From positions 1 to 64,000 of the forward strand of contig JAJEDN010000054.1 in NCBI GenBank assembly GCA_022821495.1: a stretch of DNA of 64,000 nucleotides, in the 5' to 3' direction. A program made the translations under genes and the position numbers. Below the pieces are notes generated by a model. That model ran no database searches and was not told the DNA's origin. It saw nothing but the letters and a program-made list of their open reading frames with translations. Each line of letters starts with the position of its first letter. Position 1 is the first letter of the stretch. This document shows, in pieces, positions 1 through 64,000 of this stretch. This stretch comes from Candidatus Poribacteria bacterium. Lineage in GTDB: Bacteria; Poribacteria; WGA-4E; WGA-3G.

Positions 1-140
1 GCTCCCCAAGTCTCTATCTTCTCTGATTTCGTGATGTCGATGGGGCAATATACACTCTGAGAAGGGGCTTACCGCATAATCTTTTGGTAAGGACACCGTG
101 TCAGGTCTATTAGACGAGTGGTGACGGTTTCCTTGTTGAA

Positions 141-315
141 CAGAAAGTCAGAGGCTCAAGCCTTTTCGGCTCTGACTTTCTGCAGCACATCTGAATCCAA
201 ACACCCAGTGTGCAGGTGGTGTTAAAACAGCACTCTCTATTCATCTAAAAAAGGAGCGGTGTTTCCTCTCCCCGCTAAAGCGTGGGAGTCTCCACACCGA
301 AGATTTTGATGAAAA
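141..315 (+). mobile_element. IS200/IS605 (TnpB-type) right end with omega-RNA-like 3' structure
   Basis: Three hairpins occur in a row. Positions 141-153 pair with 170-182 over 13 bp, a second stem (ACACC/GGTGT) lies at about 198-223, and CTCCC-CGC at 268-275 pairs with GCG-T-GGGAG at 280-288 leaving one bulged T. The last hairpin is enclosed by CGGTGT/ACACCG and followed by TTTTGATGA. From memory, this arrangement (TTTCC, hairpin, TCTCC, closing stem, TTTGATGA) is typical of TnpB-element right ends, whose transcript is the omega RNA guide scaffold. Any tnpB would lie left of base 1; no TnpB coding is recognisable in 1-140. The family assignment rests on pattern recognition only. Confidence 0.55.
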
Positions 316-412
316 CTGAATACTGACAACTGATAACGAAGAAAAAAGGTGGATTTGCCTTCCGAGTTGTGCTATCATGAACGAAACGTATGATCCCTAT
401 TGAGGTGAAAAA

Positions 413-1237
413 TTGAAACTCGGTGTATCCACTTATTCCTATTGGCATTTCAAACCTGAACGTGTCCCCATTGAACACGTCATTGAAGAAGCCGCACGAC
501 TCGAACTCGACGGCATTGAAATCCTACATCAACAGATGGCATCGGAAGCCAATCCGTATCTTCAGAAACTGAAACGACTCGCTTTCATCCACGGACTCGA
601 CCTTTACGCGCTCTCCATCCATCAAGGCTTCGTCTCGCCAGAAGAAACGACGCGACAAAAAAACATCAATCACACCATCCACTGCATCCGACTGGCACAC
701 GAACTCGGTATTCCCTCCATTCGTCTTAACTCAGGACGCTGGGGTACTGTCCCGTCTTTCGACGAATTAATGAAAACCGAAGGACAGGAACCGACACTTC
801 CCGGGCACACGGAAGACGAGGCGTTCGATTGGGTCATTGATGCCATCGAAAAATGTCTCCCAGACGCTGAAAAATACGGTGTCGTCCTCGGACTCGAAAA
901 CCATTGGGGACTCACCTGCACACCAGAAGGGGTCAATCGGATCGTTGCTGCTATCGACTCGGAATGGTTGAAAGTAACAATGGATTGTGGCAATTTCCTC
1001 TCAGACCCATACCAAAAATTGACCCAGATTGCGGATGAGGCAGTCCTCGTTCACGCCAAAACCTATTACGGTGAAGGTGAATGGTATACACTGGATCTGG
1101 ATTACACCAAAATCGGAGAGATTTTAAAAGAGGTTGGATTTCAAGGGTACGTATCCATCGAATTTGAAGGGAAAGCGGATGCTCACGTCGGCGTTCCACA
1201 GAGCGTGGAAATGCTCCGCAATGCCCTCCCGAAATAG
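413..1237 (+). CDS. sugar phosphate isomerase/epimerase (xylose isomerase-like TIM barrel)
   Basis: The 274-residue protein begins KLGVSTYSYWHF and reads as a single TIM barrel of the AP-endonuclease 2/xylose isomerase-like family, the usual length. Putative metal ligands are Glu162 (GLENHWG), Asp191 (TMDCGNF), His214 (VHAKTY) and Glu250 (SIEFEG), the spacing expected for this fold. Such enzymes epimerise or isomerise keto-sugars or inositol derivatives in the cytoplasm; the substrate cannot be read from the sequence. The start is TTG, chosen because GAGGTG lies 7 bases upstream and the conserved N-terminal strand begins immediately. The gene stands alone after the transposon end. Confidence 0.85.
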   Translation: MKLGVSTYSYWHFKPERVPIEHVIEEAARLELDGIEILHQQMASEANPYLQKLKRLAFIHGLDLYALSIHQGFVSPEETTRQKNINHTIHCIRLAHELGIPSIRLNSGRWGTVPSFDELMKTEGQEPTLPGHTEDEAFDWVIDAIEKCLPDAEKYGVVLGLENHWGLTCTPEGVNRIVAAIDSEWLKVTMDCGNFLSDPYQKLTQIADEAVLVHAKTYYGEGEWYTLDLDYTKIGEILKEVGFQGYVSIEFEGKADAHVGVPQSVEMLRNALPK

Positions 1238-1270
1238 CAAGGTTAGAACTTACGCTGTTGGTTCATAAGT

Positions 1271-1335
1271 CCCCCTGATAAGGGGCGGTGAATGCCCATA
1301 AGGCATTCATACCCGGGGAAGCCCATACGGGCTTC
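1271..1335. repeat. cluster of three short palindromes
   Basis: Three hairpins follow one another: CCCCT/AGGGG (1272-1286), GAATGCC/GGCATTC (1290-1308) and GAAGCCC/GGGCTTC (1318-1335). The last two are each followed by ATACC. The first resembles the CCCCCTGATAAGGGGG palindromes at 24050-24190 and 26900-26976. They lie between convergence-free genes and may act as REP-like repeats or as a transcription end for the isomerase gene. Confidence 0.6.
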
Positions 1336-1442
1336 ATACCGTTGATTCTGATTCTGATTCTTTAGGGGGTTAAAAATCAAGAGGTATAATCTTCCTTTGC
1401 GACAGATAACGGCAGACGCCCTTTCCTGGGGAGGATCTTCTA

Positions 1443-4118
1443 ATGCTCAGAAAAATCGTAATACCCGTTTTGACTTTCGCACTGTTTGGAATAATAGGAG
1501 GAACCGCTACAATGGCAGATACGGGAGAAATGGCAGGCACAACAAACGCTTCAGAAGTCTGGCGCGCTTTGCAACGCCTACAGACCACCGCTACCGTCCT
1601 CCACACCGTTGCACACCCGGACGATGAAAACGGCGCACTCTTGACATGGCTCAGCCGTGGAGAGGGAGTCAGAACAGCACTCTACTCGACCACGCGCGGC
1701 GAAGGTGGTGCAAACCTCATCGGTCCCGAGCTCTTCGACGCACTCGGCATCGTCCGGACGGAAGAACACCGCGCTGCCGTACGCTACTACGGCATTGACC
1801 TCTTCTTCAGCAGTGCCGTCGATTTCGGTTATTCCAAACGACTTGACGAAACCTTGGAAAAATGGGATTATCAGATGCTCTTGGAGGATATGGTACGCCT
1901 GATTCGGTACTATCGACCGGATGTTATTATCTCGCGGTTTCAAGGCAATCGCCAAGATGGACACGGGCACCATCAAGCCTCTGGTGTCGTAACGTTAGAA
2001 GCATTCAAAGTCGCAGGCGACGCGACCCGATTCCCAGAACACATCGCCGAAGGACTCCAACCGTGGCAACCCAAAAAACTCTACATCAATCGTTCCCGAT
2101 GGCGACGCAGTAACACCGAAACCGCCGATACACCCGTTCTAAAAATTGATACCGGTGAATACAACGCCTTGTTGGGACTTTCATACGCCCAGATTGCGCG
2201 CCAAGGACTCAGTTACCAGCGTTCACAAGGCGTTGGACAGACGCGCGCCTCGAAAGGGGCTTCGGTTACCGAACTGCAATTAATTGATACAACACTCCCC
2301 AACCAACAGAAGCCTGAGGACAGTCTATTTGACGGGCTTAATACAACAATAATGGGTATGGCGAAACTCGCCAACACACCAGCGTTGAATGCCGAATTTG
2401 CGGAGCTTCAGAAAAGCGTTAACGCTGCAGGACAAGACTATGATGCTCGGCATCCGTGGACAGTCGTCCCTCACCTTACTTCAGGACTGAAAACGACGCG
2501 CAGCTTAATGAAAAAGATACAGGATTTAGATCTTGACGACACAATGCGATCACATCTCCTTTTCCTACTCAGGAACAAGGAACAAGAATTTATGACTGCT
2601 GCGAACGCCGCGCTCGGACTGTCTCTGGAGGTACTCGTCCAACCGACAGGCACCCGCGCCTCCGAAACCTTCGCTGTTGCAATTCCTGGGCAAAAATTCT
2701 CAATCGGGATGCGATTCGTGAACCCCGCGCCAGTTGCCGCTGAACTTGTCAAAACCGCACTCGAAACACCTGAAGGCTGGAATGTGCAACAAACACAAAC
2801 AGATTCGGACAATCAAACGATACAGACAAATCAACCCGTCTCCATTACGTATGCGGTAGAGGTGCCACAGGATGCAGCGTACACCCAACCCTACTGGACA
2901 CGCACCTCTGAATATCACGATGCTGTCTATACCCTCAAGCAGCCAGAATTCCGATTTCTACCCGTCGCACCGCCTGATGTTCATGGTGTTATAACCTATC
3001 GTGTGGACGGTGTAGATTTCACACTGACGCAACCCGCAAAAACGCGTTCGATTAACCGACCTTGGGGTGAAAAACGGCGTTTGCTGACAGTCGCGCCTGC
3101 TATCAGCTTATCTCTCGCACCGCGTATCGGCGTTATCCCGATATCCGAATCCGCCACAGCAGCTACAGTTACCGTCACAGTGGAGATGCTAAATAACATC
3201 CAAGGTGAAGCGGAGGGTAAGCTTGCGCTTGCGTTCCCGGAGGACTGGTCCGTGTCTCCTGAGTGGGCGGCTTTCGTTTTTACACACGCAGGAGCAAGCG
3301 AGACGTTTACTTTTCAGGTGTCTGCTGAAGGTGTAGAAGCAGGCAGAGATTATACAATTGAGGCGGGTGCGCTGTCCAATGACACGCAATACACCACCGG
3401 TTATCAAGTGATTGAGCATCCAGACCTTGAGCCGCGCCATCTCTACCGTCCCGCCACAATGACGCTTCACGGTATCTCACTCAAGCTCCCAGAAAATATG
3501 AGCGTCGGCTACATCATGGGTGTCGGCGATAAAATCCCTGAAGCACTAACACAGATTGGGATTGATGTGGAGATGTTAGACAGAGAAGAACTCCGCACCG
3601 GCGATTTGAACCGGTTTGATACGATTCTCGTTGGCATCCGAGCGTACGCTGTGCGACAAGATCTCGTCGCCTATAATGGACGGCTCCTTAATTACGTCTA
3701 TAAAGGTGGAAATCTCATCGTCCAATACCAGACCCCAGAATTTGACGCAGCACCCTTTGGTCCCTTCCCTTACACGATGGGCAGACGTCCCGAGGAGGTC
3801 TCCGAAGAGGATGCACGGGTAACTATTTTGATGCCTGACAACCCAATCTTCCAGTATCCGAACCAAATTACGGAGGCGGATTTCGATGGATGGGTCGAGG
3901 AACGCGGTTCTAAGTTCCTAACCGAATGGGACGCAAATTATCAGGCACTCCTCACATGCAACGATCGCGAACAGGAACCACAGCACGGCGGATTACTCTA
4001 CGCACAATATGGCGAAGGCACCTATACCTACGCAGCTTACGCTTTCTATCGACAACTGCCGGCAGGTGTAGCGGGCGCGTATCGCCTTTTCGTCAACTTG
4101 CTAACGCTTGGTAAGTAA
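1443..4118 (+). CDS. secreted PIG-L family deacetylase with long C-terminal extension
   Basis: The N-terminus has a signal peptide (about residues 1-25). A PIG-L/LmbE domain follows, with the zinc motif AHPDDEN at residues 57-63, the TRGEGGAN motif, and GHGHHQASG near residue 180. PIG-L enzymes are zinc-dependent hydrolases that remove acetyl groups from N-acetylglucosaminyl substrates. The protein is 891 residues, far longer than the about 230-residue core. The middle contains beta-sandwich-like regions, and residues about 670-880 resemble a ThuA/glutamine-amidotransferase-like domain (VGYIMGVGDKIPEAL, GNLIVQYQTPE). Similar long forms are common in environmental bacteria. The product probably acts in the periplasm or outside the cell on glycans, but its substrate is unknown. 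Confidence 0.85.
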   Translation: MLRKIVIPVLTFALFGIIGGTATMADTGEMAGTTNASEVWRALQRLQTTATVLHTVAHPDDENGALLTWLSRGEGVRTALYSTTRGEGGANLIGPELFDALGIVRTEEHRAAVRYYGIDLFFSSAVDFGYSKRLDETLEKWDYQMLLEDMVRLIRYYRPDVIISRFQGNRQDGHGHHQASGVVTLEAFKVAGDATRFPEHIAEGLQPWQPKKLYINRSRWRRSNTETADTPVLKIDTGEYNALLGLSYAQIARQGLSYQRSQGVGQTRASKGASVTELQLIDTTLPNQQKPEDSLFDGLNTTIMGMAKLANTPALNAEFAELQKSVNAAGQDYDARHPWTVVPHLTSGLKTTRSLMKKIQDLDLDDTMRSHLLFLLRNKEQEFMTAANAALGLSLEVLVQPTGTRASETFAVAIPGQKFSIGMRFVNPAPVAAELVKTALETPEGWNVQQTQTDSDNQTIQTNQPVSITYAVEVPQDAAYTQPYWTRTSEYHDAVYTLKQPEFRFLPVAPPDVHGVITYRVDGVDFTLTQPAKTRSINRPWGEKRRLLTVAPAISLSLAPRIGVIPISESATAATVTVTVEMLNNIQGEAEGKLALAFPEDWSVSPEWAAFVFTHAGASETFTFQVSAEGVEAGRDYTIEAGALSNDTQYTTGYQVIEHPDLEPRHLYRPATMTLHGISLKLPENMSVGYIMGVGDKIPEALTQIGIDVEMLDREELRTGDLNRFDTILVGIRAYAVRQDLVAYNGRLLNYVYKGGNLIVQYQTPEFDAAPFGPFPYTMGRRPEEVSEEDARVTILMPDNPIFQYPNQITEADFDGWVEERGSKFLTEWDANYQALLTCNDREQEPQHGGLLYAQYGEGTYTYAAYAFYRQLPAGVAGAYRLFVNLLTLGK

Positions 4119-4126
4119 CCTTAGCA

Positions 4127-5227
4127 TTATGCATCTTCCCACGGTGCTACATCACTAACAGGCACCGGTGCAGGGAAACGGCTCACGACATCAACAGGTC
4201 TACCAGCATCGGACGATTCGATGACGCGTTCACATATCTCTAAAGCGTGCCGTGCTTGCGCGCCGTTACACCGCGGATTCCGGTCAGATCGGATCGCGTC
4301 CGCGAAATCGGCAACCCCTTTGCCCCAGTCTAATCCGGTGAAGGCTTTCGATGGAGAAAGTTCATCTTGCCATCCACCTGATGGCGTAAATTTCTTGATA
4401 CCGCGCCCATCATCGTGCGCCTGAAGCGAGAATCCACCTGCAGTGCCGTGGATTTCGTACGGCGGAATCTGAGAAGTAACCGTAAAACTGTGATAGATAA
4501 ACCCGTGTGCCCCGTTCTCGAACTCCAGAACAGCGAACCCGTGGTCTTTCTCATTTACCTCGAACTCAGTGCCTTGACGCGGCCCTTGGGTTAACGTCCG
4601 TTTCGGCACAGCGACCCGTGCGAACCCGTGAACCGTCTTGACCGGCGCAATCATGGTTGTCATTGCCGTTAGCGGATAGGGTGCGACATCTCGGAACGGA
4701 CCGGCATGCATCAGGAACGCATCCGCACTCGGATGCCAATGCTCTAACGGACCCCCGAAGTTTCCAACAGCGGAGATGACATCGCCAATCTCACCCTCTC
4801 GTATCCGTTGCCAAACGTTCTGCTGAACATAACCGAGGATCGCTGATGGTGCACACGCCAGTTTTAGACCGTTTGCTTCCGCCGTTTCTACGAGTTCGTT
4901 TGCCTCGTCGGTACGGATAGAGATCGGTTTTTCGGAATAGACGTGTTTCCCTGCCTTCAGTGCCGCCAACGAAATCGGGTAATGCGAAATATGAAGCGTC
5001 AAGTTCACAATCGCCTCTACATTCGGATCATTCAGTACCTCGTCCAGTGATTTGTAAACGCGTCCGCCGTTGCGTTCTGCCAATGCCGAGGCACGCCCCT
5101 CATCTTGGTCATAGAAGCCGACCAATTCAATACGATGCGGATACGCTTGGCAACGCGGCTGATAGCCGCCAGCAGAAATCATACCACACCCGACAATGAC
5201 CATGCGGACTGGGGTTGTATTAGACAT
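4127..5227 (-). CDS. Gfo/Idh/MocA family oxidoreductase
   Basis: The 366-residue protein has an N-terminal Rossmann fold (VGCGMISAGGYQPRC at about residues 12-26) and the EKPIS motif near residue 97 that carries the conserved catalytic lysine of this family. A typical C-terminal alpha/beta substrate domain follows. Members oxidise or reduce sugars and related polyols with NAD(P). The start is supported by AAGGAGT 7 bases upstream of the ATG. The gene converges on the PIG-L gene with only 8 bases between stops. A second member (20709-21746) has little close similarity. Substrate not assignable. Confidence 0.9.
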   Translation of the reverse strand: MSNTTPVRMVIVGCGMISAGGYQPRCQAYPHRIELVGFYDQDEGRASALAERNGGRVYKSLDEVLNDPNVEAIVNLTLHISHYPISLAALKAGKHVYSEKPISIRTDEANELVETAEANGLKLACAPSAILGYVQQNVWQRIREGEIGDVISAVGNFGGPLEHWHPSADAFLMHAGPFRDVAPYPLTAMTTMIAPVKTVHGFARVAVPKRTLTQGPRQGTEFEVNEKDHGFAVLEFENGAHGFIYHSFTVTSQIPPYEIHGTAGGFSLQAHDDGRGIKKFTPSGGWQDELSPSKAFTGLDWGKGVADFADAIRSDRNPRCNGAQARHALEICERVIESSDAGRPVDVVSRFPAPVPVSDVAPWEDA

Positions 5228-5384
5228 TCAGTATACTCCTTACGATCTATTATTTTCTCACGAGTTATGAGATTTAAAGTCTATCAGATCCACTTATTTT
5301 TGACAAGTTTATATTACTGAGAACTAATAACGACTCCACTAACGGCTGACTGCCGATGGCTGACAGCTAAATCCCAATTTTCTC

Positions 5385-5414
5385 TTGACGTAAAAGACTC
5401 TTTCAATGTAATAT
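5385..5414 (+). promoter_or_regulatory. sigma70-type promoter for the lipoprotein pair
   Basis: TTGACG and TAATAT are separated by 18 bases, about 50 bases upstream of the GTG start at 5464. The region is AT-rich and lies between divergent genes. Confidence 0.5.
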
Positions 5415-5463
5415 ATATTGATGTAACGTGCAAAACAATATCACTAAATACTGAGGTATCCGT

Positions 5464-5865
5464 GTGTTAAAATACCATCAACTTGCGTTCATTGCTATTT
5501 TAGGCTGCTTAATTCTCTCCGGATGTGCTATGTTACGCGACACATCACAGACCGAAGCATACAACCGCTTCGCAATACGAGCCGCGCAAGCACAACTCTG
5601 GAATGAAGCCATCTTTCGATGGAAGCAGGTTATCAATATAGACCCAGATGATTCAAAGGCACATAACAACCTCGGTGTCGCTTACGAAGCCGTCGGAAAC
5701 ATGGACGAGGCACTCGCGGCTTACCAACGGGCAGCAGAATTAGAACCTGATAATAAGTACTACAGACTCAACTATCGGCGCTGTCGTATACACCTTCGGC
5801 GGAGCGGTGCTAATGATGAAGATGTGTTACACGACGAAGAAGAAACACCCCCTATAGAACAGTGA
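5464..5865 (+). CDS. TPR-containing lipoprotein
   Basis: The 133-residue protein begins with a short hydrophobic segment ending in the lipobox LSGC (Cys21), so it should be lipid-anchored. Residues about 35-100 form tetratricopeptide repeats (AHNNLGVAYEAVGNMDEALAAYQ), which bind partner proteins. The start is GTG, preceded by GAGGT at a good distance. The next gene starts 11 bases after its stop and also encodes a lipoprotein, so the two are probably cotranscribed and may form a complex. No specific function is known to me. Confidence 0.8.
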   Translation: MLKYHQLAFIAILGCLILSGCAMLRDTSQTEAYNRFAIRAAQAQLWNEAIFRWKQVINIDPDDSKAHNNLGVAYEAVGNMDEALAAYQRAAELEPDNKYYRLNYRRCRIHLRRSGANDEDVLHDEEETPPIEQ

Positions 5866-5875
5866 GGACACCAAT

Positions 5876-6598
5876 ATGCAAACAGTAAGAAAGATTGGAA
5901 TCCTATTCGCAATTCTGACGCTCTTTGGATGCGGCAAAGATGTGACGCGCGTCTCTATCCCGGTGAAAGTTGAATCTGAAATTGACATCAGCCGGTATTC
6001 CAATTTCGCCGTTCTGCCGTTTGTGCCGGAAAAACAATCGGCACGCAACGAGAAACTCCCTGAAGACATCGGCGGAGAAATCGCTGCAATACTCCGGAGA
6101 GGGTTAGCACGCCAAAAACACTTTGAGGTCGTCAGTACGCAAGAAACAGCAAGACTGCTCACAGGAGAAACCGTCGGAGAAGATTGGCTCACGGATACAA
6201 AACATTTGAGTCAACTTGGAGAGTATTTTGAAGTAAAAGGGATTATCATCGGCAGCTTCCGCTTCTATTCAGATAGCCGTCCAAGACGGTATTATGGCGA
6301 GCGATACTCCGTCCAACGCCAACGCTATGTGATGGATTATCAGGACTATATGCAGAAAACCTATCTGCTCTCACTTAGAGTGATGATTATTGATGTCGAA
6401 ACCGAACAGATTATCTGGGATGAGTCTTACCGGCGGAGCACTGCCGAAGCGCATACCATTGGCTCTTTTATTTTTTCTCAAGCGGGTCCACAGGCAAATA
6501 CAATGCGGGAACTCGGTAAACGGGCAGTATCAGAATTTACGCGTCAAATCTCTCCACACTATGAACAGGAAGATAGGTACTTGGTAAAGTCAAGGTGA
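5876..6598 (+). CDS. lipoprotein, possibly CsgG/LpoB-like
   Basis: The 240-residue protein has a signal peptide with lipobox LFGC (Cys19). The segment NFAVLPFVPEKQ, followed by IAAILRRGLARQKHFEVVS, resembles the start of outer-membrane factors in which a strand with VLPF precedes a helix and an F-x-V-V strand (CsgG, LpoB and GNA1162-type folds). This is a weak fold-level resemblance. A tyrosine/arginine-rich stretch (residues about 140-165) is unusual. It follows the TPR lipoprotein closely, suggesting an envelope assembly role. Its stop codon lies directly against a TnpB-type element end. Confidence 0.65.
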   Translation: MQTVRKIGILFAILTLFGCGKDVTRVSIPVKVESEIDISRYSNFAVLPFVPEKQSARNEKLPEDIGGEIAAILRRGLARQKHFEVVSTQETARLLTGETVGEDWLTDTKHLSQLGEYFEVKGIIIGSFRFYSDSRPRRYYGERYSVQRQRYVMDYQDYMQKTYLLSLRVMIIDVETEQIIWDESYRRSTAEAHTIGSFIFSQAGPQANTMRELGKRAVSEFTRQISPHYEQEDRYLVKSR

Positions 6599-6790
6599 CC
6601 CACTACCTGAAGGTAGGGGCTTGTGCTTCATAACGATTGCGGTTTTCTCAGAGAGTCCACCGTCTTAGTATCGCTCCACAATAGCTGCCAAGCCAGCTAT
6701 GCACCGAAGTGCCTGATCTTATATGACATGTGATTTTTTCAACGGGTGCGGTTTTTACACCTGCTACGCTATACATGCAACGGATACCCA
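6599..6790 (-). mobile_element. solitary TnpB-type right end / omega-RNA-like remnant
   Basis: Read on the minus strand, the segment ends with ATGAAGCACAAGCCC, then CTACCT-TC-AGGTAG and GGG. From memory, this matches right ends of IS1341-type TnpB elements (AAGCCC, hairpin, GGG). Further small stems precede it, including GGCACTTCGGTGC. The minus strand also has about 60 open codons ending at a TGA near 6653, which I cannot identify as TnpB. No tnpB or tnpA is adjacent, so it is a solo end, inserted against the stop codon of the lipoprotein gene. Confidence 0.45.
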
Positions 6791-6851
6791 AAGGCTTTTT
6801 AAAACCGCAAACGAATGTGTAGCCTTATTCTAAAAAACAGAGGTAAAAGGC

Positions 6852-9800
6852 GTGAAAACAAATAAAAATAGCATCCTGTCTCAAAAACACACTGACAATA
6901 CACGACAAATACTGGGTAGATATACGCTTCATATCCTCCTTTTTCTGGGCTTACTGGTGCCGCATATTGGATGGGCGCAGGCTTTTGGAAAAAATAAGAT
7001 TACTGCGCAACGCTTTGATTGGCATATCCACCGAACAGAGCATTTTGATATACATTACTATCCGAGCGAAGCGAAACTGGTGCCTATCATGGCTGCAATC
7101 GCCGAGGAGGCTTACGAACAACACAGCGAGGATTTTGAACATGAACTCCGCGACAGAACACCACTGATCCTTTACAAATCTCATAAAGACTTTCAGGAAA
7201 CCAACATCATCCTCCAAGAACTTCATGAAGGTATCGGTGGTTTCGCTGAACTCTTTAAACACCGCATCGTCATACCATTCACAGGTTCACTTGAAGCGTT
7301 TCGGGAGGTAATTTTTCACGAACTCATTCATATCTTCCAATACGACATCATCTATCAGAAACCGCACGCCCGCATCTACAGCGGCGAATTCCTATATTCA
7401 CCACCCATCTGGTTCATAGAGGGAATGGCAGACTATTTCGCCGAAGATAACGATGCAATCGGAGAGATGGTAGTTCGTGATGCCAGTATGAACAACAACA
7501 TTGTGCCGCTACCCCAACTCCAGAATTTTAATCGACTCAGTTCACCCTTCGTTGGGTATAAGTTGGGGCAATTAGCAGTGGCGTATCTCACGGAAACTTA
7601 TGGACGTGAGAAGATCGCTGAGATTCTGCAAGGATTGCGGCAAAGTCGCACAAAAGACATCGACCGCGTTTTCAAAGACGTACTCGGCGTCGAACTCGAA
7701 GAATTCGATAAGGCGTGGCGACAGACAATGCGGAAACGCTATTGGCCCCTTGTTGTAGACAGGGAATTGCCGGATCTCGTCGCAAAGAATCTTACTGAAG
7801 AGGCACGGTATTCACATAATATTAAGCCGGTCTGGTCACCGAGCGGCGATATTATTGCTTATGTAACAGGCAACGACGGCTTTCTTGAGATTGTCCTGAT
7901 GTCCGCAAAAACAGGTGAACGCATTGAGCGGGTCACCAAACAGTTTTTCCGTGAGAAGTACGAGGAAATTCGGACCGATTTCAGTGGGTTCGGCAGAAGT
8001 CTCGCTTGGGCACCTGATGGCGACAGAATCGCCTTTGTTGCCAAGCATCACGACGCTAACTACCTGCTTGAAGTCAATATCCTGACAGAAGAACTCACGC
8101 AATACTTCAAACTCGATTTCGATAACGTCTCCTCACCAGACTATGACGGCAGCGGTGAACGGATCATTTTTTCAGCACTCAAAGAGGGACAAACAGATCT
8201 CTATATTATTGAACTTCTGACCGGCGAAATTGACAGACTCACTTTCGATCCCTTTAATGATACACACCCTTCATGGCACCCAACAACCGGTAAAATCGTT
8301 TACGCCTCCGAGCGTGGTGGTAAAAATAAAATCGTGTTGATAGACCTTGACCACGGAACAGAACGCGTGTTAACCAGCAGCACCTACAACGCGATCAGTC
8401 CAACATGGAATCCAGACGGAGAATCAATTCTCTTCTGTTCGGACGGACAAAGCATTTATGACATATACAAACTCGAAATTGTAGAGAAAACGGCCGCCGG
8501 AGAAGATGCGGCTACGGAAAGCGAAGTGCTGTCGTTTAAAACGGAAACACAACCTGAAGAACAGCCAAATAACACACCAGAGGAAAAGAGAGTATCGCTG
8601 TTCACCGAAGACGATAGAACAAAAATCACAGACCGAGCGTGGCAAGTTGAACTGACGCGTCTTACCAATATAATGACAGGCTGTTTCAATCCGAGTTTGT
8701 CTCCAAATGGAAAGCAACTACTATTCAGTGCCTATCAGAACGGAAAATACGATGTCTGTATTATGGGGACTTCCAAAACGATTCAAGAAAAAGTTGAGAC
8801 CACAGACCTCGCAGAACCCTCGGCCATTTTGACAGCAGAAGAACCAGAGACTTATCGGATCGCCAAGCGGAAGTACAGCACAAAATCCTCCTTCGCCTTA
8901 GATGCGATCTTTCCCGATTTTACTTTCGGTGCTGACGGGATTCTCAGGAGCTCGGTACAAATCGTCGGCAGCGATATGTTGGGAAACCATCGTATCGGGG
9001 TTAATGTTATGAACCAGTCCAGCTATCTCGCACCAGATTTCATCGCACAATACGGGTTTTTGACCCACCGAACCGATGTTGGCGCAATGATTTACAATTA
9101 TCATGAATATCATATCTTAGGCGGCATCCAGACGAGACGCGGTATCTTACAACGGATTACTGGACTCGGAACATATCTCAATTACCCATTCGACAGATAC
9201 CACCGACTCAATCTTAACTTCTCAATGTACTCACAGCCGTTTTCTTTTAACTACCAAACAAGCCGCCCCTTGGATCCTTATGACGATAGGGGCTTACTCA
9301 CAACAGGTTCTATCGCATTCGTTGGAGATACAACGATGTGGCGAGAGTGGTCTCCATATAACGGTTCACGGTACCGTATTGAACTTGAACAGTCTTTCCC
9401 CGCACTCGGCAGTGAATTGGCACTCACAAACGTCGTCTTTGACGCACGACGTTATTTCGGCCTCGGCAGACGCTCTACCATCGCAGCACGGTTGTTACTT
9501 GGCGGCAGTTTTGGTGATGATAAATCCTATTTCTATCTCGGTGGGATTGACACGATACGGGGTTATGACTATGAAGAGTTGGTCGGCACACGCATCGGCT
9601 TGATCAACTTAGAAGTTCGTATCCCTTTGATAGACGCGCTTCACTTTGGCTGGCCCGTTAGATGGTCGATCGGTGGTATCCGTGGTATTGCTTTCGCTGA
9701 TCTCGGAGGCGCATGGTCAGATTGGCAGTACGGACACGAGAACCGTTTTGATATCTTTGTCCGAGACGAAGAAAAAAACCGAATTCGACTCGATGATGTC

Positions 9801-9935
9801 AAAGCCTCAATTGGGATCGGGATGCGACTGCAACTGGGACTCTTTTCAGTAGATTTCGCTGCGGCGCGCAACACAGATCTCACTCAACTGGAACCGGGTT
9901 TCAAATATCACTTCGGGCTTGGGCAAGCTTTTTAA
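6852..9935 (+). CDS. MA-type metallopeptidase / TolB-like propeller / Omp85-like barrel fusion
   Basis: The 1027-residue protein starts with GTG after AGAGGTAAAAGG and has a signal segment at residues 25-43. Residues about 55-280 form a gluzincin-like peptidase domain with HELIH at 156-160 and a likely third ligand Glu190 in WFIEGMADYF. Residues about 300-650 contain PD40/TolB-like propeller blades (WSPSGDIIAYVT, WAPDGDRIAFVA, WHPTTGKIVYAS, LSPNGKQLLFSA). Residues about 690-1027 look like an outer-membrane barrel, with IRGYDYEELVG near residue 900 as in Omp85/surface antigens. The architecture suggests an outer-membrane-anchored protease or assembly factor. It stands alone. Confidence 0.8.
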   Translation: MKTNKNSILSQKHTDNTRQILGRYTLHILLFLGLLVPHIGWAQAFGKNKITAQRFDWHIHRTEHFDIHYYPSEAKLVPIMAAIAEEAYEQHSEDFEHELRDRTPLILYKSHKDFQETNIILQELHEGIGGFAELFKHRIVIPFTGSLEAFREVIFHELIHIFQYDIIYQKPHARIYSGEFLYSPPIWFIEGMADYFAEDNDAIGEMVVRDASMNNNIVPLPQLQNFNRLSSPFVGYKLGQLAVAYLTETYGREKIAEILQGLRQSRTKDIDRVFKDVLGVELEEFDKAWRQTMRKRYWPLVVDRELPDLVAKNLTEEARYSHNIKPVWSPSGDIIAYVTGNDGFLEIVLMSAKTGERIERVTKQFFREKYEEIRTDFSGFGRSLAWAPDGDRIAFVAKHHDANYLLEVNILTEELTQYFKLDFDNVSSPDYDGSGERIIFSALKEGQTDLYIIELLTGEIDRLTFDPFNDTHPSWHPTTGKIVYASERGGKNKIVLIDLDHGTERVLTSSTYNAISPTWNPDGESILFCSDGQSIYDIYKLEIVEKTAAGEDAATESEVLSFKTETQPEEQPNNTPEEKRVSLFTEDDRTKITDRAWQVELTRLTNIMTGCFNPSLSPNGKQLLFSAYQNGKYDVCIMGTSKTIQEKVETTDLAEPSAILTAEEPETYRIAKRKYSTKSSFALDAIFPDFTFGADGILRSSVQIVGSDMLGNHRIGVNVMNQSSYLAPDFIAQYGFLTHRTDVGAMIYNYHEYHILGGIQTRRGILQRITGLGTYLNYPFDRYHRLNLNFSMYSQPFSFNYQTSRPLDPYDDRGLLTTGSIAFVGDTTMWREWSPYNGSRYRIELEQSFPALGSELALTNVVFDARRYFGLGRRSTIAARLLLGGSFGDDKSYFYLGGIDTIRGYDYEELVGTRIGLINLEVRIPLIDALHFGWPVRWSIGGIRGIAFADLGGAWSDWQYGHENRFDIFVRDEEKNRIRLDDVKASIGIGMRLQLGLFSVDFAAARNTDLTQLEPGFKYHFGLGQAF

Positions 9936-9996
9936 ATATTAGATTGCTGTTCCAATTTTTCCGTTGGGTCTCCGGTAAAACAACAAAAAACGTGAG

Positions 9997-10014
9997 TCCG
10001 TAACGAAATACGGA
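9997..10014 (+). repeat. short palindrome TCCGTA/TACGGA
   Basis: A 6-bp stem with a 6-base loop sits in the gap before the UPF0182 gene. The same core, AGTCCGTAAYGAAAT, occurs at 51654-51667 ahead of a PhyH gene. Confidence 0.4.
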
Positions 10015-10054
10015 GCGATTCTAACGAGGAAACTCTCAAGGAATAGACAAGGTT

Positions 10055-10079
10055 ATTTAACCGCAAGGAAACTTAAAAC
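10055..10079 (+). promoter_or_regulatory. recurring leader with ribosome-binding site (copy A)
   Basis: TTTAACCGCAAGGAAACTT, then AAAAC, lies directly before the ATG of the UPF0182 gene. AAGGAA is the ribosome-binding site. Related leaders precede the genes at 22622 (minus strand), 51739 and 59890. Confidence 0.55.
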
Positions 10080-13000
10080 ATGGAATCACAAACTAAACGC
10101 TTGATGATCACTATCGTCACCCTCGCTATTATCGGTGGCTTAGGTGCTGTCTGGGTTAACCTGTATCCCGATTACCTCTGGTTTAAGATGGTGGATCATC
10201 TCGGTGTTTTCACTAAAATTCTCACAATAAAAATATGGGTTGGGGTCATCGTTGGACTTTGCTATTTAGCCATCCTTTTGATAAACCTCCTCTTAATCTA
10301 TCGATTCACACCGGCACATCTCAGCCCCGCTTTTATGGGAGGCGCAGACTTCGCAAGTGGTGCCGCAAATAACCCAGGGGACACGCGGAAACTTGTTTAC
10401 GGCGGGTTAACACTCCTCGCAATACTTTTCAGTATTCTGATGGGTTACACAGCCAGCGATCGGTGGGAACTCTATCTACGCTATCGCAACTCCAATGAAC
10501 TCGTTTTTCCTGCTGCTACCCCTATTATCGCAGAAGAAACCGTTAATTCAAACGAAATACCTGTGACACAATTGGAACTCCAAGCAAAAAACATAAGAGT
10601 TGGGGATCCGGTGAACGTGCAGATAGATGGCACAAATTACGACGCACGCGTTGAAGCCGTATTGGAAAACGGGATCCGATTGAACACAAATGTCCAAATA
10701 GAACCTGGACAAAAGGCGTTTTTCACGTCTCCGGCACGCGATCCGATCTTTAAGAAGGATGTCGCTTTCTACGTTTTTGAAATGCCTTTGCTGCGTTATA
10801 TCTGCGGCACACTTTTTGGCATCTTTATGCTCGTGACGATATTTGCAACTGTCATCTATTTCTTCCACGGACTGATTACAGGCGATACCAGTCAATTTCG
10901 GTTCCGTCCGCCTTTTAACGTCAAAGCCCATCTGTTTACGCTTGTCGGTGTGACACTCCTCTTTCGGGCATGGAACTATAAATTCGTTATGTATGACCTG
11001 CTATACGCCTCAAACAATGTCGTGCGAGGCGGCGGTGGATATGCCGCTATACAGGCACGCCTACCGGTCCTGAATATCATGCTTTGGCTCACAATCATCT
11101 GCGCACTGATTTTCATTGTGAGTATCTTCTTAAAACGCCACACCTATGCTTTCGGTGGATTCGTCGTATTTCTAATTGTCGGGTTCATTGGACAAGTGTA
11201 TCCAGCCGCAATACAGCGATGGCAGGTTGAACCCAACAAACAGGTGTTAGAAGCAGATTACATCAATTATAACATCAAAGCGACGCTCCAAGCTTACGGT
11301 TTAGCTGAAAACACGGTAACCGAAGAGGAATATCCACTCACAGAACAACTCAGTTACGATGACATCACCAGTGATGAAAACGCGCCTGTCTTTAACAGTA
11401 TCCGCCTCTGGGATTGGCGACCCCTACGCAGAGTCTTCCGGCAACTCCAAGAACTGCGTTCACAGTATGACTTTAACGACGTCGATATCGATCGCTATGT
11501 CGTTGGTGACGAAATCCGACAGGTGATGCTCTCCGGACGGGAACTCAATATCAATGAACTCCCCGCAGAAATCAGAAACGATTGGTATAAGCAGACCTAT
11601 GTCTACACCCATGGATACGGTGCCGTTGTGAGTCCTGTGAATGAAATTGATAAGGGCAAACCCAACATGTACATTCAGGAATTGCCACCGATTCAATACA
11701 AAGAAGAGTGGAACCACCGCTTTACCGAAACGCCAGGGCCCCGCATCTATTACGGAGAACGGACCAACCGATATGTCATCGTAAATCCCGACCGCCCAGA
11801 ACCCCTCGAATTTGATTATCCACAAGATGAACAAAAATACGCCGAATACGCGTATCAGGGGAAAGGCGGCGTACTATTGAACTCCTTTTGGCGGAAAATG
11901 GTGTATATGCTCAAGTTCAATAACGAAATTAACTTCGTCCTACCGGGTGAAATTTCATCGACAAGCCGAATCCTCTACAATCGGAATATCAAAGAACGGA
12001 TTCACAAAATCGCGCCCTTCTTGCGATACGATGGGGATCCCTACATCGTTATCCATGACGGCAAACTCGTCTGGATGATCGATGCTTATACGATTACACA
12101 TCGATACCCCTATTCCGTTTCGATGAGAGAGTTCGACGACGAAAGAAGAAGACAACTCGCAAATGCGCAACAGGACGATGAATCATGGGGTAACTACATC
12201 CGAAATTCTGTTAAAGTTATCGTTGATGCTTACGATGGCACCGCTGACTTTTACATCATGGAACAGGAACAGGATCCAATTGTGGAATGTTATCGGAGAA
12301 TCTTCCCAGACCTCTTTAAGTCGTTTGAAGAGATGCCTGATGAACTCAAAGCACACATTCGGTACCCGATGGCTATGTTCCTCATCCAAGCCCGCGTCTA
12401 TCAGGATTACCACATGAAGGACCCGGTAACCTTTTATGCCGGCGAAGATAAATGGGAAATTGGTAGAGAACTCTACGACAATACGGACGCACAAGTACAA
12501 CAAGCACCACAACAGCCAAGAAGTCCATTCGTACCCCAACAACAGACTGTCCAACGTTCAGCAGCGGAGGGACAACCTGTTGAACCTTATTACGTTGTTA
12601 TTAGGTTACCCGGGGAAGAAAAAGCCGAATTCATGTTGATGTTGCCGTTCACACCGCTCAACAAACCGAATCTCACAGCATGGCTCGCCGCACGGTGCGA
12701 CCAACCCCAATATGGGCAGCTCCTCGTCTATCGCTTCCCGAAAGGGAAACAGATAGCAGGACCGATGCAGGTAGAAAACTTCATTAGCCAAGAACCGGAT
12801 ATTTCCCAGCAGATCAGTCTCTGGAATACGGAGGGGTCTCGCGTCTTACGCGGAAATCTTTTGATTCTTCCGATGAACAACTCCCTGCTCTATGTTGAAC
12901 CCATCTATATCCAGTCCGAAGATGAGAAAACGGCTATTCCCGAACTGCGGCGGGTCGTCATCGGATATGAAAACGAAGTCGTCTGGGGTGAAACCCTTGA

Positions 13001-13247
13001 GGATGCACTCGACGAAATGTTCGGACAGAGAACGCGACGCCAAATCACAGAGGCAACTGCGACACTTGAAACAACAGCCGACAGCGGAACAGAGCAGTCA
13101 TCCGTACGTCAACGCATTGAACAAGCAAACCAGTATTTCAATCAGGCACAGAACGCACAACGTACAGGCGACTGGGCAGAATACGGACGCTCCTTGAAAC
13201 TGTTAGAGGAAACTTTACAACAACTTGACAGAAACACACAGGAATAG
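10080..13247 (+). CDS. UPF0182 family membrane protein
   Basis: The 1055-residue protein matches the UPF0182 (COG1615) family in length and layout: about seven N-terminal membrane segments (first at residues 9-27, then 50-75, 105-122, 225-260, 290, 340 and 365), followed by a large soluble domain. The segment YPDYLWFKMVDHLGVF after the first helix is a family hallmark. The biochemical role of UPF0182 is not established. An unusual proline/glutamine-rich insert lies at about residues 800-830 (QQAPQQPRSPFVPQQQ), and the C-terminal tail is predicted coiled coil. It is preceded by the recurring leader with AAGGAA. Confidence 0.9.
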   Translation: MESQTKRLMITIVTLAIIGGLGAVWVNLYPDYLWFKMVDHLGVFTKILTIKIWVGVIVGLCYLAILLINLLLIYRFTPAHLSPAFMGGADFASGAANNPGDTRKLVYGGLTLLAILFSILMGYTASDRWELYLRYRNSNELVFPAATPIIAEETVNSNEIPVTQLELQAKNIRVGDPVNVQIDGTNYDARVEAVLENGIRLNTNVQIEPGQKAFFTSPARDPIFKKDVAFYVFEMPLLRYICGTLFGIFMLVTIFATVIYFFHGLITGDTSQFRFRPPFNVKAHLFTLVGVTLLFRAWNYKFVMYDLLYASNNVVRGGGGYAAIQARLPVLNIMLWLTIICALIFIVSIFLKRHTYAFGGFVVFLIVGFIGQVYPAAIQRWQVEPNKQVLEADYINYNIKATLQAYGLAENTVTEEEYPLTEQLSYDDITSDENAPVFNSIRLWDWRPLRRVFRQLQELRSQYDFNDVDIDRYVVGDEIRQVMLSGRELNINELPAEIRNDWYKQTYVYTHGYGAVVSPVNEIDKGKPNMYIQELPPIQYKEEWNHRFTETPGPRIYYGERTNRYVIVNPDRPEPLEFDYPQDEQKYAEYAYQGKGGVLLNSFWRKMVYMLKFNNEINFVLPGEISSTSRILYNRNIKERIHKIAPFLRYDGDPYIVIHDGKLVWMIDAYTITHRYPYSVSMREFDDERRRQLANAQQDDESWGNYIRNSVKVIVDAYDGTADFYIMEQEQDPIVECYRRIFPDLFKSFEEMPDELKAHIRYPMAMFLIQARVYQDYHMKDPVTFYAGEDKWEIGRELYDNTDAQVQQAPQQPRSPFVPQQQTVQRSAAEGQPVEPYYVVIRLPGEEKAEFMLMLPFTPLNKPNLTAWLAARCDQPQYGQLLVYRFPKGKQIAGPMQVENFISQEPDISQQISLWNTEGSRVLRGNLLILPMNNSLLYVEPIYIQSEDEKTAIPELRRVVIGYENEVVWGETLEDALDEMFGQRTRRQITEATATLETTADSGTEQSSVRQRIEQANQYFNQAQNAQRTGDWAEYGRSLKLLEETLQQLDRNTQE

Positions 13248-13259
13248 TTTTTAGTTAAT

Positions 13260-13389
13260 AGTTATAAGTTATAAGTTAAGAGGGTTCCGATTGTCCAATA
13301 TCTTTTGGTAATCGTCGGCACTCCAATTGGGAAGAGACAGTTACAAAGAGATGATCAAACATCAGAAACCAAACTTATAACTTATAACT
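13260..13389. repeat. MITE-like element with 18-bp terminal inverted repeats
   Basis: AGTTATAAGTTATAAGTT at 13260-13277 is the exact reverse complement of 13372-13389, with 94 bases between. No coding is apparent inside. It may be a small non-autonomous element or, in RNA, a long stem separating two transcription units. Confidence 0.6.
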
Positions 13390-13415
13390 GATAACCATTA
13401 AAGGAGGTGAAATAG

Positions 13416-13661
13416 ATGGCTCTCGATTGGAAACCACGCCACAGGGATATGATTATCGGAGGGATTCCCTGGTTAGCGAGAATCAGCGATAAAGCCAACG
13501 CACAATTGCAGGGCGTTATCGGTGAATATATCTATCCGTGACCGCAGGATAAGATGTTCCTGGAGGAACATAAGATCAGTGCTGAGGCGTTTGTTGAAAT
13601 GGTGAAAAATAACCCCTCAGACGATGAAATGATCGCGGCTATGAAGGAATTGAGTAAGTAG
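13416..13661 (+). CDS. DUF5069 family protein, candidate selenoprotein (in-frame UGA at codon 42)
   Basis: Reading from ATG 13416, behind a strong site AAGGAGGTG, gives 41 codons, a TGA at 13539-13541, then 39 further codons to TAG at 13659. The protein reads ...GGIPWLARISDKANAQL...GEYIYP-U-PQDKMFLEE...FVEMVKNNPSDDEM. From memory, DUF5069 proteins have Cys at this position (Y-x-x-CP-x-D), so UGA replaces a conserved Cys. A perfect 7-bp hairpin, ATGTTCC-TGGA-GGAACAT (13554-13571), begins 12 bases after the UGA, with G as the second loop base and the loop 19 bases away. That fits the bacterial SECIS pattern. Otherwise it is a nonsense-disrupted gene. Function of DUF5069 is unknown. Confidence 0.65.
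13554..13571 (+). promoter_or_regulatory. candidate bacterial SECIS hairpin
   Basis: The stem ATGTTCC/GGAACAT has seven perfect pairs and a TGGA loop. It is placed 12 bases after the in-frame UGA, within the coding region, where SelB-binding elements of bacterial selenoprotein mRNAs lie. The loop contains GG, as in many known examples. Confidence 0.55.
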
Positions 13662-13696
13662 TGGAAATACCAGAGGAGGGTGCAGGAGAGATAAAT

Positions 13697-13720
13697 GAAA
13701 ATTCGGTTTACCGAATTTTC
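13697..13720 (+). terminator. perfect 10-bp hairpin, possible terminator or attenuator
   Basis: GAAAATTCGG pairs with CCGAATTTTC around a TTTA loop, between the DUF5069 gene and pheA. Only a weak T-rich tail (ATGTTTCTTC) follows, so intrinsic termination is uncertain. Its place upstream of an amino-acid biosynthesis gene would also allow a regulatory role. Confidence 0.45.
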
Positions 13721-13838
13721 ATGTTTCTTCCGTCAGTCGGTTTTGAGACTGAACCCTCTTCTGAGACACAAGCAGACTCAGATATAACAACCTCAGTTCA
13801 CAACCCTGTTACAATCGTATGAAACACGGAATTGCACG

Positions 13839-14921
13839 ATGGAGATCTATTCTTTGGAATTAACTGAGTACCGTGACCAGATCAACCAAATTGACGACCA
13901 GATTTTAGCCTTACTACAGAAACGAGCGGAAATTTCTAAGAAGGTCGGTGCGGTGAAAGCAGAAACAGGTGCTGCACAAGTTTATGTTCCGCATCGGCAG
14001 AAGCAGGTTATTGAACGCTTGAAGGCGCAAAACCAAGACAAGTTCCCGGAAGCCGCACTTGAATCAATCTGGACAGAGATTTTATCTGCCTCTCGTTCTT
14101 TGCAGGAGGCAGAGCGGGTCGCCTTTCTCGGTCCCGTGGGTAGTTTCGGGCACCTGGCGGCTCGAAGTCATTTCGGGGCATCAACGGAGTTCATCCCTGT
14201 TCACCCTCAGGTTGACATCTTCGGTGAGGTCGAATCCGGTAGGGCAGATTACGGTGTAGTCGCTATCGAGAATTCGCTGCAGGGTACTGTTCGGGACGTT
14301 TTAGAACGCTTCCAACACACACCATTGTGGATTTGCGCGGAAACATTTCAGCCCATAAAACAGCATTTGTTGTCAAAGTCCTCAATCACAGAAATTCAGT
14401 GCATCTACTCGCATCCACAACCTTTCGCGCAATGCAGGGTATGGCTAAAGCAATATCTCCGTGATGTTGAACAGATCGAAGTTGTTAGCACATCTGAAGC
14501 GGCGCAGCGTGCTTCACAAGAACCATTCGCAGCTGCCATCGCGAGTGAACTCGCAAGCGAGATTTATCAGATCCCAATTGTCGCAAACGCTATTATGGAT
14601 GAACCAGATAACACAACCCGATTCTTTATCATTGGGAGTCAGATGGCAGACCCAAGTGGATACGATCGGACTTCGCTCTTTTTTGCAATTCAGGACAAGG
14701 TCGGTGCTTTGCACCGAGTCCTCGGTATTTTAGAGGATGCCGAGTTAAATCTAACTTACCTTGAATCTCTTCCGTCACGCACCAAACCCTGGGAATATGT
14801 TTTCTTTGCTGAGATGGAAGGTCATATTGCTGAAGAACGCGTCCTCGTAGCGATTGGGCAGCTCGAAGAATTGTGTGCGAATGTCAATGTTATCGGTTCC
14901 TATCCGCGTGGGACGTCTTAA
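13839..14921 (+). CDS. pheA: bifunctional chorismate mutase / prephenate dehydratase (P-protein)
   Basis: The 360-residue protein has three domains in the standard order. An AroQ chorismate mutase occupies residues about 5-90 (RDQINQIDDQILALLQKRAE). A prephenate dehydratase covers about 93-270 (GPVGSFGHLAARSHFG, VAIENSLQGTV, TTRFFII). An ACT regulatory domain covers about 275-355 (LHRVLGILEDAELNLTYLES), which usually binds phenylalanine for feedback inhibition. It converts chorismate to prephenate and then to phenylpyruvate in the cytoplasm. Its stop overlaps the next start as TAATG, so queG is translationally coupled. Confidence 0.95.
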   Translation: MEIYSLELTEYRDQINQIDDQILALLQKRAEISKKVGAVKAETGAAQVYVPHRQKQVIERLKAQNQDKFPEAALESIWTEILSASRSLQEAERVAFLGPVGSFGHLAARSHFGASTEFIPVHPQVDIFGEVESGRADYGVVAIENSLQGTVRDVLERFQHTPLWICAETFQPIKQHLLSKSSITEIQCIYSHPQPFAQCRVWLKQYLRDVEQIEVVSTSEAAQRASQEPFAAAIASELASEIYQIPIVANAIMDEPDNTTRFFIIGSQMADPSGYDRTSLFFAIQDKVGALHRVLGILEDAELNLTYLESLPSRTKPWEYVFFAEMEGHIAEERVLVAIGQLEELCANVNVIGSYPRGTS

Positions 14922-16081
14922 TGTCAACGCTAACGCAACAAATTTATCAACGCGCAAATGAACTCGGATTTGAACTCGTTGGAATTACACCTGCAGCACA
15001 GAGTGAAACAATCGAGCGGTATCAACAATGGATAGAAAATGGATACGCCGGGAAGATGGGCTATCTCAAAAGGCATCTCCCGCTGAAGACTGATGTTCGC
15101 CAACTGCTGGCAGAAGCGAAATCGGTCATCAGCCTCGCAATAAACTATTATACCCTCGATCCGCCGAAGGCACTCGCGGAAGATCCCACACGCGGACAGA
15201 TTTCGCGTTACGCGTGGGGCGACGATTATCACGATGTCATCCGTCAACGCCTTGCTGAACTTATCGATTTTATTAAACAAACTGCCGAAGCCGAATTGAA
15301 AACACGGGTCTGTGTAGATACCGCACCTATTATCGAAAGGGAGTACGCCCAAAAAGCGGGTCTCGGTTGGATCGGTAAGCATACGAATCTAATTCATTGG
15401 CGTTCTGGCTCCTGGTATTTCCTCGCGGAGGTGCTTATCAACATCACCTTGGAAGCAGACACACCCTCCGTCCGTGGAAGTTGTGGTACTTGCACACTTT
15501 GCATTGAAGCGTGCCCAACAGATGCGATTATTGAACCGAATGTCCTTGATTCTCGGCTCTGTATCTCCTATCTAACAATCGAACTGAAGGAGGGGATTCC
15601 TAAGGCACTACGCCCTAAAATCGGTAACTTAATTTTTGGATGCGACATCTGTCAAGAGGTCTGTCCATGGAACAGTAAAGCCGTTCCAACGGAGGAACCA
15701 GCGTTCCAACCGCGTGCGGAAAATTTCGCCCCCAAGTTGCTATCACTTATCGGCATGACGCAGCAGGAGTTTAGCCGACGGTTCAAGGGGAGTCCTATCA
15801 AACGTACCAAACGTCGTGGATTTTTACGAAATGTCCTCGTCGCTATCGGTAATTGGGGAGATCGGCGGGCAGTTCCCGCACTCAAAGCTGCACTCTCCGA
15901 CGATGAAACTTTAGTTCGCAGCCATGCTGCTTGGGCACTCGGAAGAATCGGCAACGATACTGCCAAGCGGATACTGCAGACACGATTAACTGTTGAAACT
16001 GAACAAGAAGTAATCACTGAAATTCAGGACGCGCTCTTAGAAACAGCGCAACCATCACAAAGGAGTAAACACAATGCCTGA
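14921..16081 (+). CDS. queG: epoxyqueuosine reductase QueG with C-terminal HEAT repeat
   Basis: The 386-residue product has the QueG core (GLGWIGKHTNLIHWRSGSW), a ferredoxin-like [4Fe-4S] region with GSCGTCTLCIEACP and CDICQEVCPWN supplying two clusters, and a C-terminal HEAT-like repeat (VRSHAAWALGRIG). It performs the final cobalamin-dependent reduction of epoxyqueuosine to queuosine in the wobble position of tRNA. I chose ATG 14921, which overlaps the pheA stop, over an in-frame ATG 48 bases upstream inside pheA, because the family N-terminus aligns from MSTLTQQIYQ. queF lies about 4 kb downstream. Confidence 0.95.
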   Translation: MSTLTQQIYQRANELGFELVGITPAAQSETIERYQQWIENGYAGKMGYLKRHLPLKTDVRQLLAEAKSVISLAINYYTLDPPKALAEDPTRGQISRYAWGDDYHDVIRQRLAELIDFIKQTAEAELKTRVCVDTAPIIEREYAQKAGLGWIGKHTNLIHWRSGSWYFLAEVLINITLEADTPSVRGSCGTCTLCIEACPTDAIIEPNVLDSRLCISYLTIELKEGIPKALRPKIGNLIFGCDICQEVCPWNSKAVPTEEPAFQPRAENFAPKLLSLIGMTQQEFSRRFKGSPIKRTKRRGFLRNVLVAIGNWGDRRAVPALKAALSDDETLVRSHAAWALGRIGNDTAKRILQTRLTVETEQEVITEIQDALLETAQPSQRSKHNA

Positions 16082-16697
16082 AACGACGAATGGACATCAT
16101 CATATTCCATCTCCGGGTGCTGGCACTAACGGACTCGCGTGGCGGGGCACATCGCTTTGGAGTGTTGAAGGTGTCGGGCCCATCCATGAAATTAATCCTG
16201 AGACCGGTGAGGTTTTATTATCACTTACGCCACCTTACCCCGGCGGTGCTGGTTTGGAATGGGCAGGTGAGTATCTTTGGTACAATAGTATATGGCAACA
16301 AACCTTCTATAAACTCTCGATCCCTGATCTGGAAGTCGTTACAACATTCCCGTCGCCTGCGGAAGGTCCACACGGATTGGCTTATGATGGTGAACATCTC
16401 TGGAGCGTTGATATGAACACGAGTCGGTTCATCAAACAGTGTCCTGAGACTGGCGAAATCCTTGCCGAACTGTCAACGCCGGGCGGTCGCGCACACGGAC
16501 TCGCATGGGACGGCGAAGCACTCTGGAACGCCGATACAAACGACCATGTCGTTTACCGAATTCACCCCGAATCTGGTGAGGTGCTCAATTCCGTTTCATG
16601 TCCAAGCGAACCGCATGGGCTGACTTGGGACGGCACGGCGTTATGGTATGGAGAGGATAAAGCACAAACAATCCATAAACTTAGTATACCGGAATAA
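16074..16697 (+). CDS. small beta-propeller protein (glutamine cyclotransferase/Vgb-like repeats)
   Basis: The 207-residue protein is made of about five repeats with the pattern HGLAWDGEALWNAD...I..INPETGEVL, as in glutaminyl cyclotransferase-like and streptogramin-lyase-like propellers. It has no signal peptide, so it should be cytoplasmic. Five blades may be too few for a closed propeller, so it could dimerise. It overlaps the queG stop by 8 bases and has AAAGGAGT before its ATG, so it is in the pheA-queG operon. The link to that pathway is unclear and the activity is unknown. Confidence 0.75.
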   Translation: MPETTNGHHHIPSPGAGTNGLAWRGTSLWSVEGVGPIHEINPETGEVLLSLTPPYPGGAGLEWAGEYLWYNSIWQQTFYKLSIPDLEVVTTFPSPAEGPHGLAYDGEHLWSVDMNTSRFIKQCPETGEILAELSTPGGRAHGLAWDGEALWNADTNDHVVYRIHPESGEVLNSVSCPSEPHGLTWDGTALWYGEDKAQTIHKLSIPE

Positions 16698-17184
16698 TAC
16701 CAAGTTCAAGGCGAAAGTTAAGAAACTATGATGGCAACACCAACTCCTATAATCGGTAGCAGTGTTCAACAAATTACAGGTTATATTGGAAATAGGTCGA
16801 AATTTGCCAACTTTATATGGATTTTTGGGTGGCATGGAATTTGCTACAAGTCTATGAGGGCGGCTTATAAACCAAAGTTTCCAAAGGTAAACAGTTAAGT
16901 ACGCCCTATTTCGTGCAATTGAATATAAATTATGCCCCACTTTGTGCAATGTTCCTCTGTGTTTTGTAGAATTGCAGAAAATCGCAAAGGTTATGTGATG
17001 ACAATTTAGCGGATAATATGCACCCTTTTGGGTCATAAATTGTGTCATTAATAATTGGAGTACGCATTGAGAGATAACGGAAAAGAAAAATAAATTTCTG
17101 AAGAAACGCTACCAATTTAAAAATCGTTTCACCTTAGGTTAGACGCATTCCTGTAGGTTCAGCGTATTGGGATAACATCAAATA
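16698..17184. other. 487-base intergenic region without a convincing gene
   Basis: This AT-rich stretch has a 56-codon frame from ATG 16728, but no ribosome-binding site and no recognisable homology. Two imperfect copies of a 19-base motif (ACGCCCTATTTCGTGCAAT and a relative) lie at 16901-16919 and 16932-16950. No clear promoter or terminator is seen. Confidence 0.5.
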
Positions 17185-17199
17185 GTGAGGGGGAGAGAA

Positions 17200-19974
17200 T
17201 TGAGAAAATTACAGATAACAATACTAACCCTGCTCCTCGGAATCGGGTTAGCAATACAAAGCAGTGCCGATCGAGTGCAGCTCAATACGAGTGCCGCTGT
17301 CATTCACGATAACCTCGGTACGAGTGTCGGTATCAGTGGCGATTACGCAATGGTGGGTGTTCCAGAAGATGATACCGATAACGGCAGAGATGCCGGTTCG
17401 CTCCAAGTCTTTTTCCGTAGTGAAACTGGATGGGTCCAACAGCAAAAACTAAACGCCAGTGACGCGGTAGCCGGAGATGAATTCGGAACGACACTCGCAA
17501 TGAGTGGTGATTATGCTATTGTTGGCGCGCCACGGAAAGACGACGTAGGAAAAAACTCAGGTGCCGTATATATCTTTACGCGGCACGGAACAGAATGGGT
17601 CGAACAAGCGAAATTGATGGCACCTGACGCAAGAGCAGGTGACTATTTTGGTATTTCGGTCGCCATTGATGGAGATACCGCCCTCGTTGGGGGTCATCGC
17701 GTCAATAAACCCGTTGCGGATGCAGGTTCCGTTTATGTTTTTGAACGGCTCGGCAACAGTTGGCTCCAAACAGCCCATCTCACGGCTCCTGATGCTACTA
17801 GATTCGCATACTTCGGCTTTTCCGTCGGTATTGACGAAGATACCGCTATCATCGGCGCAACTCGTGATGATGAGGCGGGTTCAGATGCAGGTGCCGCCTA
17901 TGTCTTCGTACGGCGCGGATTGGCGTGGGAATTCCAAGCAAAACTCCTCGGTAACAACACCGAAGCAGAGGATAATTTCGGATACGCAGTCGATGTTGAT
18001 GGCGATTTCGCGATTGTAACCTCACCGAAAAATAAAGGGGATGGTGCCGCTTACATCTACAAGCGTGAAGATAACATCTGGAAGCAGAAAAGAAACCGTG
18101 TCCGTATCCGCATGATTCCCATCGACCCAGACGGTGCCTCCGCTTTCGGCGTTTCGGTTGACATCAGCGGGGAAACTGCTGTCATCGGCGCAACGGGTGG
18201 CAATGTCGGGGACGATGTCTCCGGTGCCGCTTACGTCTTTACACAGAATGAACCGCCATTCTGGAACCAACATACGAAACTCGTCGCAGGCGACAGAGCC
18301 AGTGGTGACCAACTTGGGTTTGCCGTTGCAATCAGCGATGGCGAAGTTATCGCAGGTGCCCCCAACCACAGCGCAGGTGGAACCGCTTCGGGTGCCGCTT
18401 ACATCTTCCAACAAAAGGAAGATAGCGGATGGGTAGAGAAGATCAAGTTAAGTGACGGTGAAACGGCTTCCGAAGACCAGTTTGGTATCTCGGTTGCGAT
18501 TAGCGGGAACCTCGCTATTTCCGGTGCACAACAAGATGATGATGTCGCACCGAATGCCGGTGCTGCCTACATTTTTGAGCGGAGTGGTAGCCTCTGGTTA
18601 CAACGCGCGAAACTGGTCGCTGACGATGCAAAAGCGGGGGATCTGTTCGGAAACGCTGTTGCGATCAGTGGTGAAACCGCGATTGTCGGTGCACCCGGCG
18701 TTGATGATGCTGGACCGGAGGCAGGTGCAGTATACGTTTTCATCCGTTCAGACACCGAATGGATTCAACAAGCCAAATTTATCGGTGCCGATATTGGTAT
18801 GTTTGACAAATTCGGCACAGCCATGGCGATACATGAGAATACCGCTATTATCGGGGCTTACGGAAAAGACGAAACTGATATTGACACTGGTGCGGCATAT
18901 ATCTTTGTGCGAAATGGGGGTTCTTGGACGCAGCAAGCGAAACTCACACACCTAAATCCTGTGCAAGGAGACAGGTTCGGATTTGCCGTGTCTGTCCACG
19001 GTGATAATGCACTTATCGGTGTACACCGGAGCGACGCAACAGGGCCCGATTCAGGGACCGCATACATCTTTACACGAAACGGTGGGACATGGCAGCAAGA
19101 ATTCCAACTCATTCCAAATGATAGTGGACTCGGCGACGAATTCGGCTACGCTGTAGATATTACACAAGGTATCGCTATCGTCGGCGCGCCTAAGGAAGAT
19201 CGAAATGAAGCGGATATGGGGGCTGCTTACATTTTTGTGGAGACACGAGATGGCTGGCTCCAACAAGCAAAACTCACTGCCAAAGAGTCGGAGTTAGGTG
19301 ATGAATTCGGGGCAGCCGTCGCCATTCATGAGGGCACAGCAATCGTCGGGGCTTGGAAAGACGATCACCCATCCGGCGAAGGTGACGATCCGACGCAAAA
19401 CATCAACAAAGGTTCAGCCTATGCCTTTCTACGAGATGGGTTGACATGGGTGGAAAAGCGTAGAATTATCGCAAGCGGCACAAACCGAACAGACCTCTTC
19501 GGTGCCTCAGTTGCAATCAAAGGCGCGTTCGCTATCGTTGGTGCTGCCGGTAATGATAATGCCGGTGATAACGCGGGTTCCGCGTTTATCTATAATCCGA
19601 TCGATCTCGGATTCCGTCCAGCGGATGTTCCTTTCCCCGTTGATCCAGCATCCCAGACGCTCACAATGCTCGGGCATATTAAACAGACAATGATCTTCCA
19701 GAACTATCCGAACCCTTTTAACCCTGAAACATGGTTTCCATACAATCTCGCTGAACAAACCGAGGTTAACGTGAAAATCTACGATGTCGCCGGTGGGCTT
19801 GTTCGCCAATTGAATATCGGGTTACAGGAACCAGGGAATTATCAGAGCCAAGAGAAAGCCGCGTACTGGGACGGCAGAGATGAATTTGGAACGAAAGTCG
19901 CAAGTGGTATCTATTTCTATACATTTACCGCAGGCGATTTCCAAAGCACCCGTCGGATGGTCATTCTGAAATAA
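17200..19974 (+). CDS. secreted FG-GAP repeat protein with FlgD-like C-terminal domain
   Basis: The protein has a signal peptide (residues 1-24) and about fourteen repeats of roughly 50 residues with the pattern FG-x-SVAISGD-x-AIVGAP, then AGAAYIF and W-x-QQAKL. These are FG-GAP/integrin-alpha-type propeller blades, so two seven-bladed propellers are possible. The last about 90 residues (FQNYPNPFNPETWFPY ... GIYFYTFTAGDF) form a FlgD-like Ig domain, as used for type IX secretion or cell-surface attachment. I prefer TTG 17200, with GGGGGAGA 6 bases upstream, over GTG 17185, which overlaps that site. Likely a surface adhesion or binding protein. Confidence 0.85.
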   Translation: MRKLQITILTLLLGIGLAIQSSADRVQLNTSAAVIHDNLGTSVGISGDYAMVGVPEDDTDNGRDAGSLQVFFRSETGWVQQQKLNASDAVAGDEFGTTLAMSGDYAIVGAPRKDDVGKNSGAVYIFTRHGTEWVEQAKLMAPDARAGDYFGISVAIDGDTALVGGHRVNKPVADAGSVYVFERLGNSWLQTAHLTAPDATRFAYFGFSVGIDEDTAIIGATRDDEAGSDAGAAYVFVRRGLAWEFQAKLLGNNTEAEDNFGYAVDVDGDFAIVTSPKNKGDGAAYIYKREDNIWKQKRNRVRIRMIPIDPDGASAFGVSVDISGETAVIGATGGNVGDDVSGAAYVFTQNEPPFWNQHTKLVAGDRASGDQLGFAVAISDGEVIAGAPNHSAGGTASGAAYIFQQKEDSGWVEKIKLSDGETASEDQFGISVAISGNLAISGAQQDDDVAPNAGAAYIFERSGSLWLQRAKLVADDAKAGDLFGNAVAISGETAIVGAPGVDDAGPEAGAVYVFIRSDTEWIQQAKFIGADIGMFDKFGTAMAIHENTAIIGAYGKDETDIDTGAAYIFVRNGGSWTQQAKLTHLNPVQGDRFGFAVSVHGDNALIGVHRSDATGPDSGTAYIFTRNGGTWQQEFQLIPNDSGLGDEFGYAVDITQGIAIVGAPKEDRNEADMGAAYIFVETRDGWLQQAKLTAKESELGDEFGAAVAIHEGTAIVGAWKDDHPSGEGDDPTQNINKGSAYAFLRDGLTWVEKRRIIASGTNRTDLFGASVAIKGAFAIVGAAGNDNAGDNAGSAFIYNPIDLGFRPADVPFPVDPASQTLTMLGHIKQTMIFQNYPNPFNPETWFPYNLAEQTEVNVKIYDVAGGLVRQLNIGLQEPGNYQSQEKAAYWDGRDEFGTKVASGIYFYTFTAGDFQSTRRMVILK

Positions 19975-20171
19975 CGCCTCTTTAGCAAACCAACACTAAT
20001 CTCCAAGCACGGTAGGGTTTTGCTGGGGTGTTTCTGTGGATTTCTTCGCGGTTCAAAATCGCGCTGGGTCTTGGGGCCAAACCGAAAATCTATGTTACAG
20101 AATTATCCAGTTTATTTTCACTAAAATCCACCTAACAGTCTGTCAACACTAAAATGACAGGTTGTTCGTCG

Positions 20172-20197
20172 TAGGGGGTGAGGTAACCTCGCCCCTA
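20172..20197. repeat. GC-rich palindrome before queF
   Basis: TAGGGG-G-TGAGG pairs with CCTCG-CCCCTA around a TAA loop. It lies in the intergenic gap about 65 bases upstream of queF. It looks like a REP-type palindrome. It does not match a preQ1 riboswitch. Confidence 0.4.
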
Positions 20198-20262
20198 TGG
20201 ATCAAAAGAGACTATCAATTTGAATGTGACAAAGCACTAATAGAAAATAGTGGAGACATTAA

Positions 20263-20655
20263 ATGAGCCAGCACAACGGCTATGATGATTTACAAACCCA
20301 TATCCCTGAATTAGAAACACCGGCAATCGAAACATGGGAAAATCAGTATAGCCACCGAGATTACACAATTGAGATTACCAACTTGGAGTTTACAGCCGTA
20401 TGCCCTAAAACGGGGTTACCCGATTTCGCCACACTCTGCATCACCTACGTGCCAGACCAACACTGTGTCGAACTGAAATCGTTGAAGGAGTACTTCCTCT
20501 TCTACCGAAATGTCGGCATTTTTCATGAGCATGTCGTGAACAAGGTGTTAGAGGACTTTGTTGAAGCGTGCAAGCCGCGGCAAGCGGAAGTCATCGGTAA
20601 CTTCAACATCCGCGGCGGTATCAAAACAGTCGTGCGAGCGAGTTATCAGAAATAA
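20263..20655 (+). CDS. queF: NADPH-dependent 7-cyano-7-deazaguanine reductase QueF (type I)
   Basis: The 130-residue protein has the short (type I, YkvM-like) QueF length. Catalytic Cys47 is in FTAVCPKTG and Asp54 in LPDFATL. The family motif ELKSLKEYFLFYRN is at about residues 78-91, and the C-terminal end contains FNIRGGIKT. QueF reduces preQ0 to preQ1 in queuosine biosynthesis, working upstream of QueG (14921-16081). It appears to be transcribed alone; the upstream region shows no clear riboswitch. Confidence 0.95.
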   Translation: MSQHNGYDDLQTHIPELETPAIETWENQYSHRDYTIEITNLEFTAVCPKTGLPDFATLCITYVPDQHCVELKSLKEYFLFYRNVGIFHEHVVNKVLEDFVEACKPRQAEVIGNFNIRGGIKTVVRASYQK

Positions 20656-20708
20656 AGGCAGCAATAGGCACTCTAAAATGCTCCTAAAAGATCAGCAGCA
20701 GGTAGACA

Positions 20709-21746
20709 TCAGGCAATTGGGACAGAACGACCGATTCGCGCCGATTCATAGAGCGCATCAAAAATCTTCGCAATGTTCAGCACCTCTTCCGCAGGTACCG
20801 GAGACGGCAATCCTTCCCGAACAGCCTTGTGGAACGACTCAAATTCGCTCAGTAACCCTGTAAGCAGTTTCGGTTCGTAATTGACCATCTCATCTTTCTT
20901 ATCAAGATAAATCTGAAGCGGTTCATAAGTGGCACCGGCTAAGTCACCCATGAAGAACGTCCCGCCGATGTTCTCAATGTGCGATGCCCAAGCGGTCTCT
21001 AAGGTCACTGTTAACCCACCTTCAAAGCGGATGGTCCCCATCGCGAAATCTTCGACTTCAAAATCTTCAGGATCCCATTTGCCCCACGGATTGATGACAT
21101 CTTTTTTATGTCCAAACTTCGTCGCTGTCATCCCAAACGCCTCAATCGGTTTCGGACAACCGATCATCCAGAGCAACACATCGAGAATATGTACACCGAT
21201 ATCAATCAGCGGTCCACCACCTGCGATGGCTTTACTCAAAAACGATGGTGAGGCAGGGACACCGCGCCGCCGCATCGCCATTGCCCGCGCATAATAGATG
21301 TCGCCGAAAAACCCTTCATCGTAGAGTTTCCGCAGCGTACGCGACTCAGCGCGGAACCGAGATTGTAAACCGATCTGTAGGACTTTGTCGCTCGCTTTCT
21401 GCGCATCCACCATCGCTTGCCCGTCAATCGCATTGGCAGCAATTGGCTTTTCACAGATAACGTGTTTCCCAGCGTTCAATGCTGCGATAGTCGGTCCAGC
21501 GTGGAAGTTATTCGGCGTGCAGACACTTACTGCATCAAGTTCATCCATCGCAGCCAATTCCTCATAATCACTAAAAACATGTGGAATATCGTGCTGTTTC
21601 GCGAACGCTTTCGCACGCGCTGCGTCGATGTCGCACGCCGCTATAATCGAAACACCTTCTACACCTTTATGCCCTGGAAGGTGTTTGCCGCCAGCAATAC
21701 CACCACACCCAACGATACCTACCTTAACTTCTTTAACCTTAGCCAT
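20709..21746 (-). CDS. Gfo/Idh/MocA family oxidoreductase
   Basis: The 345-residue protein has an N-terminal NAD(P)-binding fold (VGIVGCGGIAGGKHLPG) and the catalytic-region motif CEKPIAAN near residue 93. The C-terminal half carries the family's beta-sheet domain, with GGPLIDIGVHILDVLLW containing the usual Asp/His pair. Start ATG 21746 is chosen because AAGGAGC lies 4 bases upstream; an in-frame ATG 21 bases further upstream precedes that site. It is followed closely by the PhyH gene on the same strand (upstream, 27 bases), suggesting joint oxidation of one compound. Substrate unknown. Confidence 0.9.
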   Translation of the reverse strand: MAKVKEVKVGIVGCGGIAGGKHLPGHKGVEGVSIIAACDIDAARAKAFAKQHDIPHVFSDYEELAAMDELDAVSVCTPNNFHAGPTIAALNAGKHVICEKPIAANAIDGQAMVDAQKASDKVLQIGLQSRFRAESRTLRKLYDEGFFGDIYYARAMAMRRRGVPASPSFLSKAIAGGGPLIDIGVHILDVLLWMIGCPKPIEAFGMTATKFGHKKDVINPWGKWDPEDFEVEDFAMGTIRFEGGLTVTLETAWASHIENIGGTFFMGDLAGATYEPLQIYLDKKDEMVNYEPKLLTGLLSEFESFHKAVREGLPSPVPAEEVLNIAKIFDALYESARIGRSVPIA

Positions 21747-21773
21747 TTTCGCTCCTTCTTCACTCATTTTAAT

Positions 21774-22622
21774 TTAAACGGTAACCACTTGTGGGGCTTG
21801 TTCTAAATTCAGATTGTGCGCCGTTGCCCATTCTGTGCCAGCCCAATGAACACCGTTCGGGTCGCGCCTGCCTTGTGTATCCGTGGAGGCACCAAGAAAC
21901 TGTCTGCCGAGATCATCCAGATTTTCCACCAGCGATTCATTCGGTTGCAGTGTGTCATCGTAATACCGTAGATAATAATCAGGCTTAATCCAGCGATAGT
22001 GGTATCCGTAGATGACTACCTTAGACACGTTCTCCCTGAAATTCAACCCCGCAGCATGATAGATACGACTCTCAAACAGAAACGCATCACCCGCTTGGAG
22101 TAGCGGTTCATCATACACAAGCGGATCAACTTCGCCTTCAGGGATACGCAGCGGTTCACCCAACTTATGGCTCTGCCGAACGAACCACGTCGCCCCTGAG
22201 TTCGGCACGCTGAAATCCGTTAAGCAATAGCCTACCTTCAATCCAACACGTGGACATCCCGCGTGCCCGACATCCAAATGCACACCGACATCCCGGTGCC
22301 AGTTACGGTTGTCTGGTTTCTCAGGGGCTTGTGGGTGTTTGTAAATAAGCGCGGTATTGGTAATATGAATATTTGTGCCGAGCATCTGAAGAATCAACGG
22401 CACTGCTTTCGATTGTGTCGCAAGATCAGCAAATGCGGATTCTTGCACCAGACCGTCCCGCCGATGCGCGTAATAGTTGTGATATTCAAACGACTCCATG
22501 AGCTGATCACCCGCCTCAGTCAAGCGACCAATCATCTCGCTATCAATTGCTGAGCGCACGATGAGGTAACCGTTCTCATCAAATTCCTCGCGTTGTGCAT
22601 CTGTCAACTGAACAAATTCCAT
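21774..22622 (-). CDS. phytanoyl-CoA dioxygenase (PhyH) family protein
   Basis: The 282-residue protein is a non-haem Fe(II)/2-oxoglutarate-dependent oxygenase of the PhyH family. The iron ligands are His109 and Asp111 (NWHRDVG) and a distal His in RIYHAAG. The 2-oxoglutarate-binding side has VVIYGYHYRW. It is a close paralogue of the protein at 38054-38872: both begin MEFV-LT-AQR-EF and share ITNTAL-YKHPQ. Members hydroxylate diverse small molecules. It is probably cotranscribed with the downstream Gfo/Idh/MocA gene and is preceded by the recurring leader (CACCTCACCGAACCGCAAGG). Confidence 0.9.
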   Translation of the reverse strand: MEFVQLTDAQREEFDENGYLIVRSAIDSEMIGRLTEAGDQLMESFEYHNYYAHRRDGLVQESAFADLATQSKAVPLILQMLGTNIHITNTALIYKHPQAPEKPDNRNWHRDVGVHLDVGHAGCPRVGLKVGYCLTDFSVPNSGATWFVRQSHKLGEPLRIPEGEVDPLVYDEPLLQAGDAFLFESRIYHAAGLNFRENVSKVVIYGYHYRWIKPDYYLRYYDDTLQPNESLVENLDDLGRQFLGASTDTQGRRDPNGVHWAGTEWATAHNLNLEQAPQVVTV

Positions 22623-22654
22623 TTTTCTAATTTTCCTTGCGGTTCGGTGAGGTG
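22623..22654 (-). promoter_or_regulatory. recurring leader with ribosome-binding site (copy B)
   Basis: On the minus strand, CACCTCACCGAACCGCAAGG and then AAAATTAGAAAA precede the ATG of the PhyH gene. It closely matches the leader of the PhyH gene at 51739. Confidence 0.6.
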
Positions 22655-22802
22655 AGTTTCAGGTTTGACGTGCCTTTACGTATATCTGAAGAAACGCCCA
22701 AGCAAAAACCCCTCCACTACGTTACGGGCTGCGTTTTCTTTAGATTGTTTTTAAGAAAACTCTTTTCATAGATGGACTCGCAAGTCACGTCCTGATAGAA
22801 GC

Positions 22803-22831
22803 TTGATAGACACGTAAAAGTATGCTATCAT
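22803..22831 (+). promoter_or_regulatory. sigma70-type promoter for the TPR gene
   Basis: TTGATA and TATCAT are separated by 17 bases, 34 bases before the ATG at 22866. Confidence 0.5.
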
Positions 22832-22865
22832 AAATGCAAAATCGTGTCTACAGATTAACGGAACA

Positions 22866-24011
22866 ATGAAAACATACCTCTTCTTCTACTCTTTTCTATT
22901 AATTTTCTTATCCGTAGTGTATCTCGCGCCAGCAGAACAACACATATCTACTGAAATAGCACGCGTGTATCAGACAGGTTTGCAAGCACTCGCTCAGAAA
23001 GATGAGCGCACAGCTCTCGTAGCCTTCCAGCAAGTAATTAAACGCGACGCATCGCACGCTGAGGCACATTACCAACTCGGTGTCCTTTACGGCAAACGCT
23101 CGCAATGGAAACCCGCGATTCACGCGCTCCAGACTGCGATCAAACTCACACCTGATTTCGTAGACGCACATGTTCGTCTCGGTGAGGCTTATCTGATCGG
23201 TATGGCAAACGCGAAAGATGCCGTTGAACCGCTGCAACGCGCCTTACAGTTGCAACCCGATCTGTCTCGCGCACGCAGACTCTTAGGCACAGCCTACCTC
23301 CGTCAGCACCAAACCGATGTAGCAATCTACCATCTTAAACAGGCACAACAAGACAGTGAAGCACGCTACCTGCTCGGTCTCGCTTACTTTCAAGCAGAAG
23401 ACTTCACGCAAGCGATACCACACTTTGAGGCGGTAATTAAACGCCAAAACCGACACGCGAAAGCACATTTTAATATCGGGAACTGCTATCTACGCACGGG
23501 AAAAATCGCTGAGGGACGCGCTGCACTCCGCACATTCGAGAAACTCACCCGTGAAGAGGAACAATTAGCGACATTTCAACGTCTGATTCTCGACAATCCA
23601 CAACGCCTTCAGCCCCGTTATCAACTCGCGGAGCTACACATCAAACGAACAGAATGGGAACGCGCTATGGCGGAGCTCAAAGTGTGCCTGACCATCTCGT
23701 CGCACGACGAAAAGGCATCCGAATTGCTCGGTTATACCTATCTTCAAACAGAATCTTACGCCGACGCACTTGAGGTATATGGAAACCTTGTTGAAGCACA
23801 TCCGAAAAGCGCGGTATACCGGAATAGCCTCGGTATTGTCTATATGATGCTGAAAAAACCGCAACAGGCGATTACGCAATTTGAGACAGCAATACGTCTT
23901 AACACAACAAACCCGCAATTTTATCGTAATTTAGCAAACGCCTACCGAGAAATCGGCGAAGCGGCGAAAGCAAAACAGGCATATCAACGCTATCGCTCTC
24001 TGACAAAGTAA
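22866..24011 (+). CDS. secreted TPR-repeat protein
   Basis: The 381-residue protein has an N-terminal signal peptide (residues 1-22, ending near LAPAEQ). The remainder is about nine tetratricopeptide repeats (AEAHYQLGVLYGKRSQWKPAIHALQTA, in part). It has no catalytic domain, so it is likely a periplasmic scaffold. No operon partner is close, and what it binds cannot be told. Confidence 0.8.
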   Translation: MKTYLFFYSFLLIFLSVVYLAPAEQHISTEIARVYQTGLQALAQKDERTALVAFQQVIKRDASHAEAHYQLGVLYGKRSQWKPAIHALQTAIKLTPDFVDAHVRLGEAYLIGMANAKDAVEPLQRALQLQPDLSRARRLLGTAYLRQHQTDVAIYHLKQAQQDSEARYLLGLAYFQAEDFTQAIPHFEAVIKRQNRHAKAHFNIGNCYLRTGKIAEGRAALRTFEKLTREEEQLATFQRLILDNPQRLQPRYQLAELHIKRTEWERAMAELKVCLTISSHDEKASELLGYTYLQTESYADALEVYGNLVEAHPKSAVYRNSLGIVYMMLKKPQQAITQFETAIRLNTTNPQFYRNLANAYREIGEAAKAKQAYQRYRSLTK

Positions 24012-24039
24012 ATTTCAGATTACAAGTATGGAACTTACA

Positions 24040-24252
24040 CACATCCTCTTAAAGTCCCCTGATAAGGGGGATTTAGGGGGTTAAAAGTATCGAAATTACC
24101 GCTTTTTGCGTAAGTCCTAAAGTATACATAACACTATGAACAACTCACATCTTCTTAAAGTCCCCCTGATAAGGGGGATTTAGGGGGTTAAAAGTATCAA
24201 AATTGCTGCTTTTTGCGTAAGTCCTAAAGTATACATAACACTATGAACAACT
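24040..24252. repeat. tandem duplication (about 106 bp twice) covering the start of the GMC gene
   Basis: 24040-24145 and 24146-24252 are nearly identical. Each holds AAAGTCCCC(C)TGATAAG, then GGGGGATTTAGGGGG, CTTTTTGCGTAAGTCCTAAAG and finally ATGAACAACTCACAT. The ATG in the second copy is the start of the GMC gene. The first copy repeats that start at 24136 but meets a stop after 15 codons. It duplicates whatever control signals the segment carries. Confidence 0.85.
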
Positions 24253-25787
24253 CACATCCTCAACCCTCAGGTGCCACCCATAATTCCGGCACCTCGCAGC
24301 AGCAACAACAACAAGAGCATACCGACGTGTGTGTTATCGGCTCTGGTGCCGGCGGTGCAGTCGTTGCAAAGGTGCTTGCCGAAGCCGGGTTATCGGTGGT
24401 TATTTTGGAGGCAGGAGAAAATCATGATCCGAGTACTTTCGGCAGCTACGAGCCGGAGATGCTGCGTCGTCTCTTCTGGGATAGCGGCTTACGGCGGACA
24501 CGCGACGGTGCAATTGTTATCTCACAAGGCAGAGGGGTCGGTGGTTCGACCGTACATAACCTCTGCTACGCTGTCCGTCCACCTCAGATACTACTCGACA
24601 GATGGGGCGTGCCAGACCTCTCCGCAAACTTTGATAGTGTAGAGCGGACCCTCGGCGTTACACAGATACAAGAGACAGACGTAAACCGATTAAACGCTGT
24701 GATCCGCCGCGGATGCGAAGTGATGAAGTGGCATGGTGTCGTGCAACGGCACAATCGCGGTGCCTGTCCTACGTGCGGGGCACAGTGTCTTTTTGGATGT
24801 CCCGCCTCCAAATCAATTCAGGACAATCCAACAAGAAGTGGCAAACAGAGTATGGCGGTTACGTATATCCCTTTAGCACTTGCCGCAGGCGCGCGACTCT
24901 ATACCAACTGCACAGCTGAAAAAATCGACGTGGAGAAGCGAAGAGCCGTTGGTGTTTCCGCGCGGTTACCATCAGGTGAATTGCATGTTCAAAGCAAAGT
25001 GGTAGTACTCGCCGCAGGTGCCATCAACTCCCCACAACTCTGGCTAAAAAGCAGACTGCCGAATTCAAACCGACAGGTAGGAAAAAACCTCCACTTGCAT
25101 CCAGCTGTTTTTGTCGGCGGAATTTTCAACGAAACGATTGACGGCCACCTCGGCATCCCGCAAAGTTACTATATTGATGAGTTTCTCGATTTAGAAAAGT
25201 CTCCGAAGAGCGGCTACCTACTCATGCCGGCTTTCGGTTCGCAGATGATAGTCGCCGCAAGTCTTCCCGGATTCGGCGAGGATCACCAAGAACTGATGGA
25301 ACGCTATCGTCACATCGCAGCACTCCTTGTCCTCTTACACGATCGAACAACGGGACAAGTCTCAGTTAATTACAAAGGCGCGCCAAATATCGCATACCGG
25401 CTCCGACGCTCAGATAAAAGGATGTTGGTAGAAGGCGTAATCAACGCTGCCCGACTACTCTTCGCTGCAGGCGCGACAGAGATTGTGATGCCCTATACAC
25501 AACACTTCCCTATCAAAACGGAGTCGGATCTTGAGATTGTACGGCAACGCGGTATCGTGCCAAATGACATCATGCTCGCTTCCAGTCATCCGCAAGGCAC
25601 CCTCCGAATGGGTGAATACGCGAACAAAAGCGTCGTCAAGTTTTCAGGGGAATCCCACACGGTGAACGGATTATTTGTCGCTGATGCCAGCCTTTTCCCT
25701 ACCTCTATCGGCGTACCGCCAACGTTGACAATTGCCGCGCTTGCTGAACATATCGCAAGCCAGATAATCGAAAGTGGTATTGTGTAG
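24243..25787 (+). CDS. GMC family oxidoreductase (FAD-dependent)
   Basis: The 514-residue flavoprotein has the FAD dinucleotide motif GSGAGGAV at residues 33-40, the GMC signature GRGVGGSTVHN near 97-107, and the C-terminal SSHPQGTLRMG and VADASLFPTSIGVPP motifs. The catalytic-region His is in SSHPQG. A four-cysteine segment (ACPTCGAQCLFGC) resembles long-chain alcohol oxidase relatives. It oxidises an alcohol or sterol-like substrate not determinable here. The N-terminus has a short glutamine run (QQQQQQ at 19-24). No strong ribosome-binding site precedes the ATG, which lies inside the tandem duplication. Confidence 0.9.
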   Translation: MNNSHPQPSGATHNSGTSQQQQQQEHTDVCVIGSGAGGAVVAKVLAEAGLSVVILEAGENHDPSTFGSYEPEMLRRLFWDSGLRRTRDGAIVISQGRGVGGSTVHNLCYAVRPPQILLDRWGVPDLSANFDSVERTLGVTQIQETDVNRLNAVIRRGCEVMKWHGVVQRHNRGACPTCGAQCLFGCPASKSIQDNPTRSGKQSMAVTYIPLALAAGARLYTNCTAEKIDVEKRRAVGVSARLPSGELHVQSKVVVLAAGAINSPQLWLKSRLPNSNRQVGKNLHLHPAVFVGGIFNETIDGHLGIPQSYYIDEFLDLEKSPKSGYLLMPAFGSQMIVAASLPGFGEDHQELMERYRHIAALLVLLHDRTTGQVSVNYKGAPNIAYRLRRSDKRMLVEGVINAARLLFAAGATEIVMPYTQHFPIKTESDLEIVRQRGIVPNDIMLASSHPQGTLRMGEYANKSVVKFSGESHTVNGLFVADASLFPTSIGVPPTLTIAALAEHIASQIIESGIV

Positions 25788-25854
25788 TGTTTTCGTTAAG
25801 ATCGTAGGCACGCGCTGTCGTGCCATAACGTATTTACTACAGACGGATAAAAAG

Positions 25855-26892
25855 ATGAAAGAAAAAGACACGAAAGAGAAAGGAACGGAAAAATGGAAGG
25901 AAAGTCTCTCCTCCAATCTTCCACCCTTCCAATCTTCCATTCCCTTCCTTCCACTCGGAAACTTCCCGACCGCAGTGCAGCGTCTCTCAAATCTTGAGCA
26001 TGCCCTCGGTTTCAAATCGCTCTGGATAAAACGAGATGATCTGAGCGGTCCGTTAGGTGGCGGCAATAAAATCCGAAAACTGGAGTACATGTTCGCAGCA
26101 GCACATCCTGATGGCGAAAAAAAGAAAACACTCTTCACAATCGGTCCAACAGGTTCTAATCACGTTCGCGCAACGGCAGTCTATGGCAAAGCCTCTGGAT
26201 TCCAAGTAGAATGCCTGCTCTTTAAACAACCGCCTACCGAATATTCCGAAGCAAATTATCGTACAATCTGTGAACACGCCGCTCAGGTCTACGAGGTTAA
26301 ACGTATGGAGACAATGTTTGCCCGTTACGCCTATGAAAAAATAAAAACAGCACTTGGCATTGGAGAGGAACGCTATTTCATTCCAGCGGGGGGTTCGTCG
26401 CCGCTCGGTTCTATCGGCTATGTGAAAGCAGTTTCAGAACTGAAATCACAGATTGAGGCGGGCATCCTCCCTGAACCACGATTTATCTTTGTGCCAGTAG
26501 GAACATGTGGGACGATGGCAGGCTTGATAGGAGGGGTGCAGCTCGCTGGACTGAAAACCGAGGTTGTTGGTATCCGTGTCGCCGACCGAGTGGTGGCAAA
26601 CCCGTTAGCAATCTCGCGGATGGTACGGCGGATCTATCATCGCATCGGTGCGACCGATGTCCCGGATATTCACACAAGCGACATTGGACTCTGGCACGGC
26701 GATTTTGGTGAAGGCTATGCCATCCCGACAAAAGCCGGCACAGACGCAGTCGAGATGATGGCTGAACATGAAAATATCACACTCGAAAACACCTACACCG
26801 GAAAGGCATTGGCAGGGCTTATCCACTATGTAAACGCTCGGCAGCACAAAAACGAACCGATACTCTTTTGGCATACATACGGTGGCGCATAA
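25855..26892 (+). CDS. PLP-dependent D-cysteine desulfhydrase / ACC deaminase family enzyme
   Basis: The 345-residue protein (from ATG 25855) has the PLP lysine at Lys72 in GGGNKIRKLE after IKRDDLSGPLG, and the glycine loop VGTCGTMAGL. Members deaminate or desulfhydrate D-cysteine or 1-aminocyclopropane-1-carboxylate. The specificity is not readable. The conserved fold starts at about residue 31 (PFLPLGNFPTA); the preceding 30 residues come from a purine- then pyrimidine-rich tract with an inverted repeat, which looks like an insertion. An earlier in-frame start overlapping the GMC gene is possible but lacks a ribosome-binding site. Confidence 0.85.
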   Translation: MKEKDTKEKGTEKWKESLSSNLPPFQSSIPFLPLGNFPTAVQRLSNLEHALGFKSLWIKRDDLSGPLGGGNKIRKLEYMFAAAHPDGEKKKTLFTIGPTGSNHVRATAVYGKASGFQVECLLFKQPPTEYSEANYRTICEHAAQVYEVKRMETMFARYAYEKIKTALGIGEERYFIPAGGSSPLGSIGYVKAVSELKSQIEAGILPEPRFIFVPVGTCGTMAGLIGGVQLAGLKTEVVGIRVADRVVANPLAISRMVRRIYHRIGATDVPDIHTSDIGLWHGDFGEGYAIPTKAGTDAVEMMAEHENITLENTYTGKALAGLIHYVNARQHKNEPILFWHTYGGA

Positions 26893-26899
26893 CAAATTT

Positions 26900-26976
26900 A
26901 AAGTCCCCCTGATAAGGGGGATTTAGGGGGTTTAAAACTAATTAAAGTCCCCCTGATAAGGGGGATTTAGGGGGTT
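26900..26976. repeat. two copies of the CCCCCTGATAAGGGGG palindrome repeat
   Basis: 26900-26932 and 26944-26976 each read AAAGTCCCCCTGATAAGG, then GGGATTTAGGGGGTT. They are 44 bases apart and match the copies at 24050-24082 and 24157-24189. The CCCCC/GGGGG stem may help end transcription of the PLP gene. Confidence 0.8.
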
Positions 26977-27033
26977 ACGAGCGTCTGATAAATTTGCATA
27001 AGTCTTATTAATCAAAAACACAAGAGGAAATAT

Positions 27034-28158
27034 ATGGGAACAGACTTTTGTCAAGCAAGTTTTCGGCTTGCAAGTGGCACCGAAAAATCCAAACCGAGTT
27101 TCGTTCAGGCAGGTATGGCTATCATCGACTGCGACCTTCACAACCGGTTACCTTCACACCAAATGCTCTATCCGTACCTACCCGATTACTGGTGCGACTA
27201 TTGCGAAGAATCGGGTTTCCCCGGACCCGACGCAAACGACTATCCAGAGGGTGTGCCAACTTCAACACGTCCGGAAATTAAACATCCATCGGAAGATCGT
27301 CCTGCCTCCGATTTAGCACTCCTACGCAAGCACGCACTCGATTTCTGGGAGGTTGAATACGGGATACTCACCTGTGGGTATCGCGTGCAGAGCGTCCACA
27401 ACGAAGACCTTGCAGCAGCACTCGCCTCGGCAATCAACGACTGGCAGATTGAGCATTGGCTCGATCCCGAACCACGTTTACGCGCCTCATTAATTGTGCC
27501 AAGCCAGAACCCCGAACTCGCAGCGCGGGAAATTGAACGCTTAGGTGGACATCAGGGGTTTATACAGGTAATGTTCCCTGCCCGATCACAAGCACCTTAC
27601 GGCAACAGACGCTATCATCCGATTTATGAGGCAGCTGTGCGGCATCAACTCGCCATCGGTATTCATTACGGCGGTGCCCCCGGGCTGCCACCGACATCCG
27701 TAGGATGGCCCTCAACCTATTTGGAGGAATACGTCGGTATGTCACAGGTATTTCAGGCACAGGTGCTAAGTCTCGTATCCGAAGGCGTTTTTGACAAGTT
27801 CCCCCACTTACGCGTCGCGCTCATAGAAACGGGGGTCACATGGATGCCGTCGTTGATGTGGCGATTCGATAAAGAGTGGCGAGGTTTACGACATCTGATT
27901 CCGTGGGTAAAGCGACCACCATCAGCATATATCCGAGAGCATATCCGCATGACACTCCAACCGATTGATACCCCACCAACCGCAGCAGAACTGTTGCAAA
28001 TTGTCAGTCAGCTCGACTCCGAGGATATGTTAATGTTTTCAAGTGACTATCCACACTGGCATTTTGATACTCCGGAAGCGGCTTTTCCTTCGCAGCTACC
28101 CCAATCATTGGCACGCAAAATCTTGTCCGAAAACGCAAGAGAATTTTATCGTCTCTAA
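27034..28158 (+). CDS. metal-dependent amidohydrolase (amidohydrolase 2 family)
   Basis: The 374-residue protein belongs to the TIM-barrel amidohydrolase 2 family (decarboxylase/hydrolase group). IIDCDLHNRLP at residues 29-39 replaces the usual D-x-H metal motif on strand 1, HYGGAP supplies a barrel His, and FSSDYPHWHFD near the C-terminus has the conserved Asp. A paralogue is at 36957-38033. The start ATG 27034 is supported by AGAGGAAAT, although the fold begins only at about residue 26 (MAIIDCD, ATG 27115). Substrate unknown; related proteins decarboxylate or hydrolyse aromatic and heterocyclic acids. Confidence 0.85.
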   Translation: MGTDFCQASFRLASGTEKSKPSFVQAGMAIIDCDLHNRLPSHQMLYPYLPDYWCDYCEESGFPGPDANDYPEGVPTSTRPEIKHPSEDRPASDLALLRKHALDFWEVEYGILTCGYRVQSVHNEDLAAALASAINDWQIEHWLDPEPRLRASLIVPSQNPELAAREIERLGGHQGFIQVMFPARSQAPYGNRRYHPIYEAAVRHQLAIGIHYGGAPGLPPTSVGWPSTYLEEYVGMSQVFQAQVLSLVSEGVFDKFPHLRVALIETGVTWMPSLMWRFDKEWRGLRHLIPWVKRPPSAYIREHIRMTLQPIDTPPTAAELLQIVSQLDSEDMLMFSSDYPHWHFDTPEAAFPSQLPQSLARKILSENAREFYRL

Positions 28159-28349
28159 AGGGAAATACGGAAGACTCCTAATTGTCAGTGTCCGTACACA
28201 TGTCCCCTTATTTCATTTATTTTTCCATTATGCACGTTTTCAACCCCAAAAACGTATCTTTAATTATAAGAGGCTAATGCAATATGTAAGTGGCTGGGTA
28301 TTAGGAGACGTGACCTATTCAATCTATTCATTAATTATGGAGTATCCTG

Positions 28350-31265
28350 ATGGAAAGAGAAGGCGATATTCAACTTATTCATAGAATTTTGTCAGGCGAT
28401 GATACAGCGTTTGAAGTCTTAGTTCAAAAACATCAAGATAGTATTCATGCCCTTGCGTGGCGAAAAATTGGTGATTTTCACATTGCGCAAGAGATTACCC
28501 AAGACACCTTTCTCCAAGTATATAAAAACCTCTCGCAGCTAAAAAATCCGAACCAACTCTCAGGATGGATGTATGTCATTGCCAATCGGCTCTGCCTTAA
28601 ATGGCTCGAAAAGAATAAAAACGTCATGCAATCGTTGGAGGACACACCTGTGGAAGAAATCGAGAGAGCCTCTTATGCACATCACGTAACAGAACAGCGA
28701 GAAACAGAGGACACTGAGCATCGCCATGAACTCGTCAAGAAACTGCTCACAAAACTCCCGGAGAGCGAACGCACCGTCGTGACGCTCTATTATCTCGGTA
28801 AAATGACGACCAAAGAGATTAGTAAGTTTTTAGGCGTGTCCGTACACACCATTACAAGCCGGCTCCAGCGAGCGCGAAAGCGTTTACAAGAACAGCAAGA
28901 AACGTTAATTCAGGAAGTTCTCGGTGGCATACAAATACCGGCAAGTTTAAGCCAGAACGTCATGCGACAAATCACTGACATGACCCCCACACCGACCCCG
29001 GCTTCTAAACCGTTTCTCCCGTGGATGGCTGTAGGAGCAGCTGCGGTTTTGATTGCCTTGCTGCTCGGCACAAGTGAACAATACCTCACCCGCTTCCAGA
29101 AACCGTATAGTTTCGAGGCGCGATCTGAACCGACGATCGAAATCGTTGATGCACCCATCATCCTTGATATAGCAACGAAACCCGCTGTGCAAAATCGGGT
29201 CGGACGCGACACCATTCTCGGTAAAACCAGCCGTCCTGGCACCCAATTCTCTAATGTCATCTCAACACCTATTCCATCGGAAAATGCCGCCAAGTTTTCT
29301 ACGGCACAGTGGGCACAAGGAAACGGACCGCCAGCGGGACCTGTCCGCGATATCTTTGCTACGCCTGAAGGAACGGTCTATGCCGTTACACAAACAGGAA
29401 TATACAGATTAACTGCAGATGAAACCGCATGGAGACGCGTCAACACGAGTGTCCCAATTGGCGAATCTTTGATGCCGATGGCGGCACATAGCGGTAGACT
29501 TTATATTGTTTCGACTGACGAGATATTTGCTTCAGATAACCGGGGTGAGACGTGGAAAACACTGGGACCCCACCCCAAAGGCGATGCTGTTGGATTCGTC
29601 ATCACAGATGCCGAAAAAGCTTCCAGTTCACAAGTGCCTATTACGATGTATCTCGCGCTTAGAGATAAAGGGATTTTCCGATCCACAGACGGTGGCACGC
29701 AATGGCACCCGCTTAACGACGGGTTAACGGTTTCCGAAAAGATTTCCGCAGTGGCAGCTGTTGGAAAAACAGTTTTTGCGGGTACAGAGAACGGTCTCTA
29801 TCGTCTCGATCCAGACGACATCTGGGAAAAATTGCCATTGGATACATCCGGAGCCGTTTGTTCCTTGGAGGTCTCAGGGGATAATGTTTATGTTGGAATA
29901 GGTCACGAGTTTTTGGTGAGATTAACGCCAAATGAAATAAAAGAGGTAATGTGGAATAATAGGTCAGATTTTGTCAAAATTTTCCATTCAGCTGACTTGG
30001 GCGCGTCGTGGACTGAGATATGGCGTGAAAATCAAGATCTCCCCAACGGTGTACTGGCGGGTATAACGGTTTTAGCCGCTGATGAAACACTCTTGGCATT
30101 GAGTCTCACGCAATCTCGTTCAACGGACGGTGGAAAGACTTGGACGAAACTTACAAAACTTAAAGATGACTGGAATTTTTTGCGCGATATCCGCCTTCCA
30201 TCCGTGATAGTAAACGAAAAAACGTGTTACAAAGCCAGTGTATCCAGCATTCATCGCACGACTGACGGTGGTGAGTCATGGCACCTATTTATGAACGGGA
30301 TCATAGGAACACTTATAACCGATTTGGTCGCGTTTGACAATAGATTATACACCCATACTGGCTATGACGTTTATCAATCAACGGATGCAGGCGGGTCCTG
30401 GAAAAAAGTCCTGACGGATGGGCAGAAAGATGGATCCAATAATCCCAGTACCAGTGTGAGGGCTGATGCAAAACTGATCGTTGTTGGCAACGTGCTTTAT
30501 TCGCTTTCATGTTCAGGAGACACTGTGAGAATTTTCCGTTTATCTACCGATGGCGATAGGTTCATTCCACTTCAAGGTGTCCCAATTTTGGACCGCGAAA
30601 AACTTGCCGATGAAAAATATAAGTCAAAAGAGCGAGAGAGCCGGCATATATCTCGTCTGAGAACTGAGACGGCTGTGGCGAGTCGTAATACCTTTTACGT
30701 AGAATATCTCGGAGAACTTTTCAAATGGAAACTCGGTGATCCAGAATGGACAAGCACTGGATTGGTAGAGGATCATCGACTATACAGGTCCTCCGAGGTG
30801 TTCAAATTAGCGGTTTTCGGAGAAACCGTCTACGCAGGCAAATGGAATGGTAAGCTGTTTCAATCGCTTGATGAAGGCGAGAGTTGGAGAGACGTTACAC
30901 CAACCCTGCCGCTCCACTTCACGCACTTCAAGGGTATCGTCTTTGCAGGGGCATCGGTTTACGTAGCAACAGATAATGGGGTCATGGCTTCGCAAACTGG
31001 GGTAAACTGGCGCATACTTACGGATGAAATAGGGACACGCATCGTCATAGACAAATTGGCTGTGGATGGCACAACGGTTTATGGGGCTGGCGATGCTGGC
31101 GGGTATCGTTTGAACACGCACACGCGGTGGGAACAGATTTCTTCAGAAGTGCCAAACGTAATCAGTGATCTCGTCATCGCTAACGATAAACTCTATAGTG
31201 CTACCGATATGATCAGTCGCGCGGAAGAGAGGGGACTGTTTTATATCTCGCTTGAAGAGAAATAA
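28350..31265 (+). CDS. ECF-type sigma factor fused to a transmembrane segment and BNR/Asp-box propeller
   Basis: Residues 1-185 are a full ECF sigma factor: region 2 at about 10-85 (DITQDTF-like EITQDTFLQVYKN, SGWMYVIANR) and region 4 at about 125-180 (LPESERTVVTLYYLG, TTKEISKFLGVSVHTITSR). A proline-rich linker (PTPTPASK) leads to one membrane helix (222-241, MAVGAAAVLIALLLG). The remaining about 720 residues contain seven Asp-box repeats (S-D-x-G-x-T/S-W, such as RSTDGGKTW and QSTDAGGSW), as in sialidase/VPS10-type propellers. The predicted topology has sigma in the cytoplasm and the propeller outside. It may be a membrane-tethered, signal-sensing sigma factor. GGAG precedes the start by 8 bases. 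Confidence 0.9.
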   Translation: MEREGDIQLIHRILSGDDTAFEVLVQKHQDSIHALAWRKIGDFHIAQEITQDTFLQVYKNLSQLKNPNQLSGWMYVIANRLCLKWLEKNKNVMQSLEDTPVEEIERASYAHHVTEQRETEDTEHRHELVKKLLTKLPESERTVVTLYYLGKMTTKEISKFLGVSVHTITSRLQRARKRLQEQQETLIQEVLGGIQIPASLSQNVMRQITDMTPTPTPASKPFLPWMAVGAAAVLIALLLGTSEQYLTRFQKPYSFEARSEPTIEIVDAPIILDIATKPAVQNRVGRDTILGKTSRPGTQFSNVISTPIPSENAAKFSTAQWAQGNGPPAGPVRDIFATPEGTVYAVTQTGIYRLTADETAWRRVNTSVPIGESLMPMAAHSGRLYIVSTDEIFASDNRGETWKTLGPHPKGDAVGFVITDAEKASSSQVPITMYLALRDKGIFRSTDGGTQWHPLNDGLTVSEKISAVAAVGKTVFAGTENGLYRLDPDDIWEKLPLDTSGAVCSLEVSGDNVYVGIGHEFLVRLTPNEIKEVMWNNRSDFVKIFHSADLGASWTEIWRENQDLPNGVLAGITVLAADETLLALSLTQSRSTDGGKTWTKLTKLKDDWNFLRDIRLPSVIVNEKTCYKASVSSIHRTTDGGESWHLFMNGIIGTLITDLVAFDNRLYTHTGYDVYQSTDAGGSWKKVLTDGQKDGSNNPSTSVRADAKLIVVGNVLYSLSCSGDTVRIFRLSTDGDRFIPLQGVPILDREKLADEKYKSKERESRHISRLRTETAVASRNTFYVEYLGELFKWKLGDPEWTSTGLVEDHRLYRSSEVFKLAVFGETVYAGKWNGKLFQSLDEGESWRDVTPTLPLHFTHFKGIVFAGASVYVATDNGVMASQTGVNWRILTDEIGTRIVIDKLAVDGTTVYGAGDAGGYRLNTHTRWEQISSEVPNVISDLVIANDKLYSATDMISRAEERGLFYISLEEK

Positions 31266-31281
31266 TGGAGGTAAATTTGTA

Positions 31282-32115
31282 ATGAAAAGGTTTTACCAAC
31301 TCACACTCGCAATAACAACTGTTTTTACATTGGTTATTGGAACTTCACATTTTGCGTTTGCACAGGGAAAAGTTAATATTGACGATGGGCCTTTAAAAGA
31401 GGTAGATTGGCTCAAAAATCCTGACGCAGCCGCATTGGGCGAATCCCATGTTGAAAACGAAAACTGGATTACCAAGTGGTACGGACCCGACGGAAATTAT
31501 GAAAACAATGAAGGTTTCCAAAAATCAGGTCCGAGAGACCTTATTGACGAAGGCACTAAAGGTAAACTCACGCAACTATCACTCTCAACCCTTGCAGGCT
31601 TAAAGAAGACCCAAACTACTAAAATGGCATGGGGCGGCGACCACGGCGGCACTCGAAATTGGACAGTGTTTGAACTTGACCCAGCGAGCCAAGACAATAT
31701 GAACCGAGGGGGACCCGCTGATAAGATTGATACCTACGTTATGTGTGTCATTGCTGCGCCTAAAGAGATGAAGGCGGTGATGTCGCCTGCACACGATGAC
31801 TATGCCCAAATTTGGATTAATGGGGATAAGTGGTATAACAATACGGCTTGGACAGGCGGCGCGCAGGTCGTTAATTATAACATTGAAGTCAAACTGAAAA
31901 AAGGTACCAATGTCGTTCTTTACCGGTGTGGCGAAACCGGTGGTGCGGCTTATATCAATTTACACTTTGACGATAACACGCACAAGGTCTGCAAAATCTA
32001 TCCTGACAAATCGGAGGACCAGAAAGGTTTCTTTAGGGAGATTGCTGGTGTCCTCCCAGTTGACCCCACTGGAAAAGCGACAACAACTTGGGCAGATATT
32101 AAGCAGAATCGCTAA
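31282..32115 (+). CDS. secreted protein of unknown function
   Basis: The 277-residue protein has a signal peptide (MKRFYQLTLA..., cleavage near FAFAQG at residues 26-28). The middle has a PA14- or galactose-binding-like look (DYAQIWINGDKWYNN, INLHFDDN), but I cannot assign a family firmly. The C-terminus TTTWADIKQ resembles that of the following protein. The start follows TGGAGGT by 8 bases; this site lies within the end of the sigma-fusion gene, whose stop is 17 bases upstream, so the two may be cotranscribed. Confidence 0.75.
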   Translation: MKRFYQLTLAITTVFTLVIGTSHFAFAQGKVNIDDGPLKEVDWLKNPDAAALGESHVENENWITKWYGPDGNYENNEGFQKSGPRDLIDEGTKGKLTQLSLSTLAGLKKTQTTKMAWGGDHGGTRNWTVFELDPASQDNMNRGGPADKIDTYVMCVIAAPKEMKAVMSPAHDDYAQIWINGDKWYNNTAWTGGAQVVNYNIEVKLKKGTNVVLYRCGETGGAAYINLHFDDNTHKVCKIYPDKSEDQKGFFREIAGVLPVDPTGKATTTWADIKQNR

Positions 32116-32119
32116 ACAA

Positions 32120-32154
32120 AAAACCCTGCCGTATACCGTTGCAGCACGGGTTTT
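32120..32154 (+). terminator. possible terminator hairpin
   Basis: AAAACCC pairs with GGGTTTT, with TGC/GCA inside, shortly after the stop at 32115. The T run is only four bases, so its strength is doubtful. Confidence 0.4.
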
Positions 32155-32230
32155 CCCAGTCGTCAGTCCCGAGTTTTCGGTACTTATCTCCATCGGGGCT
32201 CACTGTCTACTGATAAGGAGACCTACGAAG

Positions 32231-33091
32231 ATGAAAAATCTACGAAATTTATCAATTTTTGCTTGCCTTTTTCTGCTCGTTTTCATGCCGATGCGTGCTG
32301 AAGCACTTCCCCCGCCTTCACCTGCGGGTGGCAACTATTTAGCTCTTGATGGTGTGGATGACCACGCCATTTTGGACTTTGAGACCTTCGGTCTCCTCAT
32401 ACCGAAAGGCACAGATGCATTCACCTTTGAAGCCTGGATATATCCAACCACACTGCCTGACAAGCATATACTCCCAATAGTTCTCAGCCAACAGGTGCGG
32501 ATGTATGCCTGGGATCATGGTCCCAACATAGGTCTAAGACTAATGGGTGGAGCGCACCTTGATCACTTAGGCGCTGCAATGGCATTCGGTATGGTGAAAC
32601 TTTCTCCGAATCAATGGAATCACATCGCCTTTCAGGGGGGAAAGGGACTGCCGGAGGCACTCATTGTTAACGATTTCGCACGTATCACAGGGGCACAGCA
32701 AGGAATAACGCTCGCTGACGATCTCTCAAACGCTGGGCATCCACAGGATTTTACAATCGGTGGGTTTGGAAAGAAAATTGAGACTGATATACACGGCGGT
32801 CATTGGGGTCATTTTGCGGGCTATATTGATGAGGTCCGGATCTCAAAGGTTGCGCGTTACAATATCGCCAAAGGCCGTTTCACACCGCCCAAAAAGCGTG
32901 AAAAGTTCAAGAATGACGCAAAAACGGTTGCTTTGTGGCATTTTAATGAATCGAGGGGAGTCCGGAAGTTCTCGGATACATCCGGCAACGCCTATCATCT
33001 AAGGGGTAAAAATGGGGCAATGACCGATGGCACCCTCGCAGTTGAAGCAGAAAGAAAACTCGCCATCACATGGGGGCAACTTAAGCAGTAG
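32231..33091 (+). CDS. secreted LamG-like (concanavalin A-type) domain protein
   Basis: The 286-residue protein has a signal peptide (residues 1-24, ending RAEA). One LamG/concanavalin-like lectin domain follows: NYLALDGVDDHAILD, FTFEAWIYPT, WNHIAFQGG and the end motif GYIDEVRISKVARY. These domains bind glycans or act as adhesion modules. ATG 32231 is chosen because the signal peptide starts there and AAGGAG lies upstream; the reading frame itself extends further upstream. The C-terminus ends ITWGQLKQ, like the preceding secreted protein. Confidence 0.85.
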   Translation: MKNLRNLSIFACLFLLVFMPMRAEALPPPSPAGGNYLALDGVDDHAILDFETFGLLIPKGTDAFTFEAWIYPTTLPDKHILPIVLSQQVRMYAWDHGPNIGLRLMGGAHLDHLGAAMAFGMVKLSPNQWNHIAFQGGKGLPEALIVNDFARITGAQQGITLADDLSNAGHPQDFTIGGFGKKIETDIHGGHWGHFAGYIDEVRISKVARYNIAKGRFTPPKKREKFKNDAKTVALWHFNESRGVRKFSDTSGNAYHLRGKNGAMTDGTLAVEAERKLAITWGQLKQ

Positions 33092-33117
33092 TCAGGAAAT
33101 ATCGCCAATTGACTGAG

Positions 33118-33190
33118 CGCAGTGTAGGGAAATTGGTATCTCGCGTGGTTCATATCCACGTGGCTGGGGGTTCGAGTCCTCCCACTGCAA
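33118..33190 (+). tRNA. tRNA with CAU anticodon, initiator-like features
   Basis: The 73 bases fold into a complete cloverleaf. The acceptor stem is GCAGTG/CACTGC with a C1-A72 mismatch. The D arm is GGGA/TCTC with loop AATTGGTA. The anticodon stem is CGTGG/CCACG with loop TTCATAT (anticodon CAT). The T arm is GGGGG/CCTCC with loop TTCGAGT. Discriminator is A73 and CCA is not encoded. The C1-A72 mismatch and purine 11-pyrimidine 24 pair (G-U) are hallmarks of bacterial initiator tRNA, but position 29-41 is U-A rather than the third G-C pair. It could be initiator, elongator Met or Ile(CAU). Confidence 0.8.
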
Positions 33191-33278
33191 TCGCTACCTG
33201 GTATCCTATACATGGAAGTCCTCCAATGCTTACATGCTTGATCTCTCAGGTGGCGTTTTCTTACTTTAAAAAACTGAC

Positions 33279-33307
33279 AGGTGCGGTGAAACCGCACCTA
33301 TATTTTT
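33279..33307 (+). terminator. rho-independent terminator
   Basis: AGGTGCGGT pairs with ACCGCACCT around a GAA loop, followed by ATATTTTT. It lies 88 bases after the tRNA and would end its transcript. Confidence 0.75.
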
Positions 33308-33459
33308 GTCTCAGCGTAATAAGGAAAAGTCAAAAAATCTCAACTTTCAGCGAGGTGTGTGGTATAATAGACTGCATTCATGATTAAACGCAACTACTGG
33401 CTGAATCCATACGAGGTATTAGAAAATAATTTCGAGAGAGTTTACCAAAAGGAACGACT

Positions 33460-34821
33460 ATGACAACGCATGAGACTCTTGAAACAAAAGTCGATCAACT
33501 GTTTGCAGAATGGAACAACCCAAACACTCCGGGTGCTGCCTTAGCGGTTACCAGAGACGGCGAAACCATCTATACACAAGGCTACGGGACAGCGAACCTC
33601 GAATACGACATCCCCATCACGCCGACAACCATTTTCGACATCGCTTCAGTATCCAAGCAATTCGCGGCGTTCGCTATCGCTACCTCAGCACACGAAGGAA
33701 AAATTTCGTTAGATGACGACATCCGAACGCATCTGGCCGACCTACCGGATTTTGGAAACATAATCACAATCCGACACCTCCTGCATCACACCAGTGGATT
33801 ACGGGATTGGGTCCAATCCCTTGTCATCGCCGGTGTCGCAATGGAAGATGTGATTTCGTTTAAACACATCTTGAAAATGGCACGTCATCAGAAGGTGCTC
33901 AATTTTGAGCCGGGGGAGGCGTATTTATACAGCAATACGGGTTACAATCTGCTCGCAGAAATCATTGAAAAGGTAACAGGAGATTCATTCAGAGAGTGGA
34001 CAGACGTTCACATCTTCAAACCTCTCGCTATGACAAACACCCATTTTCACGATGACCACCAAATGATTCTGAAAAACCGAGCATATTCGTATCAAGCCGT
34101 CGAAAACGGAGCGTTTAAGCACGCAATCAACAATACAACCGCTCTCGGTTCAAGTTCTCTCTATTCAACGGTGGAGGATCTCGCGAAATGGATTCTGAAC
34201 TTTGACGACACACAAATTGGTGAACAGGTAGTGATTGAGCAGATGCACCAGCAGGGCGTGCTTAACAACGGAGAGCAAATTAGTTACGCATTGGGACTAA
34301 ACATCGGTGAATACAGAGGATTGAAAACAGTTGGGCATAGCGGTTCATGGCGCGGATTTCGGAGTCATCTCATCCGTTTTCCAGAACAGCAATTTGGCGT
34401 TGTCATTTTATGCAATTTGGATACTTTTAACCCACTCCGTTTAGCAGAAAAGGTCGCAGACGTCTATCTTGCTGATGCGCTTACTCCTGTAGAAGCATCC
34501 GAGCCAGAGAAAGCAGCAAAACCAGTCGAGGAGACTAAACCTGAACCGCTGACACCGGAACAGTTGACAGAATTCGAGGGCAACTATTATACCGAGGAAC
34601 TCGATACAACCTATAGCATTTGCGTGCACGGAAATCAACTTGTAGCACAACATATACGGCACGATGACATACTGTTAACCTACGCCGATGGTCATTTCCT
34701 TGGAAACACATGGTTTTTCCCAAAAATTCATTTCACACGAGACGACACTGGAAGCGTTACAGGATTTAAGTTGACAGGAGGACGCGTCAGAAACTTATAT
34801 TTTGAGAAAAAGACGCGCTAA
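33460..34821 (+). CDS. serine hydrolase of the beta-lactamase (class C / DD-peptidase-like) family
   Basis: The 453-residue protein has the class C-type nucleophile motif S63-V-S-K66 (IASVSKQFAA), the YSNTGYN motif near residue 158 and HSGSWRG near residue 295 as the third motif. There is no signal peptide visible at the N-terminus (MTTHETLETK), so a cytoplasmic esterase or peptidase role is plausible. Residues about 360-453 form a small C-terminal beta domain (FEGNYYTEELDTTYSI) of the kind found in related D-aminopeptidases. It is a single gene behind the tRNA terminator. Confidence 0.9.
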   Translation: MTTHETLETKVDQLFAEWNNPNTPGAALAVTRDGETIYTQGYGTANLEYDIPITPTTIFDIASVSKQFAAFAIATSAHEGKISLDDDIRTHLADLPDFGNIITIRHLLHHTSGLRDWVQSLVIAGVAMEDVISFKHILKMARHQKVLNFEPGEAYLYSNTGYNLLAEIIEKVTGDSFREWTDVHIFKPLAMTNTHFHDDHQMILKNRAYSYQAVENGAFKHAINNTTALGSSSLYSTVEDLAKWILNFDDTQIGEQVVIEQMHQQGVLNNGEQISYALGLNIGEYRGLKTVGHSGSWRGFRSHLIRFPEQQFGVVILCNLDTFNPLRLAEKVADVYLADALTPVEASEPEKAAKPVEETKPEPLTPEQLTEFEGNYYTEELDTTYSICVHGNQLVAQHIRHDDILLTYADGHFLGNTWFFPKIHFTRDDTGSVTGFKLTGGRVRNLYFEKKTR

Positions 34822-34905
34822 CGTGAGTTTGATAAAAGAGCGGAATTCTTGTAGGTGTTTTAACAACAGTAGGAACACACTGATCTGCGAAAAATCGCAA
34901 CCCCA

Positions 34906-35130
34906 TTAGGCAACTTCCTCAAATTCTGATAATTCGCGCGCGTAATCAAGACAGGCGTGAATCTGGACCGCTTTGACATCCGGCAATTCAGCGATGATTT
35001 CGTCTATTGTATGACCCGCCGCCAAGTATCCGAGGAGAAGGCTTACAGGGATTCTTGTTCCTTTGATACGGGGTTTACCGCGTAATATATCCGGTGTGCT
35101 AACAATGTGATCTCTCCAATGAATTGGCAT
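34906..35130 (-). CDS. DUF433 family protein (antitoxin-like)
   Basis: The 74-residue protein is a typical DUF433 small helical, winged-helix-like protein: ITSTPDIL-type start (IVSTPDILRGKPRIKGTRIPV), LLGYLAAGHTIDEII and a C-terminal helix. DUF433 genes are usually followed by a PIN-like DUF5615 gene and are thought to act as antitoxins. Here the 85 bases downstream, up to the serine hydrolase stop, hold no partner, so it is an orphan. Ribosome-binding site GGGAGGG is present before the ATG. Confidence 0.85.
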   Translation of the reverse strand: MPIHWRDHIVSTPDILRGKPRIKGTRIPVSLLLGYLAAGHTIDEIIAELPDVKAVQIHACLDYARELSEFEEVA

Positions 35131-35265
35131 GTGTCCCTCCCAAATATAGAAATTACGTCATTGATAGAATAGCATATCCGAAACCCATTTTCAAAGGAAA
35201 TTGTTTCGACTTCATTTCAAACCTCTGTCAAAAACCTTATACGCTCGTCAACCGAGAGTCATTCA

Positions 35266-35386
35266 ATTGTCCATTTTTCAATCGAATTTTCCCCCCAGGC
35301 CCGGTAGGTTTGGTTTCCTAACCGAACCGGATCCTTAAAAAAAGACGTGAAACCCAATAATTTCTTAAAATTGAATGACCCTGCTC
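35266..35386 (+). repeat. dispersed repeat, copy with collapsed hairpin loop
   Basis: This segment aligns with 58443-58590. Shared blocks include TCCATTTTTC, GTAGG, TTTCCTAACCG, GGATC-TTAA and AACCCAATAATTTCTT. Inside is a 9-pair hairpin, GGTTTGGTT-TCCT-AACCGAACC (35309-35330). The copy at 58484 has about 36 extra bases at the loop. Confidence 0.6.
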
Positions 35387-35402
35387 GTCAACCGATTTTT
35401 TC

Positions 35403-35430
35403 TTGACATGTAAACAAAATCTTATATAAT
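35403..35430 (+). promoter_or_regulatory. sigma70-type promoter for the HSDR_N gene
   Basis: TTGACA and TATAAT, both consensus, are 16 bases apart and lie 97 bases upstream of the ATG at 35527. Confidence 0.65.
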
Positions 35431-35526
35431 GAGAAAATTAAACTTATTAGTCCGTAAGCGAGCTCTCAGTAAATCTACACCGCAACCAAATTTTATGTTG
35501 AATGGAAAGGAAGTCTTCATTAGGCA

Positions 35527-36894
35527 ATGACACTTAAGGAACATATTGACGATATCCGAAAAGGTTTAGAAACAGATCGCTACCAAGATGAGGCAGCAGT
35601 TTCGCAAGGTATCGTGCTGCGGCTACTTGGCGCAGTGGGTTGGTCCACATTCGATCCTCAGGTTGTGGTTCCTCAATACGGAGTAGAAGGGAGGAAAGTA
35701 GACTATGCTCTATGTTATCCGCCATCAAAGCCTCTCGTTTTTATTGAGGTTAAACGGGTAGGAAACATTGAAGGTGCAGAGCGGCAACTCTTTGAATACG
35801 CATTTCATGAAGGGGTCCCAATAGCTATCCTCACCGACGGGCAGAAATGGCGTTTTTTCTACCCAATCGGACAAGGGGACTATAGAGAACGCAAAGTACA
35901 CGAGATAGATCTGACCGAAGACAACAGTGAGGAAAGTGCTGAACATCTGAATAGGTACTTGAACTACAACTCAATACGTACAGGTGAAGCTGTTAAAGCA
36001 ATTGAAGAGGACTATCGGAACGTTTCAAGGCAGAGGCAAGTTGTCGCACGGTTACCAGAGGCGTGGGACAAACTGGTAGAGGAGGCGGATGAGTCTCTCT
36101 TAGATGTTGTGGCAAAGAAAGTGGAAAGTTTGTGTCGATATAGGCCTACCGATGAACAGATTTTAGATTTTTTTAAAAGCCTAGAACGGATTGAATCCCG
36201 CGAAAAAGCAGTTCACTTTCCACCAACAAAGACAGATAAACCAAAATATGAACGTAAGGGGTATTTCCGCGAAGACGGTTCTGCAGAATGGAAGGCACGT
36301 GGGAAACGCCGTGTAGTAAGTGCTGCAATCGTTGCGGAGATGCAGAGCGCATACCAAGAGTCGGTTGAAAGAGGGGATGGGGCAGTTAAACATCCGATGG
36401 CAATATTAGTCAAGCACCGTATTGTTGAAAACACCAATCACGACAAGGATGGTAACTGGAATGCTGTTGCTAAAATCGTAGGACACCTAAGGAGAACTGA
36501 ATCTCATTTGGAAAAAGTTGATCCTTCACTAACATTGAAACCATTTTCTAATTCTTTGAACCAAAGGCCAAAGGCTCAGTCAAAAGCTCCGCCGAAGTTT
36601 ATAGTCGTTACGATGCCGAATGGAGAAATAATTAAGGAGCATAGTGGAATAAGGACCTTCGTTAAGGTAATTGAAAAGTTAATTGGAGAGTACGGAGGAG
36701 AGACTGTCCTCCGTGCTGCCGAGGGACACCGAATTATATCAACTTCTTCATTTAATTATCCCGGCAAACGTGACAAAAGGTTAGGTCAGTTTTATATTTC
36801 GACAAATCATGGCACTGAGGTTAAAAAAACATATCTTGATTACATTGCTAATCGTCTTCGCGTCAATCTGAAAGTAGAAATAGTTGATAAATAG
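35527..36894 (+). CDS. type I restriction R-like N-terminal (HSDR_N) domain protein
   Basis: Residues about 5-135 match the HSDR_N/COG4748 domain with a PD-(D/E)xK core: Asp59 in KVDYAL and Glu74-x-Lys76 in FIEVKR, followed by a Gln/Glu-rich helix (RQLFEYAFHEGVPIAILTDG). Residues 230-340 form a basic region of unknown fold, and residues 360-455 a second domain (VTMPNGEIIKEHSGI). There is no helicase, methylase or specificity subunit nearby, so this is not a type I restriction system. It may be an independent nuclease. It is the only gene in its transcription unit and has a consensus promoter. Confidence 0.8.
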   Translation: MTLKEHIDDIRKGLETDRYQDEAAVSQGIVLRLLGAVGWSTFDPQVVVPQYGVEGRKVDYALCYPPSKPLVFIEVKRVGNIEGAERQLFEYAFHEGVPIAILTDGQKWRFFYPIGQGDYRERKVHEIDLTEDNSEESAEHLNRYLNYNSIRTGEAVKAIEEDYRNVSRQRQVVARLPEAWDKLVEEADESLLDVVAKKVESLCRYRPTDEQILDFFKSLERIESREKAVHFPPTKTDKPKYERKGYFREDGSAEWKARGKRRVVSAAIVAEMQSAYQESVERGDGAVKHPMAILVKHRIVENTNHDKDGNWNAVAKIVGHLRRTESHLEKVDPSLTLKPFSNSLNQRPKAQSKAPPKFIVVTMPNGEIIKEHSGIRTFVKVIEKLIGEYGGETVLRAAEGHRIISTSSFNYPGKRDKRLGQFYISTNHGTEVKKTYLDYIANRLRVNLKVEIVDK

Positions 36895-36956
36895 TGAGAT
36901 CGTCAGATATACTATCCTTGCTTGTTGCCTAAATTCCAGCCCACGAGGACCTTAAG

Positions 36957-38033
36957 ATGACTAAAATAAAAGCACCTAAACAACAAAAACCATCAGTCAT
37001 CGACTGCGATATCCACAACACCCTCGCATCCGAGACAATACTATACCCCTATCTCTCAGAACGGTGGCGCAAGCATCACGGCATGGTCGGCACAACTGAT
37101 CGCGTCGGCGCATACATCCCACGCGCACATCCCTTCGGCGCGAGATACGATGCGTGGACACCCTCCGGACACCGTCCGGGTTCCGATCTCGACTTCCTAC
37201 GCGAACAACTACTGGACACATTCAACATCGAATACGGCATCCTTAATTGCTTGACCCCCGTCTGCGAGATGCCCAACCTTGCGTTCGCTGCAGCATGGGC
37301 AACTGCTGTAAACGACTGGCAAATCGAAGAATGGCTGGAAAAAGAACCGAGACTCCGTGCTTCAATCGTCATCGCATGCGATGACGCAGAATTCACCGCC
37401 GCCGAGATTAACCGACTCGCAGACCATTCAGGATTCGTGCAAATATTGCTACTCGCTCGAACAATGGAACCGTTAGGACGACGTAAATACTGGAAAATGT
37501 ACGAGGCAGCCGTGGCGCACGACCTCCCGATCGGCATCCACTTCACCGGTGTCGGCGTGGGACCGATTACCGCTGTCGGTAGACCTTCACACTATATCGA
37601 GGACCACGCGGGGATGACACAGGCGTTCCAGACACAAGTAACCAGCCTCGTCTGTGAGGGAGTCTTTGAACAATTCCCGACGCTCAAGGTCGCTCTAATT
37701 GAAGGTGGATTCGCTTGGCTACCGCCGTTGATGTGGCGACTCGACCGTGCATGGAAGAAGTTACACGATGAGGTGCCAGAGCTGAAAAAGTTGCCGTCTG
37801 AATATATCCGAGAACACTTCTGGATTACCACACAACCCATCGAAGAACCCCCAAAACAAGAATACTTCGACCAACTCCTCGCGCAGCTCAACTTAGATGA
37901 TAGATTGATGTTCGCAACCGACTACCCACACTGGGACTTCGATTCTCCCGATCAGGCACTCCCGAAAAACCTCACACCGACACTCAAACGCAAGATCATG
38001 GCGGAAAATGCACGTGCCTTCTACAAATTCTAA
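36957..38033 (+). CDS. metal-dependent amidohydrolase (amidohydrolase 2 family)
   Basis: The 358-residue protein is a paralogue of the one at 27034-28158: VIDCDIHNTLAS, ILYPYLSERWR, WQIEEWLEKEPRLRAS and FATDYPHWDFD are shared in place. It is a TIM-barrel metal hydrolase or decarboxylase; the D-x-H strand-1 motif is CDIHNT, HFTG supplies a barrel His, and the C-terminal Asp is in ATDYPH. It converges with a PhyH gene 20 bases away. Substrate unknown. Confidence 0.85.
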   Translation: MTKIKAPKQQKPSVIDCDIHNTLASETILYPYLSERWRKHHGMVGTTDRVGAYIPRAHPFGARYDAWTPSGHRPGSDLDFLREQLLDTFNIEYGILNCLTPVCEMPNLAFAAAWATAVNDWQIEEWLEKEPRLRASIVIACDDAEFTAAEINRLADHSGFVQILLLARTMEPLGRRKYWKMYEAAVAHDLPIGIHFTGVGVGPITAVGRPSHYIEDHAGMTQAFQTQVTSLVCEGVFEQFPTLKVALIEGGFAWLPPLMWRLDRAWKKLHDEVPELKKLPSEYIREHFWITTQPIEEPPKQEYFDQLLAQLNLDDRLMFATDYPHWDFDSPDQALPKNLTPTLKRKIMAENARAFYKF

Positions 38034-38053
38034 GAAAAGAGCGTTAAAGTCAA

Positions 38054-38872
38054 TCAGATTGTAACGACGTGTGGTGCCTGTTCTAACGTCAGATTATGTG
38101 CTGCTGCCCACTGTGCTGCCGCACCGCCACCACCACCGAGAAACTGTTTCCCCAAATCATCAACGTTTGCCAGTACCGCTTCATCAGGCTGTTGTCTGTC
38201 ATTGTAATACAGCAAGTACCCTTCCGGTTTGAGCCATGCGTAATGGTATCCGTAGATGACAATCTTAGCAGTCTTATCGGTAAAGTTGAGTCCAGTGGTG
38301 TGGTAGATACGACTTTCAAAGAAATACGCGTCTCCCGCACGGAGCAGTGGTTCGTCGTAAGGTTCAATCGGATCAATCTCACCTTCAGGAATGCCCAAGG
38401 GTTCGCCCGACTTATGGCTCTTCGGAATAAACAGCGTCGCACCAGAATTCGGCACATCACAATCGGTTAAACAATAAGCCACCTTCAACCCAACGCGCGG
38501 ACAAGCCTTGTGTCCGAGATCCAGATGCACACCTGCATCCCGATGCCACCCACGCTGCTCTGGAAGTTCGTGTGGCTGCGGATGTTTATAGAGAAGTGCC
38601 GTATTGGTAATGTGCAGATTCGTACCAAGCAGTTGAATCACCAAGGGGATCGCTTTCGTTTGTGATACAAGTTCCGCGAAGGCAGGTTCTTGCACCAACC
38701 CGTCTCGTCTGTGTCCATAATGTCCACCATTGAGATTCAGCGATGCCATTAAGCGATCTCCTGCCTCGGTTAAACGACCTATCATCTCGTCGTCAAGTAC
38801 CGAGCGCATAACGAAGTATCCATTCTCTTCAAATTCCTGCCGTTGTGCTTCTGTCAACTCGACGAATTCCAT
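38054..38872 (-). CDS. phytanoyl-CoA dioxygenase (PhyH) family protein
   Basis: The 272-residue protein is a close paralogue of the PhyH protein at 21774-22622, with iron ligands His110 and Asp112 (GWHRDAGVHLD) and a distal His in RIYHTTG. It is shorter at the C-terminus, where a glycine run (GGGGGAAAQW) replaces part of the other's loop. ATG is preceded by AAGGAGC. It lies tail to tail with an amidohydrolase gene, so it has its own promoter. Confidence 0.9.
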   Translation of the reverse strand: MEFVELTEAQRQEFEENGYFVMRSVLDDEMIGRLTEAGDRLMASLNLNGGHYGHRRDGLVQEPAFAELVSQTKAIPLVIQLLGTNLHITNTALLYKHPQPHELPEQRGWHRDAGVHLDLGHKACPRVGLKVAYCLTDCDVPNSGATLFIPKSHKSGEPLGIPEGEIDPIEPYDEPLLRAGDAYFFESRIYHTTGLNFTDKTAKIVIYGYHYAWLKPEGYLLYYNDRQQPDEAVLANVDDLGKQFLGGGGGAAAQWAAAHNLTLEQAPHVVTI

Positions 38873-39140
38873 GGTACATGCTCCTTTTCCTCAAGAAATC
38901 AGGGTGATGGAAATGTCTAAATATGGTATCATGGATTAAAATAGAAATCCACTAATACCGAGAAAGTGTCTGAAATTATGCACCCTTTCTTCCACAAAAT
39001 AGCGTCTCTAATTATTATAGTGGGTTTCCTTTTACAAAATGACGTGAAAAGTCGCGCGGTCTCCCATAAAAACGTTAACATCCGCAAGTCAAACCAAAAC
39101 CGAAAATGAATAGTTCTAAACTACGAGGGCAAGGAAAAAT

Positions 39141-39920
39141 ATGATACAAGTTTCGCATCTCACGAAAAGATATGGACAAAATACGGCAGTTGACGACATT
39201 AGCTTTGAAGTACAACAAGGCGAAATTGTCGGTTATCTTGGTCCCAACGGGGCAGGAAAAAGCACGACACTCAAAATGCTCGTCGGTTTGCTGCAGCCGA
39301 CCTCTGGAGAAATCTCTGTCGCTGGATACGATTCTCAAACCGAGCTGCTCGAACTCAAACGGCATATCGGATACGTGCCTGAAGAAGCGCAACTCTACGA
39401 ACACCTCACCTTAGTAGAACACCTCCAGTTAATCGGTAGACTCTATCATTTAGAGGAACGCCTCATCGCGCAGAAAATAACAGAACTCGCGCAGTTATTT
39501 GACCTGTCGTCTCAGGCGAACCAAAGGATCAGCGGTTTCTCACAAGGCATGCGTCAGAAGTGTATCATCATGTCCGCGCTGATGCACAACCCAGATGTCC
39601 TGTTTTTAGATGAACCCTTCACCAATCTGGATGTCGGAACGGTAACCCTCATGAAAACGTTACTACAACGTTTAGCCGGTTTAGGCAAAACGATTCTCTA
39701 TTGTACACACATTCTCGAAGTCGCTGAAACGCTCTGCCCGCGAATTATGATTATCAATGCCGGGAAACTTATCGCCGATGCACCGGTGGCAGAATTGCGA
39801 GAGCAGACAAATCAAACAGCACTCAATGAGATTTTCACACAGTTAACCGACACAACAGGAATCGATGAAAAAACTGAGGAAGTCATTCGGATTGTGATGG
39901 AGGACACCCCGAATGCTTGA
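39141..39920 (+). CDS. ABC transporter ATP-binding protein
   Basis: The 259-residue ATPase has Walker A GPNGAGKST at residues 34-42, the signature ISGFSQGMRQK near 128-138 and Walker B VLFLDEP near 150. It is of the ABC-2/drug or Na+ export type (ABC-2-like subfamily A). It starts an operon in which three paralogous membrane proteins follow with overlapping or abutting ends, so it energises the transporter they form. The transported substance is unknown. Confidence 0.95.
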   Translation: MIQVSHLTKRYGQNTAVDDISFEVQQGEIVGYLGPNGAGKSTTLKMLVGLLQPTSGEISVAGYDSQTELLELKRHIGYVPEEAQLYEHLTLVEHLQLIGRLYHLEERLIAQKITELAQLFDLSSQANQRISGFSQGMRQKCIIMSALMHNPDVLFLDEPFTNLDVGTVTLMKTLLQRLAGLGKTILYCTHILEVAETLCPRIMIINAGKLIADAPVAELREQTNQTALNEIFTQLTDTTGIDEKTEEVIRIVMEDTPNA

Positions 39921-41532
39921 AAAAATCGTCGAAAGATTCTGCGACGCACCAACCCAGTACAGGTATCTCCTAAAAACCGAAAAGTTGATCGAAAAACGGG
40001 CATTGGAAGGAAGAAACGACTTATCCAATATGTCCTTCGCTGTGACCTGTGTTATCGGTTTTATAATGAGTGTCTTATTCACATTTATGCCGTTCCTTCT
40101 TCCGATGGACACATTTACCTTCTCGCTTATCGGCATAACGATGTCTATGATGATGATAGGCATCTGGATGATCCCATACTTTGATATCCTTCTTATACCT
40201 GTACACTATCCTGTTATTGCCCATACACCGGTATCATCGCGAACCTACTTTCTCGTGAAGCTAACGCGGATACTCACTTACACCGCGCTGCTGTTAGGCA
40301 GTTTAAATCTGATGCCTGCCATCGGTGGCATCTGGGTTCATAAAGGTGAATTTTCTCTGTTTCGACTCCTGTTTCCTTTTGTCTATCTCCCTATTGTTTT
40401 TATGTCGGGGTTCTTCACAATTGGTGTGATGACCACATTTGCTGGGTATTTGACAAAACTCTATAGCAAAAGAACACTCCGAAATGTCGCACAATACGCG
40501 CAATTTATATTTCCCGCGCTCTTCCCCGTGACGCTTATCCTCCTTTCTCGCCTATTACAGTATCTTCCAATGGATAAACTCGTCTCGTCTCTGAAATGGT
40601 TCTACGCACTTCCGAACGGTTGGTTCGCTGGCACTGTATCCCTTGCACTCGGACAGATAGAACCGCATTTCTTGATTTTAGCAGGACTGGCTATCGCTGC
40701 AACGCTTATTTTGGTGTTGGTTCCGCTTCGGAGTATCGCTAAGAGTTATTCAGAATATCTCTCCTACCTGTTAGAATCTGGGAGCCGTCAAAAATCTAAA
40801 ATTCGGGTGAAAACGCCGCTGCTTGGGAGAATGTTTCAAAACCGGACGATCCGTGCTGGGCTTTGCCTCAGTTTTGTCTATATCCGTCGCGATAAGCATC
40901 TATTGCGACAGTTTTTTGCTTCACTTGGAAGCCTTATCATGCTCGTAGTTATACTTGACCAAGAGTGGGTTCTTCATGCCTTCGCTATTGGACTCAGTCC
41001 AGGTTTTTCTATGACATTCTATTTCGTGGGAATGGGCATTGTCAGCAGTTTCATTTTACCGATCAGATACTCGGAACACTGGAAAGCGTCTTGGATGTTA
41101 AGGCTCGCACCATTATCGACAACATACGACTTGTGGCGAGGCGTGCAGGCAGCTGCCTTTCTCTATTTTGTTGTTCCTTGCACGCTCCTTATGTTTTGCA
41201 TGGCTACGTTCATTTGGGGCGCTTTAGGTATACTTTACGTCCTACCGGGATTAATTATTTTACTCAATTACGTCATCCTTTTCCCGAAACCACTATCCGG
41301 CTTACCACTTGCCGAAGAATTCGTCCAAAGCCAAATGGCTGGTGAGACTTTGATTCCTTTCTTAGCAAGTCTTTTCAGCATCGGTATCTTTGTAGGCATC
41401 CAATTTGTGACGTATCTACTGAATATATGGGTCTATTACGGTTTTTATGCCGTTATGGTTGTGGGCGGTCTTATCAGTTTTATTCATTTTCTACAAAAAA
41501 ATAGACGAGTGGAGGAAACCGTAGATGCTTGA
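39913..41532 (+). CDS. multi-pass membrane subunit, paralogue 1 of 3
   Basis: The 539-residue protein has about twelve hydrophobic segments and no known family that I can name with confidence. It shares with its two neighbours RYLLKTEKLIEKRALEG near the N-terminus, ISMMMIGIWMIPYFDIL, RTYFLVKLT, ALPNGWFAG and PLAEEFVQ near the C-terminus. It overlaps the ATPase gene by 8 bases (ATGCTTGA) with GGAGG upstream, so translation is coupled. It most probably forms the membrane part of the ABC transporter. Confidence 0.8.
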   Translation: MLEKIVERFCDAPTQYRYLLKTEKLIEKRALEGRNDLSNMSFAVTCVIGFIMSVLFTFMPFLLPMDTFTFSLIGITMSMMMIGIWMIPYFDILLIPVHYPVIAHTPVSSRTYFLVKLTRILTYTALLLGSLNLMPAIGGIWVHKGEFSLFRLLFPFVYLPIVFMSGFFTIGVMTTFAGYLTKLYSKRTLRNVAQYAQFIFPALFPVTLILLSRLLQYLPMDKLVSSLKWFYALPNGWFAGTVSLALGQIEPHFLILAGLAIAATLILVLVPLRSIAKSYSEYLSYLLESGSRQKSKIRVKTPLLGRMFQNRTIRAGLCLSFVYIRRDKHLLRQFFASLGSLIMLVVILDQEWVLHAFAIGLSPGFSMTFYFVGMGIVSSFILPIRYSEHWKASWMLRLAPLSTTYDLWRGVQAAAFLYFVVPCTLLMFCMATFIWGALGILYVLPGLIILLNYVILFPKPLSGLPLAEEFVQSQMAGETLIPFLASLFSIGIFVGIQFVTYLLNIWVYYGFYAVMVVGGLISFIHFLQKNRRVEETVDA

Positions 41533-43156
41533 AAAAATCGTCGAAATGCTGGGTGCCTCTCCAACACAGTACAGATACCTCCTGAATACAGAGAAATTAG
41601 TAGAGAAACGGGCACTTAAAGGGAAACGCTTTGTCAACCTGTCGCTGGGTTTGACCTGCGCACTTTTCTTTTTTATCGGACTTTCGACCATCACTATGCT
41701 ATTCCTCTCTTTGGACGTGTTCACCTACGCACTTATCGGAATAACCATGTCTATGACGATGATAGGCATCTGGACGATCCCATATTTTGACATCCTTCTG
41801 AGTCCGATAAACTATCCCATCGTGGCACACACGCCTGTGTCATCACGAACCTATTTTCTTGTAAAACTAACGCAGGTCCTCATTTACACCCTCCTATTGT
41901 TAGGCAGTTTGAATCTACCACCTGCGATCGTTGGTATCTGGATTCACGCTAAGGCGTCTTCTCAACTTCTATACCTTTTTCCGCTTGCCTATCTGCCTAT
42001 CGCCTTCATGTCTGGCTTCTTTACGGTTGGCGTAATGACGGTCTTCGCAGGGTATTTAACGAAACTTTATACCAAGAAGAGCCTCCGAAATATCGCACAA
42101 TACGCACAGTTTATATTCCCTGCACTTTTCCCGATACTATGGATTCTCCTCCCTCGCTTATTTTCTCGATCAGTATCAGATGGCACAATAGATAAAGCAA
42201 TTTCGGTTCTGAAGTGGTTCTACGCGCTGCCAAACGGCTGGTTTGCTGGTGCTGTCTCGCTTGCCCTCGGAGCAATAGAACGGCAGTATCTGATTTTAGC
42301 AGGGTTGGCTATTGTTTCAACCCTCTTTTTGGTGTTCGTTCCGCTGCGGAGTATCGCCAGGAGTTATTCGGAATACCTCTCTTATTTGTTAGAATCCGGT
42401 GATCGTCGGACATCTGAGTTGCGGGTGAGAATACCGCGGTTTGCAAGAATGTTCCGAAACCACGCGATCCGTGCTGCACTCTGCCTCAGTGCTACATATA
42501 TGCGCCGCGATAAGCACATGTTACGGCAGCTTTTCGGTATGTTTGGGGCTATCATTATAATCGTGGTGGTATTTACACAGGACGAAGTGTTTTCCCTCAA
42601 TTGGATTCAAGACGCTTATGCCATCGGATTAAGTCCAGGCTTTTCCATGATGTTCTACTTCATCGGTACAGGTTTTATCAATTGTTTGATTTTACCCGTC
42701 AGATACTCAGAACACTATAAAGCATCGTGGATATTAGTGCTTGCACCGGTTGCGGCACCGTCTGATTTATGGCGGGGTGTGCAAGCGACTGCCTTCCTCT
42801 ACGTTGTTGTGCCAGTTACACTCTTGACGCTTTGCATCGCTACCGTTATTTGGGGCGTTTCAGGGATATTTTACGTTTTACCGGGATTCACCATTTTACT
42901 CTATTACGTCATCTTTTACCCAAAACCGCTGTCTAACCTGCCACTTGCCGAAGAATTCGTCCAAAAACAGATGGCTACTGGCGCGTGGATCCCTTTCGTA
43001 TGTAGCGCGTTGGTTGTTGTAGTCTTCGTAGGCATCCAATTCTTGACGTATCTGCTGAATATATGGGTTTATTACGGTTTCTATGCCCTCACAGTTGTAA
43101 GTGGTCTCGTCGGTTTTGTCTATTTGTTAAGAGAAGATAAGAAGAGGAAATCGTAG
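41525..43156 (+). CDS. multi-pass membrane subunit, paralogue 2 of 3
   Basis: The 543-residue protein is homologous to both neighbours along its whole length, differing mainly in loops (for example at about residues 220-235 and 345-360). It overlaps paralogue 1 by 8 bases with the same ATGCTTGA junction and GGAGG. The retained reading frame and even divergence argue for function. Confidence 0.8.
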   Translation: MLEKIVEMLGASPTQYRYLLNTEKLVEKRALKGKRFVNLSLGLTCALFFFIGLSTITMLFLSLDVFTYALIGITMSMTMIGIWTIPYFDILLSPINYPIVAHTPVSSRTYFLVKLTQVLIYTLLLLGSLNLPPAIVGIWIHAKASSQLLYLFPLAYLPIAFMSGFFTVGVMTVFAGYLTKLYTKKSLRNIAQYAQFIFPALFPILWILLPRLFSRSVSDGTIDKAISVLKWFYALPNGWFAGAVSLALGAIERQYLILAGLAIVSTLFLVFVPLRSIARSYSEYLSYLLESGDRRTSELRVRIPRFARMFRNHAIRAALCLSATYMRRDKHMLRQLFGMFGAIIIIVVVFTQDEVFSLNWIQDAYAIGLSPGFSMMFYFIGTGFINCLILPVRYSEHYKASWILVLAPVAAPSDLWRGVQATAFLYVVVPVTLLTLCIATVIWGVSGIFYVLPGFTILLYYVIFYPKPLSNLPLAEEFVQKQMATGAWIPFVCSALVVVVFVGIQFLTYLLNIWVYYGFYALTVVSGLVGFVYLLREDKKRKS

Positions 43157-44821
43157 ATGCTTGAGACTTCTAACAGCAAATTTTCGGCTGGCAAGCTACG
43201 CCAAAAAGTCGTGGAAATGCTCGGTGCCTCTCCAACCCAATACAGGTATCTCCTACAAACAGAAAAATTGATACAGAAGCGGGCACTTGAGGGGAAACGC
43301 TTTGTTAACCTGTCTCTGGGTTTGAACTGCCTATTCTGTTTTGCTATAAGTATACCAATTGCGATTATGGTGATCCTCCGAGTAGATGCGTTCACTTACG
43401 CGCTTATCGGCATAACCATGTCTATGGTAGTCGTAGGACTCTGGACGATTCCACACTTTGATGTTCTTCTCAGTCCCACACATTATCCAGTTGTCGCACA
43501 CATCCCGATTTCATCACGAACCTATTTTCTCGTGAAACTGACACCGGTCCTCACTTATACTGTTCTGTTGTTGATGAGTTCAAATCTATTACCTGCTATC
43601 GGCGGCATTTGGCTCCGTGGAGAGGGCTCTCCCAGTCTCAGATTCCTTTTTCCTGTGATTTACCTACTTGTTGTCTTCATGGCAGGCTTTTTCACCATCG
43701 GTGTCATGACGATATTCGCAGGATATTTGGCGAAATTCTACACCAAAAAAGGACTCCGAAACATAGCACAATATGCGCAGTTTATATTCCCTGCACTTTT
43801 CCCGACGATGTGGATTCTTTTCTCTCAATTATCACCTCGCATGTTCCCAGAAGATTTCACAGCAGATAAAATGACCTCGGTTCTGAAATGGTTCTACGCG
43901 CTCCCGAATGGCTGGTTTGCTGGAACAGTTTCGCTTGCACTTGGACAAATAGAACTGCAGTTTCTAATTTTAGCGGGACTGGCTGCTACTTCAACGCTCT
44001 TTTTGGTGTTCGTGCCACTTCGGAATATCGCGAGAGGTTATTCAGAATACCTCTCCTATCTGTTGGGATCTGAGAGTCGACGAAAGTCCGAGGTGCGAGT
44101 GAAAACGCCGCTATTTGCGAGAATGTTCCGAAACCATGCTATCCGTGCGGGACTTTGCCTCAGCACCGCATATCTATGTCGGGATAAGAGAATACTGCAA
44201 CAGTTTTTTATTTTCCTTGGGAGTATGCTTGTAATCATCGTTATATCGACGCAGGATAATCTGTTTTTTCTAAAATGGAAATGGATTCAAGCCTCCTACG
44301 CCATCGGACTCAGTCCAGGTTTTTCTATTCTGTTCTGCTTTGTAAGTATGGGATCTGTCGATAGCTTCATCGTACCGGTCAGATATTCAGAGCATTGGAA
44401 AGCGGCGTGGATGTTAAGGCTTGCCCCCTTCACAGCATCAAACGATCTGTGGCGAGGCGTACAAGCGACCGCTCTCTTTTACCTTGTCGCTCCGTGTACA
44501 CTCTTGATGCTTTGCATTGCGACCGTTATTTGGGGCGTTTTAGGCATATTTTATGTCTTACCGGGATTCATCATTTTACTCAATTACATCATCTTATATC
44601 CGAAATCATCATCGGGTTTGCCACTCGCCGAAGAATTCGTCCAAAAACGGACAGCTGCAGCGATTTGGCTTCCTTTCATCTGGACCCTGCTTGCTATTGG
44701 CGTTTTCGTAGGCATCCAGTTTTTAACCTATCTGATTAATGTGAGGCTCTATTTCGCCACATATTGCGTCATGGTTATAGCGGGGATTATCAGTTTTGTC
44801 TATTTTTGGATGAAAAGATGA
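43157..44821 (+). CDS. multi-pass membrane subunit, paralogue 3 of 3
   Basis: The 554-residue third paralogue begins directly after the TAG of paralogue 2, with GAGGAAA upstream. It has about 10 extra N-terminal residues (LETSNSKFSAG) before the shared VEMLGASPTQYRYLL. The common blocks LPGFIILLNYIIL and LPLAEEFVQK are kept. No terminator is evident at the end of the operon. Three distinct membrane subunits for one ATPase is unusual, since ABC-2 transporters usually have one or two. Confidence 0.8.
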   Translation: MLETSNSKFSAGKLRQKVVEMLGASPTQYRYLLQTEKLIQKRALEGKRFVNLSLGLNCLFCFAISIPIAIMVILRVDAFTYALIGITMSMVVVGLWTIPHFDVLLSPTHYPVVAHIPISSRTYFLVKLTPVLTYTVLLLMSSNLLPAIGGIWLRGEGSPSLRFLFPVIYLLVVFMAGFFTIGVMTIFAGYLAKFYTKKGLRNIAQYAQFIFPALFPTMWILFSQLSPRMFPEDFTADKMTSVLKWFYALPNGWFAGTVSLALGQIELQFLILAGLAATSTLFLVFVPLRNIARGYSEYLSYLLGSESRRKSEVRVKTPLFARMFRNHAIRAGLCLSTAYLCRDKRILQQFFIFLGSMLVIIVISTQDNLFFLKWKWIQASYAIGLSPGFSILFCFVSMGSVDSFIVPVRYSEHWKAAWMLRLAPFTASNDLWRGVQATALFYLVAPCTLLMLCIATVIWGVLGIFYVLPGFIILLNYIILYPKSSSGLPLAEEFVQKRTAAAIWLPFIWTLLAIGVFVGIQFLTYLINVRLYFATYCVMVIAGIISFVYFWMKR

Positions 44822-44849
44822 TGAAACGATAAAAAAACATAAAAACAAC

Positions 44850-44879
44850 TTGACATAACCTAACAAAAATATGTATAAT
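44850..44879 (+). promoter_or_regulatory. sigma70-type promoter for the DUF5131 gene
   Basis: Consensus TTGACA and TATAAT are 18 bases apart and lie 39 bases upstream of ATG 44919, in a very AT-rich gap. Confidence 0.7.
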
Positions 44880-44918
44880 TAAACATAGTAATAATTATCA
44901 TACTTAAAAGGTGAACCA

Positions 44919-45655
44919 ATGGCATCCCAATCCTCAAAAATCGAGTGGACAGAATCTACATGGAATCCAGTCCGCGGTTGTACCCGTGTTTCAGAGGGGT
45001 GTCGATTCTGTTATGCTGAACGGATAGCAGCCCGGTTCTCAGGCAAAGGCATGGCTTACGAAGGCTTAGCTGAGAATACTAAGGCAGGACCGCGATGGAC
45101 ACAACAGGTACGCCTTATCCCAGAGTTGCTTGACCAACCGTTGAAATGGAAAAAATCGCGCCGAATTTTCGTTAACTCCATGAGCGATCTCTTTCACGAA
45201 AAAGTTAAATTGTCTGAGATTCAAAAGGTTTTCTCCGTGATGGAAAAAGCAAACTCACACCAATTCCAGGTGTTGACGAAGCGGGCAGATCGGCTGCTGG
45301 AATACAATTCTAAATTGCCTTGGCCCACTAATATATGGATGGGGGTCAGCGTTGAAGATGAACGTGTGACAGATCGGATTGACGCACTCCGCCAGACTGA
45401 CGCGCATATCAAATTCCTCTCACTTGAACCGTTACTCGGCGCACTTCCAGACCTTAAGACGGAATAGATTGGGTTATCGTAGGTGGCGAGTCCGGTCCCG
45501 GCGCACGCAAAATGGAGAAAAAATGGGTTACTGACATCCGAGACCAATGCGCGGATGCGAAAGTACATTTTTTCTTCAAGCAATGGGGAGGTAAACGCAA
45601 ATCGAAGACAGGACGGGAGTTGGATGGGCAGACTTACGACGAGATGCCGGAATGA
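44919..45655 (+). pseudogene. DUF5131 (phage Gp37/Gp68-like) family gene split by a frameshift
   Basis: The first frame gives 182 residues with the radical-SAM-like triad Cys21/Cys28/Cys31 (GCTRVSEGCRFCYAE) and then stops at 45467 with ALPDLKTE. Shifting by -1 at about 45457-45458 continues as [17 protein letters not shown]..., through FFFKQWGG, to TGA at 45655. Together they make about 245 residues, the usual DUF5131 length. No strong slippery heptamer is seen (CCTTAAG), so a one-base deletion or sequencing error is likelier than programmed shifting. The function of DUF5131 is not established; the cysteines suggest an Fe-S radical enzyme. Confidence 0.8.
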
Positions 45656-45690
45656 ACACTCACCGAATCCGGCATCTGAGGACCTTAACC

Positions 45691-46128
45691 TTAAATTCTC
45701 GGTAAATCGTCAGCGAGCAAGGCTTCAGAAATAGACTTCTTTGTTGACTCTTCTTCAGGAAGTTCGACATGAAAATAGCGGAACCAGTCTTTAAAATCTT
45801 CAACGGGGAAATTCCCTTCATAACTTTCCTTGAACTTATCATGAAAGTCTTCCATATAGAGACGCAAATAACCACTCGTACGTTCAAGTGCTTTCCAATC
45901 AAAGATATTTGAAGGTATCTCTACAACGCCACCCTCAAGCATATTACGCCGCATCTCCAAATAGTAGGAATAGCGAGTTCCGACCATAAAATCAACGATT
46001 CTATCAACGGCTTTTGCAGGAATCTCAACGATACGTCCTTTCAGAAACTTATGTCGAACGCCCATCTCTTTTTCCAAATCTCTATTGAGCATAAAACCGA
46101 TGATAAAATCAAAAATTTTGTCTAACAT
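45691..46128 (-). CDS. hypothetical protein
   Basis: The 145-residue protein is rich in charged residues and begins MLDKIFDFIIGFMLNRD, a mildly hydrophobic helix that is not a signal peptide. It contains two related stretches, KGRIVEIPAKAVDRIVDFM and GGVVEIPSNIFDW, suggesting an internal duplication. I do not recognise a family. It converges on the DUF5131 gene with 35 bases between stops. Confidence 0.6.
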   Translation of the reverse strand: MLDKIFDFIIGFMLNRDLEKEMGVRHKFLKGRIVEIPAKAVDRIVDFMVGTRYSYYLEMRRNMLEGGVVEIPSNIFDWKALERTSGYLRLYMEDFHDKFKESYEGNFPVEDFKDWFRYFHVELPEEESTKKSISEALLADDLPRI

Positions 46129-46273
46129 TTCGTTCGTCCTTTATCCGATAACAAAGTATAAATATAACGCCCAACGTGGGCATAATTTGCGTCAATTTGC
46201 ATGACTACAGAAATTAATTATAACATTAAAGCACAAGCGCGTCAATTGAAAAATTGAGGTAAACGTGTACACC

Positions 46274-46302
46274 AAATTTAGATTGCATTTCAATCTAAAT
46301 TT
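46274..46302 (+). promoter_or_regulatory. perfect 12-bp inverted repeat before the ZIP gene
   Basis: AAATTTAGATTG (46274-46285) and CAATCTAAATTT (46291-46302) flank CATTT. The palindrome ends 15 bases before the ATG. The spacing suits an operator for a dimeric regulator; since the gene encodes a metal transporter, a Fur/DtxR/MntR-type metalloregulator is plausible. No downstream T run makes a terminator unlikely. Confidence 0.55.
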
Positions 46303-46317
46303 TGTTATATTTATAGC

Positions 46318-47064
46318 ATGCTTATATTTTATCTGGTAATTGCGGTGGTGACGGTGCCACTCGGTGCAGGTATTGCTTTTGTATCCCAAGTACAACAAAA
46401 ACATTTTGGAAACATTTTTGGGTTAACCGCTGGCGCAGTCCTTGGGGTCGTTTTGGTAATGATGATACACCTTTATACCGAGGTAGGGTACGTCACAATC
46501 TTCGTGATGTGGGGTGGATTCCTCCTAATCTCGGGCGTAGAACGCCTCACAACACACCAACGCAATGAAACCGAGGAATACACTGATAAGAAAGAGCACG
46601 ATTGGGGCATCAACTTAACAGTGTTCGGTTTGTCGCTTCACTCGCTCGCGGATGGACTTAACTTGGTGATCGCAGCGAGAGATGAAGCACTTGGCACCGC
46701 GCTCGCGTTCGGTATATTGATCCACCGCTTGCCAGTTGGGACGCTTATCACTGCCGCGCTCCTACGTGATCAGAAATTTGTTAAAGCGTTGATGCTGCTA
46801 ACACCACTAATCGTCGGACCTGTGGTAGGTGCAGTATTAGGAGAGCAGCTGCTCCGTGGCGTTTTCGCAGAATTGACAGACTACCTAACAGCATTCGCTG
46901 TAGGTACACTTTTGCACGTCGTGATGGATGGGTTCCGTGGCAAATATACCACTGAAGTGTCTGGCTTGAGTCGCATCGCTAAAGTGCTGTTTGTCATCGG
47001 ATTCGTGCTGACCTTTTGCACTATCTACTTTCTTCAGGGATTTGAAGATAAACATGCCCATTAA
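46318..47064 (+). CDS. ZIP family metal transporter
   Basis: The 248-residue protein has about eight membrane segments. Metal-site residues match the ZIP signatures in TM4 (LHSLADGLNL, His108 and Asp112) and TM5 (HRLPVG, His136). The loop between TM3 and TM4 is rich in acidic and His residues (NETEEYTDKKEHDW), as in ZIP proteins. ZIP proteins carry zinc or other divalent metals toward the cytoplasm. A perfect palindrome lies just upstream of the start. The stop overlaps the following gene by 23 bases, suggesting an operon. Confidence 0.9.
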   Translation: MLIFYLVIAVVTVPLGAGIAFVSQVQQKHFGNIFGLTAGAVLGVVLVMMIHLYTEVGYVTIFVMWGGFLLISGVERLTTHQRNETEEYTDKKEHDWGINLTVFGLSLHSLADGLNLVIAARDEALGTALAFGILIHRLPVGTLITAALLRDQKFVKALMLLTPLIVGPVVGAVLGEQLLRGVFAELTDYLTAFAVGTLLHVVMDGFRGKYTTEVSGLSRIAKVLFVIGFVLTFCTIYFLQGFEDKHAH

Positions 47065-49585
47065 AACACGATGCCTGATGTCTCTAAACACAACACACTG
47101 TAAAAAAGGTGTTTCCACACTTATTGTGATATTTTGCCTCGTGATATGCATTGTCACCGCAAAAAGCAATGAAATTCCGATCGCCGTATCCGGCGAACCG
47201 AGGGCAACACTTCAAATCGGAGCGAATGCTTCAGCACAAGAACAGTTCGCTGCAGAAGAAATCCAAACCTTTATTGAGCAATTCACAGGTGCCAAACTCG
47301 ACATCCGAACCAATAGACAACAGACAGAAACCCAAATAGCAATTGTATTGGGTACGCCGAAATCAAATCCGACGATTGCGGGGCTACAAGCCAACGTAGA
47401 ACTTACACTCGGAGAAGAACTTGGAGACGAAGGCTATCGTATTAAAACAGTAGAGGTCGGCACTGAAATCGTCATCGTTGTAACGGCACACACGGAGAGA
47501 GGCGTTATCTACGGCGCGTACGCCTTCATTGAGAAATGTATTACGGCACTAACCGGGCTAACACCTGTGCACCCAGAAGTGCCAGTTGCCAAAACGCAGG
47601 CCCTGCTTGTGCCGTTCATAAACGAGACATCCGCTCCATTCTACCCTGTGCGTGCTGTGTTAGAGATAGAAGATCCGGATTGGCTCGCACGGCATCGCGT
47701 CAATATGAGCGGCGGTGAAGGCGTTTGGACCGGCACGGGTATCGAAGATGGATTCGGTACCGCTTTCAAATATGTAGATACCCCGGCATTTGACGCACTA
47801 CAAGACGAATCGATAGCACAACGGCGGGAACGTATAGCGACACTACAAGGTCGGTTTAATGCACTCAAACGGCGTGGGATCAATGCCTATCTCTTTATGT
47901 ATGTGACGGGTGAACCGACTGAAGCATTGATTCGGGAGCGTCCTGATGTCTTGGGGCCGACCGTACTTTACGGTGCCTCTCGGAACGAGGTATCTTATCG
48001 ACCCTTCTGCTGGTCTAAACCCGAATTTCATACGCTCGCAACCGAACTGATTCAGGCGATTGTGCGTACCTATCCGACGCTTGCCGGTTTCCATCTCAGG
48101 TCGTGGGGGCATGAGACGCGGGCATGCAATTGCCCGGATTGCGGAGACAGAACAGAACAGGGACAGGCTAAACTCTGGCAGGTCTATTTTACGATTATCA
48201 ACGCTGCGCGGGAGGTACGCCCGGATTTCAAATTCTACATCTCTGGATATGACAGCAGCTGGCTTAAGGACGCTGCAGGCCTCTACGCACGCCAGTTACC
48301 AAAAGGAACTATTTTCTCGCGTAAGTGGGGCGCGGACGGCGAACCTGTCGCAGACGCAGGAGTGCCTATCCCACAAATCAGAGCACTCGGTGAGATCGGA
48401 CATCGCTTCATAGTGCTGTCCCACGAAGTTGAGGAGGTAATGCCGTTTTGGATGCTGGAAAGCGATACGTTCGTGCAAGGTGTCCGACGCCTCGCTAACG
48501 ACCCTGAAGTCATTGGCTTAGGTGGGTTTACCGTCCAAGGGGCAACACAGGGATTGGGATATCTCGACCGGCTCGTGAGTGCACGTCTTAATTGGGATAT
48601 CGAACTCGACTATTTTCAACTACTCCTCAATGAATTAATTGCCCGCTACGGCATTGAAGCAGCACCACACATTTTGAACGCCCTGCGGGTAAATGGTTGG
48701 AACATGACGAGTTACTTTTCAGATTACGCCGGATCTCTTACTGTAGGTGGCACTTATGGGAGCGGTTCTGCTGGGCTGGCCACACGATTCTGGACCCTGA
48801 TCGGACCGCGCGCAGTAGAAGACACACTCGCTATCCCTGAATTGGAGATCGCCAAATTTGCCGCAAACCGATTCACCGCACTTTTGGCACCACAACAGCA
48901 ATCCGCAAACGAGATGCGGACAGCAAGCGAAATCGCAGAACCGTTTGACCTTGAAGCCACCGAAGATTTAAATGACGCCGTTCGCTTAATGGAGTTATGG
49001 GTGCTGTTATTTGAAAGTCGATCCAAATTAGTAGAAGCAATAGCACTCGGTTATGAACCCGGAACGGAAGAGCAAATTCGTGCCAAACTCACAAGTGCAA
49101 TAGAGTTTTCAAAGTCCATACAACCGTACATCAAAAACATTAAGGAATTTATTCCGCTTTTCGGATATTCACATCAGACAATTGAAGCGGAGTTGCTCAG
49201 CACCTTAAATGCAGAAGTCGCTTGGTTAACAGGTTTCGATTATCAGACGCTTCTGAAACACGATACTGATTTTTCGCCAGAGGAGACACCTTTCCGAATT
49301 TGGGATGCGCATAACTACCCGAATCCGGTGAAGCGAGAAACAACATTTACCTATCAGTTATCACTGGATGCCGATGAAGTCTCTATCACAGTTTATACAG
49401 CATCCGGTAGAAAAGTAAAAGTCTTGAAAAAGGCTTCTGGAAACGAAGGCTACAACGAGTGTACATGGGATGCCCGAAATGATGACGGTATGCTGCTTGC
49501 CAACGGAGCCTATTTTTACAGAATACGGGCTGTCGTTGGAGAACAGACCGCGCAACTGCTCGGACGTTTAGCAGTGTTACGATGA
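47042..49585 (+). CDS. secreted glycoside-hydrolase-like protein with FlgD-like C-terminal domain
   Basis: The 847-residue protein has a signal-like segment at about residues 20-42 (STLIVIFCLVICIVTAKS). Residues about 45-180 resemble the N-terminal domain of GH67 alpha-glucuronidase and related GH20-type proteins (EEIQTFIEQFTGAKLDI, GDEGYRIKT, ERGVIYGAYAFIEK). The middle has TIM-barrel-like features (GFHLRSWGHETRACNCPDC). The final about 90 residues (HNYPNPVKRETTFTYQL ... GAYFYRIRAV) are a FlgD-like domain. A carbohydrate-active role outside the cell is likely, but no catalytic pair was confirmed. Starts at ATG 47042, 47054 or 47078 are all possible; it overlaps the ZIP gene. Confidence 0.75.
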   Translation: MKINMPIKTRCLMSLNTTHCKKGVSTLIVIFCLVICIVTAKSNEIPIAVSGEPRATLQIGANASAQEQFAAEEIQTFIEQFTGAKLDIRTNRQQTETQIAIVLGTPKSNPTIAGLQANVELTLGEELGDEGYRIKTVEVGTEIVIVVTAHTERGVIYGAYAFIEKCITALTGLTPVHPEVPVAKTQALLVPFINETSAPFYPVRAVLEIEDPDWLARHRVNMSGGEGVWTGTGIEDGFGTAFKYVDTPAFDALQDESIAQRRERIATLQGRFNALKRRGINAYLFMYVTGEPTEALIRERPDVLGPTVLYGASRNEVSYRPFCWSKPEFHTLATELIQAIVRTYPTLAGFHLRSWGHETRACNCPDCGDRTEQGQAKLWQVYFTIINAAREVRPDFKFYISGYDSSWLKDAAGLYARQLPKGTIFSRKWGADGEPVADAGVPIPQIRALGEIGHRFIVLSHEVEEVMPFWMLESDTFVQGVRRLANDPEVIGLGGFTVQGATQGLGYLDRLVSARLNWDIELDYFQLLLNELIARYGIEAAPHILNALRVNGWNMTSYFSDYAGSLTVGGTYGSGSAGLATRFWTLIGPRAVEDTLAIPELEIAKFAANRFTALLAPQQQSANEMRTASEIAEPFDLEATEDLNDAVRLMELWVLLFESRSKLVEAIALGYEPGTEEQIRAKLTSAIEFSKSIQPYIKNIKEFIPLFGYSHQTIEAELLSTLNAEVAWLTGFDYQTLLKHDTDFSPEETPFRIWDAHNYPNPVKRETTFTYQLSLDADEVSITVYTASGRKVKVLKKASGNEGYNECTWDARNDDGMLLANGAYFYRIRAVVGEQTAQLLGRLAVLR

Positions 49586-49602
49586 AAGAAAAAAGGAGGT
49601 AG

Positions 49603-50709
49603 ATGATGCTTCGTGTGTATATTGTATGCTTGATACTTTTACTTTCAATAATCAGTTGTAAATCGCAAACTTTGCAGGAACATCTTTTAGAGCCACCACC
49701 ACCGCTCACAAATTTCGCACTGAGCCGTAACGGGGCAACCACGGATGCATCGCAATCCGTTCCAAATCATCGCGCTGAGGAAATCATTGATGGCGATACA
49801 ACCTCTGAAACATGGGACGAAGGCAGCGGTTGGGGCAGCAGTTTAGAACATCTTCGCACCTCGGACTTAAACAAGCGTCCGTATGTCGTCGTGACGCTCG
49901 CTAAACCTGTTGATATTCGTAAGATTGTTATGTGGACGATCGACTCTGAGAAATATCCAGCACCACAATTTGGATTGAAGGATTACCGAATCGAATATTG
50001 GCACGGCACCGGTTGGGGGCTTATTCCGTCGGGTGATACGAAAGATAAGCAGTATACTGCGCGAAATAACACAAAAGGTAAGCGGGTCCATGAAGTTCAG
50101 CAACGTCTAATCGCCCAGAAAATAAGGCTTGTACCAGTATCCTCAAACGATACAGTACGGAATTATCAACACATGGCAGGTAAGCGACCTGTGTATGAGG
50201 TGGAAGGCATCGCTCGGGTAATGGAATTAGAAGTTTGGGGGTATGCCGCCCCGGAAGTATATACGTTAAAACAAATTGTGCAGGGAATTCCACCTGAATC
50301 CGTCGGGCACACTGTGCTGACAGAACAGCAAACCGATAAAGGTGAAACTGAACCGACAATCAAGGAGACAATCCAGAACGTTTTGAACCTATATGAACTC
50401 GGATACGATATGGCGGACTTGGCACAAGTTATGTCCTGTTTCTCAGAGGCATATCTATCAAATGGTCGTACATATCAAGACGTGAAAACCAAAGCAGCAC
50501 ACTTTTTTGAAGTTCATCATCAGATTGACATGACGCTTACAGACATCAATATCCATCCGAATATTGTCGATGATACGGCAATCGTAACCGGAGGGTACAC
50601 GTTGCAATACGTCACAAAAGGGGATGAACAGGTTAAACAAACGTCGGGCAAAGTAACGCTGGTCTTCGCTAACGAAGCAGAGACATGGCGGATTATCCGG
50701 GCAGAATAA
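49603..50709 (+). CDS. lipoprotein with discoidin-like and NTF2/SnoaL-like domains
   Basis: The 368-residue protein starts with a lipoprotein signal ending LSIISC (Cys19). Residues about 35-200 look like a discoidin (F5/8 type C) domain (DGDTTSETWDEGSGWGSS, DYRIEYWHGTGW, LEVWGYA), which binds carbohydrates or lipids. Residues about 255-368 resemble an NTF2/SnoaL-like fold (VLNLYELGYDMADL, FSEAYLSNGR, TWRIIRAE). AAAGGAGGT gives a strong ribosome-binding site. It is close to the preceding secreted protein and may share its role. Confidence 0.75.
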   Translation: MMLRVYIVCLILLLSIISCKSQTLQEHLLEPPPPLTNFALSRNGATTDASQSVPNHRAEEIIDGDTTSETWDEGSGWGSSLEHLRTSDLNKRPYVVVTLAKPVDIRKIVMWTIDSEKYPAPQFGLKDYRIEYWHGTGWGLIPSGDTKDKQYTARNNTKGKRVHEVQQRLIAQKIRLVPVSSNDTVRNYQHMAGKRPVYEVEGIARVMELEVWGYAAPEVYTLKQIVQGIPPESVGHTVLTEQQTDKGETEPTIKETIQNVLNLYELGYDMADLAQVMSCFSEAYLSNGRTYQDVKTKAAHFFEVHHQIDMTLTDINIHPNIVDDTAIVTGGYTLQYVTKGDEQVKQTSGKVTLVFANEAETWRIIRAE

Positions 50710-50745
50710 TGGGCGGTTTCAGACAGCGTCTACAAAGGATCTGAA

Positions 50746-51570
50746 ATGGTACAAGAACAGTCTAATCTTTGGGCAAAATCATATATCAATGATGGATACT
50801 TGATGCTTCCAGATCTCATTACATCGGAAGAATGCGACGCACTGAAAGTTGAAATGTTAAAGATCTTTCGTGGCGATTACTCACAAGACGCAATTCCACC
50901 GATGCCAGAGACAGCCAGTGAAATGGAAGTTTTAGACAGAATCATGTGTGTCGGCGAACCACACGTCTATAGTCCACTCGTCCGCCGTTACATCGAACAC
51001 CCCAAAATCTGCGAAGTCCTTCGCGTGATTGTTGGGGCACACATCCCGTTTTGGGATGGCGGTGTAAAATGTATGCAGTCAATGATGTTGAGTAAAGTAC
51101 CGGGACATACCGGGAACCCGTGGCACCAGGACGAACACCCAATCCCGACACGCGATAGATCGCTTGTGGGTGCGTGGATTACATTGGATGATACAACGAT
51201 TGAAAACGGATGCCTCTGGGTACTACCGAATAGCCATCGTTCCGGTGTAATCTATGATCGCGTACCACACGACAAACGCCATGAATTCGATAGTTGCCAC
51301 GAAGCCGTAGGTTTTGATGATACTCAGGAAATCCCGATTGAAATGCCAGCTGGCAGTGTTCTCTTTTTTAACGGTTACCTTTTACACCGCTCGAAAAAGA
51401 ATCGTAGCGATACATACCGACGCATTCTTGTGAGCCACTACTGTTCAACAGCATCATGGTTGGGGTGGAAAGGACAGCGGAATTACCGCGGAGTTATCAC
51501 TGTCGCTGGTGAAGATCCGTATATTGATGAAGGATATGTCACACCAAACACCTGGGCGCGATGGGAGTAG
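50746..51570 (+). CDS. phytanoyl-CoA dioxygenase (PhyH) family protein
   Basis: The 274-residue protein has iron ligands His127 and Asp129 (GNPWHQDEH) and distal His214 (YLLHRSKKNRSD), followed by a likely 2-oxoglutarate-binding Arg in YRRILVSHY. It belongs to a different PhyH subgroup from the pair at 21774 and 38054 and from its downstream neighbour. Substrate unknown. It follows the lipoprotein gene by 36 bases. Confidence 0.9.
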   Translation: MVQEQSNLWAKSYINDGYLMLPDLITSEECDALKVEMLKIFRGDYSQDAIPPMPETASEMEVLDRIMCVGEPHVYSPLVRRYIEHPKICEVLRVIVGAHIPFWDGGVKCMQSMMLSKVPGHTGNPWHQDEHPIPTRDRSLVGAWITLDDTTIENGCLWVLPNSHRSGVIYDRVPHDKRHEFDSCHEAVGFDDTQEIPIEMPAGSVLFFNGYLLHRSKKNRSDTYRRILVSHYCSTASWLGWKGQRNYRGVITVAGEDPYIDEGYVTPNTWARWE

Positions 51571-51580
51571 TGGATCAACT

Positions 51581-51609
51581 CGTAGCGGAAACGCACCTAA
51601 CCGAACCCG
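51581..51609 (+). repeat. partial copy of the recurring leader (copy E)
   Basis: CGTAGCGGAAACGCACCTAA, then CCGAACCC, follows directly after the PhyH stop. It matches the start of copy D at 59829 but lacks the AAGGAA site. Confidence 0.45.
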
Positions 51610-51637
51610 AAAGAAAGATTCTTGCCTTCTTTATTCT

Positions 51638-51677
51638 TTACGGAGTATCTGTAGTCCGTAATGAAATGGAGGACGGA
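51638..51677 (+). promoter_or_regulatory. alternative-hairpin leader before PhyH gene
   Basis: TCCGTAA at 51655-51661 can pair with TTACGGA at 51638-51644, or TCCGT can pair with ACGGA at 51673-51677 (with GTAG/CTAC extending it). The two hairpins exclude each other. The region lies between two PhyH genes. Confidence 0.35.
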
Positions 51678-51707
51678 TCTACGGGAATGTACTGTTTAAC
51701 CTAAAGG

Positions 51708-51738
51708 TACCTAACCGAACCGCAAGGAAATTTAAAAA
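51708..51738 (+). promoter_or_regulatory. recurring leader with ribosome-binding site (copy C)
   Basis: TACCTAACCGAACCGCAAGG, then AAATTTAAAAA, ends at the ATG of the PhyH gene at 51739. AAGGAAA is the ribosome-binding site. Confidence 0.6.
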
Positions 51739-52554
51739 ATGAAACTGACAGAACATCAGGTCAATTTTTTCAATACGTTTGGCTATCTCGCAATATATGG
51801 TATGTTTTCACCAAGCGAGATGGAATGGATTACGGAAGAATTTGAAATCTCGATCCAAGAATTCGGGGGCGGTAAGAACCATGATGGAACCAGTCGAACC
51901 ATGTTCGGCGGTCCTATAGAGCATCGTCCACGACTCTGTACCTTGCTCGATGATGAACGCGTCAAGGGACTTATCGGTGGCGTGATCGGTGAAGACTTCA
52001 ACTACGCTGGCGGTGATGGAAATTATTACTCTGGCGATACAGGTTGGCATCCTGATGGAGGTTGGGGGCAACTCTTTGCCTGTAAAGTAACTTTCTACCT
52101 TGATGATCTGACGAAAGACACCGGATGTTTGCGGGTTATCCCCGGCAGCCAGAATCCCACACATTTTGTTAGAGCCCAAAAGATTGATCCAAATCAATCA
52201 GAGGCACTCTACGGCATCCCGTCAAAAGACTTTCCAACCAGCATCGCCTTGGAAACTTCACCTGGCGATATTGTGATTTTTAATCACGATACCTATCACG
52301 CAGCGTTTGGGGGCGGCACTCGACGGCGGATGTTCACCATGAATTGCACACGACACTGCACAACTAAACCAGATTTAGAGACCTTGCATCAATATCTGAG
52401 CGTCCATTCAGCAGGTGGGTATCAGATTGATACAGGCGCGGGGATGTTCTTCCCAACGATGGTTGATACCGCAAATGAAAGCAGGAGAATCCACCTCCAG
52501 CAATGTAGTGACATTCACGATGAATTATTCCCACAATATGCTCGGCGTTCTTAG
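51739..52554 (+). CDS. phytanoyl-CoA dioxygenase (PhyH) family protein
   Basis: The 271-residue protein has iron ligands His104 and Asp106 (TGWHPDGGW) and distal His187 (DTYHAAFGGGTRRR). KVTFYLDDLTKDTGCLRVIPGSQNP is a typical PhyH core, here split across two sheets. It is the fourth PhyH protein in the window and clearly different from its neighbour at 50746. Leader copy C precedes it. Confidence 0.9.
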   Translation: MKLTEHQVNFFNTFGYLAIYGMFSPSEMEWITEEFEISIQEFGGGKNHDGTSRTMFGGPIEHRPRLCTLLDDERVKGLIGGVIGEDFNYAGGDGNYYSGDTGWHPDGGWGQLFACKVTFYLDDLTKDTGCLRVIPGSQNPTHFVRAQKIDPNQSEALYGIPSKDFPTSIALETSPGDIVIFNHDTYHAAFGGGTRRRMFTMNCTRHCTTKPDLETLHQYLSVHSAGGYQIDTGAGMFFPTMVDTANESRRIHLQQCSDIHDELFPQYARRS

Positions 52555-52591
52555 CATTTATTGCACAGGACTTGCACAAAATCCTTTTGTT

Positions 52592-52644
52592 GGTGAGGTT
52601 TTGCGGCGTACTCGCCCAAATGCGACCTGCATTCCAACCTCACC
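52592..52644 (+). repeat. hairpin repeat with conserved internal sequence (copy 1)
   Basis: GGTGAGGTT (52592-52600) pairs perfectly with AACCTCACC (52636-52644). The 35-base interior TTGCGGCGTACTCGCCCAAA, then TGCGACCTGCATTCC, differs at only two positions from the copy at 58484-58535. The interior itself can form AATGC/GCATT. It lies 38 bases after the PhyH stop. Confidence 0.7.
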
Positions 52645-52786
52645 AGCAGCACCTAACGTGTAGGCGGTATAGAAAAATTACGTAAGTCGCAGGATTTTTG
52701 TTGCAATCTTTACTGTTTTATGGTATCCTATAGTAGAGTCTGAACTGTGAGTTGGCGTAATCCGCCTGCCCGCAAACCCACATTAG

Positions 52787-55246
52787 ATGAGAAGTATATC
52801 CATTGTTACACCCTCATTTGATAGGTACTTAGGATACATTAGGAAGGCTGTTATCTCAGCAGCATTCATCTACGGGATGAGCACGCTCTCTGCTGCCGAC
52901 ACACCACCGAAGGCACATACCCATTTACCTTCCAGTTCCATCGCAACGAGCGACGATGCCTTAGCGACCTTTTTTAATCCCTCAGGTCTCGGTACAGGAC
53001 GTAGTTTAAACTTATACTACCTGCGAACATATCAAAGTGATTGGGCAGGCGATGACGCTTTCTTCCTCGCTGTCCCTGGCGCGGGTTTCGGTATGGAATT
53101 TGTCACCGCCGATGCTGACACAGATTTCACACGCTACACACTCTCAGGTGGACGGCATCTGGGCAACTCGCTCTATTGGGGCACGAGTTACAGCTGGATG
53201 AATTCGGACGATAAAGGTTACGATGGATTCCGTTCCCTCTCCCTTGGCTTGATGTACCGACGACGTTACTTCTCAATCGGGGCGATCGCACGCGATCTCA
53301 ATCGTCCTAAACTACTTGGCGAAAAACTCGGACGCACCTACGACTTAGGATTAGCACTCCGTCCCGGAACATGGCGGACTACGCTCTCAATGGATGTGCA
53401 GAAAACACAAGGCATAGAGGATTTAAAATTCCGCTATGCTTTAGAGGTACGGCCTATCCGCGAACTGATGCTTCGCGGCACCTTAAATAGCGATTTGAGT
53501 TTCGATGTACGGTTCGGCATAAATATCGGAAACTGGGGATTCGGAACAGATAATGCCTTTGACAAAAACCGAGAGGCACAAACCGGGGTCGGCTATTTCC
53601 ATTTCTCCAATATCCGGAAAACGAAACCGGTCCCTCGCCGTCGTATGTTTCTCGATCTGCCGATGCGATCTCTTAAAGAGGTCCTCCCGATAGCAAAATG
53701 GGATGAAGATGTTGCGGGTGTCCTCATTCGTATCAATGGAAGTAGTTATGGGATGGCACAACTCCAAGAGATGTCAGATGCAATCTTGGATTTCAGGGAA
53801 TCCGGACGCGTCGTGCTCTGCTACCTCTCAAGTTGCTCCACCGGGGACTACATCGTCGCTACCACCTGCGACGGCATCTTGATTCACCCCTCCGCTGAAG
53901 TCCGATTGATCGGTTTGCGGACAGAACGTTCTTTTTACAAAGGCGCATTAGACCTCCTCGGCATCAGAGCGGATCTTGAACATATCGGCAAATACAAATC
54001 AGCATCCGAAGCATTTACAAGCCAAGAGATGTCTGAAGCACATCGCGAGATTCAGAATATCATTCTTGATGACCTCTACGAGCAACTTGTAGATGCAATC
54101 GCAGAAGGACGCGGATGGACACACGAAGACGTGAAAAAACGGATCAACGAGGGACCCTATACAGCACGGCAAGCACTTGCTACTGAACTCGTAGACCGAT
54201 CCGTCTATGAAGATGAACTACCGGATGTTGTAACCGAACTCACAAACGACTACACCGATTTGGTAACGTTAAGCGACTACGCAGAAAGCGGACTCGACAT
54301 ACAAGATTGGCAGGTACCACAGCCGAAGATCGCTATTATTGAGGCGAAAGGTTTGATGTTAACAGGCGATAGCTTCGTAGATCCATTTCTCGGCACACAA
54401 GTGATGGGTGCCGATACAATCACACGGATCGTTAGAGAGGTAAAAGATAACAATGACATCAAGGCAGTTGTGTTGCGGATTGACAGCGGTGGCGGACTCG
54501 TTACCGCAGCCGATACGATATGGCGTGAATTGGTGGGGCTTACACAGGTCAAACCGCTTGTCGTCTCAATGGGCGATGTTGCCGCATCAGGTGGGTATTA
54601 CATAGCAGCACCGGCAGATACCATCGTCGCCGAACCGGGAACGATTACCGGATCCATCGGCGTTATCAGCGGTAAGTATAGCTTCAAAGGACTCTATGAA
54701 AAACTCGGCATCAACAAAGAAATTCTCAAACGAGGCACACACGCCGATTTTTACTCAGACTACGGTGACTACCCACCGTCAGAAAAAGCAATCGTGCAGA
54801 AACAGATCGAGGAGATTTATGACGACTTTATCAAAAAAGTGGCACTCGGACGAACTGAGTTGACAGTGGAAGATGTGGATAGACTCGGACAAGGACGCAT
54901 CTGGTCAGGTAGGCAAGCACAGGAAAACGGACTTGTAGACCAATTAGGAGGTTTAAGTCTCGCGCTTGCAATCGCACGGGAACGCGCTGGACTCGGAGAA
55001 AAGTCATTTGAGATAGTCCAATTTCGAAAAAAAACGTGGCTGTCCCAAATATTCGGCACACTTCGGTTGCCATTTACAACTCGGCTCGAAAACAGCGATA
55101 CGGAGAATGTGGTAGCAAAAACCAAATCTCCGCTACAGTTTATTGCGCAGTATGACACATTGAACACGACCATGAGACTCCTAAATATAATTAGAAAACA
55201 GCGGTTTTTCCTCCTCATGCCTTATCATATAAGTTTAGCGAATTAA
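52787..55246 (+). CDS. sppA: SppA (signal peptide peptidase, protease IV) fused to an N-terminal barrel-like domain
   Basis: The 819-residue protein carries an SppA 67K-type tandem S49 core in residues about 300-770. Lys404 lies in IGKYKSASEAF, and Ser601 in DVAASGGYYIA, forming the expected Ser/Lys dyad; IDSGGG is also present. Residues about 45-275 instead look like an outer-membrane barrel (SDDALATFFNPSGLGTG, alternating aromatic strands), similar in style to PorV/UPF0164 proteins such as the one at 56056. Usual SppA proteins have about 600 residues. It degrades membrane-inserted signal peptides or other proteins; here it may be attached to the outer membrane. Confidence 0.85.
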   Translation: MRSISIVTPSFDRYLGYIRKAVISAAFIYGMSTLSAADTPPKAHTHLPSSSIATSDDALATFFNPSGLGTGRSLNLYYLRTYQSDWAGDDAFFLAVPGAGFGMEFVTADADTDFTRYTLSGGRHLGNSLYWGTSYSWMNSDDKGYDGFRSLSLGLMYRRRYFSIGAIARDLNRPKLLGEKLGRTYDLGLALRPGTWRTTLSMDVQKTQGIEDLKFRYALEVRPIRELMLRGTLNSDLSFDVRFGINIGNWGFGTDNAFDKNREAQTGVGYFHFSNIRKTKPVPRRRMFLDLPMRSLKEVLPIAKWDEDVAGVLIRINGSSYGMAQLQEMSDAILDFRESGRVVLCYLSSCSTGDYIVATTCDGILIHPSAEVRLIGLRTERSFYKGALDLLGIRADLEHIGKYKSASEAFTSQEMSEAHREIQNIILDDLYEQLVDAIAEGRGWTHEDVKKRINEGPYTARQALATELVDRSVYEDELPDVVTELTNDYTDLVTLSDYAESGLDIQDWQVPQPKIAIIEAKGLMLTGDSFVDPFLGTQVMGADTITRIVREVKDNNDIKAVVLRIDSGGGLVTAADTIWRELVGLTQVKPLVVSMGDVAASGGYYIAAPADTIVAEPGTITGSIGVISGKYSFKGLYEKLGINKEILKRGTHADFYSDYGDYPPSEKAIVQKQIEEIYDDFIKKVALGRTELTVEDVDRLGQGRIWSGRQAQENGLVDQLGGLSLALAIARERAGLGEKSFEIVQFRKKTWLSQIFGTLRLPFTTRLENSDTENVVAKTKSPLQFIAQYDTLNTTMRLLNIIRKQRFFLLMPYHISLAN

Positions 55247-55300
55247 AAATATAATATGGGCAACTAAGTCTTAAAAACTAATGTTGGAAAGGCGTTAAAA

Positions 55301-55963
55301 ATGTTGTTCGCCAAAAACCATTCAACACTGCGCCAAAAAATGGTCCAAAACCAAATTGCAGCGCGTGGTATTCGTAACCCGCGGGTGCTTGCTGTCATGC
55401 GAAAGGTAGAACGACATCTATTTGTAAAACCTCAATACCTCAGTGTAGCATATAAAGATGGAGCACTACCGATCGATTGCGACCAAACAATCTCACAACC
55501 GTATATCGTTGCCCTGATGACAGACTTGTTGGAACTCACACCGACTTCAAAAGTACTTGAGATTGGCACAGGGTGCGGCTATCAGACGGCAATTCTCGCA
55601 GAGTTGGCAAAAGAAGTTTATTCTATTGAGATCATACCCTTGCTTGCTAAAAATGCGAAAGCACGGTTGGACGGACTCAACTACCAAAACGTCCACCTGA
55701 AAAAAGGGAATGGTCATTATGGCTGGCAAGAATACGCACCGTACGATGCAGTGCTCGTCGCAGCGGCACCTAAAGATATACCAAAACAACTCATTGAGCA
55801 ACTTGCCATGGGCGGTAGGATGGTGATACCGGTCGGTGGTTCCGAACAGAAACTCCTTTTAATCCAAAAAGGGCTTCAAAAGGTGGAGAACGCAATCCCG
55901 CCCCTCGAAACGACTGAAGTCATCCCTGTTCGCTTTGTACCTATGACAGGCAGGACAAAGTGA
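55301..55963 (+). CDS. pcm: protein-L-isoaspartate O-methyltransferase
   Basis: The 220-residue protein has all family marks: MVQNQIAARGIRNPRVL near the N-terminus, the SAM-binding motif EIGTGCGYQTAIL at about residues 85-97, and GGRMVIPVG near 178. It methylates L-isoaspartyl residues in damaged proteins to start their repair. It follows SppA by 54 bases and overlaps the next frame at 55960, so it is probably in an operon concerned with protein quality control. Confidence 0.95.
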   Translation: MLFAKNHSTLRQKMVQNQIAARGIRNPRVLAVMRKVERHLFVKPQYLSVAYKDGALPIDCDQTISQPYIVALMTDLLELTPTSKVLEIGTGCGYQTAILAELAKEVYSIEIIPLLAKNAKARLDGLNYQNVHLKKGNGHYGWQEYAPYDAVLVAAAPKDIPKQLIEQLAMGGRMVIPVGGSEQKLLLIQKGLQKVENAIPPLETTEVIPVRFVPMTGRTK

Positions 55964-56055
55964 ATCTACCATCAAAATCTTACCACCGATCACAATCCTG
56001 CGGGTGTCGGTTCGGAAAAATCAACTGCTTGATCCGCTATAAAGGAAATAATAAC

Positions 56056-57018
56056 TTGAAACATATATTTCAACTCATTCTATCTATCACTCTATTTTTT
56101 CCAGTTGTTACTTTCGCTGCATTTAACGACATCGGTGTTGGCGCGATACCTCTCGGTTTAGGTGGAGCATTCGTTGCACTCGCCGATGATAGCAACGCAG
56201 CGAATTACAATGCCGCAGGTTTAGGCTATATCGACGCTATCCACCTCGGTGGAACACACGCACAGCGTTTTAATGGACTCATTACTTATAACGCTATCAG
56301 CGGCATTATCCCTGTCGGGAAAATAGGTGCGATCGGAGCGAGTCTCGGTATCCTGGCAGAAGATTCTGAAATTTATCGGGAACAGATAGTACGTATCTCT
56401 TACGGCAACGCACTTTTCAAACAATTCGCGATTGGTGCAAATCTGAAACTTTTCGGAACCTCTTTTGATGAAGCGAACGAATTCGTCGCCGAGAACCCGT
56501 ATTTTGCTCAAACATCCAGCTCAGCCGTCTCTTTTGATCTGGGGGTGATTGCAAAACCATTCAAAAGCCTTAGCCTCGGTGCGTCCGCAGAGAATTTACT
56601 GCCTGCAGATATGAGTATCTCCAATACCCCCATTGACGACACACCTATAGCACCGGTACCAATGAACATTCGCGTAGGCTTGGCATACAGACTTGAATCT
56701 ATCGCAGAGATGAGCACACAAGGTGCGGCAGTCAGCAATTTATTGAAAGGTAGTTTAGGGACGCTCGAGATTGCATCTCGTAATGATGCCACTTATATCC
56801 GCACAGGCATAGAAATCTGGTTGAATAAATCCATTGCTCTCCGTGGTGGTTACGGGATAAAAAATGGCAGCGATTCCGCCACAACGCTAAGTTTTGGTGG
56901 AAGTGCTAAGCTCCCAATCAGTAGCACCTCTCTCCAACTTGATTACGGATTTCAGCTGCTAAGTGGGGACTTTCAAGACAATATAACACAACGGTTTTCC
57001 GTCAATCTACTACTCTAA
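56056..57018 (+). CDS. PorV/PorQ-like outer-membrane protein (UPF0164-type)
   Basis: From TTG 56056 (AAAGGAAA upstream) the product has 320 residues with a signal peptide (KHIFQLILSITLFFPVVTFA). The mature start FNDIGVGAIPLGLGGAFVAL, with ADDSNAANYNAAGLG, is characteristic of PorV/PorQ and UPF0164 outer-membrane barrels. PorV is a type IX secretion shuttle that receives cargo C-terminal domains. The in-frame codons back to 55960 overlap pcm and lack a signal peptide. The next gene encodes a FlgD-like-domain protein, consistent with T9SS cargo. Confidence 0.8.
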   Translation: MKHIFQLILSITLFFPVVTFAAFNDIGVGAIPLGLGGAFVALADDSNAANYNAAGLGYIDAIHLGGTHAQRFNGLITYNAISGIIPVGKIGAIGASLGILAEDSEIYREQIVRISYGNALFKQFAIGANLKLFGTSFDEANEFVAENPYFAQTSSSAVSFDLGVIAKPFKSLSLGASAENLLPADMSISNTPIDDTPIAPVPMNIRVGLAYRLESIAEMSTQGAAVSNLLKGSLGTLEIASRNDATYIRTGIEIWLNKSIALRGGYGIKNGSDSATTLSFGGSAKLPISSTSLQLDYGFQLLSGDFQDNITQRFSVNLLL

Positions 57019-57033
57019 AGAAAGATTTTTGAA

Positions 57034-58431
57034 ATGAAAAACACAGCGATTATTTTCCTACTTATCGTTAATCTATTGATCGCCATAAACGGTTATACTG
57101 CGGTTACTTCTGTCGGTGAGATAAATGTCGTTGGCCAAACAAAAGGTATTGTGCCTGCCAGTTCAACGGTGCCTTTGATTGTAACGCTTATAATAGACAG
57201 ATCACTTGCAGAACCGGGGGAAGAAATTAAGGTTATTGAAATCGCAATGCCACCTGGATTCCTGACACAATCGTCCTACTTCAAAGGCATCTTGCGGGAC
57301 CGGAACCCAATCGTAGCGCGAGCTGTCGTCTCGGGTGGAAATACCCTGCGCGTTGAACTCGCAGATGTCATCAACGATTTCCAAAATTCAATCTATGAAA
57401 TTACCTTTGACTGCCAGACACCGAACACTCTTACATTAGAGGCAGTCTTCAGGGTGCGCTTGCGCAATCTTGATGACGCGCCTATCGGTGAATTTATCCG
57501 ACCCGGACAAGCAGACGGGAAACTCAACAACGACGACTTTACATTACAGGTAATTCCCAATGTGCCGCCTGACCCAGTTATAGGTTTTACGGCTGAAGCC
57601 GACACAACCGGCGAAAATGATGTGACGCTCCGTTGGGAAAAATCAGATGACCCGGATGTCAACGGTTACCTCATCTACAGAGACAAGGAAGATCCTATTG
57701 ATGTCAAAGACCGTTCCTCAACCACGTTCCGTGAAGTGAACGTTCTCCCGGGCGATCATACGTATCAGATCACAGCTTATAAAATACCTTCCTTGCAATC
57801 GGAACGTTCCGCGATACAGTTTGTGACCGTATCAGAGGATGAAGCCGCGCCCGAACCACCAACGATGCTCAGCATTACCACCTCAAACGACGGCGTGGAA
57901 ATTACGTGGAAACCGAGTGCCAGTCGTGATGTGATAACGTATCAAGTTCAGTTCAGGGCATCAGGAACGGGTGAACTCCAACCGCTTCCTAATGGTGAAA
58001 TAGAGGCAAAACCAGAAGACGAACGTACAGGATATACGTTTATTGATACCCAAACATTGCCTATAGGCAGTTTTACTTATGCGGTCATCGCAATTGATGA
58101 AGCAGATAATAAATCCGCACCACTACAGAAAAAACTGCGCATCTTTGATAAACCGTATCCAAATCCATTCACGCCACTCTCTTTAGACCAAGATTTCAAT
58201 CAGGTCGTATTCCCCGCGCGTTCAATTGAGGATGCTTCAGGTGAATTCACAGTACTCATCTACGACATTGATGGAATGCTTGTTAAAACCTTAACAGCAC
58301 TGCCCGGTGAGACAGAATTGACATGGGATGGTCGTGATGAAGCAGGAGAAATTATGGAAAGCGGCGTTTATATTTACCAACTTCAGGTAGGAGAAAATTT
58401 TAAAACAGGGACGCTAATCCTCGCCAAATAA
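57034..58431 (+). CDS. secreted protein with fibronectin type III and FlgD-like C-terminal domain
   Basis: The 465-residue protein has a signal peptide (residues 1-21), an N-terminal beta-rich domain (residues 25-170), two fibronectin type III-like domains (about 180-275 and 285-370: VTLRWEKSDDPDVNGYLIYR, VEITWKPSASRDVITYQVQ) and a C-terminal domain KPYPNPFTPLSLDQ ... WDGRDEAGEIMESGVYIYQL of the FlgD type. It starts 15 bases after the PorV-like gene, with AAAGAAAG as site. Probable T9SS-like surface or secreted protein. Confidence 0.85.
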   Translation: MKNTAIIFLLIVNLLIAINGYTAVTSVGEINVVGQTKGIVPASSTVPLIVTLIIDRSLAEPGEEIKVIEIAMPPGFLTQSSYFKGILRDRNPIVARAVVSGGNTLRVELADVINDFQNSIYEITFDCQTPNTLTLEAVFRVRLRNLDDAPIGEFIRPGQADGKLNNDDFTLQVIPNVPPDPVIGFTAEADTTGENDVTLRWEKSDDPDVNGYLIYRDKEDPIDVKDRSSTTFREVNVLPGDHTYQITAYKIPSLQSERSAIQFVTVSEDEAAPEPPTMLSITTSNDGVEITWKPSASRDVITYQVQFRASGTGELQPLPNGEIEAKPEDERTGYTFIDTQTLPIGSFTYAVIAIDEADNKSAPLQKKLRIFDKPYPNPFTPLSLDQDFNQVVFPARSIEDASGEFTVLIYDIDGMLVKTLTALPGETELTWDGRDEAGEIMESGVYIYQLQVGENFKTGTLILAK

Positions 58432-58442
58432 CACGGTTTAGT

Positions 58443-58590
58443 TTCCATTTTTCCGCAGCATTTTGCCCACCCAGACTCAGTAGGCGCGGTTTTGCGGCGT
58501 ACCCGTCCAAATGCGACCTGCATTCCTAACCGCACTGGATCGTTAAGCGAAAACATGGAACCCAATAATTTCTTGAAACTAAATACCCTT
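58443..58590 (+). repeat. dispersed repeat containing hairpin copy 2
   Basis: 58484-58535 is the second copy of the hairpin repeat: GCGCGGTT pairs with AACCGCAC at all but one position, enclosing TTGCGGCGTACCCGTCCAAA, then TGCGACCTGCATTCCT. The flanks (TCCATTTTTC, GTAGG before; GGATC-TTAA, AACCCAATAATTTCTT after) match 35266-35386. The region lies between two secreted-protein genes, and the rest of the gap up to 58779 holds a promoter. Confidence 0.65.
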
Positions 58591-58608
58591 TGCTAACTCA
58601 AAAAACTG

Positions 58609-58638
58609 TTGACTTAATTCTCAATTCAAGGTTATATT
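58609..58638 (+). promoter_or_regulatory. sigma70-type promoter
   Basis: TTGACT and TATATT are separated by 18 bases, 140 bases before the ATG at 58779. A long untranslated leader would follow. Confidence 0.5.
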
Positions 58639-58778
58639 ATACCTTTAATTACTTATGACAAATTTTTGGCTTGTTAAGCCGCATTAAATTTTTATAACAG
58701 CAAGTTTTTAGTAATCTACAAACTACATCAAAAAATACCTGCTGTTAATCCAACATCAAAAAAGGAGATACAATAACA

Positions 58779-59822
58779 ATGAACAAATTTGAGTCACGCC
58801 CATCATGGGGGATAACCCTACTCGCAATCACCGGTATCTTAGCAATTGTGCTACCGGCATCAGGAAATTGGAATATCCTACAAGAACGCGACCCTGAGGT
58901 TAGGGATTACATGTCCATCATTTTTACGAGCGAACAAAACGGATGGACAGTCGGTGTTTCGCCGTTTAACTTAGACTATCCCGGCTTTATCGGATATACG
59001 ACAGATGGCGGAGCAACATGGAGTAGAGCAGAGATTGATATTAAAGACCAACTCAACAGTCTCTATTTTTTAGACGACAAACACGGCTGGGCAATTGGCG
59101 AAAATGGTATGATTGCTGCCACTACCAACGGCAGAGATTGGGAACTTCAAACAAGTAAAGTCGGCAATGGACTTAATGGCATCTACTTCACCAATAAGGA
59201 TGTAGGGTTTGCAGTTGGCGCAAACGATACCATTCTCTCAACGACAACCGGTGGACGTTCTTGGAAAATTCTTCAAGGTGGGCAACTCGGCGCCGTTGGT
59301 GATGATGAAGCAACGATGTACAGTGCCATTCAGTTTATCAACGAATCCACAGGTTGGGTCGCGGGTGTCCACGTCGTCCCACAAGTGAGTCAAAATAGCG
59401 TGATCCAGAAGACAACAGATGGCGGACAGAGTTGGGAGGCACAAGAAACTGGCGCGGAAGATGTGCTTAAAGATATCTTTTTCTTAGATGAGAAGCACGG
59501 TTGGGCGGTCGGTGAGAACGGTCTTATCCTTCATACCAGTAACGGTGGTGGAAAATGGGCAATACAGATGAGCAACACCGAAGAAACACTGAGAAGCATC
59601 CAATTCGCTGATCAATATATGGGCTGGGCGGTCGGCGGAGAACTCGGTGTCGGTGTGATTGTACATACCAATAACGGTGGTAAGGATTGGGAAGTCCAGG
59701 ACTTGGGTGATCTCAAGGCAGGTATGTTAGAGGTTGGGAAGATCCGATTGAATAGCGTCTTTATTTTAGGCAAACAGGTCTGGTTAACAGGCGGAAATGG
59801 TGTAATATTGCAAGGGAAGTAA
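58779..59822 (+). CDS. secreted YCF48/sialidase-like beta-propeller protein
   Basis: The 347-residue protein has a signal peptide (about residues 1-29, ending PASG). It is built of repeats with GWAIGENGMIAAT or GWAVGENGLILHT and T-DGG-x-SW motifs, about six blades, as in YCF48/HCF136 and BNR proteins. GGAGAT precedes the ATG. Relatives help assemble other proteins, but a role here is unknown. The propeller resembles that of the sigma fusion at 28350 in its Asp-box pattern. Confidence 0.8.
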   Translation: MNKFESRPSWGITLLAITGILAIVLPASGNWNILQERDPEVRDYMSIIFTSEQNGWTVGVSPFNLDYPGFIGYTTDGGATWSRAEIDIKDQLNSLYFLDDKHGWAIGENGMIAATTNGRDWELQTSKVGNGLNGIYFTNKDVGFAVGANDTILSTTTGGRSWKILQGGQLGAVGDDEATMYSAIQFINESTGWVAGVHVVPQVSQNSVIQKTTDGGQSWEAQETGAEDVLKDIFFLDEKHGWAVGENGLILHTSNGGGKWAIQMSNTEETLRSIQFADQYMGWAVGGELGVGVIVHTNNGGKDWEVQDLGDLKAGMLEVGKIRLNSVFILGKQVWLTGGNGVILQGK

Positions 59823-59828
59823 ACAACG

Positions 59829-59874
59829 CGTAGCGGAAGCACACCTGACCGAACCACAAGGTAATTTAAAAAAT
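59829..59874 (+). promoter_or_regulatory. recurring leader (copy D)
   Basis: CGTAGCGGAAGCACACCTGA, then CCGAACCACAAGGTAATTTA, lies before the aminotransferase gene. A second ribosome-binding site, GTGGAGGT, follows and probably drives the TTG start. Confidence 0.5.
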
Positions 59875-59889
59875 AGTGGAGGTATAATT

Positions 59890-61062
59890 TTGGAAACATC
59901 CACATTCGCAACGCGGATGAGTCGATTGGGAACAGAGTCCGCATTTGAGGTACTTGCCAAAGCCAAACAACTTGAGGCGCAAGGCAAGGACATCATCCAC
60001 TTAGAGATCGGACAACCGGATTTCCCAACACCGATTAATATTATTGAAGCAGCTTACAAAGCCATGAAGGAAGGACATACCGGGTATTGTCCATCCGCAG
60101 GTGTACCAGCGTTTCGAGAAGTCGTCGCGCAGCATATAACGGACACACGGGGTATTACAATACACCCTGACGAGGTCACGGTAACCCCCGGTGCAAAGCC
60201 GATCATCTTCTTCACCATCCTCGCTTTAATAGATGATGGTGATGAGGTGATTTATCCTGAACCGGGTTTTCCTGTTTATGAATCCGTTATTGACTTCATC
60301 GGTGGAAAAGCGATACCGCTGCCACTTCGTGAGGAGGTTGATTTCCGGTTCCGACTCGAAGACCTCGCGGACGCAATCTCCGATCGGACGAAACTCCTAA
60401 TTCTCAACTCACCGCAGAATCCAACAGGCGGCACACTCACCTCTGAAGACCTTGATGCTATTGCTGAACTCGCCCAGAAACACAATTTTTATGTCTTGAC
60501 AGATGAAGTTTACTCTCGAATCCTCTATGAGGGCAAACACCACAGCGTCCTCAGCCTCCCCGGTATGAAGGAACGGACAATTCTAATCGAAGGACACTCT
60601 AAAACCTACGCAATGACAGGATGGCGATTGGGGTACGGTATCGCTCCCCAACCAATTGCTGATAAAATTACGCAGTTAACTATTAACTCAAACTCCTGCA
60701 CTGCTACCTTCACACAACTCGCAGGGATAGAAGCCCTTGCAGGTCCGCAAATTTTTGTGACGGAAATGGTCGCAGAATTTCAGAAGCGGCGTGATGCAAT
60801 TGTAGATGGATTGAATGCAATTGACGGGATCAGTTGTATAAAGCCCCTGGGTTCATTTTATGTGTTTCCGAATGTAACACAATTGCCCCTCTCATGTGAA
60901 GATCTTGCCGATTACATCATGGAAGTGGCAGAGGTCGCACTTTTACCGGGAACCGCCTTCGGTAAGTACGGTGATGGTTACCTACGGCTTTCATACGCTA
61001 ATTCGTTGGAAAATATCCAAGAGGCATTAGGCAGAATTGAAACTGCTATTTCAAAATTGTAG
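59890..61062 (+). CDS. PLP-dependent class I aminotransferase (aspartate aminotransferase-like)
   Basis: The 390-residue protein has PLP-binding Lys238 in EGHSKTYAMTGWR, Asn177 and Asp205 around PLP (SPQNPTGG, LTDEVYSR), and the standard fold-type I N-terminus (LEIGQPDFPTP). The closest well-known enzymes are aspartate and related aminotransferases, though substrate choice is not secure. TTG 59890 is selected because GTGGAGGT lies 6 bases upstream. It lies just before homoserine kinase, so a link to the aspartate-family pathway is plausible. Confidence 0.9.
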   Translation: METSTFATRMSRLGTESAFEVLAKAKQLEAQGKDIIHLEIGQPDFPTPINIIEAAYKAMKEGHTGYCPSAGVPAFREVVAQHITDTRGITIHPDEVTVTPGAKPIIFFTILALIDDGDEVIYPEPGFPVYESVIDFIGGKAIPLPLREEVDFRFRLEDLADAISDRTKLLILNSPQNPTGGTLTSEDLDAIAELAQKHNFYVLTDEVYSRILYEGKHHSVLSLPGMKERTILIEGHSKTYAMTGWRLGYGIAPQPIADKITQLTINSNSCTATFTQLAGIEALAGPQIFVTEMVAEFQKRRDAIVDGLNAIDGISCIKPLGSFYVFPNVTQLPLSCEDLADYIMEVAEVALLPGTAFGKYGDGYLRLSYANSLENIQEALGRIETAISKL

Positions 61063-61161
61063 CACTCTTCAGAGTTAGCAGTCATCAGCAGTTGTTAGTA
61101 AGGATATCCGCCTCTGTGACCTATAATTGAACACTGACAACTCATCACGGGAATTTCTTGT

Positions 61162-62091
61162 ATGCCTCCTACTTTTAACCAAAAAGCTATCGCACGGATT
61201 CCAGCAAGCACAACAAACCTCGGGCCCGGGTTTGACGTACTCGGGCTTGCGTTGCAACTCTACAGCACAGTCACGCTGGAAACCACTAAAACCGACACGC
61301 AAGTTCTTGTTAGTGGCGTAGACGCGGATAAAATACCGGGCACGCCAGAGCATATCGCATTTCAAGCAGTAGAACTTGTCTTCAATCGAAGCGGCACTAA
61401 ACCTCCAAAAGGCTTCAAATTGCAGATAGAGAATGGAATACCAGCGATTCGTGGATTGGGTGGTAGTGGAACGGCGATTCTTGGCGGGTTACTCACCGCA
61501 AATCTGCTATGCGACTCTCCATTTTCTGACATAGAACTCCTTAACTTTGCAACAGAATTAGAGGGACACCCAGACAATGTCGCTGCCTCATTGTATGGCG
61601 GCATCGTTGTCTCAGCACTGGAGGATGCACAAGTGCATACCGTCCGGTTGGAATGTCCACCAGTGCTTTCGGTCGTGCTTGCAATTCCAGATTTTCCACT
61701 ATCGACAGAACAAGCGCGAGGCGTGCTGCCCACATCAGTAAGTTTCGCAGATGCAATATATAATACGAGTCGAAGTACCCTGTTAATTGCCAGTATTGCT
61801 ACAGGTCAATTTGAGATGTTACCTGTCGCTATGAAAGACAGGTTACATCAGCCATACCGTGCCTCGCTAATTCCAGGATTTGACGATGTCGCAAAAGCCG
61901 CTACCGCTGCTGGGGCACTTAGCGTTGCGTTGAGTGGCGCGGGACCGACAGTCGCAGCCTACTGCTTAGACCATACAGATCAGGTGGCTGAACAGATGAA
62001 ATCTGCCTTCAAAAAACACCAGATTGTATCTGATATCAGAATTCTAAAGCCGGATGTTAATGGCGCGAGCGTTCATATTGAGAATATCTGA
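61162..62091 (+). CDS. thrB: homoserine kinase
   Basis: The 309-residue GHMP kinase begins AIARIPASTTNLGPGFDVLGLAL, the homoserine kinase pattern for substrate binding, split here across residues 9-31. The GHMP phosphate loop is PAIRGLGGSGTAILGG (about 95-110), and ALSGAGPTVAA is the C-terminal motif. ThrB phosphorylates homoserine in threonine biosynthesis. ATG 61162 aligns with the family start. It follows the aminotransferase by about 100 bases. Confidence 0.95.
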   Translation: MPPTFNQKAIARIPASTTNLGPGFDVLGLALQLYSTVTLETTKTDTQVLVSGVDADKIPGTPEHIAFQAVELVFNRSGTKPPKGFKLQIENGIPAIRGLGGSGTAILGGLLTANLLCDSPFSDIELLNFATELEGHPDNVAASLYGGIVVSALEDAQVHTVRLECPPVLSVVLAIPDFPLSTEQARGVLPTSVSFADAIYNTSRSTLLIASIATGQFEMLPVAMKDRLHQPYRASLIPGFDDVAKAATAAGALSVALSGAGPTVAAYCLDHTDQVAEQMKSAFKKHQIVSDIRILKPDVNGASVHIENI

Positions 62092-62187
62092 CAATCAACA
62101 ATTAAACCTTGATTCGACAATTACCGTCTAAAAGGTTTTCCTTTAGAAATCTTCTCTTGTAACCTAACATTGAAAACCGATAAAAAG

Positions 62188-64000
62188 ATGTCAAATTTTC
62201 ATACAGAAAACATTGCATCAATACTGAACAAATTCGACACCAACATGGACCAAGGGTTGAGCGCGGAGACTCTTGGAAAAGCGAGAGCACGGCATGGCAA
62301 GAACGAGTTTGCTTCTAAAAAAAATGCCTTCCCTCTTAAGGCGTTTCTGATGTCGCTGCTGACATGGCGCATTATCGTTTTAGCACTCATGACAACAATC
62401 CTGATTATTTCCTTTGTCAATGGTGCAAATAGCATTAGTCTCCATACAGCGGGTATCGTCGGCGTAGTTTTAGTTATTCATATCGCGTATGCATGGACAA
62501 CGGAGTACCGTATTCGCAATCGTGATGCCAGCATCAACAAACTCATGGTGCATAGTATCAAAGTCATTCGACAAGGAAAACTTGAAAAATGCGCACTGGA
62601 GGACATTGTCCCTGGCGATTTACTCTCATTCACTGCAGGAGACTACGTGCCTGCTGATGCCAGAATTATTGAATCTGAAGGGCTTACGATCGACGAATCC
62701 GGACTCTTTGGAACAGAGGCGCCAGTAGAAAAAACAAGCGTAGATATTCCAGACCCTGCTTTACCACCGGAAAAACAGAGAAACATGGCATTCGGTGGGA
62801 CATACATCGTAGCTGGACATGGAGCCGCAATCGTTGTAAAAACAGGAAAACAGATAGAAATATGGAAACAACGTCAAGATGCCCGTCCAATACCTATAGC
62901 GAATACCTTCGCTGAAAACGAAATCGGAGATTTACAGACGATTATAAAGATAACTGGTATGATCATCGCAGCTATAGCCGTAGCAATCGCATGGTGGTTT
63001 GAATACCAGAATCAGGTTACTGATTGGTACGCCTTAATCCATCTGGGTTTGTTATTTGCCGTTGCCGCAGCACCACACGATGTTATTAGATTGCTCCGCT
63101 TGTCATTTTCTAAACATGCCCAAAAATTGATGGAAAAAGGGCTCACATTACGCAATTCACGCAGCCTTGAGAAATTGAGTCGCATTACCACCTTTTGTGC
63201 AAATGAAACTGGGCTTGCAACGACACGAGCACTAACGATCTCTCACCTCTTCGTTGATGAACAACTCATTGATGGCAACACGTGGCAAACATGGTTGGAT
63301 ACCCTGCAGGACCTGACACCTACAGAACGACAAAAAGCGGTCGAAGCGATACCAATTGGCGGAAAAATTCCACAAGGTGCCCCACACTTGATATTCACTG
63401 CGGGTCTCGGCACCTCTGGCGGGCAGCGTCCGCATGACTCCGGCACTGCCAATATCACGGGAACTTCAGCAGCCTCAGACGATGAAGGAACACCTTCACC
63501 CAAGACCGCCATCGAAAAGAACATGGAAAGCCTCGGCTATCAACTCGATAGTGTCAAAACGAAACTCCCCTTGGTGGACGCATACCCTTCAACGCGTACC
63601 TATGGATACCAGATGCAAGTGTTTGAGTCCGCACCGGAAGATTATCTCAATATCATTTTTGGAGATGCACGGACAATACTCAATACCTGCGGTTCTGTAC
63701 TTATTAACGGAGAAATTACGCCCCTACTCAACGGTAAGCACGAAATGTACCATGAAATCATAGACTATCTGCTTAATACCAAGGCTCAGGTCTATGGGGT
63801 CGCCTTTCACTCCTCTAATGTTATTCTGAAACCGCAAGAGATGGAAAATAATCCTATCTTTTTAGGATTTATGAGTTTCTCGGTCAGCAATGACCAAGAG
63901 ACGAAAACAATTCTGAAATCCAGTCTTGACACGGGGCTTAAAATTATCCTCATCTCCGAAAACCAAGAGCAAGAAACTGTTGACGTAGCAAAAGATCTCG
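62188..64000 (+). CDS. P-type ATPase homologue lacking catalytic motifs (partial, runs off window)
   Basis: An open frame of 604 codons from ATG 62188 to the window edge aligns with P-type cation ATPases (calcium/sodium-type): LVPGD-like IVPGDLLSFTAGDYVPADARI, APVEK, and membrane pairs at about 50-85 and 255-305. The key residues are changed. The phosphorylation motif DKTGTLT is NETGLAT (Asn339), TGES is FGTE (174-177), the membrane motif PEGLP is PHDVI (296-300), KGA is FGD and TGD is SEN near the end. The frame has no stop, so it looks maintained. It is presumably a non-catalytic paralogue. Confidence 0.8.
   Translation, partial: MSNFHTENIASILNKFDTNMDQGLSAETLGKARARHGKNEFASKKNAFPLKAFLMSLLTWRIIVLALMTTILIISFVNGANSISLHTAGIVGVVLVIHIAYAWTTEYRIRNRDASINKLMVHSIKVIRQGKLEKCALEDIVPGDLLSFTAGDYVPADARIIESEGLTIDESGLFGTEAPVEKTSVDIPDPALPPEKQRNMAFGGTYIVAGHGAAIVVKTGKQIEIWKQRQDARPIPIANTFAENEIGDLQTIIKITGMIIAAIAVAIAWWFEYQNQVTDWYALIHLGLLFAVAAAPHDVIRLLRLSFSKHAQKLMEKGLTLRNSRSLEKLSRITTFCANETGLATTRALTISHLFVDEQLIDGNTWQTWLDTLQDLTPTERQKAVEAIPIGGKIPQGAPHLIFTAGLGTSGGQRPHDSGTANITGTSAASDDEGTPSPKTAIEKNMESLGYQLDSVKTKLPLVDAYPSTRTYGYQMQVFESAPEDYLNIIFGDARTILNTCGSVLINGEITPLLNGKHEMYHEIIDYLLNTKAQVYGVAFHSSNVILKPQEMENNPIFLGFMSFSVSNDQETKTILKSSLDTGLKIILISENQEQETVDVAKDL

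Follow-up and report, generated by a model that had tools for sequence, protein, structure and literature searches.

A truncated, tnpB-less guide-RNA element beside a lipoprotein gene in Candidatus Poribacteria is probably a stranded remnant of a PATE-like family

A sequence that ends like the right end of a tnpB element and lies apart from any tnpB gene can be a relic or a guide that is used in trans, and which of the two applies is the question raised by a locus beside a lipoprotein gene of Candidatus Poribacteria, a sponge-associated group. TnpB itself is a CRISPR-like nuclease. The window, i.e., the whole stretch of 64,000 nucleotides analyzed here, covers positions 1-64000 of contig C56 in a genome of 5.37 Mb and 133 contigs (G000, in the following called the own genome). 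A first-pass annotation had placed a solitary TnpB-type right end on the minus strand of the window at 6599-6790. This segment does lie inside a real feature, the true extent of which, however, is 6589-6798. The parts of the locus, in coordinates of the window, are as follows.

6589..6798, minus strand: 210-bp copy, truncated on the left, of an element of family F1 (tnpB-less, IS200/IS605-type), delimited by similarity to the copies on contigs C5, C45, and C60 and by the empty sites L106 and L109
6598..6679, minus strand: core of a guide-RNA (omega/reRNA) scaffold of the tnpB-associated kind, 82 nt, matched by model R1 with 106.8 bits and covarying in alignment A1
6598..6620, minus strand: terminal hairpin of the right end (helix 4), 99.0% of cells paired, two-sided change in 4 of 9 pairs
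6681..6700, minus strand: upstream scaffold hairpin ATAGCTG-GCTTGG-CAGCTAT, covarying in alignment A3
6589..6597, minus strand: right-end tip CACCTTGAC, which reaches into the 3′ end of the lipoprotein ORF, placed by the ends of the copies on C5, C45, C60, and C41 and by the empty sites L106 and L109
6799..6804, minus strand: TTTTAA target site/TAM, directly 5′ of the element and undivided in the empty site L106
6569..6588, minus strand: would-be guide TTTACCAAGTACCTATCTTC, the sequence directly 3′ of the right end, antisense to the 3′ end of the lipoprotein gene
5876..6598, plus strand: predicted lipoprotein of 240 aa (by eye), last codons and stop changed by the insertion

Comparison of window positions 6595-6850 with the own genome yielded three near-full matches (on C5, C45, and C60, with 92-94% identity) and 19 shorter ones. 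Ten of the latter lie just 3′ of a match to PF07282 (TnpB), six touch a contig end, where any tnpB would be invisible, and three have no such match. Together with a covariation far above both controls, the ten matches behind tnpB bear out the likeness of the minus-strand terminus to a TnpB right end with its omega RNA. Solitary, as the first-pass annotation had called it, the element is not, since the same genome has three further copies of ~400 bp, and at least ten genomes of the genus contain more. Of such a ~400-bp copy, the one in the window retains the right 210 bp, with ~190 bp comprising the left end and the 5′ RNA module missing. The copies on C5, C45, and C60 and the element on C41 all end with ACCTTGAC, and the window copy carries one extra C before ACCTTGAC.

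The insertion site could be read from orthologous loci of relatives. On the minus strand of the empty sites L106 and L109, TTTTAA is directly followed by TTCACC or TTTACC (TTTTAA|TTCACC in L106), whereas in the window the same strand continues from TTTTAA (6799-6804) into AAAGCC..., and the element end CACCTTGAC (6589) then gives way to TTTACCAAGTACC. Measured against these two sites, the window copy sits precisely 3′ of TTTTAA, with no duplication of the target, and its right boundary, set by the empty site, is the same as in the tnpB element on C41. The classical hallmarks of MITEs, terminal inverted repeats and a target-site duplication, were both not seen at 6589-6798. As is typical for palindrome-associated transposable elements (PATEs), the window copy has no coding gene, no terminal inverted repeats, and no target duplication; near-terminal palindromes at both ends, a further mark of such elements, are not present in it, the left one being absent. 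Because of this missing left palindrome the window copy was classified as a remnant.

The scaffold was examined in alignment A1, which comprises 35 right-end scaffolds, namely 21 of F1 (the window copy, 19 full or near-full copies, and L152) and 14 others, of which eight have a tnpB upstream, three lie at contig ends and three are tnpB-less (C105, C90, and L019, the last being part of element L191). In total, A1 thus holds 8 sequences with tnpB upstream, 3 at a contig end and 24 without tnpB, four near-duplicate or cut ends having been dropped. In this alignment 96.7% of the cells pair, compared with 88.2% in shuffles and only 33-58% with slid partners, and two-sided changes occur in 9 of 21 pairs and in 49 cells, neither value being reached by any of 500 shuffles. 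The R1 score of 106.8 bits belongs to a sequence that is itself one of the 35 on which the model was trained. For the upstream hairpin, alignment A3 was used (28 sequences, 21 of them distinct: 20 of F1, 3 with tnpB upstream, 2 at contig ends, and 3 tnpB-less; L137 and L190 had been set aside beforehand owing to an offset stem). Two-sided changes were found in 4 of its 5 pairs, 96.2% of the cells are paired versus 80.9% in shuffles, and the covariation of the hairpin spans F1 and the other scaffold type. Judged by these alignments, the scaffold at 6598-6679 is common, in sequence and in covarying structure, to right ends linked to tnpB, and its covariation may be an inheritance from tnpB ancestors.

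The folding energy is no better than that of shuffled sequences, both for the window RNA (z 0.35) and for the full RNA of L002 (z -0.97), and the structure therefore rests on covariation. The weak folding is also what could be expected from a chance similarity or a plain terminator-like repeat unrelated to TnpB. This reading is already contradicted by the 92-94% identity to three copies, the tnpB-like right end, the covariation, and the clean empty site, and it can practically be dismissed.

A full F1 member, inserted 3′ of TTTAA, measures ~400 bp and consists of a left-end hairpin, a 5′ RNA module of ~100 nt, the scaffold of the TnpB guide RNA and the right end. The own genome contains four F1 copies, the window copy being the truncated one. 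In a DNA search of 60 genomes, own included, matches occurred in 36 genomes and in 2 of 17 genera; with the best 11 candidates at most scored per genome, the F1 copy numbers are to be read as minima. At least ten further genomes (G003, G004, G005, G006, G007, G010, G019, G025, G031, and G032) also have full or near-full copies of F1. The left end reads TTAA|C in 15 of 20 aligned F1 copies, two of the remaining five having no left end, and TTTAA|C in C41. Most full copies bear near-terminal palindromes at both ends (by eye). The left end of the full copies is putative: an empty site was sought for the C45 copy, the flank of which is conserved only to ~105 bp before the element and then obscured by another repeat. 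A composition of two tandem elements (junction TTGAC|AAA) was rejected for the ~400-bp element, as L153, L154, and L155 share the sequence to either side of that junction. Two side observations concern copies in the genus: L152 (G006:C82:26009-28198), a left-truncated F1 copy, lies between two cas1- and cas2-like genes (by eye), and a repeat of ~60 nt (L003:1888-2388, minus strand, query 425-482) has many copies across the genus among the matches listed, including one at window 22675-22730.

A 26-nt pattern taken from the 5′ module occurs in 19 stretches of public genome contigs, all 19 titled Poribacteria, and in viral contigs it gave no match. The module is common to other elements with different ends (L153-L160). 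Among 26 aligned copies, two-sided changes affect 7 of 20 pairs and 18 cells, as in none of 500 shuffles. The underlying structure had been predicted from these aligned copies themselves, and of five measures of covariation one, further pair types, was not above shuffles (14 versus 12.5; 74/500). L137 was not caught by the motif, and L159 was omitted as a near copy of L156. At the 48 loci taken for F1 and kindred elements, 46 of them with the exact module motif and some being one place present in two collections, no tnpB homolog was found (0/48). This suggests, as far as these sequences reach, that tnpB elements lack the 5′ module. If so, the compensatory changes speak for selection on the RNA of the tnpB-less elements. 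Promoters of F1 are weak, with 10 of 12 consensus positions at best in 7 of 20 copies, a value that 2-12 of 100 shuffles equal. For the window copy, a promoter is not above chance (9 of 12 at best, with 58 of 100 shuffles as good).

The absence of tnpB and tnpA from the surroundings, pointed out in the first-pass annotation, was confirmed. The own genome has 24 matches to PF07282 and 5 to PF01797 (Y1 transposase). The window has no tnpB, the sole PF07282 match on this contig being C56:90921-91115, and none of the five Y1 matches is on this contig. A full F1 copy resembles the tnpB element C41:8821-10225 at its left end (91% over 67 nt) and at its right end (85% over 109 nt), so that, going by sequence, full F1 copies have the same two ends as an intact tnpB element in the own genome. 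The C41 element is flanked by GTTTAA|CACTC on the left and CCTTGAC|TAACG on the right. Its TnpB of 370 aa carries the Pfam domains PF07282 and PF01385 and aligns with the 408-aa TnpB of PDB 8bf8/8ex9/8exa, which we take to be that of ISDra2, at an E-value of 3.4e-44, with the RuvC residues D, E, and D kept. These site residues of TnpB are named in the available part of PMC10097598. The first-pass annotation had proposed to search the genome for TnpB genes with a matching scaffold, and would have given up its guide-RNA reading given no expression and no related TnpB element. Related tnpB elements that carry this kind of scaffold, such as that on C41, do exist, so the second half of this condition falls away. 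Among 16 full-length TnpB frames of the genome, a motif search recovered all three RuvC motifs in 13 and did not settle the other three. A clearly nuclease-dead relative of the TldR type was accordingly not seen among these 16 frames, three of which lack a clear motif call.

The neighboring lipoprotein gene has homologs in 55 of the 60 genomes searched, own included, and matches no Pfam family. For 29 of the 54 relatives with a homolog the orthologous locus was fetched and the 3′ end of the gene read. The lipoprotein ends with YLVN* in L106 and L109 and with YLVKSR* in the window, where the stop codon at 6596-6598 comes from the tip of the inserted element. The element had been described as flush with a pre-existing stop codon; in fact its tip (6589-6597) runs into the ORF and the insertion itself supplies the stop. 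It follows that 6588, a position ten bases into the ORF, is the first of the would-be guide. The earlier view of the guide as the antisense 3′ end of the lipoprotein gene thus holds as to its antisense orientation, but its start has to be shifted by these ten bases. Model R1 finds the scaffold once in the window and in none of the 29 orthologous loci examined. At the same intergenic point just after the lipoprotein gene, L107 and L108 hold different, unrelated insertions with apparent direct repeats of the target (both by eye), and this point may be a spot that attracts insertions. On the other side of the element, the gene at window 6852-9935 encodes a single protein in which beta-propeller repeats occur together with a peptidase-MA-like and an Omp85-type domain.

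These data can be set against the reading that the window copy is a working orphan guide, i.e., that its scaffold is transcribed by minus-strand read-through and directs TnpB, or a dead relative of it, in trans to targets such as empty alleles or the lipoprotein gene. The scaffold core is complete, guide and TAM have a geometry that suits the empty alleles of sister genomes, and TnpBs with intact motifs are encoded in the genome. However, the promoter of the window copy does not exceed chance, all 29 orthologous loci examined lack the scaffold, and no TnpB is clearly nuclease-dead. A second target in the own genome is not above chance either, as TTTACCAAGTACCTATCTTC has one further match there, with 3 mismatches, and a reversed control pattern also has one. 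At the occupied locus, the sequence matching the guide is preceded by the right end of the element and not by a TAM, and TnpB should therefore not act on it, following the TAM rule given in the available part of PMC8612924. On these grounds a working orphan guide at this locus is improbable. The window copy has neither the left end needed for movement nor the promoter and 5′ module needed for expression, and is therefore most likely a remnant. Of the two options raised in the first-pass annotation, relic or guide in trans, the relic is thus favored, while a special role at this locus is left unsupported, with 29 of 29 orthologous loci examined lacking the scaffold and no promoter above chance. 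A scaffold match beside a gene should not be taken for a regulator unless orthologous loci have been checked.

Taken together, we consider window positions 6589-6798 to be the right half of a genus-wide, tnpB-less, PATE-like element, the full members of which would be moved and kept in trans, and of which the window copy is a stranded, silent remnant (probability roughly 0.7). The window copy is, accordingly, probably a stranded remnant and not a working regulator.

How the left half was lost can be approached from the left junction, where the TAM lies on one side and, on the other, the retained sequence begins just after an internal TTGAC, the pentamer of the right tip. An excision by TnpA from the true left cleavage site to this cryptic internal right cleavage site would leave exactly the window copy; as the origin of this one copy, such an excision is a guess. 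It is made less convincing by L190, a second TAM-flush copy, where an internal TTGAC is missing from the left junction. The alternative that a ~400-bp insertion lost its left half by ordinary deletion concerns only this last step of the preferred explanation. It finds support in left-truncated copies with other breakpoints (L152, L175, and L184) and in the sequence beside L175, which is another repeat. The breakpoints of the window copy, however, coincide exactly with the TAM junction and with the position directly behind TTGAC (by eye), and the product expected from a short shared ACA is not what is found (by eye). Plain decay is, on balance, less likely than not.

The junction being exactly flush with the TAM could equally be expected if the 210-bp form were a distinct minimal element that moves by itself, with its left end at the start of AAAGCCTTTGGG, and not a truncated copy. 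The 141-nt scaffold-only copy L190, flush with TTCAT, would then be a second case. Against this, the same left end was not seen again in the own genome (best 40 of 55 candidates) or in 59 relatives (best 11 candidates at most per genome), L152, the other short copy of F1, has a different breakpoint, and the left end of the window copy has no convincing near-terminal palindrome (by eye). We regard a self-moving minimal form as quite unlikely and keep to a truncated remnant.

L190 (G000:C36:109194-111469) holds its 141-nt scaffold-only copy at 1944-2084, between the genes for tRNA-Thr(TGT) and tRNA-Tyr(GTA). A TTGACA-17-TATAAT promoter precedes tRNA-Thr, and the would-be guide extends into tRNA-Tyr; the scaffold may be co-transcribed with the tRNA genes. 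Its left side abuts a TAM-like TTCAT, as at the left of C105, C90, and L192. Since the genes for tRNA-Thr and tRNA-Tyr are direct neighbors in all 21 loci read in relatives, the L190 scaffold is a recent insertion and not domesticated, and the idea of a conserved, domesticated scaffold at this place was ruled out on the same ground. L175, considered as a third TAM-flush copy, was rejected, its left neighbor being another repeat.

Scaffolds of this kind extend beyond F1. Model R1 gave 39, 38, 27, 47, 2, and 7 matches in six genomes. For G000, G005, and G010, 94 of 104 matches (E ≤3.5e-7) were kept, ten weaker or unlisted ones and the three other genomes being dropped. No PF07282 match lies within 700 nt upstream of 41 of the 94, among the PF07282 matches listed, which in some cases is explained by a contig end. 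Of these 41 loci, 24 were fetched, including L170, an F1 copy also numbered L141, and none of the 24 has a tnpB within ~2 kb upstream of the scaffold match. Three control loci gave tnpB as expected, the queries including those very proteins. L187 retains ~30 nt of the 3′ end of a tnpB, and L175, L180, L184, L187, and L190 are left-truncated (all by eye).

The 24 fetched loci together with C105 and C90 were scanned for sigma-70 promoters. A consensus of 11-12 of 12 positions with 17-nt spacing is present in 15 of these 26 elements, 319-420 nt before the right end, the equally strong match in L190 (the tRNA-Thr promoter) not being counted; in 14 of the 15 no mononucleotide shuffle out of 100 was as good, and in the remaining one a single shuffle was. 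The grouping of tnpB-less elements into families was done by eye. One such group, F2, is formed by L171, L172, L174, L176-L179, L181, L182, L185, L186, L188, and L189, all tnpB-less; its promoters, matching 11-12 of 12 positions, lie 397-420 nt before the right end, and it has a long RNA body with many inverted repeats. L178 and L181 of G005 are 99.0% identical over 492 nt and have different flanks, so that some tnpB-less elements must have moved recently.

An Rfam scan of the window at the gathering threshold returned one tRNA only. Lax scans of nine loci gave five matches, all below the gathering scores. Two of them are to HgcC, an RNA first described in archaea, and lie on the scaffold part of another tnpB-less family, in L156 (1253-1372; 30.8 bits, E 0.0012) and in L153 (1176-1341; 24.3 bits), with a gathering score of 50; HgcC may be related to TnpB guide RNAs. 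The other three, to AsdA, CRISPR-DR22, and U6, are weaker and outside F1 elements. In eight further loci, lax scans found two tRNAs only, both in L190.

Observed so far are the family, its right end, the insertion site in the window, the covariation of scaffold and 5′ module and the tnpB genes with intact RuvC motifs. How full members might move and persist is drawn by analogy with ISDra2, in which insertion by TnpA takes place 3′ of the TAM and leaves no duplication, ~16 nt of the flank serve as the guide and TnpB is proposed to recut the donor joint (available part of PMC8612924). Full tnpB-less members would be moved by a Y1 transposase (TnpA) supplied in trans; the five Y1 matches of the genome are candidates for it, none of them so far tied to F1 ends. 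Their RNA, with the last ~16-20 nt copied from the right flank, would load a TnpB made elsewhere, and the loaded TnpB would cut empty target sites offering TAM and guide match, upon which the element would be copied back. Intact F1 relatives may thus borrow a TnpB made elsewhere in the genome, and it is plausible, by the same analogy, that several tnpB-less scaffold families of the genus are parasites of TnpB in trans. More tentatively, and with somewhat less than even odds, Poribacteria might harbor several RNA-only transposon families (~400 bp, encoding a guide RNA only, often promoter-driven, and with a family-specific 5′ module) which use the TnpB and TnpA of others to move and home. On this view the window copy and the 141-nt copy would be mere scaffold cassettes that either stayed behind at TAM sites or were inserted there.

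Should the intact relatives act as proposed, RNA-guided homing would not be bound to a gene that encodes the nuclease, and an RNA-only element of 400 bp could exploit TnpB in trans. This would also explain why base pairs are kept up by compensatory changes in elements without any tnpB, and would provide a natural case of guide and nuclease being encoded apart. No description of tnpB-less guide-RNA elements was found in the titles and abstract openings searched, which is not to claim their absence from print.

Several known systems share some of these traits. Stand-alone omegaRNAs of IscB were reportedly described from Ktedonobacter by Altae-Tran and colleagues in 2021; there, too, the guide RNA is encoded apart from the nuclease gene, but the nuclease is an HNH-type IscB and here it would be TnpB. 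IStrons combine IS605-type ends with a group I intron, and the Poribacteria elements likewise join such ends with an additional structured RNA. An Rfam match to a group I intron was obtained neither in the window (gathering threshold) nor in 17 fetched loci (lax threshold). With the omegaRNA or reRNA of the ISDra2 type the elements have in common the position at the right end, the guide taken from the right flank and a TAM that equals the target site at the left flank (available parts of PMC8612924 and PMC10278001). The ISDra2-type RNA arises from the 3′ end of tnpB plus the right end (same sources), whereas the Poribacteria elements have no tnpB. In addition, unlike the ISDra2-type guide RNA, full Poribacteria elements have an independent 5′ RNA module.

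The closest likeness is to PATEs, which are known from Haloquadratum, with a PATE-like copy in Halanaerobium (available parts of PMC3119063 and PMC7290912). Like these, the Poribacteria elements are short, have no transposase gene and carry near-terminal palindromes related to IS605-type ends; both also have no terminal inverted repeats and no target duplication, and mobilization in trans is supposed (PMC3119063; PMC7290912). The available text of the two papers, from 2011 and 2020, treats PATEs as transposase-free, some being degenerate ends of IS605-type transposons, and makes no mention of a guide RNA (PMC3119063; PMC7290912). In contrast to PATEs as described there, the Poribacteria elements keep a guide scaffold with compensatory changes and possess, in addition, 5′ RNA modules that were not encountered near tnpB; consensus promoters are present in many of them. 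The TnpB guide was first described in 2021, after both PATE papers. The parent families of the window copy are a guide-RNA-keeping variant of PATEs, and it is there that the main value of the locus lies.

What the first reader, a model, noticed from the sequence alone, without database searches (positions are those of the whole stretch)
13416..13661. Candidate new selenoprotein: DUF5069 gene with in-frame UGA and SECIS-like hairpin
The sequence shows an 81-codon gene with a strong ribosome-binding site and TGA at codon 42, and good protein similarity continues on both sides. The TGA sits in YIYP-U-PQD, where I recall DUF5069 proteins having Cys. A perfect 7-bp hairpin with a TGGA loop starts 12 bases later and puts the loop 19 bases from the UGA, inside the window expected of bacterial SECIS elements. 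TGA ends other genes here (6598, 45655, 62091), so the code is not altered. I know of no description of DUF5069 as a selenoprotein. The selenocysteine machinery is not in the window.
Basis: partly seen in the sequence, partly recalled or inferred. Interest (0 to 1): 0.85.

Follow-up and report, generated by a model that had tools for sequence, protein, structure and literature searches.

The report
New selenoprotein family: short DUF5069
A tiny bacterial gene of unknown function, found in Poribacteria and at least two other phyla, reads an internal "stop" codon as the rare selenium-containing amino acid selenocysteine, which points to a selenoprotein family not listed in the current catalogue.

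Summary
Window 13416-13661 encodes an 81-aa short DUF5069 protein with in-frame TGA at codon 42 (13539-13541) and a 7-bp UGGA hairpin 12 nt downstream. In Candidatus Poribacteria, 73 homologous copies carry the TGA and six in one related family carry TGC/TGT (Cys) at the same residue. All four degenerate codons forming the hairpin core (TTC CTG GAG GAA) are identical in all 73 copies, while no other degenerate codon of the gene is. TGA forms also occur in Latescibacterota (36 copies; same hairpin core in 35, with compensatory stem changes) and Chloroflexota (at least three, with a different GGU-loop hairpin). The genome has SelA, SelB and a tRNA-Sec next to selB. SelD is missing from this assembly but present in 36 of 40 relatives, itself with a TGA. 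TGA ends 8 of 35 long ORFs in the window, so the code is standard. DUF5069 appears in no paper searched, no NCBIfam model matches, and it is not in the 2026 catalogue of 119 prokaryotic selenoprotein families. The molecular function is unknown; a single-selenol redox enzyme is my inference. No proteomic proof exists.

The parts
13400..13409 (+). Shine-Dalgarno sequence AAAGGAGGTG
   Evidence: read; AAGGAGGTG conserved upstream of most TGA copies
13416..13661 (+). short DUF5069 selenoprotein gene (81 codons plus TAG)
13539..13541 (+). in-frame TGA, codon 42, inferred selenocysteine; TGC/TGT (Cys) in relatives
13554..13571 (+). bSECIS-like hairpin ATGTTCC-TGGA-GGAACAT, 7 bp, 4-nt loop with G at position 2
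13557..13568 (+). hairpin core TTCCTGGAGGAA (codons +6 to +9), invariant in all 73 Poribacteria TGA copies
10080..13247 (+). upstream syntenic neighbour (identified from memory as UPF0182-type membrane protein)
   Evidence: conserved next to the gene in 37 of 46 Poribacteria loci
13839..14921 (+). downstream syntenic neighbour (chorismate mutase/prephenate dehydratase-like, from memory)
   Evidence: conserved in 40 of 46 loci, including five Cys-form loci

Best explanation
The gene encodes a selenoprotein. Shown by comparison: the UGA is translated through in a conserved gene, its position is occupied by Cys in homologues at the same locus, and a hairpin right behind it is selected at the nucleotide level where the codon is UGA. 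Inferred from the known bacterial pathway: SelA makes Sec-tRNA-Sec (UCA anticodon) using selenophosphate from SelD, and SelB brings it to UGA42 after binding the UGGA-loop hairpin as a bSECIS. The product is an 81-residue, mostly helical DUF5069 protein with a lone selenol in the motif Y-[IV]-[YF]-P-U-[PG]-x-D. Inferred and uncertain: the selenol is the catalytic nucleophile of a one-Cys-type redox enzyme (peroxidase or reductase resolved by an external thiol), since no second conserved Cys is present. Selenocysteine may be old in the Poribacteria plus Latescibacterota branch, with losses to Cys, and separately gained in some Chloroflexota.
For: 73 TGA and 6 Cys copies in Poribacteria; TGA forms in Latescibacterota (36) and Chloroflexota; the 34 non-Poribacteria loci found by a Cys-biased scan have Cys there. 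Conserved gene order in Sec and Cys forms. Zero synonymous variation in codons +6 to +9 of 73 copies, including six-fold degenerate Leu, and in no other degenerate codon. Stem covariation: pairs 5, 6 and 7 change on both sides; score 0.250 against 0.070 shuffled and at most 0.096 slid. One copy with an inserted codon (L060) moves the hairpin by 3 nt and keeps it with a G-C to A-T swap. Own genome: SelA 607.9 bits, SelB 343.8 bits over cut-off, tRNA-Sec 77.5 bits next to selB with TCA anticodon. SelD of relatives is itself a UGA protein with hairpins behind the UGA. Two Poribacteria lacking SelA and a full-score SelB (G003, G004) lack the gene. Meets the published bSECIS constraints (PMC13188914).
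Against: No protein-level evidence. SelD not found over cut-off in this assembly (94.7% complete). Hairpin energy by itself is ordinary (synonymous recoding p about 0.02-0.10 per sequence), and the short downstream segment of some relatives has another minimum-energy fold. Rfam SECIS_1 gives no hit, but it rings in no control genome either, so that is uninformative. One TGA copy (L229) lacks the hairpin core. Sec machinery of the Latescibacterota and Chloroflexota genomes was not tested. The redox role is inference only; the only fold match is a structure of unknown function.
Confidence: 0.96

Rival explanations
1. UGA42 is a real stop and the gene makes a 41-residue peptide; the downstream half is a remnant or a separate reading frame.
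For: Table 11 ends the frame at 13541.
Against: Protein similarity and Pfam match continue across the TGA; downstream codons vary mainly synonymously in 73 copies; Cys homologues at the same locus read straight through.
Confidence: 0.01
2. UGA is read as another amino acid (reassigned code or a suppressor tRNA) rather than selenocysteine.
For: In-frame TGA alone would fit this.
Against: TGA ends 8 of 35 long ORFs in the window, and some homologues of the gene itself end in TGA; the aligned residue is Cys; SelA, SelB and tRNA-Sec are present; the hairpin core goes with TGA forms.
Confidence: 0.01
3. The UGA and hairpin act mainly as a selenium-dependent switch (readthrough versus termination) rather than to make a selenoenzyme.
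For: Any Sec UGA is partly a stop; the residues that would work with the selenol are unknown. No tool result favours this reading.
Against: Cys forms persist at the same locus with the rest of the protein conserved, which suggests that the chemistry of the residue matters.
Confidence: 0.05
4. Sequencing error or pseudogene.
For: The window lies in a draft assembly of 133 contigs.
Against: 73 copies from Poribacteria genomes, several of them in one or a few contigs, and 39 more in two other phyla.
Confidence: 0.001

Closest known systems
Bacterial selenoproteins (119 families or subfamilies catalogued in PMC13188914)
   Same: UGA-encoded Sec in place of a conserved Cys; bSECIS-like hairpin just downstream with a G in the first two loop positions; selA, selB and selC in the genome
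   Different: DUF5069/PF16798 is not in the table; no thioredoxin-like fold and no UxxC, CxxU or UxxS/T motif: the selenol stands alone in YPUP.D
DUF5069 (PF16798), solved structure 3OMD from Leptospirillum rubarum
   Same: Same domain (profile E 1.1e-20, TM 0.81); 3OMD has Cys at the aligned position (Y-N-CPLD)
   Different: Here only model positions 4-76 of 133 are covered, and Sec replaces Cys
Sec-containing SelD of Poribacteria
   Same: UGA followed by a hairpin of the same plan (perfect stem, 4-nt loop in several copies) in the same phylum
   Different: An established selenoprotein family with known function; unrelated protein
E. coli fdhF SECIS (own knowledge)
   Same: Small hairpin at a similar distance from the UGA; the Chloroflexota copies even have a GGU loop
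   Different: Poribacteria and Latescibacterota copies have a UGGA tetraloop and no bulged U

Membership tests
bacterial selenoprotein | in-frame UGA inside a conserved coding region | tested here: met
bacterial selenoprotein | Cys (or UGA) at the aligned position in homologues | tested here: met
bacterial selenoprotein | SelA, SelB and tRNA-Sec in the same genome | tested here: met
bacterial selenoprotein | SelD in the same genome | tested here: inconclusive
   none over cut-off in G000; 36 of 40 relatives have it
bacterial selenoprotein | selenocysteine present in the protein | not testable with these tools
   needs mass spectrometry or 75Se labelling
bSECIS consensus (PMC13188914) | apical loop of 3-9 nt with a G in its first two positions | tested here: met
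   UGGA loop in the window and in all 73 Poribacteria TGA copies
bSECIS consensus (PMC13188914) | upper stem of 4-16 bp | tested here: met
   7 bp in the window; 5-7 bp in the others
bSECIS consensus (PMC13188914) | 16-37 nt between UGA and loop | tested here: met
   19 nt (22 in L060)
bSECIS consensus (PMC13188914) | MFE at or below -7.5 kcal/mol | tested here: met
   -9.1 for the 36 nt after the UGA in the window; some relatives fall short over that length
DUF5069 (PF16798) | score over the Pfam gathering cut-off | tested here: met
   53.8 against 27 bits, model positions 4-76 of 133
catalogued selenoprotein families (PMC13188914) | match to a family of the 2026 catalogue | tested here: not met
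   no NCBIfam match; only Pfam family over cut-off is PF16798, absent from the table
thioredoxin-like selenoproteins | thioredoxin-like fold | tested here: not met
   predicted helical fold; only PDB match of note is 3OMD

The most novel reading that the evidence does not exclude
Short DUF5069 is a new selenoenzyme type: a tiny, non-thioredoxin protein whose single selenol, with no resolving Cys and no known redox motif, does an undescribed chemistry, and in which Sec arose at least twice (Poribacteria/Latescibacterota and Chloroflexota) with different SECIS hairpins.
Probability: 0.45. Interest if true: 0.75.

Novelty: new member of a known kind. Interest (0 to 1): 0.66.

Why it matters
It adds an apparently undescribed family to the prokaryotic selenoproteome, present in nearly every Poribacteria genome examined and in most Latescibacterota homologues, phyla for which I found almost no selenoprotein literature. 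It corrects gene calls that would cut the gene at codon 42, gives a first functional clue for DUF5069 (the conserved Cys is probably a reactive nucleophile worth replacing by Sec), and offers a natural series of Sec, Cys and remnant-hairpin forms for studying Sec/Cys exchange.

Tried and rejected
Rfam SECIS_1 search: nothing, but it finds nothing in any control genome either. Folding energy as proof: weak alone. The genome-contig scan suggested that all homologues outside Poribacteria are Cys; this was bias, since one of its two patterns contained the Cys codon, and phylum-wide searches of Latescibacterota and Chloroflexota overturned it. A broad sample of other bacteria showed no UGA form. 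Neighbours outside Poribacteria: no recurring partner that looked like a real gene, mostly shadow ORFs. Fold search beyond 3OMD: nothing. Text search for a motif such as YPUP: no relevant paper. The best SelD-like hit in the own genome (C20) is below the curated cut-off and has no UGA; relatives have both it and true SelD, so I take it for a paralogue. A family scan of other read-through frames in the window failed on coordinates and was not repeated.

Full report
Observation. The frame 13416-13661 starts behind a strong ribosome-binding site, meets TGA at codon 42 (13539-13541) and ends at TAG; read through it is MALDWKPRHRDMIIGGIPWLARISDKANAQLQGVIGEYIYPUPQDKMFLEEHKISAEAFVEMVKNNPSDDEMIAAMKELSK. 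It matches Pfam DUF5069 across the TGA (53.8 bits, cut-off 27). The hairpin ATGTTCC-TGGA-GGAACAT lies at 13554-13571. TGA is an ordinary stop elsewhere: 8 of 35 long ORFs of the window end in it.

Organism. The nearest loci in named genomes are all Candidatus Poribacteria, so the window is taken to be from that phylum (inference; the genome itself is unnamed, 5.37 Mb in 133 contigs, 94.7% complete).

Homologues. 80 of 85 genomes of the phylum have a match. I read 79 short-form copies: 73 have TGA, five TGC and one TGT at the codon. The Cys copies are all in one family of the same class, and five of their loci found in named genomes have the same downstream gene. Outside the phylum the first scan found only Cys, but one of its two patterns required Cys. 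Searching 64 genomes of the phylum of L158 (Latescibacterota by record title) gave mostly TGA forms: 36 TGA and 7 Cys copies among 43 loci read. Among 400 genomes of the phylum of L160 (Chloroflexota by record title) most copies have no stop inside, but three full copies and one cut off at a contig end have TGA.

Hairpin. In the 73 Poribacteria copies the codons +6 to +9 after TGA (TTC CTG GAG GAA) show no synonymous variation at all; every other degenerate codon of the gene varies. The loop is 19 nt from the UGA in 72 copies and 22 in one (L060), where an inserted codon shifts the whole hairpin and the stem keeps pairing. In Latescibacterota 35 of 36 TGA copies keep the core at the same distance. 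On 38 non-redundant sequences from both phyla, pairs 5, 6 and 7 of the stem have changes on both sides, e.g. G-C to C-G; the covariation score is 0.250 against 0.070 in shuffles and at most 0.096 with slid partners. The Poribacteria Cys copies lack the core. One Latescibacterota Cys copy (L197, TGT) keeps the stem but its loop reads TACA, without the loop G, which looks like a remnant SECIS; remnants in Cys homologues are a described phenomenon (PMC1794560). The Chloroflexota copies instead have a GCTC-GGT-GAGC type hairpin in the same region, suggesting an independent origin or replacement. A tree on 75 columns groups Poribacteria with Latescibacterota (SH-aLRT 98), leaves about half of its inner forks open and needs at least 6 Sec/Cys changes.

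Machinery. Own genome: SelA on C23 (607.9 bits), SelB on C115 (343.8 bits, over cut-off), tRNA-Sec directly beside selB (77.5 bits; ARAGORN: tRNA-SeC, anticodon tca). SelD over cut-off is missing in G000 but present in 36 of 40 relatives, each with one TGA and, in the copies read, a hairpin such as CAGTCC-AGTT-GGACTG. Two class-level relatives (G003, G004) without SelA and without a full-score SelB also lack the short DUF5069 gene. SelA and SelB were noted before in sponge symbionts (PMC5649159).

What it does. Sec insertion by the standard bacterial route follows from the parts. The function of the protein is not known. The Sec/Cys column is invariant in a diverse set of 30 sequences, together with R22, D25, K26, Y38, P41, P43 and D45, and there is no second conserved Cys. 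The AlphaFold2 model (pLDDT 83) is mostly helical and matches only 3OMD, a DUF5069 crystal structure of unknown function. I therefore propose a one-selenol redox enzyme; this step is inference, perhaps 50% likely.

Novelty. No paper in the 5.39-million-paper library contains the word DUF5069; no NCBIfam model matches; the 2026 review that lists 119 prokaryotic selenoprotein families or subfamilies does not list PF16798. Subscription literature, preprints and recent GenBank annotations could not be checked. It is a new family of a known kind.

Noticed in passing
G000 C115 / L106:6588-8677: tRNA-Sec gene and selB lie side by side while selA is elsewhere, on C23; in several order- and class-level relatives selA lies directly beside selB.
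   Followed up: partly
L191-L196: Poribacteria SelD is itself a UGA (Sec) protein with a hairpin behind the UGA; it is missing from the window's own assembly.
   Followed up: partly
L197: Latescibacterota Cys (TGT) copy keeps the SECIS-like stem but has loop TACA instead of TGGA: a likely SECIS remnant.
   Followed up: partly
L240, L241, L242: Chloroflexota UGA copies carry a different hairpin (GCTC-GGT-GAGC type), with an outer helix that seems to covary (GGG/CCC, GAG/CTC).
   Followed up: partly
L105:704-1987 (G000 C80): A 427-aa protein with what look like three DUF5069-type repeats in which the Cys/Sec motif YPCP is replaced by YGESSGLD-type sequences: apparently a branch without the nucleophile.
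   Followed up: no
window 13243-13401: About 160-bp stretch with 24-28-nt inverted repeats (AGTTATAAGTTATAAGTT) just upstream of the gene's ribosome-binding site; MITE-like.
   Followed up: partly
L106:3404-5032: Two very similar dihydrodipicolinate reductase-like genes in tandem near selB.
   Followed up: no
G059 C89:294-533 and C57:1301-1540: Two different TGA copies in one genome; that assembly is listed at 9% contamination, so it may be a mixed bin.
   Followed up: no

Follow-up and report, generated by a model that had tools for sequence, protein, structure and literature searches.

A very probable pseudoenzyme family derived from P2A-type ATPases in the Poribacteria

Poribacteria are best known from sponges. 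On a contig of 94,916 bases from one Candidatus Poribacteria genome (JAJEDN010000054.1) lies a gene with the complete architecture of a P-type ATPase in which the motifs for phosphorylation and dephosphorylation are altered. This raises the question of whether the gene is decaying, still catalytic by other means, or maintained for a different purpose. The window analysed is the first 64,000 nucleotides of the contig, and the gene, on the plus strand, starts at 62188 and crosses the window edge to end at contig position 65055. A first-pass annotation had described a frame of at least 604 codons without a stop. When the contig is read onward, the frame extends to 955 codons from the methionine, with the stop at contig position 65055; the coordinates and motif readings given earlier are correct, as is the start methionine at 62188, which is conserved. 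Because the gene is kept intact though its catalytic and ion-binding residues are replaced, its product, here termed the pseudo-pump, most likely has a job other than pumping.

The gene and its altered motifs within the window are as follows, with residues numbered in protein P0001, in which residue 1 is at position 62170:

62188–64000, plus strand: P2A-type pseudo-ATPase gene, first 604 of 955 codons (frame, Pfam matches, fold; conserved start methionine)
62707–62718, plus strand: A-domain TGES position, reading FGTE (residues 180–183; TGES Glu kept in 1 of 52 homologues)
63073–63087, plus strand: M4 PEGLP position, reading PHDVI (residues 302–306)
63202–63222, plus strand: phosphorylation motif DKTGTLT position, reading NETGLAT (residues 345–351; Lys kept in 1 of 52 homologues, Asp in 30 of 52)
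63658–63666, plus strand: N-domain KGA position, reading FGD (residues 497–499; Lys kept in 0 of 52)
63955–63963, plus strand: P-domain TGD position, reading SEN (residues 596–598; Gly kept in 0 of 52, with Asp or Glu instead in 50 of 52)

Past the window edge, GDGVND is changed to GQNRTD (residues 669–674) and the M6 motif NxxTD to QxxST (residues 768–772). At the Ca-site positions of M4, M5 and M6, His, Thr, Gln and Thr replace Glu, Asn, Asn and Asp.

The architecture around these positions is that of a type II (P2A, SPCA/LMCA1-like) P-type ATPase, with A, P and N domains and membrane helices all present. The protein matches E1-E2_ATPase, Cation_ATPase_C and Cation_ATPase_N above the Pfam cut-offs, and its best NCBIfam match is the PMR1-type Ca-ATPase model, far below the curated cut-off. 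The family profile aligns along the entire Listeria LMCA1 sequence. Both the domain order and the whole-length homology of a P2A Ca-ATPase are found. A first structural model, built from 30 pseudo sequences only, reached a pLDDT of 44 and a pTM of 0.31 and was discarded. A second was made for a relative of the 92% class, L059, which is 90% identical to the window protein, and the addition of nine active pumps from IMG/VR contigs to the alignment of pseudo sequences helped it to a pLDDT of 82 and a pTM of 0.75. Its whole chain matches SPCA1, SERCA, LMCA1 and MgtA structures; the best match by rmsd is hSPCA1 in the CaE1 state (8iwp), at 3.4 Å over 852 residues with TM scores of 0.79/0.84. The model supports a P-type ATPase fold for the pseudo-pump, and it is read for the fold only, its conformation carrying no evidential weight.

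With the window protein as query, a match is found in 81 of 84 Poribacteria genomes. The match in G002 is an active pump with DKTGT (L118) and not the pseudo form, and a family profile search added partial pseudo-pump copies in G003 and G007. The pseudo form is present in 82 of the 84 genomes as a single-copy family; the two without it are G002, which belongs to another family, and G029, which is 81% complete. All 37 other genomes of the source genus have an open frame, as do nearly all those of the phylum. Among matches outside Poribacteria, the 20 loci that were fetched look active by simple motif patterns, and in a second sample of 394 genomes the best 30 matches keep all five motifs tested, a result that leaves room for rarer pseudo cases.

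Loss of the catalytic residues extends through this family. Each of 22 active type II ATPases keeps 13 of 13 catalytic positions, while the 52 poribacterial homologues keep between 1 and 6. DKTGT is kept in none of the 52 (the protein here reads NETGL), and no homologue at the locus retains DKTGTLT. In what we take to be SERCA numbering (K352, K515, R560, G626, D627, K684, D703, N706 and D707), none of the 52 has K515, G626 or D703, and K352, like the TGES Glu, survives in a single homologue; the M5 Asn and M6 Asp are absent from all 52. Five losses mark the family as a whole: those of the Lys in DKTGT, the Lys in KGA, the Gly in TGD, the first Asp in GDGxND and the Glu in TGES. Most members of the source genus have Asn at the phosphorylation position, but the Asp persists elsewhere, for example in sister genus g3 and in most of families f2, f3 and f7. 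Since it still stands in 30 of the 52, it appears to have been lost later than the other catalytic residues, and repeatedly. The earlier claim that all core motifs are lost holds for the source protein and does not extend to the phosphorylation Asp across the family.

These replacements occur in a gene under purifying selection. Of 22 close pairs, 21 give a pairwise dN/dS (NG86) of 0.09–0.18; the other, with a dS of 0.003, is uninformative. By domain, values are 0.06–0.10 for the A domain and 0.01–0.09 for the two parts of the P domain; the N-terminal part and the N domain have higher ones. Among the 215 positions of the P domain, conservation is lowest at the former D627 and N706, while the fold residues are fixed. 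In the same genomes, mean identity is 0.70 for the pseudo-pump compared to 0.83 for CopA and 0.77 for the homoserine kinase ThrB, which means that the pseudo-pump evolves faster than either. Relaxed catalytic sites combined with a constrained fold are what a pseudoenzyme, and not a pseudogene, predicts. The first-pass suggestion of selection on a frame-intact pseudoenzyme is strongly supported by the open frames, by dN/dS values well away from 1 and by the lack of any DKTGTLT homologue at the locus; neither of the outcomes named in that annotation as refuting it was observed. Two hallmarks of a conserved pseudoenzyme, homology to an enzyme family without its catalytic residues and purifying selection, are found here, and it can be said with high confidence that the pseudo-pump is one.

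In a tree of 74 proteins, one branch divides the pseudo group from the active group (SH-aLRT 99). The same split is recovered after 194 columns conserved in active pumps are dropped (UFBoot 100; SH-aLRT 100 or 89.9, according to how the file is rooted). Given the long branches and the differences in composition, these trees favour a single origin of the family and do not prove it. Separate losses, clade by clade, are not favoured, as the split falls on one branch even without the active-conserved columns. The family would be vertically inherited, having probably arisen once from a P2A-type Ca-ATPase early in Poribacteria.

The closest characterized enzymes in form are the P2A Ca-ATPases LMCA1 (Listeria lmo0841) and SPCA1/PMR1 (ATP2C1). 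They resemble the pseudo-pump in whole-length profile, domain order and predicted fold, but identity is only 18–20%, and all the catalytic motifs and the M5 and M6 Ca-site residues are replaced in the pseudo-pump. Within the phylum, the basal genomes G001 and G002 are the only ones in which active pumps of type II were seen (L114, L115 and L118/L186), and the SPCA-like ones among them fall in the P2A group. Unlike the pseudo-pump, all three have intact TGES and DKTGT, as well as KGA, TGD and GDGxND where the sequence reaches. G001 carries both an active pump and the pseudo-pump, and G002 the active pump alone. Most poribacterial genomes have exactly two P-type ATPases as counted by PF00122, the pseudo-pump and a heavy-metal (CopA) type, and the heavy-metal enzymes examined have intact motifs by simple patterns. 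The first-pass annotation had also proposed a regulator of a true pump. As regards type II pumps this is unsupported: since most genomes have only the CopA-type enzyme besides the pseudo-pump, the idea that it regulates a pump like itself does not hold in most of the phylum.

For a working comparison, the nearest precedent appears to be TMEM94/ERMA of animals, a P-type ATPase fold without TGES, although it is an endoplasmic reticulum protein with motifs other than those of the pseudo-pump and its status is disputed. One group finds no ATPase activity, no Mg binding and no TGES (PMC12134183), while another claims that it is a Mg pump (PMC13322241). TMEM94 is absent from the best 60 sequence hits and from the 50 structural entries, and no specific sequence relation appeared in these lists. 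No bacterial precedent for a P-type pseudoenzyme was found in the open-licence literature searched.

The genomic surroundings of the pseudo-pump are also conserved. Upstream of it, in this order, lie:

58779–59822, plus strand: Ycf48-like (PSII_BNR) beta-propeller, part of the conserved block (domain match; synteny)
59890–61062, plus strand: class I/II aminotransferase, part of the same block (domain match; synteny)
61162–62091, plus strand: homoserine kinase ThrB, immediate upstream neighbour with a gap of 96 bases (TIGR00191 above cut-off; synteny)

The pseudo-pump follows the homoserine kinase directly and on the same strand in families f1, f2, f4, f6, f7 and f8 and in part of f3, and in those families the aminotransferase and the propeller usually precede the kinase. 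Genus g8, L111 and G001 do not have the block intact. The move of g8 out of the thrB block is the only genus-wide relocation seen; in this genus (family f3; L093–L097) the pseudo-pump is retained in another conserved neighbourhood (clusters c14, c18, c19 and c20). The downstream side, with a DUF6785 protein and UppS, is conserved across less divergence than the upstream block. The former is a large DUF6785/DUF6784 membrane protein (L003:5074–7053, minus strand; contig 65073–67052); its gene converges on the pseudo-pump and is a conserved neighbour of it in family f1. The shared gene order suggests a functional or expression link of the pseudo-pump to the upstream block, and it may reflect co-expression only.

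Further upstream in the window, 55960–58431 encodes a PorV/PorQ-family-like protein (NF033709, E 2.8e-22, below cut-off) and, after it, a protein whose fn3 and FlgD_ig tail comes near the T9SS type A sorting domain (TIGR04183, scoring 22.9 where the cut-off is 23). The pair is conserved upstream of the block in many Poribacteria and hints at type IX-like secretion. By eye, an 819-residue open reading frame at 52787–55246 resembles a tandem SppA-type signal peptide peptidase with an N-terminal outer-membrane-like region, and two adjacent frames at 50746–52554 resemble phytanoyl-CoA dioxygenase family proteins.

What, then, might the protein do? Judged from sequence, the protein has kept the pump architecture and lost the residues that serve to bind ATP, to phosphorylate the aspartate and to dephosphorylate it, along with most of those that coordinate ions. 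Such a protein would no longer run the Post-Albers cycle, and it is very likely that it does not pump; in the many members where the phosphorylation Asp and D707 persist, some residual phosphate or metal chemistry is conceivable. A sensor or scaffold role, as suggested in the first-pass annotation, is an inference. In the preferred reading the pseudo-pump would be a non-pumping membrane scaffold or receptor. A partner would bind to the headpiece made of A and P, where constraint on the cytosolic side is strongest, and any ligand would act through binding and not through hydrolysis. Candidate partners would be ThrB, the aminotransferase and the Ycf48-like propeller, and not another type II pump. 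The chances for and against a scaffold or receptor mechanism are judged roughly equal, and the same balance applies to the whole statement of a P2A-derived pseudoenzyme family of one origin acting in this way.

A strict ligand sensor, in which a bound nucleotide, metal or metabolite would make the fold switch conformation and signal to a partner, with no hydrolysis involved, is unlikely. The fold is kept, D707 is retained in 51 of 52 homologues, a Lys or Arg occupies the K684 position in 51 of 52, and the gene adjoins metabolic enzymes, all of which would suit a sensor. However, the nucleotide contacts of the N domain are gone, with the KGA Lys never present and R560 retained in 9 of 52, and this domain is among the least constrained parts of the protein.

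A passive channel, uniporter or lipid-handling protein is likewise improbable. Here ATP coupling would be gone, and the membrane domain would move an ion or lipid down its gradient. The M5–M6 helices belong to the better conserved parts of the family, nearly all homologues have the M4 proline, and the membrane domain of TMEM94 holds lipid-like density (PMC12134183). Yet the residues that would coordinate cations in M4, M5 and M6 have been replaced, and not alike in all clades, so no single conserved ion path is visible, and a simple pore does not require the cytosolic A and P cores to be strongly constrained.

That the protein is still catalytic with a rewired chemistry, for example as a phosphatase or as a pump with another nucleophile, is very unlikely. 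An acid that might take part does replace the TGD Gly almost throughout, the DKTGT Lys is Glu in 43 of 52 homologues, and the phosphorylation Asp survives in more than half of them. Nevertheless, the nucleophile position is Asn in the source genus, the first Asp of GDGxND is never kept, the D627 and N706 positions drift freely, and the site holds no other nucleophile that the whole family conserves.

A decaying gene or an assembly artefact is rejected as the least probable reading: a frame break within a run of G at the former phosphorylation motif (CFDPRG) of G006 (L117, near 6987; genome 64% complete) may be an assembly error or real decay, but the other full-length copies keep long open frames across the phylum and in independent assemblies (several of them single-contig), with the low dN/dS given above, and single TAA/TAG flags fall upstream of the conserved start methionine, leaving one long open frame per flagged locus.

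Naming by family match alone would mislabel this gene as a calcium pump in Poribacteria. Unlike the well-known pseudokinases and pseudophosphatases, P-type ATPases without activity have hardly been described, TMEM94 being the one prominent, contested case. It is proposed, tentatively, that a phylum-wide receptor or scaffold was made from a whole P2A pump beside ThrB, with a headpiece that would signal by partner or ligand binding and no longer by phosphorylation, and that it would represent an undescribed class of bacterial P-type pseudo-ATPases. The family shows which parts of the P-type fold stay for non-catalytic reasons, and its phylum-wide spread, graded motif loss and conserved neighbourhood make the role of this fold without ATP directly testable.
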